Shown piece after piece: positions 1-64,000 of a stretch of DNA of 64,000 nucleotides (positions are counted from its first letter, which is position 1; every line of letters begins with the position of its first letter). Under the pieces are notes generated by a model that searched no databases, was not told the DNA's origin, and was given only the letters and a program-made list of their open reading frames with translations. Origin of the DNA: Scleromatobacter humisilvae (lineage in GTDB: Bacteria; Pseudomonadota; Gammaproteobacteria; Burkholderiales; Burkholderiaceae_C); assembly GCF_023231945.1 (NCBI RefSeq), contig NZ_JAJLJH010000013.1, positions 62,001 to 126,000 on the forward strand. The letters run 5' to 3'. The translations under genes were made by a program, and so were the position numbers.

Positions 1-114
1 AGCGCCTGACCTGAGCCGCCGAGAAGGCGGTGCTCGGCGAGATCACACGTCTTGCGCGACGCCCCAGCGACGCCTCCGCGACGAGTGTCGAGCCGACAAG
101 CAGGAAGGCAAATG

Positions 115-141
115 AAAAACGGGCCGCGAGGGCCCGTTTTT
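115..141 (-). terminator. Rho-independent terminator of tRNA-Ser
   Basis: A GC stem (cgggcc/ggcccg) with a GCGA loop is flanked by A5 on one side and T5 on the other. It lies just past the 3' end of the minus-strand tRNA. The A and T tracts would let it work in both directions. Confidence 0.8.
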
Positions 142-151
142 GCTTACTGCT

Positions 152-239
<88 letters not shown>

Positions 240-331
240 GGATTCGGTGTCGCTGGTCAATTTAGCGCAGTCCGCGACTTTAGCATGGCTTTGGCGGTGC
301 GGCAAGTTTTGATGCATTGGCGAGACAGCCG

Positions 332-892
332 TCAGCCGCCGAAGCGCAGGAAGGTCACGCGGACCTTGCCGTCGACCACGCTCACGTCGCGCACAGCCAG
401 CTTGGCGAGCGCCGAGCGCGGGCCGTCGCCCTTGAGGGTGTAGATCGGGTGGCCCTGCAGCGTGCGGCGCAGCGCGTCGGGGCCGCGCACCTTGACCACC
501 TGCACGAGCTCGGGCGACATGCCGGTGAGCGCGAAGTTGTCGATGCGCACGTCGTCGAGGAAGAAGTCGCCCTCGTAGCGCACGTAGCGCAGCACGCCCG
601 AAAACGTCACCTGGCCGGGCATCTCGCGATGGCCCAGCGACACGAGCACGTCTGCCGACAGCCCGATGCGCGGCGAGCCCTCGGTCAGGCGCACCACCGG
701 CTTGCTGATCGTGACGCACGCGATCATCATCGTGCAGTTCTTCTGCGGGAAGCGCGCGTCCAGCCGCTGCTGCAGTTGCGCCTGGTCGATGTCGATGGAC
801 GCCTCCGGCACGAACGTCGTGACCGCCCACCAGCCCGCGCTGGCGAGGAGCGCTGCGACACCCAGCCCGATGGCGACGCGGCGCGCGCTCAT
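332..892 (-). CDS. DUF1439 (YceB-like) envelope protein
   Basis: The product is 186 aa with an N-terminal hydrophobic segment (about residues 5-25), which acts as a signal peptide or membrane anchor. The following domain has the DUF1439 pattern: an early QLQQRLDARFPQK stretch, then VVRL and RIGLSADVLVSL strands. E. coli YceB is the named relative and its function is not settled. Unlike YceB I see no lipobox cysteine near the cleavage region. I chose the ATG at 892 because it overlaps the upstream gene's stop (ATGA), so the two genes are probably translated together. Confidence 0.7.
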   Translation of the reverse strand: MSARRVAIGLGVAALLASAGWWAVTTFVPEASIDIDQAQLQQRLDARFPQKNCTMMIACVTISKPVVRLTEGSPRIGLSADVLVSLGHREMPGQVTFSGVLRYVRYEGDFFLDDVRIDNFALTGMSPELVQVVKVRGPDALRRTLQGHPIYTLKGDGPRSALAKLAVRDVSVVDGKVRVTFLRFGG

Positions 893-1410
893 GGCGTGCG
901 AGCGTCGATCTGTTCGCGCGCCATCGCCTCGACGCGCCGGTTGCGCTCGATGCCGAACTTGACGCCCAGCATCACGCACGCGACATCGCATGCGATGTAG
1001 AGCAGCGTGAGATCGTCCGGCGCACCCGCGTCGCCCAGCAGCAGGCCGACGAGCACCGACGCGATGGCCATGAGCGCGCCGACGCGGCGCTCGTCGCGCT
1101 GCACGATGCGCGCGCAGGCGTAGCCCGCGATGACCGACATGAGCGAGCCCAACGCCACGTCCACGAGCATCAGCGCCAAGCTGGGCTGCGCGCTCTGCAG
1201 TGCGTCGACGACCTGCTCGTCGGTCATGCCGGGCTTGACGAAGCTCTGCACGTAGAAGGCTCGCAGCAGCTCGGCCACCAGTTGCGAGCCGCAGAAGTCG
1301 ATGCCGACGCCGGTCAGCACCGCGCGCAGCGGGGTGCCGGGCGGATCGGGCTGGAGCGGGCCGCCGTCCGAGGGAACGGGATCAGGCGGGATGCGGGGCG
1401 GATTCGACAT
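889..1410 (-). CDS. Small multi-pass membrane protein, unknown function
   Basis: The protein is 173 aa. It has a proline-rich N-terminus (about 30 residues) and then three or four hydrophobic segments, roughly at residues 28-48, 78-100, 112-128 and 133-150. The C-terminus is charged. I do not recognise a family. The stop overlaps the start of the DUF1439 gene, which suggests a two-gene unit. A role in the envelope is only inferred from the hydrophobicity and the partner. Confidence 0.6.
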   Translation of the reverse strand: MSNPPRIPPDPVPSDGGPLQPDPPGTPLRAVLTGVGIDFCGSQLVAELLRAFYVQSFVKPGMTDEQVVDALQSAQPSLALMLVDVALGSLMSVIAGYACARIVQRDERRVGALMAIASVLVGLLLGDAGAPDDLTLLYIACDVACVMLGVKFGIERNRRVEAMAREQIDARTP

Positions 1411-1443
1411 GGACGTTTCGAGGGCCGGTGTTTCGGCGACGGG

Positions 1444-1917
1444 TCACGGTTGCGGATCGTCCCAGTGTGCCGCACGCTCGCGGCGTTCCTGGCGCCAGTT
1501 CGTGACTTCCACCCGCACGCCGTCGGGATCCTCGAAGAACGTGGCGCAATAGTCGGGCGCGTAGTCCGGCCAGAGGCGCGCGTCGGTGGCGGCGATGCCG
1601 GCGGCTTGCAGGTCGCGCGCCACGGCGTGCACGTCCTCGACGCTGTCGACGCGCAGGCAGAAATGGTGCAGCCCCGGTGCATACGGTTCGTGCGCGCGCA
1701 GCACGCGCGCGGGGCGCAGCACGATGCCGAACAACCGGTTGAAGTACTGGACGTGCGGATCGCAGCCGAGCGCGAACGCGTTCTTGCGAAAGCCGAGCGC
1801 GTCGCGCAGCACGCGATCGTAGAACGGCTCCGAACGGCCGAGCTCGGAGACGGTGATGTAGACGTGGTCGATGCCGGTGACTTCGGTCAAGACGAGGCGC
1901 TCGGAGAGTGACTGCAT
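1444..1917 (-). CDS. VOC family protein (glyoxalase/bleomycin resistance fold)
   Basis: The protein is 157 aa with the paired beta-alpha-beta-beta-beta layout of VOC metalloenzymes. GIDHVYITVSELGRSEPFY is the first module. HHFCLRVDSVEDV and the terminal FFEDPDGVRVEV are the second. His17, the HH pair near residue 85 and the late Glu are the usual metal-ligand positions. The substrate cannot be read from the sequence. It stands alone, 24 bp from the end of the helicase gene. Confidence 0.8.
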   Translation of the reverse strand: MQSLSERLVLTEVTGIDHVYITVSELGRSEPFYDRVLRDALGFRKNAFALGCDPHVQYFNRLFGIVLRPARVLRAHEPYAPGLHHFCLRVDSVEDVHAVARDLQAAGIAATDARLWPDYAPDYCATFFEDPDGVRVEVTNWRQERRERAAHWDDPQP

Positions 1918-1941
1918 GCCATCGTAGCGTGTCCGAGTCCG

Positions 1942-4900
1942 CTACTCGGGGATGTCGTCGCCGCGCATCAGCTGCAGCAGCTCGCGCGCCATCGGCACCG
2001 CGGCGGTGGCGTCGCCGTCGCCCTCGAGCACGCTGTCGGCCAGCTCGCGCTTGGTCTGGTGCAGCGTGAGGATCTTCTCCTCCAGCGTGCCGGTGTTGAC
2101 GAGACGATAGACGGTCACCGGCCGCTGCTGCCCGATGCGGTGCGCGCGGCCGCTGGCCTGGTCCTCGGCGGCCGGGTTCCACCACGGGTCGGCGATGACG
2201 ACGTAGTCGGCCACCGTCAGGTTCAGGCCGAAGCCGCCGGCCTTCAGGCTGATGAGGAACAGATGACCCTCGCCGTTCTGGAAGGCCTCGACGCGCTTCG
2301 TGCGCTCGGCCGACGGCGTGCTGCCGTCGAGGTACTGATAGGCGATGCCGGCCTCGTCCAGCGGCTCCCGCAGCAAGGCGAGGAAGTCGACGAACTGGCT
2401 GAAGACGAGCGCCTTGTGGCCGTTGGCGACGAGCTCGGTGGCGAGCTCGGCGAACGCGGTGACCTTGGCGCCACGGCGCTTGAGCGTCGGCGTGACGAGA
2501 CGCGGATCGCAGGCCGCGCGGCGCAGGCGCGTCAGGCCCGCGAGCACGTTCAGGTGCGCCTGGCCCGCGCCGTCGCCCGACAGGCTCTTCTCCGCGGCGA
2601 TCAGCGCCTCGCGGCGCAGCGCCTCGTAGTGCGCCTTCTCGGCGTCGTCGCCCTGCACCTGCAGCACGAGCTCGGTGCGCGGCGGCAGGTCGGCCAGCAC
2701 CTGCGCCTTGGTGCGGCGCAGGATGAACGGCGCGATCAGGCGCTTCAACGTGCGTTGCGCGGCGCGGTCGTTCTGGCGCTCGATCAGGTTGGCGAAGCGC
2801 TCGTTGAAACGCGCCAGCGTTCCGAGCAGGCCGGGATTGCACGCGCGCATCACCGACCACAGCTCGCCCAGCCGGTTCTCGATCGGCGTGCCCGACATCG
2901 CGAGCCGGAACGTCGCCTGCAGCGCGAACACGGCCTGGCTGCGCTTGGCCGCGGCGTTCTTGATCGCCTGCGCCTCGTCCAGCACCAGCGTCGCCCACAG
3001 CTTGCCGGCGAAGGCGTCGCCGTCGATCTGGAGCATCGGGTACGAGACGAGCAGCACGTCGTGCCGGCCCATCTCGGCGATGACGCCCGCGCGCTCCGAT
3101 GTGCTGCCCTTCTCGGCGTAGACATGCACGCGCAGCGATGGCGCGAAGCGCGACGCCTCCGAGCGCCAGTTGCCGATCAGCGACGTCGGCATCACGACCA
3201 GCGCCGGCCCGTTGGCGGCGCGCGCCAGCATCACCGCCAGCGCCTGCAGCGTCTTGCCGAGGCCCATGTCGTCGGCCAGGCACGCGCCCAGCCCCGCGGC
3301 CGCGAGCCCCATCGCCCACTCGAAGCCTTCTTCCTGGTACGGCCGCAGCTCGGCCTGCAGCGTGGACGGCAGCGCCGGCACGACGCGGCGCGCCTCGTCG
3401 AGCGCCATCAGCCGCGCCGCGTAGGCCGCGTCGTGCTCGACGCGCGCGCCCTCCATCGCGGCCTGCAGCCACGGCGCGGCGATCGCGGGCGCGCGCACCT
3501 CGTCCGGATTGTTGGCGCGCGCGACCTGCTTCTCGGTGACGGCCGCGATGTCGGCCACGCGCTCGCGCAGCTCCTGCGTCAGCGCAAGGAAGCGGCCGTC
3601 GCCCAGCGGCATGAAGCGGCTCTTGCCCTCGGTGGCGAAGGCGATCAGCTGCTGCAAGCCGACCACCAGCTCCTCGTCGACCTTCAGCTTGCCGTCCAGC
3701 GCCAGCCAGTTCTCGTGCGTGCGCACCTTGAGCGTGAGCTGGTCCAGCGCGCCCGGCGCCACGCGCACCGGCCGGCCCTGCGGCCAGTCGAGCGCGCGGA
3801 TGGACGTGTGCGGCTGCAGGCGCTCGACCAGCGCGAGCGCGTCGTCGGCCTGGTCGAGCAGCCATTCGCAGGGCGCGTCCGGCGGCAGCTCCTCCAGCAT
3901 CGGGCAGGTGTCGAGGATCGCTTCGAGATGATGGCGCTCCAGCTTCAGGTCGCGCTGCACGCCGACGCTCTCGCCCTTCAACGTCGCGACGACGCGCGCG
4001 CGGCCGCGGCCCGGGATCAGGCGCGGGCCGACGGCCGCGTAGTCGGCGCCGAACGGCGCGGCCACCAGCCGCAGCTGCAGGCCGTCGCCGACCGGCTGCA
4101 GCTCGGCGCGCAGGCGCGACTCGGGCACGATCTCGCGCGCAGCCAGCGCGGTCTCGGCGTCGTCGGCATGGATTCGGAAGTGGCTGCCGAGGCCGGTCAG
4201 CACTTCCTGCAACTGGGCGGCGCCCTGGCGCGGGATGTCGAGGCCGGTCGGCCCGAGCAGCTGCGCGACGCGCTTCTGCGACGCGCTCAGCCGGATCAGC
4301 TTCGCGCGCTGCGGCCCGTCGCGCCAGATCGACACCAGCCGCAACGCATCGAGTTCCTTCTGCTCGGCCTCGCTGCCGGCCCAGCGCGCCGTCGCGGCGT
4401 CGGTGGCCACCTGCAGCGAGGGTTGCATGCGCACGCGCAGGCGCTCGCCCTCGTCGACGACCTCGAGTTCCGGGCCGGCCTCGACGAGCTCGATGAACTG
4501 CTCCGGCGCGTCGGAGAACGCGACATGCGGATGGCCGAACAGCGCGCCGACGGCCTGCGCGAGGTCGAGCCGCAGGCTGCGGCCGAAGGTCTCCTGGCGG
4601 ATCGCGCGCACCACGCCCGCGTCGGCCGGCGTCAGCGCCTGCGCGCCGCGCTGCAGCCGGCTCAGCGGCACTTCCTTCAGCGCGCCCCAGCCGCGCGCGC
4701 CGCGCTTCTGCTCGTGCGGCACGAGCCCCCGGATCGCGCCGTTGTCGCCGGTCTCGATCAGCCAGACGACGCGGGTGTCGGGCGTCGACGCCGCGCCCGC
4801 GGGCGCTGCAGTCGCTGGTTCGCCCAGCGCGCGCAGCGCCGCGAGCGCGACCTGCCAGCGCTCGAGCCCGGCCGGCACGAAGAACCATGATGGCGCGGGC

Positions 4901-6354
4901 TCGCCGCCCAGCACGCGCAGCGCGGCGCCCAGCTGTTCGGCCAGGCCGTCGAAGCCGGCGGCGTCGTAGGCGCTCTTGAGGTTCTGCGCCGCGTCGGCCT
5001 CGGCCGGCGGCAGGCCCTCGGCGAGCGAGCCCTCCTTCAGCCACGCGCGCATGAGCCAGCGGTTGTGGTCGAGCGGCGAGACGACGCGCGAGGCGGCGCG
5101 ATAGCCCCACTGGCTGCCGAACGGCAGGAAGGGCTTGATCTCGCGCGGCGCGGCGCCCAGCCGCATCTGGATCGCCAGCGCGATCGCGCCCAGCGGATGC
5201 TCCAGCACCGGATCGCGCTTGCCGCCTTCGGCCAGGCAGAAGCGCAGCGCCTTGTCCAGGTGCGCCGGCGTCTGCTGCGCGAGCAGCGCCAGCACGTTGG
5301 GCAGCGCCACCGACAGCGGAACCAGCCCGCGCCGCTTGCCGGTGAGCTTGCGCAGCGCGGCCAGCGCGGCGTCGAACTCGGGCTCGGCGTCCGACCAGCG
5401 GCCCTGCGTCGCGAGCGCGGCGGCGCCGATGGCTTGCGCGATCGCGCGCCGGCTCGCCGCGGATGCAAGCGGCATGCTGGCCTGCGGCGGCGCCGCGCCG
5501 TGGCCGTGCGTGGCGCGCATCGCGTCGATCAGGCCGCCCTCGTCCGGCGCGTCGATCGCGGGAGCGAGGATGCGGCCGAAGGACTCGACCCAGTCCGCAC
5601 CGCGGCGATCGGCGCCGTCGGCCAGCAGGCGGTCGAACGCGAACGACCAGCGCAGGCCGTTCGTGTGCGGCGCCGATTCGTCGTCGACCAACCGCGTCGC
5701 GCGCTCGCGCACGAAGGCCGCGCCGAGCGCGATGCCGGTGTTGAGCGCGTTGCCGAGGCGATCGAGCGCGCCGGCGAGCACGTCGCCCTGCATCGCGGGA
5801 TGCAGGCGGTCGAACAGCGTCTCGTCGATGCAGTCGGCCAGCGCGGCGTCGAGCAGCGCGGGGATGTCGTGCAGGCCGGGCGGCAGGCGATCGAGCAGCT
5901 GCGCGAGGTCGACCGGCGCGGCGCCGAACATCGCGTCGAGGCGCACGCGCGAGATGGTGGCGTTGAGCGTCGGGAAGCGGCCGTGGCTCTGGCGGCCGAG
6001 GCTTGCGACCGCGTAGGCGTCCGCGTGCGCCAGCGCCTCCTGCAGCGCGGCCTGCGGCGCGCGCGACAGCAGCCGCGCATACACCACGGGGTACACGTTC
6101 ATCGGCAGCGTCCAGATGCCCGGGCGGCGCTCGTCCTCGTTGGCGAGGCCCGCGGACTGCAGCCGCGCCAGCGTGTGCCGCACCAGCTCCTGCGACGGCG
6201 CGACGCTGCCCGGCGTGCGCAGCGCCGGCGACGCCAGCGCGTCGCTCACCCACGTGCGCGAGCGTGCCAGCGCGCCGAGCGCGAGCGCGGCGAGCACGTC
6301 ACGCGCGGGCGCGTCGAGGCCCGCGAGGGGATCGTCGTGCGACGGCGGGCTCAC
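1942..6354 (-). CDS. SNF2/HepA-family DEAD-like helicase (about 1470 aa)
   Basis: The C-terminal third is a SNF2 ATPase. Walker A DDMGLGKT lies near residue 1030, Walker B is DEAQ near 1130, SGTPIENRLGELWS is motif III, FSQF opens the second RecA lobe, and the final motif includes DPWWNPAAEDQASGRAHRIGQ. Family members are dsDNA translocases that remodel protein-DNA complexes. The first 1000 residues are alpha-helical and poorly conserved, with no SWIM zinc motif that I can see. The GTG at 6354 is chosen because it overlaps the UPF0149 stop (GTGA) and has AAGG just upstream. A GTG at 6372 is the alternative. Confidence 0.85.
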   Translation of the reverse strand: MSPPSHDDPLAGLDAPARDVLAALALGALARSRTWVSDALASPALRTPGSVAPSQELVRHTLARLQSAGLANEDERRPGIWTLPMNVYPVVYARLLSRAPQAALQEALAHADAYAVASLGRQSHGRFPTLNATISRVRLDAMFGAAPVDLAQLLDRLPPGLHDIPALLDAALADCIDETLFDRLHPAMQGDVLAGALDRLGNALNTGIALGAAFVRERATRLVDDESAPHTNGLRWSFAFDRLLADGADRRGADWVESFGRILAPAIDAPDEGGLIDAMRATHGHGAAPPQASMPLASAASRRAIAQAIGAAALATQGRWSDAEPEFDAALAALRKLTGKRRGLVPLSVALPNVLALLAQQTPAHLDKALRFCLAEGGKRDPVLEHPLGAIALAIQMRLGAAPREIKPFLPFGSQWGYRAASRVVSPLDHNRWLMRAWLKEGSLAEGLPPAEADAAQNLKSAYDAAGFDGLAEQLGAALRVLGGEPAPSWFFVPAGLERWQVALAALRALGEPATAAPAGAASTPDTRVVWLIETGDNGAIRGLVPHEQKRGARGWGALKEVPLSRLQRGAQALTPADAGVVRAIRQETFGRSLRLDLAQAVGALFGHPHVAFSDAPEQFIELVEAGPELEVVDEGERLRVRMQPSLQVATDAATARWAGSEAEQKELDALRLVSIWRDGPQRAKLIRLSASQKRVAQLLGPTGLDIPRQGAAQLQEVLTGLGSHFRIHADDAETALAAREIVPESRLRAELQPVGDGLQLRLVAAPFGADYAAVGPRLIPGRGRARVVATLKGESVGVQRDLKLERHHLEAILDTCPMLEELPPDAPCEWLLDQADDALALVERLQPHTSIRALDWPQGRPVRVAPGALDQLTLKVRTHENWLALDGKLKVDEELVVGLQQLIAFATEGKSRFMPLGDGRFLALTQELRERVADIAAVTEKQVARANNPDEVRAPAIAAPWLQAAMEGARVEHDAAYAARLMALDEARRVVPALPSTLQAELRPYQEEGFEWAMGLAAAGLGACLADDMGLGKTLQALAVMLARAANGPALVVMPTSLIGNWRSEASRFAPSLRVHVYAEKGSTSERAGVIAEMGRHDVLLVSYPMLQIDGDAFAGKLWATLVLDEAQAIKNAAAKRSQAVFALQATFRLAMSGTPIENRLGELWSVMRACNPGLLGTLARFNERFANLIERQNDRAAQRTLKRLIAPFILRRTKAQVLADLPPRTELVLQVQGDDAEKAHYEALRREALIAAEKSLSGDGAGQAHLNVLAGLTRLRRAACDPRLVTPTLKRRGAKVTAFAELATELVANGHKALVFSQFVDFLALLREPLDEAGIAYQYLDGSTPSAERTKRVEAFQNGEGHLFLISLKAGGFGLNLTVADYVVIADPWWNPAAEDQASGRAHRIGQQRPVTVYRLVNTGTLEEKILTLHQTKRELADSVLEGDGDATAAVPMARELLQLMRGDDIPE

Positions 6355-6980
6355 GCCGCCTTGCGCGCCCACAGCTTCAGCACGACCTCGGTGGCGGCGC
6401 GGCTCAGCTGGTCGCGCACCTGCGGGTCGTCCATGTCCTCGTCATCGCCGTCGCCGGACTCGGGCGGCGCGTCGATGTCGCCGCCGAGGAACGCGATCGT
6501 CGCGAGGCCCGGGCCAATCTCGGCATCGGCGTTGAGCGGCGCCCACGCGTCGGGCGCGAGATCCATCGCGGCCAGGAAGCCCATGCACCAGTCGGTCGCG
6601 TCGGCCAGCTCCTCGCCCTGCGTGCCCGGCACCTCGGCGACGCTGAACACCGGCTCCCAGGCGTCCGGCGGGCCGGACAGCGCCGCCTCGATGCTGCGCA
6701 GGTGCCGCAGCACCAGCACCGTGGTGCGCTTCTTCTTCTGGTTGCTGGCGAACGGCGCCGGCGCGGGCTCCTGCTCGCCGCCCCAGATCGCGGGCAGCCA
6801 GTCGGCCGTCCTGCCGATCGCCACGGGGCCGACCAGCAGCGCCGTCAGGTAGCCGTCCATGCCGTCCAGCGTCATCGAGCCGTCGGAAGGCAGGTTCGTC
6901 AGCAGGTCGTCGAGGCTCGACAGCTCCTCTTCGGTCAGCGGCGTGTTGGGCGATTGCGGGTCGTACGACGGGTAGTCCAT
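6351..6980 (-). CDS. UPF0149 (YecA/YgfB) family protein
   Basis: The product is 209 aa with the UPF0149 opening TEEELSSLDDLLT, the signature MDGYLTALLVGP, and a later WCMGFLAAMDL helix. The acidic GDGDDEDMDD stretch near residue 180 is typical linker. It lacks the C-terminal SEC-C zinc motif found in longer YecA proteins. The biochemical role of the family is not established. The gene starts one base after the serS stop codon and overlaps the helicase start, so serS, this gene and the helicase may be co-transcribed. Confidence 0.85.
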   Translation of the reverse strand: MDYPSYDPQSPNTPLTEEELSSLDDLLTNLPSDGSMTLDGMDGYLTALLVGPVAIGRTADWLPAIWGGEQEPAPAPFASNQKKKRTTVLVLRHLRSIEAALSGPPDAWEPVFSVAEVPGTQGEELADATDWCMGFLAAMDLAPDAWAPLNADAEIGPGLATIAFLGGDIDAPPESGDGDDEDMDDPQVRDQLSRAATEVVLKLWARKAA

Positions 6981-6981
6981 G

Positions 6982-8307
<1,326 letters not shown>

Positions 8308-8389
8308 TCAGGTGTCGCGCGGGCCCGCGGGCGCACGCGTTGCGACGAAGACTTGGGACGACGAGCGCGACGCGCTCAGGCTGCGAACG

Positions 8390-9418
8390 TCAAGATCGCG
8401 ACGCGCGCAATTCCGCCATGCTGCGATCGCCGAGACCCATCGGCAGCGGGAACTCGACCGTCTCCTTGACGCCGTCGATGTTGCGCACGCTGACCGCACC
8501 GAGCTGCTTGAGGCGGTCGATGACGGCCTGCACCAGCACGTCGGGCGCCGAGGCACCGGCCGTCAGGCCCACGCGGGCGCGGCCGTCGAACCAGGCCGGC
8601 TGCAGGTCCTGCGCGCCGTCGACCATGTAGGCCGGCGTGCCCAGGCGCTCGGCCAGCTCGCGCAGGCGGTTGCTGTTGGAGCTGGTCGGGCTGCCGACGA
8701 CGATCACGATGTCGACCTTGGGCGCCATGAACTTCACCGCGTCCTGGCGGTTCTGCGTGGCGTAGCAGATGTCCTGCTTCTTGGGCTCGCGCACCTGCGG
8801 GAAGCGCAGCTTGACAGCCTCGAGGATCTCGGCGGCGTCGTCCACCGACAGCGTGGTCTGCGTGACGACCGCCAGCTTCGTCGGGTCGTTCGGATGCACG
8901 TTGGCGACGTCCGCCACTTCCTCGACGAGATAGATGCCCTCGCGCAGCTGGCCCATCGTGCCCTCGACCTCGGGGTGGCCCTTGTGGCCGATCATGATGA
9001 ACTCGTAGCCCTCGCGCGCGAGCTTCGAGACCTCGACGTGCACCTTGGTCACCAGCGGGCAGGTGGCGTCGAACACCGAGAAGCCGCGCTGCGCGGCCTC
9101 CTCGCGCACGGCCTTGCTGACGCCATGGGCCGAGAACACCAGCGTGGCGCCGGGCGGCACGTCGGCCAGGTCCTCGATGAAGATGGCGCCCTTGCTCTTC
9201 AGGTCGTTGACGACGAAGGTGTTGTGCACGATCTCGTGGCGCACGTAGATCGGCCGGCCGAACTTCTCGAGCGCGCGCTCGACGATCTCGATGGCGCGGT
9301 CGACGCCCGCGCAGAAGCCGCGCGGCTGCGCGAGCAGCACCTCGTCGACGAACTTCTGCGCCTCGGCCTGCTGCTGCGCGTCGACACTCGCCATCACGTC
9401 GGTCTTGATCTCAGTCAT
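8390..9418 (-). CDS. ispH: 4-hydroxy-3-methylbut-2-enyl diphosphate reductase
   Basis: This iron-sulfur enzyme makes IPP and DMAPP in the last step of the MEP isoprenoid pathway. It has 342 aa. The three cluster cysteines sit in [23 protein letters not shown] and [12 protein letters not shown]. The HNTFVV and [14 protein letters not shown] motifs carry the substrate histidines, and [10 protein letters not shown] is the late Ser/Asn motif. About 25 N-terminal residues precede the conserved domain. slpA lies upstream, as in many proteobacteria, and a repeat mini-ORF joins the two genes. Confidence 0.96.
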
Positions 9419-9479
9419 TGGAATTGCCTTCGCCTGCGGCTGCGGTGCGGGCCCCTTCGGGCGGCCGTGCGTTGCCCAT
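9411..9479 (-). repeat. Junction repeat b: coupled mini-ORF between slpA and ispH
   Basis: An ATG overlaps the slpA stop (TGATG) and opens a 22-codon frame that ends 8 nt inside ispH. The peptide begins [13 protein letters not shown]. The DNA core cacggccgcccgaagg recurs at 37.7 kb and, inverted, at 63.36 kb. I treat it as a repeat element. Whether the peptide matters is unknown. Confidence 0.6.
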
Positions 9480-9922
9480 CACAGCACCCCGATCAGCTGC
9501 GCTTCGAACGTCACCGGCTGGCCGGCCAGCGGGTGGTTGAAGTCGAACAGCAGCCAGTCGGCGCCCTCCTCGCGGACCACGCCGGCGAACTTGCCCGTGC
9601 CGTCCGGCGTGGGGAACTCGACGACGTCGCCGACGCGGTATTGCTCGCCGGCATCGCCGTGCTGCGCGAGCAGGCTGCGCTTGACCCGCTGCAGCATCTC
9701 CGGGTTGCGTTCGCCGTAGGCGGCGCCCGCCTCCAGGTGCCAGGTCATGCGCGTGCCCTCCTCCATGCCGACGAGGCAGGCCTCGATGGCCGGCGCGAGC
9801 TGGCCCGCGCCGAGCGACAGCGTGGCGGGCTTGTCGTCGAACGTGCTGACGACCTCGGCGCCGTCGGGGCCGCTGAGGCGGTAGTGCAACGTCAGAAACG
9901 AGTCGGGCTGGACGATGTTCAC
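9479..9922 (-). CDS. slpA: FKBP-type peptidyl-prolyl isomerase, SlpA type
   Basis: The protein is 147 aa, close to E. coli SlpA (149 aa), a cytoplasmic cis-trans prolyl isomerase and chaperone. The FKBP half-domain [12 protein letters not shown] is followed by [19 protein letters not shown]. An inserted flap runs to about residue 120, and then [14 protein letters not shown] closes the FKBP fold. I use the GTG at 9922, which gives VNIVQPDSF, because the reading frame upstream of it looks non-coding. Linkage to ispH matches many other proteobacteria. Confidence 0.88.
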
Positions 9923-10051
9923 GAATATGAGGCGGTTGGGCAGGCACGGCCTGCTGGAGTGCGCACGACACTGGACGGGTCGGCTCGCATGGGGCGCGCC
10001 GAGGCGCTTCACCCACGAAGAAACCCGATTTTACCTGCCAGGCCCGTTGCC

Positions 10052-10726
10052 ATGTCGATCAAGGAATTGCCCAGCGCCAGCCGTCCCCGCGAAAAGCTGC
10101 TGGCCCACGGCGCATGCGCGCTCGCCGATGTCGAGCTGCTGGCCCTGCTGCTGCGCACCGGCGTGCGCGGCACGGGCGTGCTGCAGCTGGCCGAGCGCCT
10201 GCTGGGCCAGTTCGACGGCCTGGCCGGCCTGATGCACGCCACGCCGGCCGAGCTGGCGCGCGCCGGCGGCATCGGCCCGGCCAAGCGCGCCGAGCTGGCC
10301 GCGGTGCTCGAGATCGCCCGCCGCGCGCTGGCGCAGCAGCTGAAGGCCGCGCCGGTGTTCGACTCGCCGCAGAAGGTGAAGGACTTCGTCGCGCTGCGCC
10401 TGGGCGCGCTGTCGCACGAGGTCTTCGGCGTGCTGTTCCTCGATTCGCAGCACCGCCTCATCGAGATGCAGGAGCTGTTCCGCGGCACGCTCGCGCACAC
10501 CAGCGTCTATCCGCGCGAGGTGCTGCGCCAGGCCCTGCTGCTCAACGCGGGCGCGGCGATCCTGGTGCACAACCACCCGTCGGGCGTGGCGGAGCCGTCG
10601 CGCGCGGACGAGGTGCTGACGCAGTCGCTGGCGTCGGCGCTGCGCGTGATCGACGTGCGCGTGCTCGACCACCTGGTCGTGGGCGCCGGCACGGTGGTCA
10701 GCTTCGCGGAGCGCGGCCTGATGTGA
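10052..10726 (+). CDS. radC: RadC/JAMM-domain DNA repair protein
   Basis: The product is 224 aa. It has an N-terminal helix-hairpin-helix region ([20 protein letters not shown], about residues 70-90). A C-terminal JAB1/MPN metalloprotease-like domain has the JAMM motif HNHPSG followed by the aspartate in SRADEVLTQ. Assignment to the RadC family is secure. The family's name reflects an old radiation phenotype that is doubtful, so the role stays open. It runs divergently from slpA and converges with the PDZ gene. Confidence 0.93.
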
Positions 10727-10747
10727 GCCCGCGTCGCGGCCGGCGCC

Positions 10748-11113
10748 CTACTTGGCCGCCGGCCCGGCGACGATGTCGACCAGGCGTTCGGCGCCGTCGC
10801 GCCTGATCTTGAGCCGCAGGTGCTGCCCCGGCTGGGTGGCGCGCACCGTGTCCATCAGCTTCGAGCCGTCGGCACCGGCGATCGCGACGTCGTCCAGGGC
10901 CACGACCTCGTCGCCCGCCTTCAGGCCCGCCTCCGCCGCCGGCGCGCCGGCGGCGACCGCCGTGATCTTGAGCGACTTCAGCGTGTGACTGAACATGCCG
11001 TCGGTGTCCGCGGCGACGGAAAAGCCGAGGCGGCCCTGCTCCGCCAGGGCGCCGAACGAGGCCGCGGCGGCGGCGAGCAGGAGAACGGAGCGGACGCGAG
11101 ACCGGAGCGACAT
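10748..11113 (-). CDS. Secreted PDZ-domain protein
   Basis: The protein is 121 aa with a clear signal peptide ending near ASFGALA. A single PDZ domain follows, with the ligand-groove and glycine motif APAAEAGLKAGDEVVALDD at about residues 58-76. No protease domain accompanies it, so it probably binds periplasmic C-termini or exposed peptides. The ATG at 11113 was preferred over an earlier one because the signal peptide then begins directly. Confidence 0.75.
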   Translation of the reverse strand: MSLRSRVRSVLLLAAAAASFGALAEQGRLGFSVAADTDGMFSHTLKSLKITAVAAGAPAAEAGLKAGDEVVALDDVAIAGADGSKLMDTVRATQPGQHLRLKIRRDGAERLVDIVAGPAAK

Positions 11114-11312
11114 GGGTGGACGGCGAAGTGGCGACACCGCGCATCATGGCGCACTCGTCGCGCTGCCCGTCGCTGCCACGCGACAGACCGGCGAAACGGG
11201 GCGACCCGTTGCGCGGCCGGCTCGACGGGGAACGAATCGGCCGGCGGGCTGTCCATCCCGAATCGAGGCCATCGCCCGCTCGGCGAAAATGGCGGCACGG
11301 AGGGAATTCGTC

Positions 11313-11945
11313 TTGAAGATGCGCAGCTTGCAGGAACTCGGCGCCATGCGCGACGCGCTCGCGCGCGCGCAGCGCGAGGCAGCGGAAGCCGCTCGTCGCG
11401 CTGCCGAGGAGAAAGCGCGCGCGGATCGCGAGCGGCGCCAGTTCGAGCTCGCGGTGGGCGTCGTCAAGCCGCTCAAGGTCGCCGCGCGCGCCGACCTGCG
11501 GCCCGAGCCGCCGGCCGCGCATCCGCGCCAGAAGGAGCTCGACGAGGCCCGTGCGCTGGCCGAGGCGATGTCGGACGAGGTGGACGTCGAGTCGCTGCTG
11601 CTCACCGACGACGGCCTCGGCTTCCGGCGCCCGGGCGTGTCGCTGGACGTGCTGGGCCAGCTGCGCAAGGGCAAGTGGTCGATCCAGGACCAGCTGGACC
11701 TGCACGGCCTGCGCCGCGACGAGGCGCGCGAGGCCGTCGGCGCCTTCATCCGCGGCGCCGAACAGCGCGGGCTGCGCTGCCTGCGCGTGATCCACGGCAA
11801 GGGCCACGGCTCGCCAGGGCGCGAGCCGGTGCTCAAGGCCAAGGTGCACAAGTGGCTGGCGCAGCGGCAGGAAGTCATCGCGTTCGCGCAGGCCGCCGGG
11901 CCGCAGGGCGGCGCCGGGGCGGTCATCGTGCTGCTGGCGGCCTGA
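11313..11945 (+). CDS. Smr-domain protein
   Basis: The protein is about 210 aa. The N-terminal part is a charged Arg/Glu/Ala helix, probably a coiled coil (residues 10-50). The C-terminal Smr domain begins with DQLDLHGLRRDEA and contains the catalytic-type motif VIHGKGHGS. Smr domains are nucleases or nucleic-acid binders related to the MutS2 C-terminus. No MutS part is present. I chose the TTG at 11313 because GGAGGG lies 7 nt upstream; the ATG at 11319 is the alternative. The NUDIX gene follows after 2 bp. Confidence 0.82.
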   Translation: MKMRSLQELGAMRDALARAQREAAEAARRAAEEKARADRERRQFELAVGVVKPLKVAARADLRPEPPAAHPRQKELDEARALAEAMSDEVDVESLLLTDDGLGFRRPGVSLDVLGQLRKGKWSIQDQLDLHGLRRDEAREAVGAFIRGAEQRGLRCLRVIHGKGHGSPGREPVLKAKVHKWLAQRQEVIAFAQAAGPQGGAGAVIVLLAA

Positions 11946-11947
11946 GC

Positions 11948-12418
11948 ATGGCGCGCACCGTTTCCTGCGGCGTCGTGCTGGCCAATCGGCGCGGCGGGCT
12001 GTTCGTCTGCCACACCACCGGCATGCCGCGCTGGGACCTGCCCAAGGGCATCGCCGACGACGGCGAGGCGCCGCGCGACGCCGCCGTGCGCGAGGCCTGG
12101 GAAGAAGCCGGGCTGCGCCTGCCGGCCGACGCGCTGTTCGACCTCGGCGAATTCGCCTACCTGCCCGCCAAGCGGCTGCACCTGTTCGCGCTGCGCGTGG
12201 CCAACGACGCCGTCGACATGTCGCGCTGCCGCTGCCGCTCCTTCTTCGTCCACCACCGCACCGGCCTCGACACCCCCGAGGCCGACGCCTGGGCCTGGAA
12301 GCCGCGCGCCGACCTGGCCTCGTGGTGCGGCAAGAACATGACGCGCGTGCTGGGGTCGATCGACTGGGCCGCCATCGACGCGCTGCCCGAAGTCGCGCAC
12401 GTCGACGTGGATGCCTAG
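11948..12418 (+). CDS. NUDIX hydrolase
   Basis: The protein is 156 aa. The Nudix box is complete: G-x5-E-x7-REAWEEAG-L, around residues 34-56. It should hydrolyse a nucleoside diphosphate linked to another moiety, but the substrate is not evident. It is immediately downstream of the Smr gene and likely cotranscribed. Its stop overlaps that of the convergent mpg gene by a few bases. Confidence 0.88.
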
Positions 12419-12993
12419 CCCTTCGCGAACGGCTTGCTGAGGAAGCGCGAGCCGACGAGCCCGAAGCGCCACGGCGCGTCGACCGCCTTCGAGATGCCGA
12501 TGCGCGGCCCGACGAGCGACTCGGTGGCCTCGTCCGGCGCGGCGACGAAGAACGGCGGGCGATCCAGCGGCAGCCCGTAGTGCGCCTTCGTGATGCCCAG
12601 CGCCTGGCCGAGCCGGCCCGGGCCCGAGCAGAGCAATCGCGGATCGGACAGGCCGCGCCGCTGGGCCATCTGTTCCAGGCCGACGCGCGGCTCCAGCGCG
12701 CGGATCAGCACCCCGGCGCCATGCCCGACCTCGCGGCACGTGAAGTTCAGGCACCAGTGGATGCCGTACGAGCGGTAGACGTACGCGTGGCCCGACGGCC
12801 CGAACATCGCGGCATTGCGCGCGGTCGGGCCCATGTGCGTGTGCGAGGCCGGGTCGGACTGGTCGTAGGCCTCGGTCTCGACGATCACCCCGCCGACGCC
12901 GTCGACCAGCAGCGTTGCGCCGATCAGCGCATGGGCGACGACGTCGGCGGGCGCGTCGAAGTCGATGTCGCGCGACTTGCGGCGCGCCGTCAT
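12415..12993 (-). CDS. mpg: 3-methyladenine DNA glycosylase (AAG/MPG family)
   Basis: The 192-aa protein matches the small AAG fold. It excises alkylated purines at the start of base excision repair. Motifs seen are [16 protein letters not shown] (containing the catalytic glutamate), [21 protein letters not shown] and [14 protein letters not shown]. The ATG at 12993 overlaps the DUF1810 stop (ATGA). A second alkylation repair gene, alkB, lies 4 kb away. Confidence 0.93.
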
Positions 12994-13421
12994 CGGGGCT
13001 TCGCGAGCAGGCCGAGCGTGGCCGGATCCGGCTGGCCGCCGTAATACTGGCGCAGCGCGCGGTCGAAGACGCTTTCGCCGCCGGCGACCTCGCCGAACAG
13101 CGTGAGGCAGGAGCACAGCTTCAGGTCGTCGGGCGAGCCGAAGATCTCGTGCGCCGTGCGGCCGCGCACGGCCAGCACCCGCTCGACGCAGTCGCGCAGC
13201 CGCGGCCCCAGCACCGGATGTGCGAGGTAGGCCGCGGCCTCGTCGCGCGAGGCGATGCCGAAGTGAAAGGCCATCTGGCTGTGGCCGAGGCCGCGCAGCT
13301 GCGGGAAGACGAACCACATCCAGTGCGTGCGCTTGCGGCCGGCGCGCAGCTCGGCCATGGCGTCGGCGATGCGCGGTTCCTGGGCTTCCACGAAGCGTTC
13401 AAGATCGTTCTCGTTGCTCAT
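12990..13421 (-). CDS. DUF1810 family protein
   Basis: The protein is 143 aa and follows the DUF1810 pattern: FVEAQEP near the start, then [39 protein letters not shown] and a late [16 protein letters not shown]. Relatives appear as stand-alone genes or in macrodomain-type proteins, and no reaction is established. The start lies in ATGATG. I use the second ATG, with GGGG about 8 nt upstream. It overlaps both the ArsR gene and mpg, making a compact minus-strand operon. Confidence 0.85.
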
Positions 13422-13765
13422 CATTGATCCCCTTCGACGAACGCGCGCAGGCGTTCGAGGGCATCTTCCCACTGCTTCGAGATCCGATCGAGCTGCGCAT
13501 GGACATCGCGGATGCGCTGCGGCCGCAGCCGCCAGATGTGCTCGCGCCCACGCCGCTCGCCGGCCACGAAGCCGGCGTCGGACAGCACCTGCAGGTGCTT
13601 GGTGATGGCCTGGCGCGTGACGGCTGACTTCTCGCTCATCTGCGCGATCGACTCCGGCCCGCTGGCCGACAGGCGCATCAGCAGCTGCAGCCGCGTGGCG
13701 TCGCCGAGCGCGGCGAACAGCGGCGCGGCGTCCTGCGCGCGCCGGGCGGCGTCAGGCGCCGACAT
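13421..13765 (-). CDS. ArsR-family transcriptional regulator
   Basis: The protein is 114 aa with a winged helix. LFAALGDATRLQLLMRLS begins the domain, and the recognition helix is VTRQAITKHLQVLSDAG. No cysteine metal site is visible, so it is probably of the non-metal subgroup linked to SRPBCC genes. It overlaps the end of the SRPBCC gene by 14 bp and is downstream of it. That is the reverse of the common regulator-first order seen in the pair at 38-39 kb. Confidence 0.88.
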   Translation of the reverse strand: MSAPDAARRAQDAAPLFAALGDATRLQLLMRLSASGPESIAQMSEKSAVTRQAITKHLQVLSDAGFVAGERRGREHIWRLRPQRIRDVHAQLDRISKQWEDALERLRAFVEGDQ

Positions 13766-14204
13766 AGGCCCGCACGTTCTCGAGCTGCTCGTCCCAGCCG
13801 CGCTCGTTCATGCGGAACGCCTCGGCAATGCGCTCGGGCGGCAGGCGATCGAAGCCGGACTCGACCACCGTCACCAGCGTGCCGCCGTCCTGCGGCTCGA
13901 GCAGGAACTCGACCAGCGTCATCGGCTCGGCCGAGTAGTCCTTCTTCGTGTCGACCGCGTACGGGTGCCAGCGGTACGCGAAGCGCGTCTCGGGCTCCAG
14001 CGCCTCGGTGTGCAGCGTGAAGCGCACGTGCTCCCAGCCCTTGTACGTGATCTGGCCGGACGTGGGTTGGCCGACGACGAAAGGCGACTCCAGCGCGACG
14101 TTGAACCAGGCGCCGAACTGGGCCGAATCGGTGATGGCCTGCCAGACGCGCGACTGCGGCGCCTTGATGTGCAGGTGCTTGCGGATCTCGTTGGTGGACG
14201 ACAT
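13752..14204 (-). CDS. SRPBCC (AHSA1-like) domain protein
   Basis: The protein is 150 aa with the START-like ligand cavity fold. The opening IRKHLHIKAPQSRVWQAITD and the C-terminal helix ERIAEAFRMNERGWDEQLENV are typical of AHSA1-type proteins. Such proteins often sit with an ArsR regulator and bind a hydrophobic ligand, but the ligand is unknown. The start at 14204 has GGAGAG 7 nt upstream. It leads a minus-strand operon continuing into arsR, DUF1810 and mpg. Confidence 0.82.
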   Translation of the reverse strand: MSSTNEIRKHLHIKAPQSRVWQAITDSAQFGAWFNVALESPFVVGQPTSGQITYKGWEHVRFTLHTEALEPETRFAYRWHPYAVDTKKDYSAEPMTLVEFLLEPQDGGTLVTVVESGFDRLPPERIAEAFRMNERGWDEQLENVRAYVGA

Positions 14205-14251
14205 GGCGGCTCTCCGGTTGGTGACGTATTTGTAGCGCGGGCTCCTCAAAC

Positions 14252-14271
14252 ATGCAACCCCGTGGTTGCAT
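14252..14271. promoter_or_regulatory. Inverted repeat, candidate ArsR operator
   Basis: A perfect 8-bp inverted repeat, atgcaacc/ggttgcat with a 4-bp spacer, lies about 50 bp before the SRPBCC gene. On the minus strand a TTGCAT box in it is followed 17 nt later by TACAAA, a plausible -35/-10 pair, so a bound repressor would cover the -35. Confidence 0.45.
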
Positions 14272-14340
14272 ATAAAGCGGGCGAGGACGAGCCGGGCCGC
14301 ACCGTGGCCGAGACTTCAGCCTGGCCTCCTAGAATCGCGC

Positions 14341-15201
14341 ATGACCCTCCCGATCCCGTTGCGCGCCGCCGCGCTCGCCTGCGCCCTCGTCTTCTCGCAC
14401 GCGGCCTTCGCCGACCCGGTGCCGACCGAGGATCCCGGCTTCACCGACGCCATCACCGAGCAGCTGCGCACCGCGCTGCCGGACGAGCACGTCATCGTCG
14501 TCGGCCCGCAGCGGCTGACGATCGGCAACGCCGGCTTCACCGTCAACCTCGGGCGGCTGTTCCAGGCCTGCCGTGCGAATGCCGCGAAGTGCGACGAGTC
14601 GTCGGCACGCTACGTGGCCGGCGTCACCCAGGCCTTCCAGGACATGAACAAGCCGCCGGCGCCGGCGCAGGTCCGCATCGCGGTGCGCTCGGCGCGGATG
14701 GCGCAGGCCTACATGGACAGCACGCGCGCCACCGGCCTCGCGCTGCAGGTGCAGCCCTTCGTCGAGGGCCTGGTCAGCACGGTCGTCATCGACTCGCCGG
14801 CCTCGCTGCGCTGGGCCTCGTCGAAGGACATGGAGGCGCTCAAGCTCGACGCCGCCGGCCTGCGCGAACTCGCGCGCAGCAACACGCACGCGTCGCTGCA
14901 GCCGCTGGCCAGCGTCGCGCAGCCGGCCGCCAAGGGCAAGCTCGGCACGATCGACGGCGACGCCTACACGGCCAGCCGCATCCTGTTTCCCGCCGACTGG
15001 GCGGCCATGGCCAAGGCGCAGGACGGCGTGCTGATCGTCGCGGTGCCGCTGCCGACGGAGATCATCTACACCGGCGACGAGAGCGCCCACGCGCTCGATG
15101 CGCTGCGCACGCTCGCGCACCAGCAGATGGCGGCGTCGCCGGGCGGCATCAGCGACCGGTTGCTGCGCTGGACGCCCGAGGGCTGGAAGACCCTGCCGTG
15201 A
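14341..15201 (+). CDS. Secreted protein resembling DUF1444 (YtpQ)
   Basis: The product is 286 aa with a signal peptide cleaved near SHAAFA. The mature part resembles DUF1444 proteins: a repeated fold with VIVVGPQRLTIGNAGFTVNL early and SRILFPADWAAMAKAQDG late. Bacillus YtpQ is cytoplasmic, so the export here is unusual. Two cysteines (CRANAAKC) could form a disulfide. The function is unknown. The M28 peptidase follows 32 bp downstream in the same direction, so the two may be exported together. Confidence 0.6.
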   Translation: MTLPIPLRAAALACALVFSHAAFADPVPTEDPGFTDAITEQLRTALPDEHVIVVGPQRLTIGNAGFTVNLGRLFQACRANAAKCDESSARYVAGVTQAFQDMNKPPAPAQVRIAVRSARMAQAYMDSTRATGLALQVQPFVEGLVSTVVIDSPASLRWASSKDMEALKLDAAGLRELARSNTHASLQPLASVAQPAAKGKLGTIDGDAYTASRILFPADWAAMAKAQDGVLIVAVPLPTEIIYTGDESAHALDALRTLAHQQMAASPGGISDRLLRWTPEGWKTLP

Positions 15202-15233
15202 CGGCGCGGGCGCGGATCCCGATAATCCGCGCC

Positions 15234-16580
15234 ATGCCAAACCTTCGCCTCCCGCTCGCCGCCGCCCTGCTGTTGTCGTCGCAGGCCTTCGCGGCCGATC
15301 CGCCCGACGTGCAACTGGCCGCCATCGCCGACGCCGTCGACCCGCAGGCGCTGCACGCCACCATCGAGAAGCTGGTCGGCTTCGGCACGCGGCATACGCT
15401 GTCGGACACCGTCTCCGAGACGCGCGGCATCGGCGCGGCGCGGCGCTGGACCAAGGCGCGCTTCGAGGCGATCTCGCGCGAATGCGGCGGCTGCCTGGAG
15501 ATCGTCACGCCGGCGCAGAACATCACCGGCAAGCGCGCGCCCAACGGCGTCGAGATCGTCGACGTCGTCGCGATCCAGCGCGGCACCGGCGACCCCGGCC
15601 GCGTCGTCGCGATCACCGGCCACATCGACTCGCGCGTCACCGACGTGATGGACGCCACGCACGACGCTCCGGGCGCCAACGACGACGCGTCGGGCACGGC
15701 GGCGGTGCTGGAGTCGGCGCGCATCCTCTCGAAGCGCAGGTTCGCGGCCACCATCGTCTACGGCGTGCTCACCGGCGAGGAGCAGGGCCTGTACGGCGGC
15801 AAGGTGCTGGCGGACTACGCGAAGGCGCAGGGCTGGCGCGTGGAGGCCGACTTGAACAACGACATCGTCGGCAACAGCCACGGCCAGGACGGCGTCAACC
15901 AGAACGACGTCGTGCGCGTGTTCTCCGAAGGCACCAAGGCACTCGAGACGCCGGAGCAGGCGAGCAAGCGGCGCTACAACGGCGGCGAGCTGGACTCTCC
16001 GTCGCGCAACCTGGCGCGCTTCGTCGCCGGGCTGGCCGATCGCCACCTGGTCAACTTCCGCGTCAACATGGTCTACCGCACCGACCGCTACGGCCGCGGC
16101 GGCGACCAGGTGGAGTTCCTGCAGCACGGCTACCCGGCGCTGCGCCTCACGGAGCCGCACGAGGACTACCGCAACGAGCACCAGGACCTGCGCACCGAGA
16201 ACGGCGTGCGCTTCGGCGACACGATCGACCGCGTCGACTTCGACTACCTCGCGCAGGTGACGCGCCTGAACGCGATCACGCTCGCCGCGCTCGCCAACGC
16301 GCCCGCGCCGGTGCAGGGCGTGCAGATCGGCGGCGCCGTCACCACCGACACCGTCATGACCTGGACGCCGCAGCCCGGAGTCGCGCAGTACCGTGTCTGG
16401 TGGCGCGACACCACGGCGCCGCAGTGGCAGCACAGCCGCAGCTACGCGGCCAATGTCGATCCGGGCCATGCGGTGCTGAGGAACGTCGATCTCGACGACT
16501 TCTTCTTCGGCGTGTCGGCGGTGTCGGCCGACGGCTGGGAGTCGCCGGTCACGTTCCCGGGCGACGCGGGCAGCTTCTGA
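15234..16580 (+). CDS. Secreted M28-family zinc aminopeptidase with C-terminal beta domain
   Basis: The protein is 448 aa with a signal peptide ending near QAFA. The M28 dizinc site is visible: ITGHIDSR (first His ligand), GANDDASGTAA (bridging Asp), GEEQGLYG (catalytic Glu pair) and a late LTEPHEDYRNEHQD. The last 100 residues look like a fibronectin III-type domain (VMTWTPQPGVAQYRVWWRD). The likely job is releasing N-terminal amino acids from peptides in the periplasm or outside the cell. Confidence 0.88.
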   Translation: MPNLRLPLAAALLLSSQAFAADPPDVQLAAIADAVDPQALHATIEKLVGFGTRHTLSDTVSETRGIGAARRWTKARFEAISRECGGCLEIVTPAQNITGKRAPNGVEIVDVVAIQRGTGDPGRVVAITGHIDSRVTDVMDATHDAPGANDDASGTAAVLESARILSKRRFAATIVYGVLTGEEQGLYGGKVLADYAKAQGWRVEADLNNDIVGNSHGQDGVNQNDVVRVFSEGTKALETPEQASKRRYNGGELDSPSRNLARFVAGLADRHLVNFRVNMVYRTDRYGRGGDQVEFLQHGYPALRLTEPHEDYRNEHQDLRTENGVRFGDTIDRVDFDYLAQVTRLNAITLAALANAPAPVQGVQIGGAVTTDTVMTWTPQPGVAQYRVWWRDTTAPQWQHSRSYAANVDPGHAVLRNVDLDDFFFGVSAVSADGWESPVTFPGDAGSF

Positions 16581-16691
16581 CGCGGCGCGATGCTGGCGGA
16601 GGGGTCTGGCATCTCCTCGTCCGCGCCGTCGCCCGGATCAAGGCATCGGTGTCGATCGCGGATCGGGCAATGCCAGACCTCGCGCACGTCG

Positions 16692-16785
16692 ACTCACCGG
16701 CCCGCTCGCGCCGTGCGCAGGGTGATCGACCACGGCAACTCGTCCACAGGCGACACGCTGTTCTGCCAGCCCCAGCGCGCCCGCC
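16692..16785 (-). pseudogene. Displaced copy of the alkB 3' end
   Basis: Bases 16706-16785 match 17084-17163, inside the alkB gene, with about 6 differences in 78 positions. On the minus strand the copy keeps the alkB frame (ARWGWQ..SV.PVDEL.WSITLRTAR) and ends at its own TGA at 16692. Nothing upstream in alkB is duplicated. The repeat array separates the copy from the real gene. It is either a long target duplication from insertion of the array or the tail of a second alkB allele. Confidence 0.7.
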
Positions 16786-16786
16786 T

Positions 16787-17055
16787 TTTGGGGGTCACGC
16801 CTTTTGGGGGTCAGGTCTTGCCTTTTGCCTTCCGGCTGGGGTCAGGTCTTGCCTTTTGCCTCCAAAAATCCTGCGTGCTCCGAGGCAAGACCCACACCGA
16901 AACGCTGTCGTGCTCGAACTTCGAAGGGGCCGCCTCTTTCGCGTTGAACCCGGCCGCCACCGAGGGCAGGGGCAGGCAAAAGGCAAGACCTGACCCCAAG
17001 TCGCGGGCAAAAGGCAAGACCTGACCCCAACCGCGAAAGGCAAGACCTGACCCCA
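16787..17055. repeat. Palindromic array of a 23-bp repeat (MITE/REP-like)
   Basis: The unit begins ggggtcaggtcttgcc and continues ttttgcc. Complete copies read forward at 16807-16829 and 16838-16860, with a degraded copy at 16791-16806. Complete inverted copies are at 16975-16997 and 17006-17028, with a partial one at 17036-17054. The roughly 114-bp centre has an extra half-site (ggcaagaccc) and no ORF. I recall similar repeats next to REP-associated tyrosine transposases, but none is present here. This fills most of the 486-bp gap between the M28 gene and alkB. Confidence 0.85.
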
Positions 17056-17066
17056 CCCGCGAGGCT

Positions 17067-17666
17067 CTAACGAACAACGTTGCGCGCCGTGCGCAGCGTG
17101 ATCGACCACCGCAACTCGTCCACCGGCGCCACGCTGTGCTGCCAGCCCCAGCGCGCCGGCCCGCGCAGCGCGTAGATCGAGCGCGGCGCCGCGCGCAGCT
17201 TGACGACGTCGGCCCGCTTCGGCGCGACCGGCGGGTACGGGCGGAAGCGCAGCGTGGCCGTGGAGCCGAGCGAGACGCCGAAGACGTCCTCGTGCTCCGG
17301 CACGTCGCGATGCCAGCCCAGCGGCGTGCCCGGCGCGTATTCGGCCACCAGCACGTGGCGGATCGCCTCGGGCTCGACGCCCGCCCAGCGCGCGACGCGC
17401 GCGCGCAGCGGATGCAGCTCCTCGATCAGCGGCTGCGCGGGCAGCAGCTTGTTGGCGTCGTAGTCGTAGCTGCCGCCGAAACTCGCGACGCGACGGCGCG
17501 CCGTGTACTGCTTGTAGATGGCGGCCTCGAGCGGCAGCGCGCGGATGAGCGCGATCAGCGCGGCCTCGTCATCGCGCGAGAGGAAGTCCGCCTCGTACGC
17601 CAGGCCCTCGGGCAGGTTCGCCGGAACCGGTTCCGGCAACTCGTCGAACAGGCTGCCTTGGCTCAG
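17067..17666 (-). CDS. alkB: AlkB-type 2-oxoglutarate/Fe(II) dioxygenase
   Basis: The protein is about 199 aa. It should reverse alkyl lesions in DNA or RNA by oxidation. The iron triad is the HRD of LGWHRDVPEHED plus the His in WGWQHSVAPVDELRWSITLR, whose arginines bind 2-oxoglutarate. Its length resembles ABH2/AlkB-like bacterial proteins. No ATG, GTG or TTG lies at the expected N-terminus. The best start is CTG at 17666, with GAGGG 6 nt upstream, overlapping the DUF2867 stop as CTGA. A TTG at 17639 is the alternative. The repeat array adjoins its 3' end. Confidence 0.85.
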   Translation of the reverse strand: MSQGSLFDELPEPVPANLPEGLAYEADFLSRDDEAALIALIRALPLEAAIYKQYTARRRVASFGGSYDYDANKLLPAQPLIEELHPLRARVARWAGVEPEAIRHVLVAEYAPGTPLGWHRDVPEHEDVFGVSLGSTATLRFRPYPPVAPKRADVVKLRAAPRSIYALRGPARWGWQHSVAPVDELRWSITLRTARNVVR

Positions 17667-18100
17667 GCCACGCCCTCGATGACACGCGCGGCGATGGCGC
17701 GATGGAACGGCATGATGGCCGCCAGGTAGGCGCGGCCCCAGGCGTTGTGCCAGCGCACGATGGTCGTGACGGTGGCGAAGCCGCCGCCGACGCCCACGAC
17801 GACGCGGAAGTCGAGGTGCTTGTCGTCGAAGCCCAGGATCACCTGGTCGGGCGATTCGCGCACCACCGGGAATCCGCCCTTGGGCGCGGGCTTGAGCCCG
17901 ACGAGCCGGCCCAGCCGGTTGCGCGCGCCGATCAGCACGCGCATCCACAAGGGCATGTGGGCGAACGCCATGCGCGTGGACGCTATCGCATCGACGCCGT
18001 GGATGGCCTGCACCTTGTACGCGTCCGCGAACTGGTAGCCAGGCAGGATGCGCTCGGCATCGGCGCAAGGGGCAGCGGGAATCGCGATCTGGCGGCTCAT
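17663..18100 (-). CDS. DUF2867 family protein
   Basis: The protein is 145 aa with the DUF2867 features: an early GYQFADAYKVQ, a central MPLWMRVLIGARNRLGRLVGLK, and VVGVGGGFATVTTIVRWHNAWGRAYLA in the C-terminal half. The last motif resembles the SRPBCC-like part of some oxidoreductase fusions. No activity is known to me. It is translationally linked to alkB. Confidence 0.8.
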   Translation of the reverse strand: MSRQIAIPAAPCADAERILPGYQFADAYKVQAIHGVDAIASTRMAFAHMPLWMRVLIGARNRLGRLVGLKPAPKGGFPVVRESPDQVILGFDDKHLDFRVVVGVGGGFATVTTIVRWHNAWGRAYLAAIMPFHRAIAARVIEGVA

Positions 18101-18168
18101 GGCTCGACTGTATGCCTGGCGCCTGTCGAGCACCATGACAAGCCGACAAGTCGGCGGGGATTTCGGCC

Positions 18169-19335
18169 TCAGTCCGACAGCGCCTTCATCTGCCGATGGA
18201 GGTCGGACTTGCCCTCGAAGCCGATGCCGGGCAGGTCGGGCATCGTCACGAAGCCCTGGTCCACCTTGACGCCATCGGGGAAGCCGCCGAACGGCTGGAA
18301 CAGGTCGGGATAGGACTCGTTGCCGCCCAGGCCCAGTCCCGCGGCGATGTTGAGCGACATCTGGTGACCGCCGTGGGGGATGCAGCGGCTGGCCGACCAG
18401 CCGTGTTCCTTCAGCATGTCCAGCGTGCGCAGGTATTCGACCAGGCCGTAGCTCAGCGCGCAGTCGAACTGCAGCCAGTCGCGGTCGGGGCGCATGCCGC
18501 CGTAGCGGACCAGGTTGCGCGCGTCCTGCATCGAGAACAGGTTCTCGCCGGTGGCCATCGGGTTCTTGTAATAGCTGCGCAGCGTGGCCTGCAGCTCGAA
18601 GTCCAGCGGGTCGCCGGCCTCCTCGTACCAGAACAGGTCGTACTGCGACAGCGCCTTGGCATAGCGAACAGCGGTGTCCAGGTCGAAGCGGCCATTGGCG
18701 TCGACGGCGAGCTTCTGGCCGTCCTGCAGCACCGACAGGATGGAGTCGATGCGGCGCAGGTCTTCATCGAGCGAGGCGCCGCCGATCTTCTTCTTGACGA
18801 CCGTGTAGCCGCGATCGATGTAGCTGCGCATCTCGTCCTTCAACTTGCCGTGATCCTGGCCCGGGTAGTAGTAGCCGCCCGCGGCGTAGACGAAGACCTG
18901 GCGGTTCGGCGTGCCCGTGCCGTAGCGCTCGGCGAGCAGCTGGAACAACGGCTGGCCGGCGATCTTGGCGACCGCGTCCCACACCGCCATGTCGATCGTG
19001 CCGATCGCCACCGAGCGCTCGCCGTGTCCACCCGGCTTCTCGTTGGTGAACATCGCGGCCCAGATCTTGTGCGGGTCGAGGTTGTCGCCCGTCGCGTCGA
19101 CCAGCGACGCCGGATCGGCCTCCAGGATGCGCGGGATGAAGCGCTCGCGCATCAGCTTGCCCTGGCCGTAGCGGCCGTTCGAGTTGAAGCCGTAGCCGAC
19201 GACGGGCCTGCCGTCGCGGATCACGTCGGTGATCACCGCGACGAGGCTCAGCGTCATCTTGCTAAAGTCGATGTAGGCGTTGCGGATGGGCGAGCTGATG
19301 GGCAGCGTGATCTCGCGGATCTCGACGATCTTCAT
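18169..19335 (-). CDS. tarD: D(-)-tartrate dehydratase, enolase superfamily
   Basis: The 388-aa protein belongs to the mandelate racemase-like branch of the enolase superfamily. It closely resembles the Bradyrhizobium D-tartrate dehydratase, which makes oxaloacetate. Shared stretches include SSPIRNAYIDF, VGYGFNSNGRYGQG, NEKPGGHGERSVA and FVYAAGGYYYPG. Catalytic features are VVKKKIGGA (KxK), VDANGRFDL, WYEEAGDP, GENLFS (metal-ligand Glu) and CIPHGGHQMSLN (His). A divergent LysR gene is the likely regulator. No dicarboxylate uptake gene lies beside it. Confidence 0.85.
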   Translation of the reverse strand: MKIVEIREITLPISSPIRNAYIDFSKMTLSLVAVITDVIRDGRPVVGYGFNSNGRYGQGKLMRERFIPRILEADPASLVDATGDNLDPHKIWAAMFTNEKPGGHGERSVAIGTIDMAVWDAVAKIAGQPLFQLLAERYGTGTPNRQVFVYAAGGYYYPGQDHGKLKDEMRSYIDRGYTVVKKKIGGASLDEDLRRIDSILSVLQDGQKLAVDANGRFDLDTAVRYAKALSQYDLFWYEEAGDPLDFELQATLRSYYKNPMATGENLFSMQDARNLVRYGGMRPDRDWLQFDCALSYGLVEYLRTLDMLKEHGWSASRCIPHGGHQMSLNIAAGLGLGGNESYPDLFQPFGGFPDGVKVDQGFVTMPDLPGIGFEGKSDLHRQMKALSD

Positions 19336-19434
19336 GGCGTGTCTCCGGCGGGTTGATGCCTGCCATGTTGCGCCGGCCGCGCCGCGCGGGCCAATGCTCA
19401 TTTCCTCATCTTCGATGCGCTGGACGACCCGCCC

Positions 19435-20340
19435 ATGAACCTGACCTGGCTCGAGGACTTCCTGGCGCTGGCCGCGAGCGGCAACTTCTCGCGCGCCGCC
19501 GAGGAGCGCGCCAGCTCGCAGCCGGCGTTCAGCCGGCGCATCCGCGGCCTCGAGGACTGGCTCGGCGTCGAGCTCTTCGACCGCAGCTCGCAGCCCGCCA
19601 CGCTGACGCAGGCCGGCGAGTGGTTCCGCGGCGTCGCCGAGGATCTCCTGAAGCGCGTGGCCCGACTGCCGGGCGACGCGCGCCGCATCCGCGACGCCGA
19701 CGCCCAGGCGCTGCGCATCGCGGCGACGCACGCGCTGTCGTTCACGTTCCTGCCCCAGTGGCTGCGCCATCTCGAGTCGAGCGCCCCGCTGGGCCAGGTG
19801 AGGCTGATGTCGGACGTGCTCGCGCGCTGCGAGGCGCTGATGCAGCAGGGCCAGGTGCAGTTCGTGCTGAGCCATGCACATGCCAAGGCGCCCGGCGCGC
19901 TCGATGTCGATGGCTACCGCGCCACGTGCGTCGGCGGCGACGTGCTGGTGCCGGTGTCGCAGCCGGACGCGGGCGGCAAGCCGCGCCACGCGTTGTCGGA
20001 CGACGAGCCGGCCGCGGTGCTGCAGTACACCGACGAGTCGGGCCTGGGGCGCATCCTGCGCGCCGTGCTGGGGCGCCGCTTCGATCGCGGCCACGTCGCG
20101 TTCACCGCGCACGCCGCCTCGGTGCTGCGCACGATGGCGCTCGATGGCCGCGGTCTCGCATGGCTGCCCGAGACGCTGGTGCGCGACGACCTCGCCCTCG
20201 GCCGCCTCGTGCCCGCCGCGGGCGAGGAGTGGAACGTGCCGCTGGAGGTGCGCCTGTACCGCGAACGCGAGCCGCTGGGCCCGGTCGCGGAAGCCTTCTG
20301 GCGCTCGGCCACGGGCGACGCGCGCGACGCCCGCGCGTGA
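19435..20340 (+). CDS. LysR-family transcriptional regulator
   Basis: The protein is 301 aa. The N-terminal winged helix is classic: WLEDFLALAASGNFSRAAEE and the recognition helix QPAFSRRIRGLEDWLG. A periplasmic-binding-protein-like effector domain follows. It is transcribed away from tarD across a 99-bp gap that should contain the shared control region. From this arrangement I infer that it controls tarD, with tartrate or a related acid as a possible effector. Confidence 0.88.
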   Translation: MNLTWLEDFLALAASGNFSRAAEERASSQPAFSRRIRGLEDWLGVELFDRSSQPATLTQAGEWFRGVAEDLLKRVARLPGDARRIRDADAQALRIAATHALSFTFLPQWLRHLESSAPLGQVRLMSDVLARCEALMQQGQVQFVLSHAHAKAPGALDVDGYRATCVGGDVLVPVSQPDAGGKPRHALSDDEPAAVLQYTDESGLGRILRAVLGRRFDRGHVAFTAHAASVLRTMALDGRGLAWLPETLVRDDLALGRLVPAAGEEWNVPLEVRLYREREPLGPVAEAFWRSATGDARDARA

Positions 20341-20425
20341 CGCGCGCGGGGCCTGCGCGACAAGGCCCGCCGATTGCTGACTGCGGCCTTTGCCTTCCGC
20401 GGCGCCTCGACGCGCCGCCCGCGCC

Positions 20426-21616
20426 ATGAACCTGCACGACTACGACGACTGGCTGATGCCGCTGGTCACCGCGCTCGGCGCCGCCGCGGTCGGCGTCGTC
20501 GTCTACCTCGTGCTGCGCCCGATCACGCGCCGCCTCAGCCGCCACTCGCCGGTGGCAAACGCCGTCAACCGGCAGCTGGACAAGCCGCTGCGCTGGCTGC
20601 TGCCGCTGATGGCGGTGCAGGTCGCGCTCGAGGGCGCCGCCGACGACCTGCCGCACGTCGACGGTGTGCGCCAGCTGGTCACGGTGCTGCTGATCGCCGC
20701 CTTCACGGCCGCGGCCATCGCGGCGGTGCGCGGCGTGGCCGACGCCGTGGCGGTGCTGCATCCGCAGGACGTCGCCGACAACCTCGAGGCGCGCCGCGTC
20801 CTCACGCAGACACGCGTGCTGGCGCGCATCGCCATCGGCGTGGCGCTGTTCGCGGGCATCGCGTTCATCCTGATGACGTTCCCGCGCGCCCGCCAGTTCG
20901 GCGCGAGCCTGCTCGCGTCGGCGGGGCTGTCGGCGCTGGTGATCGGCCTGGCGGCGAAGTCGGTGTTCGGCAACCTGCTGGCGGGCCTGCAGATCGCGCT
21001 GTCGCAGCCGATCCGCATCGACGACGTGCTGATCGTGCAGGGCGAGTGGGGGCGCGTCGAGGAGATCACCAGCACCTATGTCGTGATGAAGATCTGGGAC
21101 GAGCGCCGCCTCGTGATCCCGCTGCAGTGGTTCATCGACAACCCCTTCCAGAACTGGACGCGCACGACCTCGCAGATCATCGGCAGCGTCTTCTTCTGGG
21201 TGGACTACACGACCGACCTCGAGCCCCTGCGCAAGGAGGCCACGCGCCTCGCGCAGGGCTCGAAAGATTTCGATGGCCGCGTCTGCCTGCTGCAGGTCGT
21301 CGACACCAGCGAGCGCGCGATGAAGCTGCGGCTGATCGTCAGCTCGCCGTCCGCCGGCCAGAGCTGGGATCTGTGCTGCCTGCTGCGCGAGGGCCTCATC
21401 GCGTTGATGCAGCGCGAGCACCCGGGCGCCCTGCCCCGCCTGCGCGCCGAGATGCAGGGCCCGACCGACACCCACGACCACCGCGGCGAGCTGGAGGCGC
21501 GGCTCGCGGGCCAGCGCACCGGGCGCAGCGAGGCCGCGGTCAACAACGACACCGGCATGACCAGCCTCACCGCGCCGACCGGCGGCGTGCTGCCCCCGGC
21601 GGAGCCGCCGCGCTGA
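20426..21616 (+). CDS. MscS-type mechanosensitive channel
   Basis: The protein is 396 aa, inner membrane. It has about four hydrophobic segments in the first 190 residues. The pore helix and beta-domain entry are recognisable: SLLASAGLSALVIGLAAKSV followed by FGNLLAGLQIALSQPIRIDD and EWGRVEEITSTYVVMKIWDE. The C-terminal 60 residues are polar and probably disordered. It should release solutes under membrane tension. No operon partner is evident. Confidence 0.88.
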   Translation: MNLHDYDDWLMPLVTALGAAAVGVVVYLVLRPITRRLSRHSPVANAVNRQLDKPLRWLLPLMAVQVALEGAADDLPHVDGVRQLVTVLLIAAFTAAAIAAVRGVADAVAVLHPQDVADNLEARRVLTQTRVLARIAIGVALFAGIAFILMTFPRARQFGASLLASAGLSALVIGLAAKSVFGNLLAGLQIALSQPIRIDDVLIVQGEWGRVEEITSTYVVMKIWDERRLVIPLQWFIDNPFQNWTRTTSQIIGSVFFWVDYTTDLEPLRKEATRLAQGSKDFDGRVCLLQVVDTSERAMKLRLIVSSPSAGQSWDLCCLLREGLIALMQREHPGALPRLRAEMQGPTDTHDHRGELEARLAGQRTGRSEAAVNNDTGMTSLTAPTGGVLPPAEPPR

Positions 21617-21830
21617 GCGTCCGCCGCGCGCAAGGCGATGCCCAGGGAGGTATCCGCCGTTGCGCCGCCGCCGCGATCAAGAGCTCCCGACAAGCGAATG
21701 TAACGGACGGTAACGAGCGTTTCCACCGGAAAGTCAATGCCACAAAAAAAGGATCTGCTCGACAGAAAGTTCGTGAACCGTTTCACGCCTTCGGGAAATC
21801 AACTACTTCTGCCCGGCACTTCACGGCTTT

Positions 21831-21856
21831 GATTGTCATCAGGCTGAACGACAATC
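21831..21856. promoter_or_regulatory. Inverted repeat upstream of the periplasmic binding protein
   Basis: A perfect 7-bp inverted repeat, gattgtc/gacaatc with a 12-bp spacer, lies about 50 bp before the start codon in an AT-richer stretch. It fits a dimeric regulator site, but no adjacent regulator gene identifies the protein. Confidence 0.35.
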
Positions 21857-21904
21857 GAGATTCCCCCTAGTTCCGGATGCGCGTCCCTCCCGCGCAGACA
21901 AATC

Positions 21905-23017
21905 ATGAAGCGCCGCACGATGCTGAGCTTGCTGGCCTCCCTGCCGGCAGCCACCGCTTTTGGCAAGGAATCGGGCAACCTGGTTCTTGGCCAATCAGCT
22001 CCCTCCACCGGTCCGTCCGCGCAGCTGGGCATCCAGCTCAATCGCGGCGCCCGGCTCTATTTCGACAAGGTCAACGCCGCCGGCGGCGTCAACGGCCAGA
22101 AGATCGAGCTGCGCATGCTGGACGACGGCTACGATCCGCCGCGCGCCAAGGCCAACACGGCGACCTTCATCAACGACGACGTCTTCGCGCTGTTCGGCTA
22201 CGTCGGCACGCCGACCTCCGTCGCCTGCCTGCCCCTGGTCAAGGACTCGGGCATTCCGTTCTTCGGCCCGTTCACCGGCGCGATGTCGCTGCGCCAGCCC
22301 GCGCTGAAGAACGTGTTCCACGTCCGCGCCTCGTACGACGACGAGACTTCGCTGATCGTCAACCAGCTGCACAACCTGGGCCTGAGCAAGATCGCCGTCT
22401 TCAGGCAGAACGACGCCTACGGCCAGGCCGGGCTGGACGGCACCGTCAAGGCCCTGAAGGCGCTGAACCTGGCGCCGGTGGCGGTCGGCAGCTTCGAGCG
22501 CAACACCATCAACGTCGGCGACGCCGTCAAGACCATCTGCGCCGCCAAGCCTGACGGCGTGGTGCAGATCGGCTCGTACAAGGCCTGCGCCGCGTTCATC
22601 CGCCAGGCCCGCGCGGCCGGCTACGGCGGCCAGTTCTTCAACGTGTCCTTCGTCGGCACCAAGGCCCTGTCCGACGAGCTCAAGGAAGAGGCGCTGGGCG
22701 TGGTCGTCAGCCAGGTCATGCCCTACCCGTTCTCGGGCGCGGTGCCCATCGTGCGCGACTACCTCGACGCCGTGAAGGCCGCCGGCGGCGACGCCACGGC
22801 CAACTACTCCAGCCTCGAGGGCTACGTCGACGCGCGCATCTTCGTCGAAGGCCTGCGCCGCGGCCGCAGCAACACGCGCGAAGGCCTGGCCAACGGCCTG
22901 GAGTCGCTGCAGCACGTCGACTTCGACGGCTTCAACCTGAACTTCGGCCGCGAGCATGCGGCGTCGCACTTCGTCGAGCTGTCAATGCTGACGGGCGACG
23001 GCGGCGTGCGCCGCTGA
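21905..23017 (+). CDS. ABC transporter substrate-binding protein, branched-chain amino acid type
   Basis: The protein is 370 aa with a signal peptide (KRRTMLSLLASLPAATAFG). The mature part is a type I periplasmic binding protein of the LivJ class: LVLGQSAPSTGPSAQLG, GGVNGQKIELRMLDDGYDP, a central SKIAVFRQNDAYGQAG and YSSLEGYVDARIFVEGLRR. No permease or ATPase genes are next to it. It may therefore serve a distant transporter or act as a solute sensor. Burkholderiales carry many such orphan binding proteins. Confidence 0.88.
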   Translation: MKRRTMLSLLASLPAATAFGKESGNLVLGQSAPSTGPSAQLGIQLNRGARLYFDKVNAAGGVNGQKIELRMLDDGYDPPRAKANTATFINDDVFALFGYVGTPTSVACLPLVKDSGIPFFGPFTGAMSLRQPALKNVFHVRASYDDETSLIVNQLHNLGLSKIAVFRQNDAYGQAGLDGTVKALKALNLAPVAVGSFERNTINVGDAVKTICAAKPDGVVQIGSYKACAAFIRQARAAGYGGQFFNVSFVGTKALSDELKEEALGVVVSQVMPYPFSGAVPIVRDYLDAVKAAGGDATANYSSLEGYVDARIFVEGLRRGRSNTREGLANGLESLQHVDFDGFNLNFGREHAASHFVELSMLTGDGGVRR

Positions 23018-23048
23018 GTCTTCCCGCCCGTCCTCGAACTGGAGGCGC

Positions 23049-24482
23049 TCACCTGGCCGCGGAAGCAGCCAGGCGCGCCTCCAGCGCTTTCAGGCGCTCG
23101 CGGATGCGCGGTCCGACGCTGATCTGCGGATTCGAATAGCCGTCGTCCTTGCCCGCCGCGCGCTCGCGCTGGTCGATCAGCTTGCGCGAGGCGGCGTGCG
23201 CCTCCTCGAACGACCAGGTGTGGCGCAGCTGCTCGTCGTACATCGCCTGGCCGAAGAAGGTCAGCGTCGATTTCGAGCCGCAGCCGTAGGACGTGTGATC
23301 GGCGTCGGCCGCGGTCATCACCAGCGTGTCGTCGCCGGCCAGCGGCGCGATCCAGCTGCCCGAGAAGCAGGCGGAGATCGAGATGACGCGGTTGCGGATG
23401 CCCGCATCGTCGAGCCATTGGCGCAGCGCCTGCGGCGTCACGCTGGCCACCGTCATCGGGCGCGCGGCCGCCGCCAGTTCCCCGTCGGCCCCGCCGTGCG
23501 AGGTCAGGTGGATGAAGAGGATGTCCTCCTGCTTGTCCATGCGCTGCGCGACGCGCTCGATCGCGCGCTGCAGGTTCAGCGGGGTCGCCCACGGCAACTG
23601 CGTCTCGGTGGCCCGGTTGTTGACCAGCTGCAGCGTGCGGCCCTGCGCGTCGAAGCGGTTCGCCATCACGTCGGCCACCAGCGCGCTCTCGCGCATGAAG
23701 ACGTCCTCGCTCGCGTAGGGGGCGAAGGTGATGGCGTAGAGGTCGACGACGCCGGGCCGCTGCGGCGCGATCGCGTCGAGCGCCGAGGCCAGCAGCCTGG
23801 GCTGCAGTTCCATCGTCTCCTGCGTGAGGCGCAGGCGCTTGTCCTGGAAGGCCGTGGGCGGCGAAGACGCGTACCAGAACTGGTTCGGCAGCAGCCAGGC
23901 CGCCCCCACCGAGCTCGCGGCCACGACGACGCAGGCCAGCCAGCGCCGGCCCAGCCCGGCGGCGCGGGATCCGAGCATCAGCCGGATCATCGCCGCCACG
24001 CTCCAGAACACGGGCGCCATCCAGAACCACCAGGCCAGCCCGCGGTGCGCCGGCTGGTCGAGGAAGCCCGAACGGATCGCCGGCACCAGCGCGCCATCGA
24101 GCACCGCGACCAGCAGCGCGCCCTGCACGTAGAACAGCGTGAACAGGGTCGGCGCGTCGGGCGGATGGCGGCGGGCGTCGCGATACTCGGGCGGCGGCGG
24201 CACCGCGAACCAGCAGGCCCAGGCCAGCACGGCCGCGACCGCCAGCTGGGTGGGCAGCGCACGCCAGTCCACCGAGGCGTCGCCGACGATGAAGGCGCGC
24301 GAGATGACGGCCTCGACGATCTCGCACACGACGACGGCCAGCAGCAACGGACCGGGCCCGCTGCGCAGACCGCGCCAGTCGGGGCGCATCAGCACCGCGG
24401 CGCGCAGCCCCTGCCGACACCAGCGCGCCAACGTCCGAAGTGGCTGTCCGCTCCGGCGGCCCGCGTGATCGGCTTCGGTCAT
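23049..24482 (-). CDS. Membrane-anchored C13 (legumain-like) peptidase
   Basis: The protein is 477 aa. The first 200 residues contain about five hydrophobic segments. The C-terminal half is a C13 caspase-like cysteine peptidase. The dyad is the His in FIHLTSHGGADGE and the Cys in VISISACFSGSW, with MTAADADHTSYGCGS after it. Family members cleave after Asn or Asp, or act as transamidases. Its topology suggests the catalytic part faces one side of the inner membrane. It lies downstream of the CpsD/Wzz-like genes on the same strand. Confidence 0.85.
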   Translation of the reverse strand: MTEADHAGRRSGQPLRTLARWCRQGLRAAVLMRPDWRGLRSGPGPLLLAVVVCEIVEAVISRAFIVGDASVDWRALPTQLAVAAVLAWACWFAVPPPPEYRDARRHPPDAPTLFTLFYVQGALLVAVLDGALVPAIRSGFLDQPAHRGLAWWFWMAPVFWSVAAMIRLMLGSRAAGLGRRWLACVVVAASSVGAAWLLPNQFWYASSPPTAFQDKRLRLTQETMELQPRLLASALDAIAPQRPGVVDLYAITFAPYASEDVFMRESALVADVMANRFDAQGRTLQLVNNRATETQLPWATPLNLQRAIERVAQRMDKQEDILFIHLTSHGGADGELAAAARPMTVASVTPQALRQWLDDAGIRNRVISISACFSGSWIAPLAGDDTLVMTAADADHTSYGCGSKSTLTFFGQAMYDEQLRHTWSFEEAHAASRKLIDQRERAAGKDDGYSNPQISVGPRIRERLKALEARLAASAAR

Positions 24483-24537
24483 CGTTCTCCCCTCGTTCGC
24501 GCCGACTGTACCGTCCGCGGCCGGGACGACGGGAGAC

Positions 24538-25206
24538 TCAGTCGCCGCCCAGCCAGCGCGGGATCGGCCGCGGCCGGTGATTGAGCACCAGCCCGGCCAG
24601 CCGATCAGGGCCCAGGCCCGCGTCGGCCAAGGCCTGGCGCGCCTCGCGGCGCGAGGTGCGGCGCGAGTCGACGACCAGCACGCACGCGTCGGCCTGGGTC
24701 AGCAGCGCGCCGCAGCCCGCCAGCGAAGGCGCGTCGAGCACGACCAGCGCGAAGCCCGCGCGCAAGGCCGTCAGGCCCTTGGCGACGTCGTCGGGCCGCT
24801 GCAGCAGCGCGGGCTGCGCCAGCACGCCGCGCCCGAGACGCCACAGGCGGTCGGGCCCGGCGCCCGCCGGCGCCAGGCCCTGCAGCGAGCCCAGCGTCAT
24901 GATCTCGGACAGGCCGGCCGCGCCGCGCCGGGAGATGTCGTCGTCGGCGGGCGGCCGGTCGAACGCGGCGTCGACCCAGACCACATCGCCCTCCTGCTGC
25001 TCGGCCAGCGCCGCCGCGAGGCCTTGCGCGACGAAGCTCTTGCCCTCGCCGGCGCGCGTGCTGGTCACGAGGATCACGCGGCCCGACAGCGCCGCCGCGC
25101 CGCCATCGACGACCGGCTGCACCGGCGCCGCGCCCTGGCGCTCCAGGTAGTCGAGCACGCCCAGGCCGATGCGCGGGAACAGCAGGGCGTCGTGGACGAT
25201 CTTCAT
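24538..25206 (-). CDS. CpsD/BcsQ-like P-loop ATPase
   Basis: The protein is 222 aa. It has the Walker A variant TSTRAGEGKS, typical of BY-kinase-type ATPases of polysaccharide export. VVWVDAAFDRP is the A' motif and VVLDAPSL is Walker B. There is no C-terminal tyrosine cluster, so autokinase activity is doubtful. It overlaps the Wzz-like gene (ATGA), matching the split Wzz plus ATPase pair of exopolysaccharide systems, yet no glycosyltransferase or polymerase is nearby. Confidence 0.75.
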   Translation of the reverse strand: MKIVHDALLFPRIGLGVLDYLERQGAAPVQPVVDGGAAALSGRVILVTSTRAGEGKSFVAQGLAAALAEQQEGDVVWVDAAFDRPPADDDISRRGAAGLSEIMTLGSLQGLAPAGAGPDRLWRLGRGVLAQPALLQRPDDVAKGLTALRAGFALVVLDAPSLAGCGALLTQADACVLVVDSRRTSRREARQALADAGLGPDRLAGLVLNHRPRPIPRWLGGD

Positions 25207-25775
25207 GCGGCGTCCGCGGGCTCGAGCAAGGCGCCGCGGGCCCTGGCCGACAGCGTCGGGATCGTGCCCAGCACCGGCGCGCCGAGCGCCCACTCCGCTT
25301 CGCGCGCCGAGCGCATGCGCTGGCCGCGCAGCTCGCGCAGGCCCGCGATCAGCAGGCCCAGCAACAGGCCGGCCACGAGGCCCGGCAGCGTCGCATCGGG
25401 ACGCGCAGGCTCGGGCGTCGCGGGCATGAGGACGCCCGCGGCCGGCGGGGCCTGGCGCAGCGCGGCGTCGATCTCGTCGTCCCATTGCGGCGGCGTCGAT
25501 GGCGGCGGGCTCGCGTCGGCAACCTGCGTCGCGCCGGGGTCGAGGTCCAGCCGCAGGTCGATGCCGGCGGCCGCCTCCGACGGTGCGTCCTGGATTGCCT
25601 GGACATGCGGCCTGGCGGCGGCGACGCGCTCAGGCGCCGGCGGCAGCCACAGCATCGTCGACGCCAGGCCGCCCACGACCGCGCACGCGGCGATCAGGCC
25701 GGCGTGGCGCCAGGGCACCGCGACCAGGCGTTGCGCGGCGAGGCGCCGCGGCATCTCCGGCTCGGCGCTGTTCAT
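25203..25775 (-). CDS. Wzz-like membrane protein
   Basis: The protein is 190 aa with two hydrophobic segments, residues 25-44 (HAGLIAACAVVGGLASTMLW) and about 130-146 (LVAGLLLGLLIAGLRELRG). A proline- and acid-rich loop separates them. The C-terminal EAEWALGAPVLGTIPTL resembles the end of Wzz/GumC chain-length regulators. The loop is much shorter than in true Wzz proteins, so this is a minimal or derived form. It overlaps both neighbours by ATGA. Confidence 0.6.
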   Translation of the reverse strand: MNSAEPEMPRRLAAQRLVAVPWRHAGLIAACAVVGGLASTMLWLPPAPERVAAARPHVQAIQDAPSEAAAGIDLRLDLDPGATQVADASPPPSTPPQWDDEIDAALRQAPPAAGVLMPATPEPARPDATLPGLVAGLLLGLLIAGLRELRGQRMRSAREAEWALGAPVLGTIPTLSARARGALLEPADAA

Positions 25776-27664
25776 GTCGCCTGCCTGCTCGAACGCGCGA
25801 TGGCACGCAGCGCCTCGGTCGCGACGGACGGACGCAGGCCCCGCGCGGCATCGATCGCCTCGCCGGCCAGCGGCGCGGCGACGTGGGAGCGCGCCGGCGA
25901 CAGCAGCGCATCGAGGCGCGCGTGGAGCCTGGCCCTGTCCGCCGGGCCGGCGAACTCCGGATGCGCGGCCGCGATGCGGCAGATCGCCACGCCGCCATCG
26001 CGCGGCAGGCGCAGGCCGCGCCGCTGCGCCACGGGATCGCCCGCGCCCTGCGACAGCACGAGGTTCAGCGAGACGCCGCGCGCCGCGCTGCGCGCCAGCT
26101 CGACGGCCAACTCGCCCATCGACGGCCGCAGCAGGCGCAGCGCGCGCGACGCGCGCGCGGGCCTGCGGCGCAAATGCGTCGGATCGACGGCGATGACGCG
26201 TTGCACGTCGAGTCCCTCGAGCGCCGCTCGCCACGCTCGAGTCGCGCCCGAGCCGATACCCACCACCGTACAGGCGGCGATGTCCTTCTCGCGGCGCAGC
26301 CAGGCCACGGCGCGCGCGATGTCGGCGGCGACGCGCGCGTCGTCGTCGACATCGCCGTCCGCGTGCGCTGCGCTGTCGCCGCTGCCCGCGATGTCCAGCC
26401 GCAGCACCACGTCGTCCGCCGCGGCTCGCTGGCGCGCCCAGGGCACCCACAGCCGGTGCGGCCCGACGCGGCGCGCGTTCCCGGACGACAGCAGCACGAT
26501 GGCCTCGCGCGGCGGTGCGTCGCTGTCGGCGCGATCGCTCTCGCCCAGCACGCCCACGAGCGCGGGCTCGCCGGCGTCGCCGATGCGCACGACGCGTTCG
26601 CGCAGCGCGACGCCCCGCTCGCGCAGCCGCATCCACACCGGCGCGTCGCCCCGGGCCAGCGCGAGCACCGCCGTCGTGGCCGCGTCCAGGCGCGCCTTCG
26701 CGAGCGCGGCATGGGCGCGCACGTTGGCCGGATCGGCGACGCCGAAGCCTTCGATCGCGGGCACGCCGCGCAGCACCGTGGCGTCGGTGGCGCGCTCGCG
26801 CAGCCAGCGCACGATCTCGGCCCGCGCCGGCGCGCCCGACGGGTCGTCGTGCGCCCGCTCGCGCACGCGCATGCCCATGCGGGCGAGCGCGTCCGGGGCC
26901 GCGCGGCCCGACGCTTGTGGCGGCTCGATCACCAGGGCCTCCAGCACCGACGTCGTCGCCGCGGCCGGCCAGCGCAACGCCGACAGCGCTTCCAGCCGTC
27001 GCACCGGCAGCGCGAAGCCGCCCAGCGACACGGGTAGTTCCGCCGGGTCGAGCAGCATGCCGGGCCGCAGCGACACGCGATCCGCGCCGAGCAGCCGCTG
27101 CTCGCGCACGAACGCGTGGCCACTGGCCACCGGCATCCATGCGACCAGCGCGTCGACATCGCACCGCGCCGACGCGGCATGCGCGGCGAGCAACGCGCCC
27201 AGCCCCAGTCCGACGAAGGCGAGCCGCTCGTGGCCGGACAGCGCGAGGGCGCGCGCGGCCGCGGCGTCGAAGGCCCCCAGCGCGTCGGCGACGCTGGTGC
27301 TGCCGGTCGCGGCCGACGAGTCGCCCGTGTCCGGCCACTCGAAGCGCAGCGTCCCGAGGCCGGCGTCGGCCAGCGCGATCGCGAGCGCGCGCTGGGCGTC
27401 GTAGGCCGCCATGTCTTCCTCGCCCCACGAACTCGCCAGCACGATTGCCAGCGGCAAGGCCGGGGACGCGCCCGCGGCGGGCGCGTGCCACCACGCGACG
27501 CAGGTGTGGCCGGCGGCAGCGATCAGCACGGGCTGCGGCGCCGGCGCGGCCTGGCGGCGCGGCGTCGGCCCGGGGCGATCAGCGCGGGGCGTGGCGAGCG
27601 CGGCGCATTCGTCGCGCGAGCTCACGATGAGGCGCGGGCCGCCGCGAGGCGCGTGCGGGGGCAC
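25772..27664 (-). CDS. Tandem alpha/beta-hydrolase protein, exosortase-hydrolase-like
   Basis: The protein is about 630 aa. Two weakly similar alpha/beta-hydrolase domains are joined. The N-terminal half has LAIVLASSWGEEDMAAYDAQ and LRFEWPDTGDSS with a GLGLGAL nucleophile-elbow region. The C-terminal half has ALVGVLGESDR, LLSSGNARRVGPHRLWVPWA, LRLDIAGSGDSA and VVGIGSGATRAW. Classical GxSxG serines are poorly kept (GLG and GSG). These halves recall the paired hydrolases of exosortase-linked polysaccharide clusters. The start is uncertain: GTG at 27664 or 27625. A TAGAAT box lies at 27733-27738 on this strand. Confidence 0.55.
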   Translation of the reverse strand: MPPHAPRGGPRLIVSSRDECAALATPRADRPGPTPRRQAAPAPQPVLIAAAGHTCVAWWHAPAAGASPALPLAIVLASSWGEEDMAAYDAQRALAIALADAGLGTLRFEWPDTGDSSAATGSTSVADALGAFDAAAARALALSGHERLAFVGLGLGALLAAHAASARCDVDALVAWMPVASGHAFVREQRLLGADRVSLRPGMLLDPAELPVSLGGFALPVRRLEALSALRWPAAATTSVLEALVIEPPQASGRAAPDALARMGMRVRERAHDDPSGAPARAEIVRWLRERATDATVLRGVPAIEGFGVADPANVRAHAALAKARLDAATTAVLALARGDAPVWMRLRERGVALRERVVRIGDAGEPALVGVLGESDRADSDAPPREAIVLLSSGNARRVGPHRLWVPWARQRAAADDVVLRLDIAGSGDSAAHADGDVDDDARVAADIARAVAWLRREKDIAACTVVGIGSGATRAWRAALEGLDVQRVIAVDPTHLRRRPARASRALRLLRPSMGELAVELARSAARGVSLNLVLSQGAGDPVAQRRGLRLPRDGGVAICRIAAAHPEFAGPADRARLHARLDALLSPARSHVAAPLAGEAIDAARGLRPSVATEALRAIARSSRQAT

Positions 27665-27787
27665 GGCATCGAAGCGAAATCCGGGACGGTGACGACGAGG
27701 GGGGCGGGCATGGTTACAAAACGTATCAGCCGATTCTAGCGACGCGTCCAGTGCCCGCTCGACGGCGTAAACCCCGCGCACTGCCAG

Positions 27788-28501
27788 TTAAGTCACGTTC
27801 GCCGCCAGCTCGCGCACCAGCCGGCGCAGGGCCAGCCAGGCCTGCGGCGGGATCTCGTGTCCGCCATCGAACGGCAGCCAGCGGACGCGCGCTCCCGCAT
27901 CGACCAGCGCATCGTGCAGCGACCGTCCCGCGGCGATGCCGAGGTTGGCGTCGCCGATGCCGTGCACCAGGTCCACCCGCACGCCGCGCAGCCTCGGCAA
28001 CGCCGGCGCCCACTCCGCGAACGCCAGGCGCGAGCCCGACCACAGCGCCAGCGCGTCGACCGGCAGCGGTGGCGCCTGCAGGACGGCGTCGAGCGCCAGC
28101 ATCGCGCCCTGCGAGAAGCCGGCCAGCACCAGCGGCACCCCGGGCGCGCGCTCGCGCAGCGCGAGAGCGGTCGCGTGCACGAGTTCGCGCGCGGGCTCGC
28201 GGCCCTGCGGGTGGCTGTCGTGCAGGTCGGCCGGGCCGTCACGCATGCGGGCCTCGCGCGCCGCGTCGTCCACCGGCCACCACGCGCGCCCGCCGCTGGC
28301 GCGCTCGATCGGCCCGCACGGCAACGCGACGAGCGCGGGCAGCTTCAGCGACCTCACGATGGGCGCGAGCCGCGCGGCATCCATGTCGAGGCCGTGCAGC
28401 AGCATCACCGCCACGCGCGCGGTTGCGGCCGGTTCGACCCATACGGTGGCGGGGTATGCACCGGCGGAGGCGTCGGAAGCGTCTTCTTTCACGGCGACCA
28501 T
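27788..28501 (-). CDS. Phospholipase/carboxylesterase-type alpha/beta hydrolase
   Basis: The protein is 237 aa and cytoplasmic. The fold markers are VMLLHGLDMDAARLAPI at the first strand and oxyanion loop, and the nucleophile elbow VLAGFSQGAML (Ser in GFSQG). The acid is the aspartate of HGIGDANLGI, and the histidine is in FDGGHEIPP. This layout matches the small carboxylesterase family (EstB/YpfH type), which acts on short acyl esters. It is transcribed away from the DUF1839 gene. Confidence 0.85.
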   Translation of the reverse strand: MVAVKEDASDASAGAYPATVWVEPAATARVAVMLLHGLDMDAARLAPIVRSLKLPALVALPCGPIERASGGRAWWPVDDAAREARMRDGPADLHDSHPQGREPARELVHATALALRERAPGVPLVLAGFSQGAMLALDAVLQAPPLPVDALALWSGSRLAFAEWAPALPRLRGVRVDLVHGIGDANLGIAAGRSLHDALVDAGARVRWLPFDGGHEIPPQAWLALRRLVRELAANVT

Positions 28502-28536
28502 TCTGCACGCGACCCGGCGTTCGCTAAAGTAGCGGC

Positions 28537-29631
28537 ATGCCTGCGACCGACCTTCCCCATTCGAAGCTGGACCTGTCCGGCGCCGGCGTGCGCCATGCCC
28601 GCGCGCTGCCCGTCGGCGAGCCCGCCGCCGGCGCCGCGCCCGCGCCCGCGCACGCCGACGTCGGCCGCATGGCCCCGTGGATCCAGCTGCTGGCCGCGCT
28701 CGGCCTCGACCCCCACGCGCTGTGGCCCGCCACCGTCTCGCTCGACTTCGAGGGCGACCAGTGCACCGCCATCGAGCCGTCGCGCGACGAGCTGCGCGCG
28801 CTCTACGGCATCGACGTGCAGGAGCTCGACGTGTGGCGCCCGCTGGCCGAGCACGCGATCGAGCACCTGGCCGCGGGCCGCGCGCTGGTCGTCGAGGCCG
28901 ACGCGTTCTGGCTGCCCGTCGACGCCGAGCATCGCCGCAGCCACGCGAAGAGGACGATCGTCCTCAACGAGGTCGACCTCGACGCCCGCCGCATCGGCTA
29001 CTTCCACGGCGCGGGCCATGCCGAGGCGCACGGCGACGACGTCACGCACCTGCTCGGGCTGGAGGACGACACGTCCGACCTCGAGGCGATCGCCGACTGG
29101 CGCGGCGCGCGCGTGGCACAGGTGGGCGCCACCGTAGCGGCGCTGGACGAGGGCCGGCTGCCGCCGCGCGCGCAGTTCGTCCGCGCGGATCGGCGCGTCG
29201 CGCGCTCCACCGCGGAACTGCGGATGCTGGCGCTGCACCACCTCGGCAACCACCTGGCGTTCCGGCCCGCGACGAATCCGCTGCGCCGCTTCGCCGCGCG
29301 CATCGCCGACGACCTGCCGCTGCTGCGCGAATACGGCACGGCGTATCACGAGGACTGGGCATCCTGCACGGTGCGCCGCTTCGCCGGCGCGTTCGACCTC
29401 GCCGCGCGCGGGCTGGCATGGCAGGACGAATCGGGCGACTCCCGCCTGCGCGAAGCCGCCCACGCCTTCGAGCAGCTTGCCCGCGACGCGGCGACGCTGG
29501 ACCAGAGGCTGGGCCGCGCGGCGGCGTCGGCGAAGAACGCCGACACGAAGAAGCTGCTGGAGACGATGGCGCTGGCCTGGGACGGCGCGATGGCCGCGCT
29601 GGACGCGGCCTGGCGCAGCGAAGAGGGCTGA
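28537..29631 (+). CDS. DUF1839 family protein
   Basis: The protein is 364 aa, cytoplasmic. It contains the DUF1839 core: TVSLDFEGDQCTAIEPS, ELRALYGIDVQELDVW, VVEADAFWLPVD, and the late HHLGNHLAFRPATNPLRRFA with YHEDWASCTVRRFAGAFDL. I recall such genes sitting near carrier-protein or peptide-synthetase genes in other Burkholderiales, but none is here. The activity is unknown. The early VGEPAAGAAPAPAHADVG is a low-complexity linker. Confidence 0.75.
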   Translation: MPATDLPHSKLDLSGAGVRHARALPVGEPAAGAAPAPAHADVGRMAPWIQLLAALGLDPHALWPATVSLDFEGDQCTAIEPSRDELRALYGIDVQELDVWRPLAEHAIEHLAAGRALVVEADAFWLPVDAEHRRSHAKRTIVLNEVDLDARRIGYFHGAGHAEAHGDDVTHLLGLEDDTSDLEAIADWRGARVAQVGATVAALDEGRLPPRAQFVRADRRVARSTAELRMLALHHLGNHLAFRPATNPLRRFAARIADDLPLLREYGTAYHEDWASCTVRRFAGAFDLAARGLAWQDESGDSRLREAAHAFEQLARDAATLDQRLGRAAASAKNADTKKLLETMALAWDGAMAALDAAWRSEEG

Positions 29632-29633
29632 AC

Positions 29634-30752
29634 TCAGTCGTCCGGGTACAGCGTTTCCCAGGGCACGCGCACCATCACGTCCGCGTCGGCCACGAGCGCC
29701 ACGATCGCGTTGGCCTTGTCCGTGGTCTCGCGGCGCTGCGGCCGCATCATCGGCTGGCCCGCGGTGTTGGTCAGGCAGGCGACGACCGGCGTGTTGACCG
29801 ACTCGCCGCGGTGGATGACGATGGCGATCTCGCCCGTGGCCAGCCGCACGAAGCAGCCCGGCGGGTAGATGCCGAATTCCTTGACCAGCGCCGCCGCCAG
29901 CGGGTGGCCGGCGCTGCCGGTGAAGATGTCGCGCGCGGCGACGTTGGGCGCGAGCGCGACGCGCGACGAACGCGCGCTGAGCTTGGCGGTGAATACGTCG
30001 ACGAAGTGCAGCGCCTGCGCCAGTTCCACGACGTCGGTGCGGCGGCTCGGATAGCCCGTGCCGTCGGTCAGCTCGTGGTGCTGTTCGACCGCGGCCAGCC
30101 ACAACGGATCGTCGACGCCCGCTGCCGCGAGCATGACGGCGCTGCGCACCGGATGATCCTGGATCGCCGCGCGCTGCTCCGGCGTCGGCGGGCCCGACTG
30201 CACGGCCAGCCGCCCCTGCAGCTCGATCATCGACAGGTTCATCGACATCGCGGCGCTCACCAGCATGCGGCGCTGGTTGTCGTCCCAGCCCATGCGCTTG
30301 CCGGTCAGGCAGCACACCGCGGCGCAATGCAGCGAGTGCGACACGCCGTAGGACTGCAGCTTGGTCTGGTCGTGGCGCAGGATCTGGAACAGCACCTTGT
30401 CGGGATAGCGGTCGGCCAGCGACATCAACACGTTGACCACCTCGTCGAGCGCGGCGCGCAGGTCGGCCGGCGACGTCGTCAGCAGCGTGTTGAGACGGCC
30501 GCTCGACAGCCGCCAGCGGCCGAAGAAGCCCTCCCTGGGCTTGGTGGCCGCGTGTCCCGCGGCGAGCGCGGCGCGCATCTCGGCGGCGTCGACGAACATG
30601 CCGCGCGCCAGCAGCGTGCTGAGCATGGCGGCATCGGTCACGCGGTGCCCGCGCGCCAGCAGCAGCTTGCCGTTGCCGTCGCGGATGCCCCAGGCCAGCG
30701 GGAGACCCGGCTTGATCTGGTTCGCGACTTCCTGGAGCGGCAGCAGTTGCAT
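29634..30752 (-). CDS. Degenerate HD-GYP-domain protein
   Basis: The protein is 372 aa. The N-terminal part (LLLARGHRVTDAAMLSTLLARGMFVD) and the HD-GYP core are recognisable. HHELTDGTGYP and IQDHPVRSAVML are kept. The central HD metal pair is replaced by MN in LVSAAMSMNLSMI, and the last conserved region is altered (VDVFTAKLSARS). It is therefore unlikely to be a normal c-di-GMP phosphodiesterase and may bind c-di-GMP or partner proteins instead. A GGDEF gene and a PilZ gene lie within 7 kb. Confidence 0.75.
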   Translation of the reverse strand: MQLLPLQEVANQIKPGLPLAWGIRDGNGKLLLARGHRVTDAAMLSTLLARGMFVDAAEMRAALAAGHAATKPREGFFGRWRLSSGRLNTLLTTSPADLRAALDEVVNVLMSLADRYPDKVLFQILRHDQTKLQSYGVSHSLHCAAVCCLTGKRMGWDDNQRRMLVSAAMSMNLSMIELQGRLAVQSGPPTPEQRAAIQDHPVRSAVMLAAAGVDDPLWLAAVEQHHELTDGTGYPSRRTDVVELAQALHFVDVFTAKLSARSSRVALAPNVAARDIFTGSAGHPLAAALVKEFGIYPPGCFVRLATGEIAIVIHRGESVNTPVVACLTNTAGQPMMRPQRRETTDKANAIVALVADADVMVRVPWETLYPDD

Positions 30753-30950
30753 TCAAGGATCCTGGTGTGGGGATTTCTCCCGCCGAGGTGCAGGGCGTTC
30801 CTGCACATTCGGTGTTTCGGATCATCGCCCGGCGACTTCAGGACCGCACCATCGCCGAATCGTTCGCGTGCTTACTAAATCACGATGTCGTGCGCTGTCA
30901 GGAGATCTTGACGATGCTCGTCAGGACATCCTCGACAGCCGGACGGCCGT

Positions 30951-31370
30951 TCAGCCGGCCGTGTTGCGCATGTGGTCCGCGGTGTTGGCGAACGACGCCA
31001 GCAGGCGCCGCTGCATGTCGGCCGTGAAGCCGCCGGCCTCGCCGATCTCGGCCATCGCCAGGCCCATGCAGGTGAGCCACTGGTCGCGCACGTCGATGCC
31101 GATCGGGTACGGCAGGTGGCGCGCGCGCAGGCGCGGGTGGCCGAAGCGCTCGATGTAGAGGTCGGGGCCGCCCAGCCAGCCGGTGAGGAACCAGGCGAAC
31201 TTGTCGCGCGAGCCGTCGAGCGTGCTCGGGTGCAGCGCGCGCAGCGCGGCGAACTCGGGCTCGAGGTCCATCAGGTCGTAGAAGCGGTCGACGAGCGCGC
31301 GCACGCCGCCAATGCCGCCCAGTTGTTCGAACGGGGTCGGCGTCTTCGTGTCGGGAACGGAATCGGTCAT
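30951..31370 (-). CDS. Group II truncated hemoglobin
   Basis: The protein is 139 aa with the 2-on-2 globin pattern: FEQLGGIGGVRALVDRFYDL, then FLTGWLGGPDLYIERFGHPR and the proximal-histidine region LRARHLPYPIGIDVRDQWL. The Trp in RDQWL is typical of group II. Family members bind O2 or NO and often protect from nitrosative stress. The ATG at 31370 removes a non-conserved N-terminal extension. Confidence 0.9.
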   Translation of the reverse strand: MTDSVPDTKTPTPFEQLGGIGGVRALVDRFYDLMDLEPEFAALRALHPSTLDGSRDKFAWFLTGWLGGPDLYIERFGHPRLRARHLPYPIGIDVRDQWLTCMGLAMAEIGEAGGFTADMQRRLLASFANTADHMRNTAG

Positions 31371-31422
31371 GCCCGGATTGTCGGACGTGGCGCGCGAGCG
31401 CGCGCCCGCGGGGGCATGCGCG

Positions 31423-32178
31423 TCAGGCGCGCAGGCGCGTGGCGGCGGCAACGACGGCTTGTGCAGCCGCCGATCCGGGCAGGCAATCGAGCAGCAGCTG
31501 GCGCTTCTTCACGGCGTCGCGCACCGACGGGTCGATCGGCACTTCGCCGACGAACTCGAGCTTGACCGGCACTTCCAGCCCCGGGCTGACGAAGCGGTCG
31601 ACCACCTGCTGCAGCTGGCCGCGGATGATGCGCCCTTCGCCCGGCTTGCTCACCTGGTTGACGATGACGCGGATGTCGCGCCGGCCCTGCGTGGTGGCCA
31701 GCACCTTGATGGTGGCGTAGGCGTCCGTCAGCGAGGTCGGCTCGGGCGTGGCCACGATCAGCACCTCGTCGGCCAGCGACACCGTGTAGAGCACGACGTC
31801 GGAGATACCCGCACCCGTATCGAGCAGGATGCGGTCGAAGCGCGGCACGACCTGCTGGACGACCGACACGAGCTGCTCGCGCACCTCGGGCGTCAGGCGC
31901 GAGTATTCGACCATGCCGGAGCCGGCCAGCAGCACCGAGAAGCCGCCGGGCGCCTCGAGGATGGCCTGGTCCAGCGTGTTCTTGCCGGTGAAGACGTCGT
32001 GCAGCGTGATCTTCGGGAACAGGTTGAGCACGACGTCGAGGTTGGCGAGGCCCAGGTCGGCGTCCAGCACCAGCACCTTCTCGCCCTGGCGCGCGAGCGC
32101 AGTGGCGAGGTTGGCCGACAGGAAGGTCTTGCCCACGCCGCCCTTGCCGCTCGTGATGGCCGTGATGCGTGCCTTCAT
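31423..32178 (-). CDS. MinD/FlhG-like P-loop ATPase
   Basis: The protein is 251 aa with the deviant Walker A GKGGVGKT at residues 11-18, A' VLVLDADLGLANLD, and the switch region RILLDTGAGI. The central TPEPTSLTDAYATIKVL matches FlhG/FleN and MotR-type ATPases that control flagellar number. A C-terminal amphipathic membrane-targeting helix is not obvious. No flagellar genes are next to it. It follows a GGDEF gene with a mini-ORF between them, suggesting one transcript linking c-di-GMP and polar placement. Confidence 0.85.
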   Translation of the reverse strand: MKARITAITSGKGGVGKTFLSANLATALARQGEKVLVLDADLGLANLDVVLNLFPKITLHDVFTGKNTLDQAILEAPGGFSVLLAGSGMVEYSRLTPEVREQLVSVVQQVVPRFDRILLDTGAGISDVVLYTVSLADEVLIVATPEPTSLTDAYATIKVLATTQGRRDIRVIVNQVSKPGEGRIIRGQLQQVVDRFVSPGLEVPVKLEFVGEVPIDPSVRDAVKKRQLLLDCLPGSAAAQAVVAAATRLRA

Positions 32179-32288
32179 GCGAGCCCCTCCCGCGCCGGGT
32201 ACGACGATCCGTCCCCCGAGGGGAGCGCGGGCCTCCTTGGGGCGGCCCGGCGCACGGCCCGCGAGAAGGATGGCACCAAGTCACTCAT
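32175..32288 (-). repeat. Junction repeat e: coupled mini-ORF between GGDEF and MinD-like genes
   Basis: A 37-codon frame starts with an ATG overlapping the GGDEF stop (ATGA) and stops at a TGA overlapping the MinD-like start (ATGA). The peptide starts MSDLVPSFSRAVRRAAPRRP and ends PSGDGSSYPAREGLA. It shares 26 of 37 residues with the mini-ORF at 40.8 kb, and the DNA cores match closely, for example gggccgccccaag and cggcgcgggaggggctc. Confidence 0.7.
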
Positions 32289-33016
32289 GAGAGGTCTTCT
32301 CCAAAGATGGACGATGCGAACAACAGGCCCTTCTCCTCGGCGGACACGACGGAGACGGGGGTGGGCTCGAGGCAGGTGCGATTGCGGCCTTCGGACTTGG
32401 CGCGATAGAGCTGGAGGTCGGCGCGCTCCATCCAGACGGCGGGCGTCGAACGCACCCATTGCGGGGCGTAGGCGCCGCCGATGCTGATCGTGCAGCCGAG
32501 CTGCTGGCCGCTGACCAGCGGGATCGCCTGGCTCTCGACGCGGGCGCGGATGCGCTCGGCCACGGTCGAGCCGAACGCCGGAGGGCAGTTGGGCAGGATG
32601 ATGGCGAACTCCTCGCCGCCGATGCGCGCCACCAGGTCCATCGGCCGCACGGTCGCGTTGAGGGCGTCGGCGACGGCCTTGATGACGAGGTCGCCGGCGA
32701 CGTGGCCGTGGTGGTCGTTGATGCGCTTGAAGTGGTCGATGTCCAGCATCAGCAGCAGCGCGGGCTCGCCGGAGCGTGCGACGCGGTCGGACTCGCGGGC
32801 GATCGCGTTCTCGAAATTGCGGCGGTTCGCCAGGCCGGTGAGACCGTCGCGGCTGGACAGGTCGCACAGCGCGTCGATCAGCGACTGCAGCCACGGCGCG
32901 CTGCCTTCGACGCCCGCGGGCACGCCCTGCCCGGACTGCGTGAGCAGCGACAGAGCCTGATCCAGACGCAGCGCGTCGGCATCAGCCGGGGGCAGGAATG
33001 AGGGCTTCGAGTTCAC
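32285..33016 (-). CDS. GGDEF diguanylate cyclase
   Basis: The protein is about 243 aa. A short N-terminal helical segment is followed by a GGDEF domain starting at DGLTGLANRRNFE. The active-site loop is GGEEF, an active variant, and the RPMD five residues before it matches the RxxD inhibitory site. LDIDHFKRINDHHGH holds the metal aspartates. It should make c-di-GMP and be product-inhibited. No sensor domain or membrane segment is seen. The start is a GTG at 33016 without a strong Shine-Dalgarno. It is divergent from cheR. Confidence 0.9.
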   Translation of the reverse strand: MNSKPSFLPPADADALRLDQALSLLTQSGQGVPAGVEGSAPWLQSLIDALCDLSSRDGLTGLANRRNFENAIARESDRVARSGEPALLLMLDIDHFKRINDHHGHVAGDLVIKAVADALNATVRPMDLVARIGGEEFAIILPNCPPAFGSTVAERIRARVESQAIPLVSGQQLGCTISIGGAYAPQWVRSTPAVWMERADLQLYRAKSEGRNRTCLEPTPVSVVSAEEKGLLFASSIFGEDLS

Positions 33017-33236
33017 GTGGATAGCAAATTGACAGGGAGGCGTCCCGCGGCGTGAGCAGGCGCTTTTCCGCCTTGAGCCGAGTCTACCGCCGGGCTCGCT
33101 CCGCCAGGAACCGCGAAAAGAGCCGCATTTCAGGCCCAACTTCAGGCGCCGGCGGGCGGCAAGACTCTTGAGACTGGCTGGCAGCGACCGATAACCCCAT
33201 ACCGATCCCTCGGTTCACGGGCAGACACACAAGACG

Positions 33237-34082
33237 ATGAGCACCGACCTCGCATTCGACAACGCCGACGCCGCCAGCCACGAATTCACGTTCAGCAACG
33301 GGGATTTCCAGCGCGTGCAGAAGCTGATCTACCAGCGCGCGGGCATCAGCCTGCACGATGGCAAGCGGGCCATGGTCTACAGCCGCCTGTCGCGCCGGCT
33401 GCGCGAGACGGGCGACCGCAGCTTCGCCGACTACCTGAACGGCCTCGAGCGCGCCAGCGGCGCCGCGGGCGAGCAGGAGTGGCAGGAGTTCATCAACTGC
33501 CTGACGACCAATCTGACCTCGTTCTTCCGCGAGGAGCACCATTTCCACGCGCTGGCCGAACACCTGAAGACCTTCGCAGGCCGCCCGGTGCGCATGTGGT
33601 GCAACGCGGCGTCGACCGGCGAGGAGCCCTACTCGATCGCGATGACGCTGCTCGAAGGCGGCTGCGCCGGCGCGAAGCTGCTGGCCACCGACATCGACAC
33701 CAAGGTGCTGGCCACCGCGCAGCGCGGCGTCTACGCGGCCGACTCGCGCGGCCTGTCGCCGCAGCGCCTGCAAAGGCACATGATGCGCGGCACCGGCGCC
33801 AACGCGGGCTTCATGCGCGTCAAGCCCGAGCTGCAGAAGATGATCGAGTTCCGCACGTTCAACCTGATGGCCGCGCAGTGGTCGCTGGGCGAGCCGTTCG
33901 ACATGGTCTTCTGCCGCAACGTGATGATCTATTTCGACCACGCCACGCAGCGCAAGGTGCTCGAGCACATCCACGCCGTGATGAAGCCCGGCAGCCTGCT
34001 GTTCGTTGGCCACTCCGAGAACTTCACCGACTCGCGGGACCTGTTCGTCCTGCAGGGCAAGACCATCTACAAGCGCGTCTGA
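33237..34082 (+). CDS. cheR: Chemotaxis methyltransferase CheR
   Basis: The protein is 281 aa. It methylates glutamates of chemoreceptors using SAM. The N-terminal helical domain (FQRVQKLIYQRAGISLHDGK) is followed by the methyltransferase fold with WCNAASTGEEPYSIAM (SAM motif), LATDIDTKVL and FDMVFCRNVMIYFD. It heads a cheR-cheD-cheB run that lacks cheA, cheW and receptor genes in this window. It differs from the second CheR at 57 kb. Confidence 0.95.
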   Translation: MSTDLAFDNADAASHEFTFSNGDFQRVQKLIYQRAGISLHDGKRAMVYSRLSRRLRETGDRSFADYLNGLERASGAAGEQEWQEFINCLTTNLTSFFREEHHFHALAEHLKTFAGRPVRMWCNAASTGEEPYSIAMTLLEGGCAGAKLLATDIDTKVLATAQRGVYAADSRGLSPQRLQRHMMRGTGANAGFMRVKPELQKMIEFRTFNLMAAQWSLGEPFDMVFCRNVMIYFDHATQRKVLEHIHAVMKPGSLLFVGHSENFTDSRDLFVLQGKTIYKRV

Positions 34083-34143
34083 CGAGGCGCCCCTCCCGCC
34101 TCGCCCCCCCCCGGATTTCATCAATACCTTCAGGCTTCCGCAC

Positions 34144-34827
34144 ATGGCTTCCCTCCAATCCACGCCAGCCGCTGCCGTCGCGCGGCCCCCGTTGATGCGC
34201 GCGACCTCGGGCCCCGGCTCGCGCCTCGAGAAGCTGAAGTCCGTCGCGCGCAAGCCCGGCGAGGCGTCGTTCTTCTTCTACGACGCGCACTTCCAGAACG
34301 AAGCGGTCAAGGTGCTGCCCGGCGAGTACTACGTCGACAACGAGGAACTGCTGGTCATGACCACGCTCGGCTCGTGCATCGCGGCGTGCCTGTACGACCG
34401 CCAGGCCAAGGTCGGCGGCATGAACCACTTCATGTTGCCCGAGGGCAGCGGCGACTCGGGCCGCTACGGCTCGTACGCGATGGAACTGCTGATCAACGAG
34501 ATGATGAAGCGTGGCGCGACCCGCATGACGATGGAGGCCAAGGTCTTCGGCGGCGGCGCGGTCATCGCCGGCATGAACTCGATCAACGTCGGCGAGCGCA
34601 ACACCAAGTTCGTGATGGACTTCCTCGCGATGGAACGCATCCCGGTCGTCTCCAAGGACGTGCTCGAGATCTATCCGCGCAAGGTCTGCTTCCTGCCGGC
34701 GACCGGCAAGGCCATGGTCAAGCGCCTCGCGCCGACGAACGCCGAGGCGCTGGTGCAGCAGGACCGCATCGCCGCGCAGAAGGCCGCTCCGGCCTCGACG
34801 GGCGGCGGCTCGGTCGACCTGTTCTGA
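34144..34827 (+). CDS. cheD: Chemoreceptor glutamine deamidase CheD
   Basis: The protein is 227 aa. It deamidates receptor glutamines. The catalytic cysteine lies in [14 protein letters not shown], the histidine in [11 protein letters not shown], and the threonine-type position near [12 protein letters not shown]. The N-terminal 45 residues and the C-terminal Ala-rich tail are extensions common in betaproteobacteria. It lies between cheR and cheB, the usual order. Confidence 0.94.
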
Positions 34828-34855
34828 CCGGACGACAACAGGGAGAACAACAGCC

Positions 34856-35944
34856 ATGGCAAAGACCCGAGTGGTCGTCGTCGACGACTCCGCGCTGGTG
34901 CGCAGCCTGCTCACCGAGATCATCAACCGCCAGCCCGACATGGAATGCGTCGGCTCGGCCAGCGACCCGTTCGCGGCGCGCGAGATGATCCGCAACCTCA
35001 ACCCGGACGTCATCACGCTGGATGTGGAAATGCCGCGCATGGACGGCATCGACTTCCTGTCCAAGCTGATGCGCCTGCGGCCGATGCCGGTCGTGATGGT
35101 GTCGACGCTGACCGAGCGCGGCGCCGAAGTGACGCTGAAGGCGCTCGAGCTCGGTGCGATCGACTTCGTCGCCAAGCCCAAGATCGGCGTCGCCGACGGC
35201 TTGAAGCAGCTCGCCGACGAGATCACGGAGAAGGTACGCACCGCCTCGAAGGCACGCGTCGCCAAGCCGCACATTCCGGCGGCCACGACCGTCGCCGGCG
35301 CCGCGGCGGCGCCCAGGCCGGCCGCGCAGTCGATCGGCCGGCTGTCGACCGAGAAGCTGATCTTCATCGGCGCGTCCACCGGCGGCACCGAGGCCACCAA
35401 GGAACTGCTGATGAACCTGCCGCCGGATTCGCCGGCCGTCGTCATCACGCAGCACATGCCGCCGGGCTTCACGAAGTCGTATGCCAACCGGCTCGACGGG
35501 CTGTGCAAGATCCGCGTCAAGGAAGCCGTCGACGGCGAGCGCGTCCTGCCCGGCCACGCCTACATCGCCCCGGGCGGCTTCCACCTGAGCGTGGAGCGTT
35601 CCGGCGCCAACTACATCGCCCGCGTCAGCGACGGCGAGCCGGTCAACCGCCACAAGCCCTCGGTCGAGGTGCTGTTCGAGTCGGCGGCCCGCGTCGTCGG
35701 CCAGAACGCGCTGGGCATCATGCTCACCGGCATGGGCGCCGACGGCGCCAAGGCCATGCGCACGATGCGCGACGCCGGCAGCTACAACGTCTGCCAGGAC
35801 GAGGCGACCTGCGTCGTGTTCGGCATGCCGCGCGAGGCCATCGCCGCCGGCGCGGCCAACGAGGTGCTGCCGCTGACGAAGATCGCGCAGCATGTCATCG
35901 ACCGCCTGCGCAGCACGTCGGGCCTGTCGATGAACCGCGTCTGA
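34856..35944 (+). CDS. cheB: Chemotaxis response regulator glutamate methylesterase CheB
   Basis: The protein is 362 aa. It has an N-terminal receiver domain ([11 protein letters not shown], phospho-Asp in [11 protein letters not shown], Lys in FVAKPK). An Ala/Pro linker at about 135-160 follows. The C-terminal methylesterase has the triad Ser in [10 protein letters not shown], His in [10 protein letters not shown] and Asp in [11 protein letters not shown]. It removes receptor methyl groups when phosphorylated. A hairpin terminator follows. Confidence 0.96.
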
Positions 35945-35967
35945 CGCGTGCCGGCATCGCGCCTTGC

Positions 35968-35991
35968 AGGGGCCTCCGGGCCCCTTGTCGT
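35968..35991 (+). terminator. Probable terminator after cheB
   Basis: A 7-bp stem (aggggcc/ggcccct) with loop tccg is followed by a short T-rich stretch (tgtcgttt). It lies 24 bp after the cheB stop and separates the che genes from the PilZ gene. Confidence 0.6.
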
Positions 35992-36088
35992 TTCCACGGC
36001 CGAGATGCGCCGCCGGGTTTGGCGCCTTGACGCCGCCGCGGACAAAGGCGCATCCTGATGCTGCGTCAGCGGCAGCAAGGAGGCCTCC

Positions 36089-36508
36089 ATGCCCGACGAC
36101 CAGGATGATGCGGACGCGCTGTTCGACAGCCCGGCAGCGCTGCCCAAGCCTGCCGCGGCCGGCAAGCCGAAGGACGACAACCGCAAGGAGTCGCGCGTGC
36201 GCGCCGACTGGCGGGCGCGCGTGCTGCTGGCGAGCGATCGCATCGTCGAGCTGAACGTGTATGACCTGTCGGAGAGCGGCATCGGCCTGATCTCGGAGGT
36301 CGGCATCCCGGCGCACACCGTCCTCAACATCGCGCTGGCCGTGCCGGGCCTGAACGATCCGAACAGGATCACGCCGGTGACCGGCGCGATCAAGACCACG
36401 CACATGACCGTGCGCGGCCACTACATCCATTGCGGCGGACTGTGGGTGGAGATCCCGACGGCGTCGCGCGACCTGGTCAACCAGTGGGTGCGACGGCTGC
36501 GCAAATAG
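36089..36508 (+). CDS. PilZ-domain protein
   Basis: The protein is 139 aa. The c-di-GMP signature is present: RKESRVRADWRA (RxxxR at about residue 32) and YDLSESGIGLIS (D/NxSxxG) some 30 residues later. A charged 30-residue N-terminus precedes the single domain. It is a likely c-di-GMP receptor, plausibly acting on motility or pili given its position after cheR-cheD-cheB and near a GGDEF gene. GGAGG lies just before the ATG. Confidence 0.88.
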   Translation: MPDDQDDADALFDSPAALPKPAAAGKPKDDNRKESRVRADWRARVLLASDRIVELNVYDLSESGIGLISEVGIPAHTVLNIALAVPGLNDPNRITPVTGAIKTTHMTVRGHYIHCGGLWVEIPTASRDLVNQWVRRLRK

Positions 36509-36540
36509 GCTCGGACGCACGGCAATGTCATGATTCGGGC

Positions 36541-37719
36541 ATGACAGAACAAGACCCCTGGATCACCTGGGAAGAATCCGGCGCGCCGCGGCGCGCGCGC
36601 TGGCGCTCCGAATCGCAGGCGATGCCCGCGACGCTGCAGCCCGCCGACGACGCGCTGCCCGCCAATGCGGCCTTCCGCCTGATCAACGAAGGCACCGGCC
36701 TGCTGTGGCGCGGCGACTTCCACAACGGCCGCCAGCTGCTGCAGGCCCTCGGCCGCCGCGTCGACAAGCCACCGCGCGCCGACGGCCGCGCGCCCGCGCC
36801 GGCGCGCACCGAGGCTGACCCGGCCGCGCGCGCGCGTGACGCGTTCGCGCGCCACCGCGAGGCGCAGGCGCGACGCGCCGCGCTGCTCGGTCGCGTGCTG
36901 CTCGAGTTCGAGCCCGACCACACGATCGCGCTGCGGCGCGCGCCCGACGTCCGCGCCGCGCTGGGCGAGGCCTGGGGCGCGCCCGACGGCACGCCGTCCA
37001 TCGCGTCGCTGCGCGAGCTGCAGGGCCTGATCGGCGCGCACGAATGGCGCAAGAAGGGCGTGGACGTGCCCGCGCTCGGCGGCCGCATCCATCCGTGGTT
37101 CGGCGTCTTCTCGCCCCTGCGCGGCGAGTACCTCGGCCTGATCGCGCAGGCGCCCCTTCCGACGCTCGCGCCAGGCGCGCAATCGCTCGCCTTCGACATC
37201 GGCACCGGCACCGGCGTGATCGCCGCGCTGCTGGCGAAGCGCGGCGTGCAGCAGGTCGTCGCCACCGACCTCGACCCGCGCGCGATCGCCTGCGCGACCG
37301 AGAACGTCGCGCGCCTGGGCTTCGCGAAGCAGGTGCGCGTGGTCGCGGCCGACATGTTCCCCGAGGGCCGCGCCGCGCTCGTCGTCTGCAACCCGCCGTG
37401 GGTGCCGACGCCGGCCAACGCGGCCATCGAGCGCGCGGTCTACGACCCGGACAGCGCGATGCTGCGCGCCTTCCTGGCCGGCCTGGCGGCGCACCTGGCG
37501 CCGGGCGGCGAAGGCTGGCTCGTGATGTCCGACCTCGCCGAGCACCTGGGCCTGCGCACCCGCGAGCAGATGCTGGCGTGGATCGCCGATGCCGGCCTGC
37601 GCGTCGTCGCGCGCCACGACACCCGGCCCACGCACCCGAAGGCGGGAGATCCGTCCGACCCGCTGTTCGCGGCGCGCAGCCGGGAAGTCACCTCGCTGTG
37701 GCGGCTGGGGGCGGCATGA
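36541..37719 (+). CDS. Class I SAM-dependent methyltransferase with NPPW motif
   Basis: The protein is 392 aa. The SAM fold begins near residue 215 with AFDIGTGTGVIAALLA and VATDLDPRAI. The VVCNPPWVP motif marks an amine- or amide-N methyltransferase such as HemK/PrmC or RsmC relatives. The N-terminal 200 residues (WRGDFHNGRQLLQALGRRVD) resemble the substrate-binding part of similar uncharacterised enzymes. The target is unknown. It is joined to the GNAT gene through a mini-ORF. Confidence 0.78.
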   Translation: MTEQDPWITWEESGAPRRARWRSESQAMPATLQPADDALPANAAFRLINEGTGLLWRGDFHNGRQLLQALGRRVDKPPRADGRAPAPARTEADPAARARDAFARHREAQARRAALLGRVLLEFEPDHTIALRRAPDVRAALGEAWGAPDGTPSIASLRELQGLIGAHEWRKKGVDVPALGGRIHPWFGVFSPLRGEYLGLIAQAPLPTLAPGAQSLAFDIGTGTGVIAALLAKRGVQQVVATDLDPRAIACATENVARLGFAKQVRVVAADMFPEGRAALVVCNPPWVPTPANAAIERAVYDPDSAMLRAFLAGLAAHLAPGGEGWLVMSDLAEHLGLRTREQMLAWIADAGLRVVARHDTRPTHPKAGDPSDPLFAARSREVTSLWRLGAA

Positions 37720-37781
37720 GCGACGCACGGCCGCCCGAAGGCGCTCGCCTCGCAGTGCGCAGCACGGAGACTTGCCGATGA
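37716..37781 (+). repeat. Junction repeat c: coupled mini-ORF between methyltransferase and GNAT genes
   Basis: The ATG overlaps the methyltransferase stop (ATGA) and the TGA overlaps the GNAT start (ATGA). The 21-residue peptide starts [18 protein letters not shown], close to the slpA-ispH mini-ORF ([10 protein letters not shown]). The DNA core is gacgcacggccgcccgaagg. Confidence 0.65.
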
Positions 37782-38347
37782 CTTCCGACGACGCCTTCCC
37801 GTCGCTGTCGACGAAGCGCCTGCAGCTGCGCGAGATCGTCGCGAGCGACGCGCCCGCGCTGCTGGCGATACACGGCGACGCCGAGGCGATGAAGTGGTTC
37901 GGCACCGATCCGCTGGCCGACCTCGAGGCCGCCGAGAAGGTGATCGCCGGCTTCGCCAACCTGCGCCAGCAGCCCAGCCCGGGCGTGCGCTGGGGCATCG
38001 TGCACGCCGATCCGGCGCGCGGCGGCGCGCTGCTGGGCACCTGCGGCGTGTTCCGCTGGAATCGCGGCTGGCGCACCTGCCTGACCGGCTACGAGCTCGC
38101 GCGCCACGCGCAGGGCCGGGGCTACATGGCCGAGGCGCTGCGCGCGATCTTCGCGTGGGCCTTCGACAGGATGGACGTCGAACGCATCGAGGCGCAGGTG
38201 CATCCGCTCAACGCGCCGTCGCTCAAGCTGCTGAAGTCGCTCGGCTTCGTCGAGGAAGGCCTGCTGCGCGAGGCCGGGTTGTGGATGGGCGAGCGGCGCG
38301 ACCTCGTGCAGCTCGGATTGCTGCAGCGCGAGTTCGTGCGCGGCTAA
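37778..38347 (+). CDS. GNAT-family N-acetyltransferase (RimJ/RimL type)
   Basis: The protein is 189 aa with the RimJ-like layout: STKRLQLREIVASDAPAL at the start, TGYELARHAQGRGYMAEALR (acetyl-CoA pyrophosphate loop RxxGRG-like), then RIEAQVHPLNAPSLKLLKSL and GFVEEGLLRE. It probably acetylates an N-terminus or a small amine. Its start overlaps the mini-ORF stop, and its end overlaps the convergent AHSA1 gene. Confidence 0.88.
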   Translation: MTSDDAFPSLSTKRLQLREIVASDAPALLAIHGDAEAMKWFGTDPLADLEAAEKVIAGFANLRQQPSPGVRWGIVHADPARGGALLGTCGVFRWNRGWRTCLTGYELARHAQGRGYMAEALRAIFAWAFDRMDVERIEAQVHPLNAPSLKLLKSLGFVEEGLLREAGLWMGERRDLVQLGLLQREFVRG

Positions 38348-38829
38348 CCCAGCGTGGGCAGCAGCTCGTCGAGCTGGCCGAACTGCTCGGGCAGGCCGTC
38401 CGTGCTGCCGACGTTGCGCTCGAACGATTCCTTGGTCGGATAGGCCTCGGTCAGCGTCAGCAGCGTCTGGCCGCCCTTCTCCTCGAAGGTGACCGTGGTC
38501 ACGGCACCGTCCTCGCTTTCCTCATTCGTCCACACCAGACGCGACGGCGGCGCGACCTCGAGGTAGCTGCCGAAGAAGGCCAGCGTCTTCGAGTCCCCGA
38601 GGTCGAACACCAGGCGATAGCCGCCGCCCACGCGAACGTCCTGGTCCAGCGACAGCAGCTTGAGGCCGCTCGACTTCGGCACCCACCACTGCTTGAACAA
38701 CTCCGGACGCGTCCAGGCCTCGAACACGATCCGGGCCGGCGCGTCGAAGGTGCGCGTCACGACGATCTCGCGATCGCCGCGGCGCTCCGCCGTCGTGGGG
38801 CGGGTCTCACGATTTCTTCCGTCGGCCAT
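38344..38829 (-). CDS. AHSA1/SRPBCC family protein
   Basis: The protein is 161 aa with the AHSA1-type START-like fold: DREIVVTRTFDAPARIVFEA, WTRPELFKQWWVP, GGGYRLVFDLGD and the C-terminal FGQLDELLPTL. It probably binds a hydrophobic ligand. It overlaps the end of the ArsR gene by 23 bp, so the pair is one operon controlled by that ArsR protein. This pair has the usual regulator-first order. Confidence 0.85.
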   Translation of the reverse strand: MADGRNRETRPTTAERRGDREIVVTRTFDAPARIVFEAWTRPELFKQWWVPKSSGLKLLSLDQDVRVGGGYRLVFDLGDSKTLAFFGSYLEVAPPSRLVWTNEESEDGAVTTVTFEEKGGQTLLTLTEAYPTKESFERNVGSTDGLPEQFGQLDELLPTLG

Positions 38830-39172
38830 CTCTCTGCTCCTTGCGTTTCAATTCCTGGACGATCCTGTCCAGCTCGGAAAAGCGGGCGTCCCACATCTGG
38901 CGATAGGCCTCGATCCAGGCCGCCGCCTCGTCCAGGGCGCCGTGGCCGATGCGGCACGTGCGCACGCGCCCGACCTTCTCGGTGCTGACCAGCCCCGCCT
39001 GCTCCAGCACGCCGACGTGCTTCTTCATGCCCGTCAGCGTCATGTGGAAGCGCTCGGCCAGCTGCGTGATCGACGCGTCCTCGCGCCCGAGCTGCTCGAG
39101 CACGCCGCGGCGCGTGGCGTCCGAGAGCGCGGCGAAGGAAGCGTCGAGGCGGGCGGGTGAATACTGAACCAT
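38807..39172 (-). CDS. ArsR-family regulator of the AHSA1 gene
   Basis: The protein is 121 aa. The winged helix starts LDASFAALSDATRRGVLEQL and the recognition helix is MTLTGMKKHVGVLEQAGLV. It has no metal-binding cysteine cluster. The ATG at 39172 has no Shine-Dalgarno and sits inside a perfect inverted repeat. This suggests autorepression at the start codon and perhaps a leaderless message. The C-terminus is basic (KRKEQRDGRRKKS). Confidence 0.9.
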   Translation of the reverse strand: MVQYSPARLDASFAALSDATRRGVLEQLGREDASITQLAERFHMTLTGMKKHVGVLEQAGLVSTEKVGRVRTCRIGHGALDEAAAWIEAYRQMWDARFSELDRIVQELKRKEQRDGRRKKS

Positions 39173-39184
39173 TTTGTTCAGTAT
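39161..39184. promoter_or_regulatory. ArsR operator overlapping its own start codon
   Basis: A perfect 9-bp inverted repeat, atactgaac/gttcagtat, has a 6-bp spacer containing the arsR start codon. Occupation would block both promoter and start. It is a textbook-sized dimer site. Confidence 0.7.
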
Positions 39185-39222
39185 ATGACCGCGGATGGTC
39201 CGACGCAAGCCGCGTCGCGTGT

Positions 39223-39660
39223 CTAGTCTTCGTAGAGTTCCAGCGGCAGCTCGTCCGGATCGGCGAAGAAGGTGAAGCGCCGGCCGGTGTACTCGTCGAC
39301 GCGGATCGCCTCGACGGCCACGCCCTGCGCCTCCAGCTCGGCCTTGGCACGCGCGACGTCGGCCACCGCGAACGCGAGGTGGCGCAGCCCGCGGGCTTCG
39401 GGATACGACGGCCGTGGCGGCGCGCCGTCGAACGAGAACAGCTCGAGCTGCGAACCGTCCGGCAGCGCGAGATCGAGCTTCCACGAGCGCCGCGCCGCTC
39501 GCCAGTGCTCGTCGAGCACGCGCAGGCCCAGCACCTGCGTGTAGAAGCGCTTCGAGCGCTCGTAGTCCGAGCAGATGATCGCGGCGTGATGGAGGCGCAG
39601 CAGCATGGTGGCCCGATTGTCGGCGATGGCACGCGGCGCGGGCTCCCCTGGGTTTTCCAT
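39223..39660 (-). CDS. VOC family protein (YaeR/glyoxalase I-like)
   Basis: The protein is 145 aa (or 127 from the ATG at 39606). The VOC modules are LHHAAIICSDYERSKRFYTQ with VLGL, and GLRHLAFAVADVARAKAELE ending FFADPDELPLELYE. His, Glu, His and Glu ligand positions appear intact, as in YaeR-type proteins. I keep the ATG at 39660 because GGAG lies 6-7 nt upstream. The gene is divergent from the sugar operon. Confidence 0.82.
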   Translation of the reverse strand: MENPGEPAPRAIADNRATMLLRLHHAAIICSDYERSKRFYTQVLGLRVLDEHWRAARRSWKLDLALPDGSQLELFSFDGAPPRPSYPEARGLRHLAFAVADVARAKAELEAQGVAVEAIRVDEYTGRRFTFFADPDELPLELYED

Positions 39661-39672
39661 TAATCACTCCGC

Positions 39673-39701
39673 TTGATTTATTAATCGCGCGTCCTCACAA
39701 T
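39673..39701 (+). promoter_or_regulatory. Sigma-70-like promoter of the polyol ABC operon
   Basis: TTGATT at 39673-39678 and CACAAT at 39696-39701 are separated by 17 bp. The -35 lies in a near-palindromic AT-rich stretch (gatttattaatc), a plausible operator for the ROK regulator encoded in the operon. This is read by eye only. Confidence 0.4.
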
Positions 39702-39757
39702 CGCCCCACGCCACGCCGCCGCAGAAGCGGCCTTCCTCAACGCATCGGAGACAAACC

Positions 39758-40759
39758 ATGCTGAAGTCCGCTTCGTCCCTGCTCGCCATCGCCGCCCTCG
39801 CGGCCGTCACCACCGTCGCCGTGAGCGCGGACCAGCCCGTGATCGGCCTGATCACCAAGACCGACACCAACCCCTTCTTCGTCAAGATGAAGGAAGGCGC
39901 CACCGAGATGGCCAAGTCGCGCGGCGCCAAGCTGCTGACGGCCGCGGGCAAGCAGGACGGCGACAACGCCGCGCAGGTCACGGCCATCGAGAACATGATG
40001 ACGGCCGGCGCCAAGACCATCATGATCACGGCCAACGATTCCAAGGCCATCGTGCCGGCGATCCAGAAGGCGCGCGCCAAGGGCGTGATGGTGATCGCGC
40101 TCGACAGCCCGACCGACCCGCAGGACGCCACCGACGCCCTGTTCGCCACCGACAACTACAAGGCCGGCATCCTGATCGGCGAGTACGCGAAGGCGGCGCT
40201 CGCCGGCAAGCCCGCGAAGATCGTCACGCTCGACCTGTTCCCCGGCCACCCGGTCGGCGCGCAACGCCACAACGGCTTCATGAAGGGCTTCGGCCTGGCC
40301 GCGCCCGACAAGTCGGTCAACACGCTGGGCACCGCGCCGGAGATCATCTGCCAGGCCGACAGCTACGGCGACCAGGCCAAGGGCCAGACGGCGATGGAGA
40401 ACTGCCTGCAGAAGAACCCCGACGTCAACCTGATCTACACGATCAACGAGCCGGCCGCCGCGGGCGCGTACACGGCGCTCAAGCGCGCGGGCAAGGAAAA
40501 GGGCGTGGTCATCGTGTCGGTGGACGGCGGCTGCGCGGGCATCCGCAACGTCAAGGCCGGCATCATCCAGGCGACGTCGCAGCAATACCCGCTGAAGATG
40601 GCCGCGCTGGGCGTGGCCGCGGGCGTCGACTACGCGACCAAGGGCACCAAGGTCAGCGGCTATACCGACACGGGCGTCACGCTGATCGCCGACAAGCCGA
40701 TGGCAGGCGTCGACAGCAAGGACTCCAAGGTCGGCGAATCGCTGTGCTGGGGCAAGTGA
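39758..40759 (+). CDS. Sugar/polyol ABC transporter substrate-binding protein
   Basis: The protein is 333 aa with a signal peptide ending AAVTTVAVSA. The mature part is a type I sugar-binding protein of the RbsB/FrcB class: IGLITKTDTNPFFVKMKEGA, ITANDSKAIVPAIQKARAKG, VIALDSPTDP and VSVDGGCAGIRNVKAG. It delivers substrate to the permease encoded two frames downstream. The FrcB-like sequence suggests fructose-type sugars, while the dehydrogenase at the operon end suggests ribitol or another pentitol. Confidence 0.9.
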   Translation: MLKSASSLLAIAALAAVTTVAVSADQPVIGLITKTDTNPFFVKMKEGATEMAKSRGAKLLTAAGKQDGDNAAQVTAIENMMTAGAKTIMITANDSKAIVPAIQKARAKGVMVIALDSPTDPQDATDALFATDNYKAGILIGEYAKAALAGKPAKIVTLDLFPGHPVGAQRHNGFMKGFGLAAPDKSVNTLGTAPEIICQADSYGDQAKGQTAMENCLQKNPDVNLIYTINEPAAAGAYTALKRAGKEKGVVIVSVDGGCAGIRNVKAGIIQATSQQYPLKMAALGVAAGVDYATKGTKVSGYTDTGVTLIADKPMAGVDSKDSKVGESLCWGK

Positions 40760-40760
40760 G

Positions 40761-40874
40761 ATGGTCGATTCCGTGTCAACCTGTTTGCGGGCCGCGCGCC
40801 GGGCCGCCCCAAGAAGGCCCGCAGTCCCCTCGGGGGACGGAGCGCCGTACCCGGCGCGGGAGGGGCTCCAATGA
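40761..40874 (+). repeat. Junction repeat d: coupled mini-ORF between binding protein and permease genes
   Basis: The ATG is one base after the binding-protein stop. After 37 codons the TGA overlaps the permease start (ATGA). The peptide runs from MVDSVSTCLRAARRAAPRRP to PSGDGAPYPAREGLQ. It is the sister of the mini-ORF at 32.2 kb. Confidence 0.7.
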
Positions 40875-41875
40875 CCGCCGTGGTGCCTGACGCCAAGGCG
40901 ACGAAGCCGAACGTCGGCGGGCTGCAATGGCCCGCGGGCCTCAGCGTCGCCGTCCTCGGCCCGGTGATCGCGCTGGTGCTCGCGTGCGTGTTCTTCGCCA
41001 CGCAGAGCGAGCACTTCCTGACGGGCGCCAACTTCTCGCTGATCCTGCAGCAGGAGGCCGTCGTCGGCGTGATCGCGATCGGCCAGACGCTGGTGATCCT
41101 GACCGGCGGCATCGACCTGTCGTGCGGCATGCTGATGGCGCTGGGCGGCATCGTGATGACCCGCTTCGCGACGACGCTGGGCATGCCGCCGGTGTTCGCG
41201 ATCCTGTGCGGCATCGCGGTGACCTCGGCGTTCGGGCTCGTCAACGGGCTGCTGGTGACGCGCATCCGCCTGCCGTCGTTCATCGTGACGCTCGGCACGA
41301 TGAACATCGCGTTCGCGGCGACGCAGCTGTACTCGGGCGCGCAGACCGTCACCGACCTGCCGCCGGTGATGACGGCGCTCGGCGACACCTTCTCGATCGG
41401 CGGCACGCAGTTCGCGTGGGGCACGATCGTGATGCTGGCGATGTACGGACTCGCCTGGTTCGTGCTGCGCGAGACCGCCGCCGGACGCCACGTCTACGCG
41501 GTCGGCAACAACCCCGAGGCCACGCGGCTGGTGGGCATCGCGACGCAGCGCGTGCTGCTGGTCGTCTACGTCGTGGCCGGCGCGCTGTACGGCGTCGCGT
41601 CGCTGCTGAGCGTGTCGCGCACCGGCGTGGGCGACCCGAACGCCGGCCAGACCGACAATCTCGACGCCATCACCGCCGTCGTGCTCGGCGGCACCAGCCT
41701 GTTCGGCGGCCGCGGCGTGATCGTGGGCTCGCTGGTCGGCGCGCTGGTGGTCGGCGTGTTCCGCAACGGGCTGACACTGATGGGCGTGTCGTCGATCTAC
41801 CAGGTGCTGGTCACGGGCGTGCTGGTCATCCTGGCCGTCACCGCCGATCAACTCTCGCGTCGGGGAGCCCGCTGA
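40871..41875 (+). CDS. Sugar ABC transporter permease (RbsC/FrcC family)
   Basis: The protein is 334 aa with about nine hydrophobic segments. The family signatures are QTLVILTGGIDLSCGMLMAL and the late LFGGRGVIVGSLVGALVVGV. YAVGNNPEATRLVGI is the cytoplasmic loop contacting the ATPase. It forms the membrane channel with the ATPase encoded next, whose start overlaps its stop (TGATG). Confidence 0.92.
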   Translation: MTAVVPDAKATKPNVGGLQWPAGLSVAVLGPVIALVLACVFFATQSEHFLTGANFSLILQQEAVVGVIAIGQTLVILTGGIDLSCGMLMALGGIVMTRFATTLGMPPVFAILCGIAVTSAFGLVNGLLVTRIRLPSFIVTLGTMNIAFAATQLYSGAQTVTDLPPVMTALGDTFSIGGTQFAWGTIVMLAMYGLAWFVLRETAAGRHVYAVGNNPEATRLVGIATQRVLLVVYVVAGALYGVASLLSVSRTGVGDPNAGQTDNLDAITAVVLGGTSLFGGRGVIVGSLVGALVVGVFRNGLTLMGVSSIYQVLVTGVLVILAVTADQLSRRGAR

Positions 41876-42675
41876 TGAACGCGATCGCAACCCCCCGTGT
41901 GGTGATGAAGGCGACGTCGCTGGTCAAGCGCTACGGCCAGGTCGTCGCGCTCGACGGCTCCGACTTCGAGCTGCGCTCCGGCGAGATCCTCGCGGTGATC
42001 GGCGACAACGGCGCCGGCAAGTCCTCGCTGATCAAGGCCTTGTCGGGCGCGACCGTGCCCGACTCGGGCGAGATCCAGCTCGATGGCGTCGTCACGAAGT
42101 TCCGCAGCCCGATCGAGGCACGGCGCGCGGGCATCGAGACGGTCTACCAGGATCTCGCCGTCGCGCCCGCGATGACCATCGCCGAGAACCTGTTCCTCGG
42201 CCGCGAGATGCGGCGCCCCGGCTGGCGCGGCAACGTGCTGCGCATGCTGGACAAGCGCCGCATGATCGAGGAGAGCATCGCGCGGCTGGCGGAGCTGAAG
42301 GTGGGCATCCGCTCGATGTCGCAGGCGCTGGAGACGCTGTCGGGCGGACAACGGCAGTGCGTGGCCGTCGCACGCGCGGCCGCGTTCGCCAAGCACGTCG
42401 TCATCATGGACGAGCCGACCGCGGCGCTGGGCGTCAAGGAAGGCGGCATGGTGCTGGAGCTGATCCGCCGCGTGCGCGACCGCGGCCTGGCGGTGGTGCT
42501 GATCTCGCACAACATGCCGCACGTGTTCGAGGTGGCCGACCGCATCCACGTCGCGCGCCTGGGCAAGCGCGCGACCGTGCTGAATCCGAAGAAGATCGGC
42601 ATGAGCGACACCGTGGCCGTGATGACCGGCGCGCTGCGTCCCGAAGACCTTCCCGCAGACGCCCTCGCCCATTGA
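41875..42675 (+). CDS. Sugar ABC transporter ATP-binding protein (FrcA-like)
   Basis: The protein is 266 aa, a single ABC domain rather than the double RbsA type. Walker A is GDNGAGKSS, the signature is LSGGQRQ, Walker B is VVIMDEPTAALG, and the switch His is in LISHNMPHV. Single-domain FrcA-type ATPases pair with FrcBC-like proteins. It energises uptake by the preceding permease and binding protein. Confidence 0.93.
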   Translation: MNAIATPRVVMKATSLVKRYGQVVALDGSDFELRSGEILAVIGDNGAGKSSLIKALSGATVPDSGEIQLDGVVTKFRSPIEARRAGIETVYQDLAVAPAMTIAENLFLGREMRRPGWRGNVLRMLDKRRMIEESIARLAELKVGIRSMSQALETLSGGQRQCVAVARAAAFAKHVVIMDEPTAALGVKEGGMVLELIRRVRDRGLAVVLISHNMPHVFEVADRIHVARLGKRATVLNPKKIGMSDTVAVMTGALRPEDLPADALAH

Positions 42676-42682
42676 GACCATC

Positions 42683-43906
42683 GTGACCGAGACCCACGCG
42701 CGCGCGGAACGCGCCCACCTGCGCCCGCGCGGGTCCAGCCAGGGCGGGCTGCGCCAGTACAACGAACGTGTGGTGCTGCAGGCGATCCGGCTGCACGGTG
42801 CGCTGCCGGGCGTGGAGATCGCGCGGCTCACCGGCCTGACCGCGCAGACGGTGTCGATGATCACCAAGAGCCTCATCGACGACGGCTACCTGCGCAAGGG
42901 CGAGCCGGTGCGCGGCAAGGTCGGGCAGCCGTCGGTGCCGCTGTCGCTCGACCCCGAGGGCGCGTACGCGATCGGCATCAAGGTGGGCCGGCGCCGGCTC
43001 GACACGCTGCTGATCGACTTCAGCGGCAAGCCGTGCGCGCGCTGGTCGCTCGCCTACAGCTTCCCCGATCCGGAGGACGTGCTGGCCGAGCTGCGCGCGC
43101 GCTTCGCCGCGATCCGCCGCAAGCTGGGCCCCGATCGGCGTGACCGCCTGCAGGGCGTCGGCCTGGCCGCGCCGCTCGCGTTGAGCAGCTGGCAGTCGCT
43201 GCTGGGCGTGACGTCCGAGGCCGCCGAGCGCTGGAACCGCCTCGACCTGCGCGAGGCCGTCGCCGCGATGTGCGACGGGCCCGTGCATGCGATGAAGGAC
43301 ACCGCGGCCGCGTGCGTCGCCGAGCTCGTCGAGGGCCGCGGGCGCGGCATGCACAGCTTTCTCTACATCTTCGTCGACACGTTCATCGGCGGCGGCCTGG
43401 TGATCGACAGCCACCTGCGCAACGGCCTGACCGGCAACGCCGGCGCGATCGGCTCGATGCCGCTGGGCCTGCCCGGCGGCCGCGGCGCCGCCCCGCAGCT
43501 GCTCAGCGTCGCCTCGCTGCACACGCTCGAACAGGCCTGGCGCAACGCGGGCCTGGCCGACCCTGGCTTCGACGGCCCCGAGGCGCTGCAGGCGCCGTGG
43601 CGCGACGTCACGCGCGCATGGCTCGCCGACGCGGCGGCCGCGATCGCGCACGCGATCCAGAGCGCGGTCTGCCTGCTCGACCTCGACGGCGTGATCGTCG
43701 ACGGCGCGATCGACCGCGGCCTGCTCGACGAGCTGATCGCCGCGACCGAGGCCGCGATGCGGCGCTCGAACTGGGAAGGCGTCAGCGTGCCGCAGCTGTT
43801 CGCGGGCAGCATCGGCGCGGACGCCGGCGCGCTCGGCGGCGCGCTGCTGCCGCTGCACGCCAACTTCGCGCCCGACCGCGACCTCTTCATCAAGGAGCAC
43901 GCCTGA
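42683..43906 (+). CDS. ROK-family transcriptional regulator
   Basis: The protein is 407 aa. The N-terminal winged helix (VVLQAIRLHGALPGVEIARL with TAQTVSMITKSLIDDG) precedes a ROK sugar-kinase-like domain (YAIGIKVGRRR, FVDTFIGGGLVID). The usual zinc-binding cysteine cluster of ROK proteins is absent: the corresponding GNAGAIGSMPLGLPGG has none. It starts with GTG 7 bp after the ATPase gene and probably senses the transported sugar and represses the operon. Confidence 0.88.
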   Translation: MTETHARAERAHLRPRGSSQGGLRQYNERVVLQAIRLHGALPGVEIARLTGLTAQTVSMITKSLIDDGYLRKGEPVRGKVGQPSVPLSLDPEGAYAIGIKVGRRRLDTLLIDFSGKPCARWSLAYSFPDPEDVLAELRARFAAIRRKLGPDRRDRLQGVGLAAPLALSSWQSLLGVTSEAAERWNRLDLREAVAAMCDGPVHAMKDTAAACVAELVEGRGRGMHSFLYIFVDTFIGGGLVIDSHLRNGLTGNAGAIGSMPLGLPGGRGAAPQLLSVASLHTLEQAWRNAGLADPGFDGPEALQAPWRDVTRAWLADAAAAIAHAIQSAVCLLDLDGVIVDGAIDRGLLDELIAATEAAMRRSNWEGVSVPQLFAGSIGADAGALGGALLPLHANFAPDRDLFIKEHA

Positions 43907-44634
43907 TGTCCCACTCATTAAGCGGTCAGGTGGCCGTCGTCACCGGCGCGGCGTCCGGCATCGGGCTGGCGAGCGCGAAGGCACTGGTCGCGGCGGGCGC
44001 GCGCGTCGTGATGGTCGATCGCGACGAGGCCGCCCTGAAGGCCGCCTGCGCGCCGCACGGCGACGCGATGCTGCCGCTGGTCATCGACCTGCTCGACGCA
44101 AAGGCCTGCGCGTCGCTGGTGCCCGCGGCGCTGGGCCTGGCCGGCCGCGTCGACATCCTGCACGCCAACGCGGGCCTCTACATCGGCGGCGACCTCGTCG
44201 ACGCGCAGGCGGACGCGATCGACCGCATGCTCACGCTCAACGTCAACGTCGTGATGAAGAACGTGCGCGACGTGCTGCCGCACATGATCGCGCGCGGCTC
44301 GGGCGACATCATCGTCACCAGCTCGCTCGCCGCGCACTACCCGACGCCGTGGGAGCCGGTCTACGCGTCGTCGAAGTGGGCGATCGACTGCTTCGTGCAG
44401 ACCACGCGCCGCCAGGTGTTCAGGCACGGCATCCGCATGGGCGCGATCTCGCCGGGGCCGGTGGTGACGGCGTTGATCGCCGACTGGCCGGCCGACAAGC
44501 TCGCCGAGGCGCGCGCGTCGGGCAGCCTGCTCGATGCGAGCGAGGTGGCCGAGGTCGTGCTGTTCATGCTGACGCGGCCGCGGGGGATGACCATCCGCGA
44601 CGTCGTGATGCTGCCGACGAACTTCGACCTGTAG
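43906..44634 (+). CDS. SDR oxidoreductase, ribitol 2-dehydrogenase-like
   Basis: The protein is 242 aa, a classical short-chain dehydrogenase. The NAD motif is TGAASGIG, the catalytic Ser is in VTSSLAAHYP, and YASSK is the YxxxK pair. It strongly resembles Klebsiella ribitol 2-dehydrogenase, with IGL, DILHANAGLYIGG, WEPVYASSKWAIDCFV, TTRRQV, PGPVVTALIADWP and the C-terminal LPTNFDL. It would oxidise ribitol to D-ribulose. Its ATG overlaps the ROK stop. No ribulokinase gene is next to it. Confidence 0.82.
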   Translation: MSHSLSGQVAVVTGAASGIGLASAKALVAAGARVVMVDRDEAALKAACAPHGDAMLPLVIDLLDAKACASLVPAALGLAGRVDILHANAGLYIGGDLVDAQADAIDRMLTLNVNVVMKNVRDVLPHMIARGSGDIIVTSSLAAHYPTPWEPVYASSKWAIDCFVQTTRRQVFRHGIRMGAISPGPVVTALIADWPADKLAEARASGSLLDASEVAEVVLFMLTRPRGMTIRDVVMLPTNFDL

Positions 44635-44643
44635 CGCGGCCGG

Positions 44644-45054
44644 TCAGAGCGCGCCGCACTTCGCGACGATGGCGTCGCCGATGGCCTTGGCGCGCGGCTG
44701 CGCGAAGGCCCAGAAGTTGTCCGGCTCCACGCGCGACAGCACCTCGATGCTGACCCGCACGCCGTCGTCGCCCTGCCGCTCCACCTCGCCCGACACGTAG
44801 GGCAGCGTGGTGCGGAACTCGACGAGCGACTGCTCGATGCCGCCGGACGGCGGATCGATGCCGGGCACGCCGTCGACGCCCTTGATGGCCTCGATCACGC
44901 AGGCGCGCAGATCCTTCGGATGCGCCTGCACGTCGACCGAGACGCGGTGCACCATGTCGATCGGCGCCTCGCAGCCGGCGCAGGCGACGGTCGCCGCGAT
45001 GGCGAGCAGTTGAAGGACGCGCCGCGAATTCTTGTTCGTCTGGAAGGAAGTCAT
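44644..45054 (-). CDS. Predicted lipoprotein, unknown function
   Basis: The protein is 136 aa. A hydrophobic N-terminus ends in a lipobox-like VACAGC, so the Cys at about residue 28 is likely lipidated. The mature part has alpha-beta character (VSVDVQAHPKDLRACVIEAI, VRVSIEVLSRVEPDNFWAFA). I do not recognise the family. It converges with the dehydrogenase gene. Confidence 0.6.
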   Translation of the reverse strand: MTSFQTNKNSRRVLQLLAIAATVACAGCEAPIDMVHRVSVDVQAHPKDLRACVIEAIKGVDGVPGIDPPSGGIEQSLVEFRTTLPYVSGEVERQGDDGVRVSIEVLSRVEPDNFWAFAQPRAKAIGDAIVAKCGAL

Positions 45055-45073
45055 GCGGCCATTGTGACCGGCC

Positions 45074-45433
45074 TCAGTCGAGATAGGCCCAGGCGTCGGC
45101 GCCGTCGAAGCGCCGCAGCCGCACGTCGCCGATCTCGTGCGGGTCGAAGTTGCGGATGTTCACGCTGATCTTGCCGCCCGGCTTCGGCGCCAGCGACTCC
45201 CAGTGCGTCACGCAGCCGCAGCCTGTGCAGCGGAAGGTCTCGATGGTGCGCTCGCCCCAGATGTAGCCGACGGTGTGTTCCGGATGGCCGGACAGCCGCA
45301 CCTCCTCGCGCGGATAGAACGCCCACAGCGCGCCGTAGCGGCGGCAGATCGAGCAGTTGCACAGGATCAGCGACGCGGGACGGTCGGGCACTTCGAGGCG
45401 GACGTTGCCGCAGTGGCAGCTGCCGTTGAGCAT
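45074..45433 (-). CDS. GFA family zinc protein (Mss4-like fold)
   Basis: The protein is 119 aa. It has the zinc cysteines of the Gfa/CENP-V family: CHCGNVRLEV, LCNCSICRRYGALW and FRCTGCGCVTHW. The founding member was described as a glutathione-dependent formaldehyde-activating enzyme, but most homologues have no proven activity. It is divergent from the small membrane protein gene. Confidence 0.88.
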   Translation of the reverse strand: MLNGSCHCGNVRLEVPDRPASLILCNCSICRRYGALWAFYPREEVRLSGHPEHTVGYIWGERTIETFRCTGCGCVTHWESLAPKPGGKISVNIRNFDPHEIGDVRLRRFDGADAWAYLD

Positions 45434-45545
45434 GGGCTGGATCTCCGGTGTTTGCGTGGCCGCGCAGTCTAGCGCCCGCATTGAAATCGCCGCGATGGAC
45501 CCAAGATGAATGCTTTCGGGCGCCTGTGCCCGACAAGGAGCCACG

Positions 45546-45794
45546 ATGCGCCGACTCTTCCTCTTCTGGCGCCAGGGCGGACGCGACCTGAGGCTGCTGT
45601 GGCGCGCGCTGCAGCACCCCGACCGGCCCGCCTGGCTGCTACCCGCCACCGTGTTGCTCGCGTTCTTCGCGCTGGATCCGCTGAGCCTCGCGATGCCGAT
45701 GCTCGGCGCGGTCGACGACCTCGTCCTGCTGCCGCTCGCGCTGCGCGCGCTGCTGAGCGCGCTGCCGCAGCACCTGAAGAGTCCTCAGGGATAG
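45546..45794 (+). CDS. Small DUF1232-like (YkvA) membrane protein
   Basis: The protein is 82 aa. LLPATVLLAFFALDPLSLAM followed by PMLGAVDDLVLLPLAL resembles the DUF1232 signature (DPIDLIPD..P..G.LDD), with the second Asp/Pro changed. A single membrane region is likely. AAGGAG lies 5 nt before the ATG. It converges on the serine hydrolase gene with a 10-bp overlap. Confidence 0.6.
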   Translation: MRRLFLFWRQGGRDLRLLWRALQHPDRPAWLLPATVLLAFFALDPLSLAMPMLGAVDDLVLLPLALRALLSALPQHLKSPQG

Positions 45795-46879
45795 GACTTC
45801 ATCAGCGCGACCATCGCGTCGCGCGCAGCCTTGGCGCCGCCCATCTCGTCGCCGGCATTTGCGACGACCAGCAGGCCGCGCTTGCTCGCGGGAAACAGCG
45901 CGACGATCGCGTAGCCAGTGCCGTCGGAGCCCGCATGCATCCACACCGGGCCGGCGTGGCCGCCCAGCGAGGCCTGGATGCCCCAGCCGAGGCCCGCGCT
46001 GCCGCCGCCGGGCTGCACGGTCTGCATCTCGCGGTACGACGCAGCCGACAGCAGCCTGCCGTGGCCTTCGCCGCCCGCCATCTGGTCGAGGCAGAACGCC
46101 GCCCAGTCGCGCAGCGGCATCGCCATGTTGCCGGCGGGCGCGAACATGTCGGGGTTGGTGTCCGCCAGCTGCGCGGGCTTGCCGTCGTGATGGCCCTGCG
46201 GCTGGTTCGCGTGCATGGCGCCGAACTCGACGCCGTGCATGCCCAGCGGCTCGAAGACCTCCTGCCGCACCAGCGCCTCGTAGGGCTTGCCCGCCACGCG
46301 CTCCGCGATCACCGCGGCGACCAGGAAGCCGGTGTTGCTGTATTCGAACTTCGTGCCGGGCGCGGCGACCGGGGCCTCGGCCAACGCCTTGCCGATGTAG
46401 TCCAGGCGCTGCTCGGGCAGCGGGCGCGTGTCGTGGAAGAACGCGTTGAAGAAGGCCTCGTCGCTCGCATCGTGCGGCAGGCCGGCGTGGTGCGACAACA
46501 GCTGTTCCAGCGTCACGCCGCGGTATTCCGGTCGCATGCGGGACGCCAGCGTCGGCAGCATCTCGGACAGCGGCGTCGTCCACGACAGCAGCTTGCGGTC
46601 GATGAGCTTCGCGACCAGCGCGGCCGTCATGGGCTTGGCATCGGAGCCGATCAGCCACGCGTCGTCCAGCCGCGCCGGCTCGGTGCCGTCGTTGCGGCGC
46701 ACGCCGCGCACCGCCTCGCGCGCGACCTGGCCGTCGCGCATCTCGAGCACGGCCATCGCCGGCACCGCCGTGCCGCGCATCGCGTTATCGAGCGCGTCGG
46801 CGGCGGCGGTGTCCTGGGCGGATGCGGCACCGGCGAGCAGCGCGAGACACGCGCACAGCAGCAGCGAAATTCGATTCAT
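45785..46879 (-). CDS. Secreted serine hydrolase, beta-lactamase class C family
   Basis: The protein is 364 aa with a signal peptide ending AGAASA. The penicillin-binding fold motifs are SDAK (SxxK, active Ser in LIGSDAKPMTA), FEYSNTGF (YxN) and HAGSDG (third motif, HxG). Such proteins act as esterases, D-aminopeptidases or transpeptidase-like enzymes rather than necessarily as beta-lactamases. It probably works in the periplasm. Confidence 0.87.
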   Translation of the reverse strand: MNRISLLLCACLALLAGAASAQDTAAADALDNAMRGTAVPAMAVLEMRDGQVAREAVRGVRRNDGTEPARLDDAWLIGSDAKPMTAALVAKLIDRKLLSWTTPLSEMLPTLASRMRPEYRGVTLEQLLSHHAGLPHDASDEAFFNAFFHDTRPLPEQRLDYIGKALAEAPVAAPGTKFEYSNTGFLVAAVIAERVAGKPYEALVRQEVFEPLGMHGVEFGAMHANQPQGHHDGKPAQLADTNPDMFAPAGNMAMPLRDWAAFCLDQMAGGEGHGRLLSAASYREMQTVQPGGGSAGLGWGIQASLGGHAGPVWMHAGSDGTGYAIVALFPASKRGLLVVANAGDEMGGAKAARDAMVALMKSYP

Positions 46880-47012
46880 CGTGTGGACCTCTCGTCCTGT
46901 CCACGGCGACCATCGCCGTGCGTCACAGGTCGCGAAGCCTAGGGCCGCGCCACACGCCGCGCACGCGGCCTGCGACGAACCGCAGCGTTCGCCGGACAGG
47001 CTGCGCGGACGA

Positions 47013-47333
47013 TCACTTCGGCTGCTCGTTGCCGTAGGTCTTCGCGAGGTAGTCGACGATCTCGGGCATGTCCTCGTCGGCGATCGGCGCCTTGAAGACC
47101 GCCTTCATGCGATGCACCATCGCGTCCCAGTACGGCCGCGCCGCGCTCGGCGGCTGGTAGCGCATGTACTCGGCCGAATGGCACATCGTGCAGTTGGCCT
47201 GCGCCTTGGCATAGCCCGGCAGCGGGCTGGGCGTGAGCTGGACGGTGTCGGGCGGCAGCTGGATGTCCTTGGCGGCGATCGGCGCGGCCAGGACGGCCAG
47301 CAGGGCAACGACGAGACAGGGGGTGTGCTTCAT
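47013..47333 (-). CDS. sorB: Sulfite:cytochrome c oxidoreductase, cytochrome subunit SorB
   Basis: The protein is 106 aa, exported (signal ending APIAA), with one haem c site CTMCH and a likely axial Met in the MPEIVDYL region. It directly follows sorA, as in Starkeya SorAB, where SorB accepts the electrons from the molybdenum subunit. It passes electrons to the respiratory chain in the periplasm. Confidence 0.85.
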   Translation of the reverse strand: MKHTPCLVVALLAVLAAPIAAKDIQLPPDTVQLTPSPLPGYAKAQANCTMCHSAEYMRYQPPSAARPYWDAMVHRMKAVFKAPIADEDMPEIVDYLAKTYGNEQPK

Positions 47334-47344
47334 GTTCGCGCTCC

Positions 47345-48571
47345 TCAGATCGCCGTGACCTTGACAGACTCGACGACGTTGCGCATGTAGCCCGCGGGTT
47401 GCCACAGGGCCTGCATCGACTGGCTCTCGCCGGAGCGGTTGAACGCGCGCACGCGCAGGTCGTGCCCACCGGCCTGCGGCGTGAAGCCGAACGTGAACTC
47501 GCGGAACGAGAAGCGGCCGAGCTCCTGGCCGAGCGTGGCCTCGCGCCAGCTCTGGCCGCCGTCGGTGCTGTACGCGACCTCGCGGATGCCCTGCCCGCCG
47601 TCGAACGCGATGCCGCGCACGGCGAGCGGGCTGCCCGCCGCCACGCGCGCGCCGTCGCCGATCGAGGTGATGAACGAGCGCACGTTGAAGCGGCCGATCG
47701 GGCGCGTGGCCGCCGGCGCGGTGCCGGGCTCGACGCACGCGCAGGCGTTGTCGGGGACACGGTACGCGGGCTTCATCCAGAAGCCGTCGAAGACCTGGTC
47801 GATCACCTGGATCTCGGACAGGTGCTTGACCCAATACGTGCCGTAGTACCCGGGCACGACGAGGCGCACCGGGTAGCCATTGAGCATCGGCAGGTCGGCG
47901 CCGTTCATCTGGTAGGCGATCATCACCTCGCCGTTCATGGCCTGCGCGATGTCGAGCGCCTTGACGAAGTCGCCGCCGCCCATCAGCGCGAGGTCGAGGC
48001 CGTCGAAGGTGACCTGCCTGGCGCTGTCCTTGAGCTCGGCGCGGACGAGGATGTCCTTCAGCGGCACGCCGACCCAGCGCGCGTTGCCCATCGCGCCGTT
48101 CGTGAGCTGGCCGCCCGTGACGCGCGGGTTGAACAGCGCGCGGCTGTTGCCCGAGCACTGGTTGACGGCCACCAGTTCGACCGGCTTGTACTGCGTGCGC
48201 AGGTCGGCCATCGTCAGAACGAAGGGCTTGCCCGCGGCGTTGCCGCCGATCTTGATGACATGCCTGTCGCCGTCGATCGAGGTCGGGATGCCGGCGTTGT
48301 GATAGCGCACGAAGAACGCGTCGTTGGGCGTGATGAGGCCGTCGTTGAAGACCTCGAACGGCGTCTCGAGCTGCGGCGGCCGAGTGGTGAGCACGATCAA
48401 CGGGCGCTTCTCGGGAAACGCCACGAGCTCGCGGTGCCCGTTGACCACGGGAAGATCGACGCTCGTGCGCTGCGCGCGCGCGGCGCGGCTGAACGCGCCG
48501 AGTCCGGTGGCGGCGATGCCGCCGCCGACGACGAGCCTGCGGCGCAGGCGGTTGCGGGGGAGATCCGTCAT
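47345..48571 (-). CDS. sorA: Sulfite oxidase molybdenum subunit SorA
   Basis: The protein is 408 aa. An RR-containing leader (NRLRRRLVVGGGIAATGLGA) indicates Tat export with folded cofactor. The molybdopterin domain has the conserved Cys in VAVNQCSGNSRALF, and YPVRLVVPGYYGTYWVKHL is a signature of the sulfite oxidase family. A C-terminal Mo-co dimerisation domain begins near residue 290. It oxidises sulfite to sulfate. The ATG at 48571 was chosen to begin at the Tat signal. Confidence 0.92.
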   Translation of the reverse strand: MTDLPRNRLRRRLVVGGGIAATGLGAFSRAARAQRTSVDLPVVNGHRELVAFPEKRPLIVLTTRPPQLETPFEVFNDGLITPNDAFFVRYHNAGIPTSIDGDRHVIKIGGNAAGKPFVLTMADLRTQYKPVELVAVNQCSGNSRALFNPRVTGGQLTNGAMGNARWVGVPLKDILVRAELKDSARQVTFDGLDLALMGGGDFVKALDIAQAMNGEVMIAYQMNGADLPMLNGYPVRLVVPGYYGTYWVKHLSEIQVIDQVFDGFWMKPAYRVPDNACACVEPGTAPAATRPIGRFNVRSFITSIGDGARVAAGSPLAVRGIAFDGGQGIREVAYSTDGGQSWREATLGQELGRFSFREFTFGFTPQAGGHDLRVRAFNRSGESQSMQALWQPAGYMRNVVESVKVTAI

Positions 48572-48657
48572 GACGCGTCCTTGTAGGGAGACCTGGACAT
48601 CGACACGGAACGACGCGTCGATGGCAACACGGGAAGTCGACTCGGCAGTGCGCCGCC

Positions 48658-48694
48658 AGTGTAGATCCGGAGTGCGTTTGTGCAAAACCGGTTT
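48658..48694 (-). promoter_or_regulatory. Candidate sorA promoter with overlapping palindrome
   Basis: On the minus strand TTGCAC and TACACT are separated by 16 nt, giving a -35/-10 pair 87 bp before sorA. A perfect 10-bp palindrome, aaaccggttt at 48685-48694, abuts the -35. It lies in the shared divergent region, so one regulator could control both sides. Confidence 0.35.
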
Positions 48695-48840
48695 CGTCTA
48701 GATACAGCACGGGGTATCGAAACTCCGTACGCTGGACCGCGTCATGCACGAGGGATGGGACCCGGATCCGCGACGGATCACGAGAGTCTTCGCAGGGCGT
48801 CCAGTCGAACTTCGTTATCACCGTCATGAGGACGAAAGCC

Positions 48841-50004
48841 GTGAAACATCTCACCACTTTCCTGCTGTTCTGCCTTCTTAGCGCACGCGCGCTCGCCGAC
48901 ATCACCGCGCTGGTCGTCATCGAGCCCACCCAGCGCAAGGACGGCATGATGGTGTCGCGCGACGCGCTCCAGGATCACCTGTCCAGGGTATTGCACGAGC
49001 AGGTCACCGTCACCACCACCGACGACCTGAGCGACGCGATGCGCGCGACGCGCAGCGGTGGTTACGACGTGTTCATCTCGCCGCCGCAGGTCGCGGCCTC
49101 GGCGCTGGCGCACGGCTACGCGCTGGTGGGCGCCACGGATTCCGACGAGCAGTACCTGCTGGTGGGCCGCAACCGCATCGGCTCGGTCGGCGCCCTGCGC
49201 GGCGGACAGATCTACCTGCCGCAGCAGGACTCGATCTACACCTACCTCGCGCGCGGCATGCTCAATGCCAACGGCCTGAGCTTCAAGGACCTCAAGCAGG
49301 TCGACTACGAGCGCTATCCGCAGGCCGGCCTGTTCGCGCTGCTGATCGGCTCGTCGGAGGCCACCATCGTGCGGCGCAACGACTGGGAGGACTGGAACAA
49401 GGAGCACGGCGGCATCGCGAAGGTGCTCGCCGTCTCGAGCGCCGTGCCGGGCGGCTTCTCGGTGGCGGTGCGCAAGAAGCTGCCCGCCGACGAGCGCGCC
49501 AAGCTCGCGCGCTGGTTCGAGAACGACGCCACCACCTGCGGCCTGAAGCCGGTCTACGCGCATCCCGACCTCGCGCCGTACACGCGCGTCGCCGAGCTCG
49601 GCACGTTCACGCCCAAGGCCCTGCCCGGCGCGACGGTGGTCACGCTGCCCGAGGTCAAGGCGCTGGTGGGCAACGGGGCGGTGCTGGTCGACACGCGCAT
49701 CGCCGACGAATACCGGGACAAGCACATCCCCGGCGCGCTGTGGCTGCCCTACGGCGAGAAGAGCCTGAAGGACATCGCGTTCGACGCGAAGGCCGACAGC
49801 TTCCCGGGCCTCGCCAGGCTCGATCGCGAGCAGAACATCGTGTTCCAGTGCAACGGCCCGGAATGCTGGAAGTCGTACAAGGCCAGCCGCGCCGCGATCG
49901 CCGCCGGCTACAAGCACGTCTACTGGTTCCGCGGCGGCATGCCCGAGTGGGAGACGGCGGGCGAGCGCACCGAGAAGTCCGGCCAGACGCTCGCGTCGAA
50001 CTGA
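48841..50004 (+). CDS. Periplasmic PhnD-like binding domain fused to rhodanese
   Basis: The protein is 387 aa with a signal peptide (MKHLTTFLLFCLLSARALA). Residues 20-250 are a PhnD/SsuA-type solute-binding domain (ALVVIEPTQRKDGMMVSR, GGYDVFISPPQVAASALAHG, GGQIYLPQQDSIYTYLARGM). Residues 265-375 are a rhodanese domain with DTRIADEYRDKHIPGALWLP and the active-site Cys in FQCNGPECWKSYKASR. The GTG at 48841 has AGGA 8 nt upstream. Facing sorA, it may bind or hand on a sulfur compound during sulfite metabolism. Confidence 0.82.
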   Translation: MKHLTTFLLFCLLSARALADITALVVIEPTQRKDGMMVSRDALQDHLSRVLHEQVTVTTTDDLSDAMRATRSGGYDVFISPPQVAASALAHGYALVGATDSDEQYLLVGRNRIGSVGALRGGQIYLPQQDSIYTYLARGMLNANGLSFKDLKQVDYERYPQAGLFALLIGSSEATIVRRNDWEDWNKEHGGIAKVLAVSSAVPGGFSVAVRKKLPADERAKLARWFENDATTCGLKPVYAHPDLAPYTRVAELGTFTPKALPGATVVTLPEVKALVGNGAVLVDTRIADEYRDKHIPGALWLPYGEKSLKDIAFDAKADSFPGLARLDREQNIVFQCNGPECWKSYKASRAAIAAGYKHVYWFRGGMPEWETAGERTEKSGQTLASN

Positions 50005-50028
50005 CGCTGCCCGCAACCTTCGACGGGA

Positions 50029-50057
50029 CGGCGCGCTTGGTCGCGCCGCTTTCATTT
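50029..50057 (+). terminator. Terminator between convergent genes
   Basis: A 7-bp stem (cggcgcg/cgcgccg) with a 6-nt loop is followed by ctttcattt. It lies 25 bp after the PhnD-rhodanese stop. Confidence 0.6.
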
Positions 50058-50064
50058 CAGCGCC

Positions 50065-51840
50065 TCACTTCAGCGGCCACGCGTGCAGGATCAGCGGCGT
50101 GCCGACGAACAGCACCATGATCGTCAGCGGCAGCCCGAGCCGCCAGTAGTCGCCGAAGCGGTAGCCGCCCGGGCCCATCACCAGCGTGTTGTTCTGGTGG
50201 CCGATCGGCGTCAGGAAGTCGCAGGCGCAGCCGAGCGCCACAGCCATCAGGAACGGGTCGATGCGGTAGCCGAGGTTGGTCGCGACGGCCGCGGCCACCG
50301 GCCCCAGCACGATGACCGCCGCGGCGTGGTGCAGCAGCGGCGTCAGCAGCATCGCCGCGAGCAGCACGAGGCCCACCGCGGCGTAGCCGGGCACGTGCGT
50401 GGCCGCGTGCGTGAGGCTGTTGGCGATCAGCGCCGTGGCGCCCGTGTCCTTCAGGCCCTCGCCCACGGGGATCAGGCAGGCCAGCATCACGATGACCGGC
50501 CATTCGACGGCCGCATAGGCCTCCTTGAAGTTGATCTGCCGCGTCAGCACCGTCAGCGCCGCGCACCCGAAGAAGGCCACTTCGACGTCCACGAGCCGCA
50601 GGCCGACGAGCAGCAGCGCAACGGCCAGCAACCCGATCGGGATCAGACCGCTCGCGTTGCGCCCCAGCGTGAGCTTGCGGTCGGCCAGCGGCAGCACGCC
50701 AAGCTCGTCCACCGACGACGCGAGGTTCTTGCCCCAGCCCTGCAGCAGCACGACGTCGCCCGCCGCGAAGCGATGCGAGCGCAGCCGCCTGACCGAGGCC
50801 TTGCTCGCCTGGCGCACCGCGAACAGGTTGACGCCGAAGCGATGGCGCAGCTCCAGCGACGCGGGCGTCTGGCCCACCAGCATCGAATCGGCCGTCACGA
50901 TGACCTCGACCACTTCCATCTCGTCGGTCCTGTGTTCCGGCTGCGCCAGTTCCTTCGAGCCGTGGATCTCGTAGCCGGTCTTGGAGACGACCTTGTCGAT
51001 GACCGTCGGGTCGCCCAGCACGACGAGGACGTCGCCCGGGTAGACGCGCCAGTCCTCGGCCGGGATGTAGCGACGCGAGCCCTCGCGCAGGATCGCCGCG
51101 ATCGAGGCCTCGCCTTCGGAGAGCTCCTCGAAGCCCTTGACGGTGAGATCGGGCGCGGCCGGCGTCTCGGGCACGCGCAGCTCGGTGGAATAGGCCTCGA
51201 TCGAGAACGCCTCGTCGGCCGACTTCTGCCCTTCGCGCTTCGGGATCAGCCGCCAGCCGAAGGCGAGGAAGACGATCGCGATCGTCGTCAGCGGCAGCCC
51301 CACCGGCACGAAGTCGAACAGGTTGTAGGCGGGCTGTCCGAGCTGCTGCCGCACGCTGGAGATCAGCAGGTTGGGCGACGTGCCGATGCGCGTGATGGTG
51401 CCGCCCACCAGCGAGCCGAACGCCAGCGGCATCAGGTAGGCCGAGCGCGGCTGGTTCGAGCGCCGCGCCGCCTGGATCGCCACCGGCATCACGATGCCCA
51501 GCGTGCCCACGTTCTTGATGAAGGCCGACAGGTAGCCGACCGCGGCGGTGAGGATGCCGATCTGCAGCGACGGCGACTTCACGCGCGCCAGCAGCGCGCC
51601 GATCCACACGTCGAGCACGTTGGACGCCGCGATGGCTCGGCTCACCACCAGCACCGAGCCGATGATGATGATCACTGGATTGGAGAAGCCCGAGAACGCC
51701 TTGGCGCTGGGCACCACGCCGAGGGCGACGGCCACGACCAGCGCCAGTGCCGCGACGAGATCGAAGCGCAGGCGGCCGCTCATGAAAAGCGCCAGCATGG
51801 CGCCGATGACGAGGAACGCCTCGGTCTGGTGGAGGGTCAT
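50065..51840 (-). CDS. SLC13/DASS-type anion transporter with two TrkA-C domains
   Basis: The protein is 591 aa. Two sets of hydrophobic helices flank two cytoplasmic TrkA-C (RCK_C) domains at about 200-390. Transport signatures are IKNVGTLGIVMPVAI, GGTITRIGTSPNLLISS and the C-terminal HHAAAVIVLGPVAAAVA with LTPIGHQNNTLV. This architecture is common in sulfate, thiosulfate and dicarboxylate carriers. Next to sorAB it may move sulfate or sulfite, which is an inference from position only. Confidence 0.82.
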   Translation of the reverse strand: MTLHQTEAFLVIGAMLALFMSGRLRFDLVAALALVVAVALGVVPSAKAFSGFSNPVIIIIGSVLVVSRAIAASNVLDVWIGALLARVKSPSLQIGILTAAVGYLSAFIKNVGTLGIVMPVAIQAARRSNQPRSAYLMPLAFGSLVGGTITRIGTSPNLLISSVRQQLGQPAYNLFDFVPVGLPLTTIAIVFLAFGWRLIPKREGQKSADEAFSIEAYSTELRVPETPAAPDLTVKGFEELSEGEASIAAILREGSRRYIPAEDWRVYPGDVLVVLGDPTVIDKVVSKTGYEIHGSKELAQPEHRTDEMEVVEVIVTADSMLVGQTPASLELRHRFGVNLFAVRQASKASVRRLRSHRFAAGDVVLLQGWGKNLASSVDELGVLPLADRKLTLGRNASGLIPIGLLAVALLLVGLRLVDVEVAFFGCAALTVLTRQINFKEAYAAVEWPVIVMLACLIPVGEGLKDTGATALIANSLTHAATHVPGYAAVGLVLLAAMLLTPLLHHAAAVIVLGPVAAAVATNLGYRIDPFLMAVALGCACDFLTPIGHQNNTLVMGPGGYRFGDYWRLGLPLTIMVLFVGTPLILHAWPLK

Positions 51841-51916
51841 GCGCGACCATGGCAATCGAGGTGCCGTGAGCCGGCGGGCGATACTGGCCTTGCGCAGTCA
51901 ACCCCGGGGAACGACG

Positions 51917-52705
51917 ATGGCCGACGAACGGATCCGCTTCGACGATGGCGAGGCCTACGAGGACTTCATGGGCAAGTGGAGCCTGCTCGCGGGCCACGCC
52001 TTCCTCGACTGGCTGTCGCCCGCGCCCGGCCTGCGCTGGGTCGACGTGGGCTGCGGCAACGGCGCGTTCACCGAGTTGCTGGTCCAACGCTGCGCCGCGC
52101 GCGAGGTTCAGGGCATCGACCCGTCCGACGAGCAGCTCGCCTTCGCGCGCACGCGTCTCGCGCGCGCGCCCGCCACGTTCCGCCAGGGCGACGCGATGGC
52201 GCTGCCGTATGCGGACGCCAGCGTCGACGCAGCCGTCATGGCGCTGGTGATCTTCTTCGTGCCCGAGCCCGCCAGGGGCGTCGCGGAGATGGCGCGCGTG
52301 ATCCGGCCCGGCGGCGGCGCCTGCGCGTACGCGTGGGACATCCTCGGCGGCGGCTTCCCGTACTTCGCGCTTCAGGACGAGATGAAGAAGCTGGGCCATC
52401 CGCCGCTGTGGCCGCCCAGCGTGGAGGCGGCGCGCCTCGAGGCGCTGCGCCAGGCGTGGACGGACGCCGGGCTGGTCGACGTCGAGACCCGCGAACTCGT
52501 CGTGCAACGCACCTATGCGAGCTTCGACGCCTTCTGGGCCGCCGCGCGCAAGGGCCCGCGCATCGCACCGCGCATGTCGGAGATGCCGGCCAGCGACGCC
52601 GAGTTGCTGAAAACGCGCCTGCGCAAGCGGTTGAAGGCCGCCGCCGACGGCAGCATTACGACCGCGGCGCGCGCGAACGCGGTGCGCGGCCGCAAGCCGG
52701 ACTAG
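51917..52705 (+). CDS. Class I SAM-dependent methyltransferase (UbiE-like fold)
   Basis: The protein is 262 aa. The SAM motif is WVDVGCGNGAFTELL, followed by VQGIDPSDEQL, FRQGDAMALPYADASVDAAV and VIRPGGGACAYAWD. The opening YEDFMGKWSLLAGHAFLDWL is typical of a group of uncharacterised methyltransferases acting on small molecules. The substrate is unknown. It converges with the sensor kinase gene, sharing 4 bp. Confidence 0.85.
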   Translation: MADERIRFDDGEAYEDFMGKWSLLAGHAFLDWLSPAPGLRWVDVGCGNGAFTELLVQRCAAREVQGIDPSDEQLAFARTRLARAPATFRQGDAMALPYADASVDAAVMALVIFFVPEPARGVAEMARVIRPGGGACAYAWDILGGGFPYFALQDEMKKLGHPPLWPPSVEAARLEALRQAWTDAGLVDVETRELVVQRTYASFDAFWAAARKGPRIAPRMSEMPASDAELLKTRLRKRLKAAADGSITTAARANAVRGRKPD

Positions 52706-54093
52706 GAATTCGCGGGGCGCGCGAACTCGAAGGTGAAGCAGGCGCCGCCCAGTTCGCCGTCCGTGATGGCGACGTTGGCGCCATGCAGCGTCGCGACATT
52801 GTGCACGATCGCCAGGCCCAGGCCCGTGCCCTCCCAGCGCGGGCGCGAACCGCGCGCGTAGCGTTCGAAGATCACCTTGCGCTCGGACGGCTTGATGCCG
52901 GGGCCGCTGTCGCACACGCGCAGGCTGGCCGGCGACTCGATCACCGCCACCAGCACCTGGCCCTTGCGGCCGGCGGACTTCATCGCGTTGTCGATCAGGT
53001 TGGCCAGCGCCTCGGCGAGCAGCTCGGTCTGCGCGACGACCGTCACCGGCGTCGGCGGCAGCTGCAGCTCGAGGTCGACGTGCTGCTCCAGCGCCACCTC
53101 GGCGAACAGGCCGCAGACGTCGCGCGCGATGTCGCGCAGGTCGACCGCCGTGCGGTCGATGTCGCCGCGGCCCTCGGGGTCGAGGCGCCCGAGCAGCATC
53201 AGCTGCTGCACCAGCCGGCCGGTGTGGTCGGTGACCTGCTTCAACTCGTCGAGCACCGCCCGGGCGCTGGCGAGATCGGGGCTGTGGCGCGCCCGGTCCA
53301 TGCCCAGGCGCAGCGCGGTGAGCGGCGTGCGCAGCTGGTGCGCGGCGGCGGCGGCGAACATGCGCTCGCGCACGAGGATCTCGCGGATGCGCGACAACAG
53401 GTCGTTGAGCGCGGTGGCGAACGGCGTCAGTTCGTCGGGCAGGTCGTCCTGCGGGATCGGCTGCAGCGACGCATGCGCCTGGCGGCTCCAGCGCTCGGCG
53501 ATGGCCTCCAGCGGCCGCACGGTGCTGCGCACGGCGATGTAGATCGCGGTGCAGGTCACCACCAGCATCAGGCCCAGCGGGAACAGCAGCCATTCGACGA
53601 CGCGGTTCGAACGCTGGCGCTTCAGCACGGTTTCCGCCACCAGCACCACCACGTGATCGCAGCCCGCGCACGGCGCGCCGACCGCGGCGACGCGCACCTG
53701 CGCGCCGCCGTAGACCGCGTCGAATGCGCGGCCGTCGCTGTAGGCCACCGCGTTGGTGCCGGTGGTCGGGATGCCCGAGCTGCCGATCAGCACGCGGCCG
53801 CGATCCAGGACGCTGAACCAGGTGTGGTCGATCTCGTCGTAGGCCAGCATCGTGCGCGCGGCCTCGGGCAGGTCGACGGTGTTCGCCTCGCCGCCGTTGC
53901 CGGTGCGCACCTGGTCGGCCAGCGACACGGCCGCGTCGAGCAGCCAGCGGTCGAACACGGTGGCCGTCTCGGAACCGGTGCTGTAGAGGCCGAATGCGCC
54001 GACGACGGCCACGATCAGCACCAGCGGGATCATCAGGCGCAGCGTGAGCTGCCGGTACAGGATCGGCCGCGCCGGCACCTGCCGTGCGTTCAC
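52702..54093 (-). CDS. Sensor histidine kinase, TctE/QseC type
   Basis: The protein is 463 aa, inner membrane. TM1 is at about 20-40 and TM2 at 155-180, with a periplasmic domain between them that contains a CAGCDH motif and the VAETVLKRQ ending typical of 2CSK_N sensors. A HAMP-like linker is followed by the H-box AAAAHQLRTPLTALR, the N-box NLIDNAMKS and CDSGPGIKP. The GTG start overlaps the response regulator stop (GTGA). It phosphorylates that regulator. The signal is unknown, and tricarboxylates are a known case for relatives. Confidence 0.9.
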   Translation of the reverse strand: MNARQVPARPILYRQLTLRLMIPLVLIVAVVGAFGLYSTGSETATVFDRWLLDAAVSLADQVRTGNGGEANTVDLPEAARTMLAYDEIDHTWFSVLDRGRVLIGSSGIPTTGTNAVAYSDGRAFDAVYGGAQVRVAAVGAPCAGCDHVVVLVAETVLKRQRSNRVVEWLLFPLGLMLVVTCTAIYIAVRSTVRPLEAIAERWSRQAHASLQPIPQDDLPDELTPFATALNDLLSRIREILVRERMFAAAAAHQLRTPLTALRLGMDRARHSPDLASARAVLDELKQVTDHTGRLVQQLMLLGRLDPEGRGDIDRTAVDLRDIARDVCGLFAEVALEQHVDLELQLPPTPVTVVAQTELLAEALANLIDNAMKSAGRKGQVLVAVIESPASLRVCDSGPGIKPSERKVIFERYARGSRPRWEGTGLGLAIVHNVATLHGANVAITDGELGGACFTFEFARPANS

Positions 54094-54797
54094 TCGGGCT
54101 TCTCCGGCGCCGGCGCCGGTACTGGAGCCGGTGCCGAGATCGCCAGCTGGTAGCCGACGCCGCGCAGCGTGCGGATACCCGTCCCCGTACCTTCGAGCTT
54201 CTTGCGCAGGCGCGAGACGTAGAGCTCGGCGGCGGCGTCGTTGAGCTCGAGGTTGCGCTCGGACAGCGCGTCCACCAGCGCGCGCTTGGGCACCAGGCGC
54301 GGCGCGGCACGCATCAGGATGAACAGCAGCTCGAACTCGCGCGGCGACATGTCCAGCCGCTTGCCGTCGAGCAGCACCTCGGAGGTTTCCTGGATCAGGT
54401 CGAGCCGGCCGAAGCGGATCGCATGCGTGCGCGCGATGTTGGCGCGGCGCACCAGCACGTCGATGCGGGCGTCGAGCTCCTCCGGCGCGAAGGGCTTGAC
54501 GAGATAGTCGTCGGCGCCCAGGCGCAGGCCCTTGACGCGATCGGCGACGCGGTCTCGCGCGGTCATGACCAGCACGGCGCCCTGCGGGTCGCGCTCGCGG
54601 TAGGCCGTGAGCCATTCCATGCCGTCGCCATCGGGCAGGCCGAGGTCGAGCAGGACGATGTCGAACGTGCCCTGGGCCAGCGCCGCATCGGCGTCGGCCA
54701 GCGTGGGCGCGTGCAGCGCGAGGCGTTCGCTGTCACGCCAGCGCAGCAGCAGCTCGCGGGCGATGTGGGCGTCGTCTTCGATCAGGAGGAGTCGCAT
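54090..54797 (-). CDS. OmpR-family response regulator
   Basis: The protein is 235 aa. The receiver has acidic pocket IEDD, phospho-Asp in VLLDLGLPDGDG, Thr in VMTARD and Lys in YLVKPFAPEEL. The winged-helix effector includes MSPREFELLFILM and VSRLRKKLEGTGTGIRTLRG with VGYQL. It is closest to TctD/QseB-type regulators. A Pro/Ala/Glu tail is added at the C-terminus. It is first in a two-gene operon with its kinase. Confidence 0.93.
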   Translation of the reverse strand: MRLLLIEDDAHIARELLLRWRDSERLALHAPTLADADAALAQGTFDIVLLDLGLPDGDGMEWLTAYRERDPQGAVLVMTARDRVADRVKGLRLGADDYLVKPFAPEELDARIDVLVRRANIARTHAIRFGRLDLIQETSEVLLDGKRLDMSPREFELLFILMRAAPRLVPKRALVDALSERNLELNDAAAELYVSRLRKKLEGTGTGIRTLRGVGYQLAISAPAPVPAPAPEKPE

Positions 54798-54820
54798 GGC
54801 GCGTCGATTGTGACTCGGAG

Positions 54821-54843
54821 CCCGGGCCGGACGTCGGCCCGGG
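54821..54843. other. Strong hairpin between the two signalling operons
   Basis: A 9-bp perfect stem (cccgggccg/cggcccggg) with a 5-nt loop lies in the 163-bp gap between the REC-kinase stop and the response regulator start. There is no T-run, so termination is uncertain. It could mark the end of the upstream operon. Confidence 0.4.
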
Positions 54844-54960
54844 GCGGATGTTGCGTCAGCAATGCACGGAATCGACACTCCGCCGAGACGCGACAGCAAC
54901 AGTATCCGACAGTCGGCCGCGGTGAGGGCAGACCGACAGGCGGCCGCCGGTGCGACCGCC

Positions 54961-56193
54961 TCAGGCGGCCTTGGCCGGCGCGGGCGTGGCGGCGGCGGGC
55001 GTCGCCTCGGCGGTCATCGTCGGCAGGGCCACCGTGAAGGTCGAGCCCTCGCCCAGCGTGCTGTCGACGCTGATCGTGCCGCCGTGGGCCTCCACCAGCT
55101 GCTTGGTGATGTACAGGCCCAGGCCCAGGCCCGGCGTGCGCAGGCGGTCGCCCACGCGCACGAACTGCTCGAACACGCGCCCGCGGTCTTCCGGCGCGAT
55201 GCCCACGCCGAGGTCGCTCACGCGGATCGTGGCGGCGCCGGGCAACTGGTTCAGCTCGACGCGGATCGGCTTGCCGTTGCCATAGCGCAGCGCGTTCGTC
55301 AGCAGGTTGACGACGACCTGCTCGAGGCGGAACTCATCCCACTCGCCGACCAGGTCGACGCAATCGGCCTTCAGCGTGATCGGCACGTCGCTGCGCTGGC
55401 CCTGCACCTCGCCCACGACGCGCTTGAGCATCGCCGCGAGGTCGCACCTGCCGCGCCGGATCGACAGCTTGCCGTGCTGGATCTGCGAGACATCGAGCAT
55501 GTCGTCGATCAGCCGCGTGAGGCTGCGCACCTGGCGCTGGTCGCGCTCGAACATCCTGGACAGGTTCTCGGCCGCGAAGAACGCGGTGTTCTCCGCGGCG
55601 ATCTGGTGCTGGCGCACGCGCACCTCCATCGCGAGCACGCTCAGCGGCGTGCGCAGCTCGTGCACCACCATCGACATGAACTCGTCGCGCATCTGCAGCG
55701 CGCGCTTCAGGTCGATCTGCGCGGTCTGCAGCTCGGACACGAGCGCCTGCTGGCGCCGGCGCGACTCCTCCAGCGCGACCAGCTGGCGCCGGAGCTCGGT
55801 GCGCTGGCGATAGAGATCGACGAAGACCTGCACCTTGCTCTTGACGGCATAGGCGTCGAGCGGCTTGTAGAGGAAGTCGACGGCGCCGTTCTCGTAGCCC
55901 TTGAACGCGTAATCGAGCTCCTTGCCCGCGGCGCTGACGAACACGATCGGCAGGTGCTTGGTGCGGGCCATGCCGCGAATCAGCTCGGCCAGCTCGAAGC
56001 CGTTCATGCCGGGCATCTGCACGTCGAGGATGGCCAGCGCGAACTCGTGTTCGAGCAGCAGCGCCAGCGCCTCCTCGCCGGAGGACGCCTGGTGGATGCT
56101 GTAGCCGTCGTCGCGGATCGAGGCTTCGAGCGCGAGCAGGTTCTCGGGGAGATCGTCGACGATCAGGAGCTTGATGCCGGGGTCTATCGTCAT
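54961..56193 (-). CDS. Receiver-histidine kinase hybrid (REC-HK)
   Basis: The protein is 410 aa, soluble. The receiver domain is at 8-125 (LIVDDLPENLLALE, phospho-Asp in LAILDVQMPGMNG, Lys in DFLYKPL). A coiled coil comes next, then HisKA (VVHELRTPLSVLAM, His near residue 180) and HATPase (VVNLLTNALRYGNG, VSDLGVGI, TPGLGLGLYI). REC-first kinases take phosphate from another kinase and pass it on. The likely donor is the large hybrid kinase upstream. The start overlaps the CheB-like stop (ATGA). Confidence 0.9.
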   Translation of the reverse strand: MTIDPGIKLLIVDDLPENLLALEASIRDDGYSIHQASSGEEALALLLEHEFALAILDVQMPGMNGFELAELIRGMARTKHLPIVFVSAAGKELDYAFKGYENGAVDFLYKPLDAYAVKSKVQVFVDLYRQRTELRRQLVALEESRRRQQALVSELQTAQIDLKRALQMRDEFMSMVVHELRTPLSVLAMEVRVRQHQIAAENTAFFAAENLSRMFERDQRQVRSLTRLIDDMLDVSQIQHGKLSIRRGRCDLAAMLKRVVGEVQGQRSDVPITLKADCVDLVGEWDEFRLEQVVVNLLTNALRYGNGKPIRVELNQLPGAATIRVSDLGVGIAPEDRGRVFEQFVRVGDRLRTPGLGLGLYITKQLVEAHGGTISVDSTLGEGSTFTVALPTMTAEATPAAATPAPAKAA

Positions 56194-56810
56194 TGGGTTT
56201 CTCCAAGCCTGCGCAGCAAGGAGTGGATCTCTGCGAGTGGAAGGATCAGGTCGGGCGTCATTCTGCGGATCGCGGCCTCGGGCATCGTCGGGACTTCGGC
56301 GGACGCCGGATCCTGGACGATGGTCAGTCCACCAGCAACCTGCATGCCCACGAGGCCCGCGGCGCCGTCGTAGTTTGCGCCGGTGAGCAGAATGCCCGCC
56401 AGGGACTTCCCGTAGGCGTCGGCCGCGGAGGCGAACAGCACGTCGATCGAGGGCCGCGCGTAGCTGACGCGATCCTCGCAACTGAGCGAGAAGCTGGCGT
56501 CGTTCTCGATGGACAGGTGGTAGCCCGAGGGCGCGAAGTAGAGCGTTCCCGCGGCCAGCGATTCCTTGTCGCGCGCCTCGCGCACCTGCAGCGACAGGCG
56601 ATAGCCAAACAGCTCCGCGAGCTTGCTGTCGTGGTTGTCCGGCAGGTGCAGCACCGCGACGAGCGGCATCGGATACGTCGCCGGCAGGCCCTTCAGGATC
56701 GCGAGCAAGGCCTCGAAGCCGCCGGCGGACGCCCCGATCACCACCGCCTCGATCGAACGGGCGGCGGCGGCATCGACGGCGTCGGGCGACGAGACTTCGG
56801 CGGCGGACAT
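56190..56810 (-). CDS. CheB-type methylesterase without receiver domain
   Basis: The protein is 206 aa. Only the methylesterase domain is present: Ser in VIGASAGGFEALL, His in VLHLPDNHD and Asp in LTGANYDGAAG, with the FAPSGYHLSIEND region kept. Without a receiver it cannot be switched on by CheA in the normal way. It overlaps both neighbours by ATGA. It pairs with the CheR-like gene in a kinase operon without receptors. Confidence 0.9.
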   Translation of the reverse strand: MSAAEVSSPDAVDAAAARSIEAVVIGASAGGFEALLAILKGLPATYPMPLVAVLHLPDNHDSKLAELFGYRLSLQVREARDKESLAAGTLYFAPSGYHLSIENDASFSLSCEDRVSYARPSIDVLFASAADAYGKSLAGILLTGANYDGAAGLVGMQVAGGLTIVQDPASAEVPTMPEAAIRRMTPDLILPLAEIHSLLRRLGETQ

Positions 56811-57634
56811 CACGCTTTCCGGAAGATGCGATCGCGCTTGACGATGGGCTCGAACTTGTCGGCGAAGTGCGAGAAGTCCAGGCTCTCCTTGCTGCCCAGG
56901 CCCAGGAAGCCGCGATGGCACAGCGACTCGTGGAACAGGCCGAACGCGCGGTTCTGCAAGGCCTTGTTGAAATAGATCAGCACGTTGCGGCACGAGACGA
57001 AGTGCGTCTCGGAGAACACCGTGTCGGTCGCCAGGCTGTGGTCGGCGAAGGTGACGTTGCGGATCAGGTCGGGATCGAAGCGCGCCGCGTTGTAGGCCGC
57101 GTTGTAGTAGTCGGAGAACGCACGCTTGCCGCCGGCCGCCTGGTAGTTGGCCGTGTGCTGGCGCACCGCGGCGATCGGGAAGATGCCCTGGCGCGCCTTC
57201 TCCAGCACCGCCGGGTTGATGTCCGTGGCATAGACCAGCGTGCGTTCGAGCAGGCCTTCCTCCTGCAGCAGGATCGCCAGCGAGAACACCTCCTCGCCGG
57301 TGGCGCAGCCGGCCACCCACACCTTCAGCGACGGATACGTGCGCAGCAGCGGCACCACCTGCTGGCGCAGCGCGAGCCAGTAGGTCGGATCGCGGAACAT
57401 CTCCGTGAACGGGATCGTGAGGATCTCCAGCAGCTGCTGGAACACCACCGGGTCGTGCAGCACCTTCGACTGCAGCTGCGAGATCGTGTCGCAGCCGAAT
57501 TGCAGCAACGCGTGCTGCACGCGGCGCTTCAGGGACGCGCCGGAATAGTCGCGGAAGTCGTGGCTGTACTTCGCGTACACCGCTTCCAGCAACAGGCGCA
57601 TCTCGATATCGGCGGCGGTGGCGACGTGGGGCAT
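56810..57634 (-). CDS. CheR-type protein methyltransferase
   Basis: The protein is 274 aa. An N-terminal helical domain (EAVYAKYSHDFRDYSGASLK) precedes the SAM domain with WVAGCATGEEVFSLAI, VYATDINPAVL and FVSCRNVLIYFN. The beta-subdomain that recognises receptor pentapeptides is not obvious by eye. It is distinct from the CheR at 33 kb. It probably methylates a partner in the adjacent signalling system. Confidence 0.9.
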   Translation of the reverse strand: MPHVATAADIEMRLLLEAVYAKYSHDFRDYSGASLKRRVQHALLQFGCDTISQLQSKVLHDPVVFQQLLEILTIPFTEMFRDPTYWLALRQQVVPLLRTYPSLKVWVAGCATGEEVFSLAILLQEEGLLERTLVYATDINPAVLEKARQGIFPIAAVRQHTANYQAAGGKRAFSDYYNAAYNAARFDPDLIRNVTFADHSLATDTVFSETHFVSCRNVLIYFNKALQNRAFGLFHESLCHRGFLGLGSKESLDFSHFADKFEPIVKRDRIFRKA

Positions 57635-57700
57635 GGGATCAGGAGAACGGAGCACTGCCTTGCATAGGCAAGCACGGGGCCAGGGTTTGCGCGAGGTGGA

Positions 57701-61213
<3,513 letters not shown>

Positions 61214-61302
61214 GGCGTCCTGGGTCGGCGAGGTCGGGCGAGCGCGATCATAGGTGGAGTGCGCCGCGGCACGGGGAGGGATTCCTCGCGCGTGGACGTC
61301 CG

Positions 61303-61321
61303 GACATCGCGGCGCGATGTC
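61303..61321. promoter_or_regulatory. 19-bp palindrome upstream of the hybrid kinase operon
   Basis: gacatcgcg-g-cgcgatgtc is a perfect 9+1+9 palindrome 90 bp before the kinase start, in the 173-bp gap after hemW. It could be an operator or an RNA hairpin. No T-run follows on the minus strand. Confidence 0.4.
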
Positions 61322-61386
61322 TGCTCAACCATTGGATCCGATGGCAATCGGCGTGCCTGCCCTCTCCCGAGGAGACGGGGCATGCG

Positions 61387-62691
<1,305 letters not shown>

Positions 62692-62701
62692 GACGCCAGG
62701 C

Positions 62702-63337
62702 TCAGAGATGCCACGCCTGCTGCATCAACTGCCTCATCTGCGCCGCCGCGATCGCCCGGTGGCTATGCGCATTCTTCACTTCCTTCGACAACGACGCCAC
62801 CGTTGCGCCGAACGCCGGGATGAACATCAGCGGGTCGTAGCCGAAGCCGCCCTCGCCTTCGCGCGCGCGCAGGATCTCGCCGTTCCAGCGGCCCATCGCG
62901 ACGAGCGGCTGCGGGTCGTCGGCCGAACGGATCGCCATCAGCGTGCACATGAAGCAGGCGCGGCGGTCGTCGACGTCGCGCAGCTTCTCGAGCAGGAGTG
63001 CGTTGTTGGCCTCGTCCTGCGTCGCGCGCTCGGCCTCGCGCTCGGGCGTCACGCCCGCGCGCGCGAGGACGGTGGCGTAGTTGGCCGAGATCACGCCCGG
63101 CATCCCACCGAGCGCATCGACGCACAGCCCCGAGTCGTCGGCGATCGCCGGCAGGCCCGTGGCGGCCGACGCGTGGCGCGCCTTGGCCAGCGCGTTCTCG
63201 ATGAACGTGACGTGCGGCTCCTCGGCCTCGCTCACGCCCAGCTCGCCCTGGCGCACGAGCTCGACGCCCAGGCCGTCGAACAGCGCCTGCAGTTCGGCGA
63301 GCTTCTTCGCGTTGTTGGAGGCGAGGACGAGCTTCAT
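62702..63337 (-). CDS. rdgB: XTP/dITP diphosphatase
   Basis: The protein is 211 aa. It removes non-canonical purine triphosphates to protect DNA and RNA. Signatures are LASNNAKKLAELQAL at the N-terminus, ADDSGLCVDALGGMPGVISA (metal Asp pair) and GFGYDPLMFIP. The order rph-rdgB-hemW is a standard proteobacterial arrangement. A repeat mini-ORF connects it with rph. Confidence 0.96.
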   Translation of the reverse strand: MKLVLASNNAKKLAELQALFDGLGVELVRQGELGVSEAEEPHVTFIENALAKARHASAATGLPAIADDSGLCVDALGGMPGVISANYATVLARAGVTPEREAERATQDEANNALLLEKLRDVDDRRACFMCTLMAIRSADDPQPLVAMGRWNGEILRAREGEGGFGYDPLMFIPAFGATVASLSKEVKNAHSHRAIAAAQMRQLMQQAWHL

Positions 63338-63423
63338 GGGAATCTCCGCGACGCCCGGCCGCCCGAAGGCGCGGAGACGCCCCCTCGGGGGGCAGCGAAC
63401 AACGTGAGCGTGGGGGCAGTCAT
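63334..63423 (-). repeat. Junction repeat a: coupled mini-ORF between rph and rdgB
   Basis: The ATG overlaps the rph stop (ATGA) and the TGA overlaps the rdgB start (ATGA). The 29-residue peptide reads [20 protein letters not shown] then GGRASRRFP. The DNA contains the same ccggccgcccgaagg core as the 9.4 and 37.7 kb elements, but on the opposite strand relative to transcription, plus gccccctcggggggc. Confidence 0.65.
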
Positions 63424-64000
63424 GACTCGAGCGCGGCCTTCTGCGCGACGATCAGCTGGCGGATGCCCGCGTCCGCGAGGTCCAGCAGCTGGTTCATCTC
63501 GACGCGCGAGAACGCCGCGCCCTCGGCGGTGCCCTGCACCTCGATGAAGTGGCCGGCGCCGCTCATGACGACGTTCATGTCGGTGTCGCAGGCCGAGTCC
63601 TCGACGTATTCGAGATCGAGCAGCGGCGTGCCCTCGACGATGCCCACCGACACCGCGGCGACGAAGCCCGTCAGCGGCGTGCGCTCGATCTTGCCGGCGA
63701 CGAGCAGCCTGGTGATCGCGTCGTGCGCGGCGACGCAGGCGCCCGTGATGGCCGCGGTGCGCGTGCCGCCGTCGGCCTGCAGCACGTCGCAATCGAGCGT
63801 GATCGTGCGTTCGCCGAGCAGCTTCATGTCGAACACGGCGCGCAGCGAGCGGCCGATGAGGCGCTGGATCTCCTGCGTGCGCCCGCTCTGCTTGCCGCGC
63901 GCGGCCTCGCGGTCGGAGCGCGTGTGCGTGGCGCGCGGCAGCATGCCGTATTCGGCGGTCACCCAGCCTTCGCCCTTGCCCTTGAGGAACGGCGGCACGC
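63420..64000 (-). CDS. rph: RNase PH, 5' end beyond the window
   Basis: This is the C-terminal 193 residues of RNase PH, which trims tRNA 3' ends by phosphorolysis. Motifs seen are [57 protein letters not shown] (active site) and [18 protein letters not shown]. The full protein is about 240 aa, so some 45 N-terminal residues lie outside. It heads the rph-rdgB-hemW cluster. Confidence 0.94.

Follow-up and report, generated by a model that had tools for sequence, protein, structure and literature searches.

A 64,000-nt stretch of DNA (hereafter the window) contains a 37-codon mini-ORF on the minus strand (32288–32175), inserted between two genes with an ATGA at each joint (GGDEF, ATGA, mini-ORF, ATGA, MinD-like), and the question is what such a doubly coupled frame is doing there. 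At the left joint, the TGA of the GGDEF ORF (32287–32285) overlaps the ATG of the mini-ORF (32288–32286), and at the right joint, the TGA of the mini-ORF (32177–32175) overlaps the ATG of the MinD-like gene (32178–32176). This arrangement was first described in a sequence-only reading, whose coordinates and overlaps are exact and whose gene names are backed by Pfam. The upstream gene (32285–33139, minus strand; its start is uncertain, the codon-usage call being 33016) matched GGDEF (9.6e-47), and the downstream gene for a MinD/ParA-like ATPase (31423–32178, minus strand) matched CbiA (1.3e-18) and ParA (2.5e-18). Above the gathering score, Rfam gave nothing at the locus and only a tRNA in the whole window. 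Based on the sequence, the ORF list, and repeat comparison, the whole interval (32175–32288) is a copy of a repeat, here termed element A. A sister copy on the plus strand (40761–40874), which forms an inverted repeat with the first (102 nt, 87% complementary), also contains a 37-codon mini-ORF, and the two peptides have 26 of 37 residues in common (counted by eye), as had been stated. The sister is flanked by genes for a periplasmic binding protein and a BPD_transp_2 permease (Pfam). Its supposed coupling at both ends is correct on the right, where ATGA connects it with the permease gene; on the left, its ATG begins one base after the TGA of the binding protein gene (TGAGATG), and no ATGA is present there.

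Here, we propose that a small non-autonomous mobile repeat targets DTGA, that the feature is one of its copies, and that its mini-ORF keeps the translation of the operon nearly undisturbed, a reading to which we assign a probability of about 0.82. The best reading of the sequences is a portable cistron that would be mobile and expression-neutral and would work like the mycobacterial MIRUs, here in Burkholderiales and with two repeat families. The landing site would be DTGA, that is, a start codon followed by A (ATGA, GTGA, or TTGA), often overlapping the stop of the previous gene, and after insertion DTGA would usually be found on both sides of the element. Ribosomes finishing the upstream gene would restart at the left DTGA, translation of the mini-ORF would melt the hairpins, and termination at the right DTGA, beside the ribosome site that the element brings along, would be followed by a restart on the downstream gene. 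Both neighbouring genes probably remain readable after insertion; the element would be nearly neutral for the operon and therefore tolerated, whatever its peptide. The second family, element B, would have the same mode of working.

Element A consists of DTGA and 22 less conserved nucleotides, a body of ~70 nt with three hairpins, GGGAGGGG, a few bases, and the next DTGA. At the locus (all features on the minus strand), the left end, delimited by eye (32263–32288; ATGA and 22 nt; consensus DTGA-GACATCCTGTGTCAACCTGTTT), is followed by hairpin 1 (32227–32262; GCGGGCC..GGCCCGC with an inner stem), hairpin 2 (32211–32225; TCCCCTCGGGGGA), and hairpin 3 (32189–32210; a stem around the loop UACC), which were assigned by covariation. 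A Shine–Dalgarno-like GGAGG (32186–32190), recognized from the sequence and site scoring, is located 7 nt upstream of the start codon of the MinD-like gene. In an alignment of 73 of the 101 units (most of the 28 left out being tandem or partial copies), pairing holds in 86.0% of 1915 cells, and two-sided changes occur in 19 of 27 pairs. Such changes fill 118 cells, compared with 38.3 in shuffles (0/500 as high) and 19–47 in slid structures. They are distributed over 7 of 8 outer pairs and 0 of 4 inner-stem pairs of hairpin 1, 4 of 6 pairs of hairpin 2, and 8 of 9 pairs of hairpin 3, in which 76.5% of the cells are paired and the three outermost pairs fail in many sequences. Tandem arrays of A mostly have a step of 90 nt (13/19 cases); a step of 87 nt occurs twice, and both lengths are multiples of three. 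In one array (L046), ATGA links three units with a step of 89 nt, and another is irregular (L068). The left and right D bases of A were A/A in 11 cases, G/A in 7, A/G in 3, T/G in 2, and G/G, T/A, and A/T in one each, with one further TGATG paired with A. Since left and right D often differ, a target duplication was not accepted as proven.

A consensus query for element A (E up to 0.001) found 17 matches in the genome of the window (6.27 Mb, 28 contigs) and 2, 39, and 22 matches in three genomes of the same genus. Within the family, A was present in at least 32 of 120 genomes at 1e-10 (at most 7 candidates scored per genome), and among 150 genomes of the order, only the genome of the window matched at 1e-9 (with scoring limited to 6 candidates per genome). 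When named genomes were scanned with a pattern, 79 stretches were obtained, with titles of Rhizobacter, Aquabacterium, Pelomonas, Roseateles, Paucibacter, Rubrivivax, Leptothrix, Ideonella, Aquincola, and Methylibium; many further ones are MAGs titled Burkholderiales, Comamonadaceae (one), beta proteobacterium, or Proteobacteria, and one is titled Vitreoscilla. The carriers are soil and water bacteria. One A query gave no match at 1e-8 among 72,556 plasmid records. Element B, a shorter repeat with a 62-nt unit found through the comparison of empty sites described below, has 18, 20, 50, and 28 matches in the four genomes of the genus and is present in 22 of 100 family genomes. Its two copies in the window are a 21-codon mini-ORF with ATGA at either end (37716–37781, plus strand; array L250) and a 22-codon mini-ORF with a left TGATG overlap (9411–9479, minus strand), whose frame, determined by eye, overruns the downstream start (9418) by a few bases. 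A third GC-rich repeat, element C, is antisense between two minus-strand genes (63344–63425, plus strand). The first part of B resembles C with E 8e-9 and A resembles C with 7e-5, and A and B have only a 13-nt stretch in common (0.035). Elements A and B can be stacked on each other at DTGA, as B followed by five A units in L051 and as A followed by B in L053. Element C ends in TCATGA. Elsewhere in the window, a cluster of direct and inverted repeats was observed at 16707–17161, with units like GGGGTCAGGTCTTGCCTTTTGCC.

The placement of the copies was analyzed in the four genomes of the genus, with neighbouring genes taken from codon-usage calls made in this analysis, not from annotation. Among 56 A arrays, 45 have both neighbours in sense, 8 have both antisense, and one each is divergent, convergent, and undetermined. 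In the case of element B, both neighbours are in sense in 77 of 83 placeable arrays of the genus, 3 of the 83 being divergent, and in 19 of 19 arrays of other genera. Merging duplicates left 43 A arrays with both neighbours in sense, and a start codon overlaps the upstream stop in 31 of them. In 20 of these 31 scored arrays, a coupled chain of one or more open mini-ORFs connects the upstream stop with the downstream start, compared with 5 of 62 one-base-shifted controls (Fisher p 1.9e-8). The 11 failures include 5 that continue in frame into the downstream gene and 6 that fail otherwise; the other 12 arrays comprise 8 without an overlapping start, 2 in which the upstream ORF reads through to the downstream start, 1 otherwise read into, and 1 without a downstream start. 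For element B, the chain is coupled in 60 of 71 scored arrays versus 16 of 142 shifted controls (p 1.3e-26), with 11 of the 71 uncoupled and 6 of the 77 co-directional arrays lacking a scorable left or right start or entered by the upstream ORF. These genus counts leave out 3 edge arrays and 1 weak array of A and 6 edge and 6 weak arrays of B. In other genera, from which 4 edge A arrays were left out, coupled chains were found in 10 of 14 A arrays (shifted controls, 3/28) and 10 of 14 B arrays (shifted controls, 6/28). Because the copies share ancestry, part of the in-frame length is inherited, and the p-values overstate independence; the evidence that counts as independent is the placement at each new site.

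ATGA stands at the upstream stop in 55 of 74 B arrays and 16 of 39 A arrays (including 3 and 8 arrays, respectively, without an overlapping start), the reference being the 8 of 50 called window genes in which A precedes TGA, and the upstream stop is the exact TGA of the left DTGA in 60 of 77 B arrays. Among right DTGAs, 39 of 41 for A and 103 of 105 for B follow a GGAGG-like site (a match in 4 or more of the 5 bases), compared with 163 of all 851 DTGAs in the window; the exact GGAGG is mostly 7 nt (A) or 7–8 nt (B) before the start. Tandem B units follow reading-frame logic: with a TGA between the units, the period is 62 or 65 (2 mod 3) in 14 of 17 cases, and without it, the period is 63 (0 mod 3) in 6 of 6. 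The sequence-only reading had named shifted frames, random stops, and equally frequent placement between divergent genes as signs of a mere by-product. Inside the genus, the copies mostly depart from that picture, with 11 of 31 A arrays and 11 of 71 B arrays uncoupled and divergent placement rare (1/56 and 3/83), and the start and stop placements lie above the one-base-shift controls in the genus and in other genera.

Evidence of mobility comes from orthologous junctions. The downstream genes of 16 A arrays were located in the four genomes (4554/4800 nt as query), and the junctions were compared by eye. At least one sister species is unfilled at 14 of the 16 (the exceptions, L006 and L044, had none among the regions fetched), and with the L061 site, 15 junctions were available. 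DTGA is present at the downstream start of at least one unfilled sister at 14 of these 15 (by eye). The tetranucleotide of the empty site is mostly ATGA, with TTGA or GTGA at three junctions; L015 has ATGC, and L012 and L022 are mixed. An overlap of this DTGA with the upstream stop is present at 7 of these 14 junctions; at the other 7, including that of the permease gene in the window, the DTGA is a start codon without stop overlap (by eye). Since, among genes called in the window, 34 of 64 have A as the fourth base and 7 of 45 co-directional pairs have a −4 overlap, 14 of 15 exceeds expectation (~0.001, calculated by hand and generous, as any one of several sister species sufficed). At the L041 junction, for example, three species have AAATGAG, and the fourth has two A units. 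The GGDEF/MinD junction is empty in G001 (CATGACA) and holds element B at the same ATGA in G002 and G003. Occupation by A in one species and by B in another was found at five junctions (the L001, L002, L003, L004, and L061 sites), both window A sites included. A sixth candidate (the L008 site in G002), where the insert looks like a worn B by eye, was rejected, as 11 of 500 shuffles score as high. The tandem number also varies, in a comparison that rests on few junctions: the L012 junction has 2 units in G000, 1 in G003 (L125), and none in G001 and G002 (L117 and L120). Together with the orientation bias and the DTGA boundaries, the empty sister sites lend good support to the earlier suggestion of a mobile element adapted to operon junctions.

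An ordinary GC-rich palindrome of the REP or terminator type, inserting anywhere and with DTGA borders that only reflect the loss of other, harmful insertions, would also explain covarying hairpins, and we regard it as unlikely but the most serious competitor. It is also supported by the convergent sites in the broader named set of A, in which 72 of 88 arrays were counted (16 dropped; the set overlaps the genus set, as two of its MAGs are G002 and G003). Here, both neighbours are in sense in 37 arrays and antisense in 10, 16 arrays are convergent, 2 are divergent, and 7 are unclear, and the 37 in-sense arrays comprise 8 exact mini-ORFs, 5 downstream fusions, 4 upstream fusions (one of which, L242, looks like a miscall), 7 ORFs ending elsewhere, and 13 without an overlapping left start. 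In this set, element A goes beyond operon junctions, which counts against the proposed reading, as do the uncoupled arrays of A and B, the targets without stop overlap, the often unequal left and right D, and the weak matches at the Y1 transposase loci described below. If survival alone were at work, convergent or divergent gaps, where insertion is harmless, should hold many copies, whereas B occupies such gaps in only 4 of 83 arrays in the genus and 0 of 19 in other genera. Moreover, a plain palindrome need not carry a start, a frame, and a ribosome site, as these elements do.

A regulatory RNA, in which the mini-ORF and hairpins form an attenuator controlling how much downstream protein is made relative to upstream protein, is somewhat less probable still. 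Pairing of the CCCCTC in hairpin 2 with the GAGGGG at the ribosome site is possible, there is almost no variation in their CCCC and GGGG parts in A, and the ribosome site and hairpins are placed where such a switch would need them. On the other hand, the invariance of this pairing offers no covariation test, and the predicted folds do not exceed shuffled sequences in stability (z of 0.50 and 0.14 for A and 1.19 for B). The empty sites in close relatives indicate that the operons manage without the element, and the neighbouring genes look unrelated (by eye).

That the repeat exists for its peptide, as a conserved small protein family between operon genes, is highly improbable, even with the frame open in most scored copies and the residues common to the two window copies. 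In 33 ungapped A units of the genus (40 of the 73 alignment rows, gapped or from other genera, being left out), the mean entropies at codon positions 1–3 are 0.47, 0.363, and 0.365, and the synonymous share is 0.279 versus 0.319 expected; the corresponding values for 68 B units are 0.754, 0.91, and 0.725, and 0.271 versus 0.325. Variability is thus not highest at the third position. Because there is neither a third-position signature nor a synonymous excess, the peptide residues are not visibly kept in A or B; the codon comparison across copies gave no sign of purifying selection, and the alternative of a real peptide family raised in the sequence-only reading is not supported. The A frame shifts halfway in some copies from other genera. 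Compensatory changes maintain the stems. What is kept in the element is translatability and the two joints, not residues. The open frame alone is weak evidence because the DNA is GC-rich, the mini-ORF frame is also open far upstream (ORF 32175–32894), and A units are mostly open in all three forward frames (a stop in 1, 1, and 3 of 73, compared with ~19% in shuffles), which makes fusions possible too. Chance openness of a GC-rich stretch, for which the open state of most frames could be cited, is practically negligible, as matched starts and stops recur in four species and other genera above the one-base-shift controls; it is this placement at many sites that goes beyond chance.

The proposed portable cistron has a counterpart in mycobacteria. 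The insertion target of MIRUs is DTGA. In the relevant part of a 2025 review (PMC12548453, citing Supply et al. 1997), MIRUs are said to appear mobile and to insert at start codons, where the ORF within the MIRU becomes coupled to the gene with a −4 spacing, likely limiting the impact on expression. As far as that part of the review goes, the likeness extends to insertion at start codons with evidence of mobility, here in the form of empty and filled orthologous sites, and to the start/stop coupling of the internal ORF, here not in every copy. A tandem copy number that varies between related genomes, here at the L012 junction, is also in common. The phylum is different, and none of the 79 A-stretch titles from the pattern scan of named genomes is a mycobacterium. 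Features observed here also include covariation in the hairpins of A, a GGAGG-like site upstream of the right start, and the use of the same junctions by at least two families. Because the way of working is the same, compared by description only, we class the repeat as a MIRU-like element outside mycobacteria and not as a MIRU. The sequence-only reading knew of no prior description of the coupling; judged from the same part of the review, this is known for MIRUs (PMC12548453), and the statement stands for Burkholderiales, where the literature matches listed, from a scope outside which most subscription journals lie, include no description of start/stop-coupled repeats.

REP/RAYT and IS200/IS605-type elements are rich in hairpins, and a tetranucleotide adjoins their insertion. 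The present elements resemble them in both respects. They differ from REP/RAYT in that no repeat-flanked Y1 transposase gene was found within 1.5 kb among 8 PF01797 loci in the four genomes of the genus, where only short weak matches to the elements occur. The best of these is a 25-nt stretch like C (E 0.001), and a RAYT/Y1 link is not supported on this basis. The Beta-proteobacterial repeat element (BRE) is described in its section of PMC3110155 as ~90 bp, GC-rich, scattered and tandem, and mostly intergenic, with copy numbers that differ among related genomes and a table of hosts in Bordetella, Comamonadaceae, and Azoarcus. Element A is likewise a GC-rich betaproteobacterial repeat of ~90 nt with a prevailing tandem step of 90, and by size, composition, and tandem habit as described there, BRE may be a relative. 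The BRE section mentions no ORF, coupling, or start-codon target, and the 79 A stretches bear names other than the BRE hosts in the table, apart from the one MAG titled Comamonadaceae (PMC3110155).

The empty sister sites show how selfish DNA can slip in between two genes of an operon with no obvious disruption of translation. The elements also provide an abundant natural set of coupled mini-ORFs for testing translational coupling: three of the four genomes have 17 to 50 matches to each element, and the fourth has 2 (A) and 20 (B). For annotators, the warning is that an ORF of 20–40 codons at an operon junction in these bacteria may represent a repeat copy and not a conserved small protein. 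Tentatively, a start codon followed by A may be a landing pad shared across Burkholderiales by a class of repeats turned portable cistrons, each with a left start, a stop-free structured body, a ribosome site, and a right stop/start. In this speculative extension, the machinery would target DTGA itself, and chains of units (up to five were seen) could become a dial for operon stoichiometry. The same design in two families here and in MIRUs would then represent a recurrent evolutionary solution to harmless insertion into operons. A DTGA-targeting enzyme, if it exists, would mean a new kind of target-specific mobility.

The enterobacterial RU-1, RU-2, and RU-3 are described in an abstract as small mobile MITE-like repeats whose open frames become parts of proteins (PMC2759123), and some A and B copies likewise run in frame into a neighbour. 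The RU repeats were described for intragenic fusion, and coupling at stop/start overlaps does not appear in that abstract (PMC2759123). In L010, L039, L056, L064, and L066, the frame of the left start passes through A into the downstream protein, which is a possible route to new protein ends. The upstream ORF takes its C-terminal end from element A in L007 and L043, which represent the same orthologous site in two species. At another orthologous junction (L004, L061, L156, and L159), all four species have a short coupled ORF of differing length, two of them without a recognizable repeat (by eye), as if old inserts decay and the coupling persists. Finally, one A copy has ~39 extra bases between hairpins 1 and 2 (L080, 524–612 of the reverse strand; by eye).
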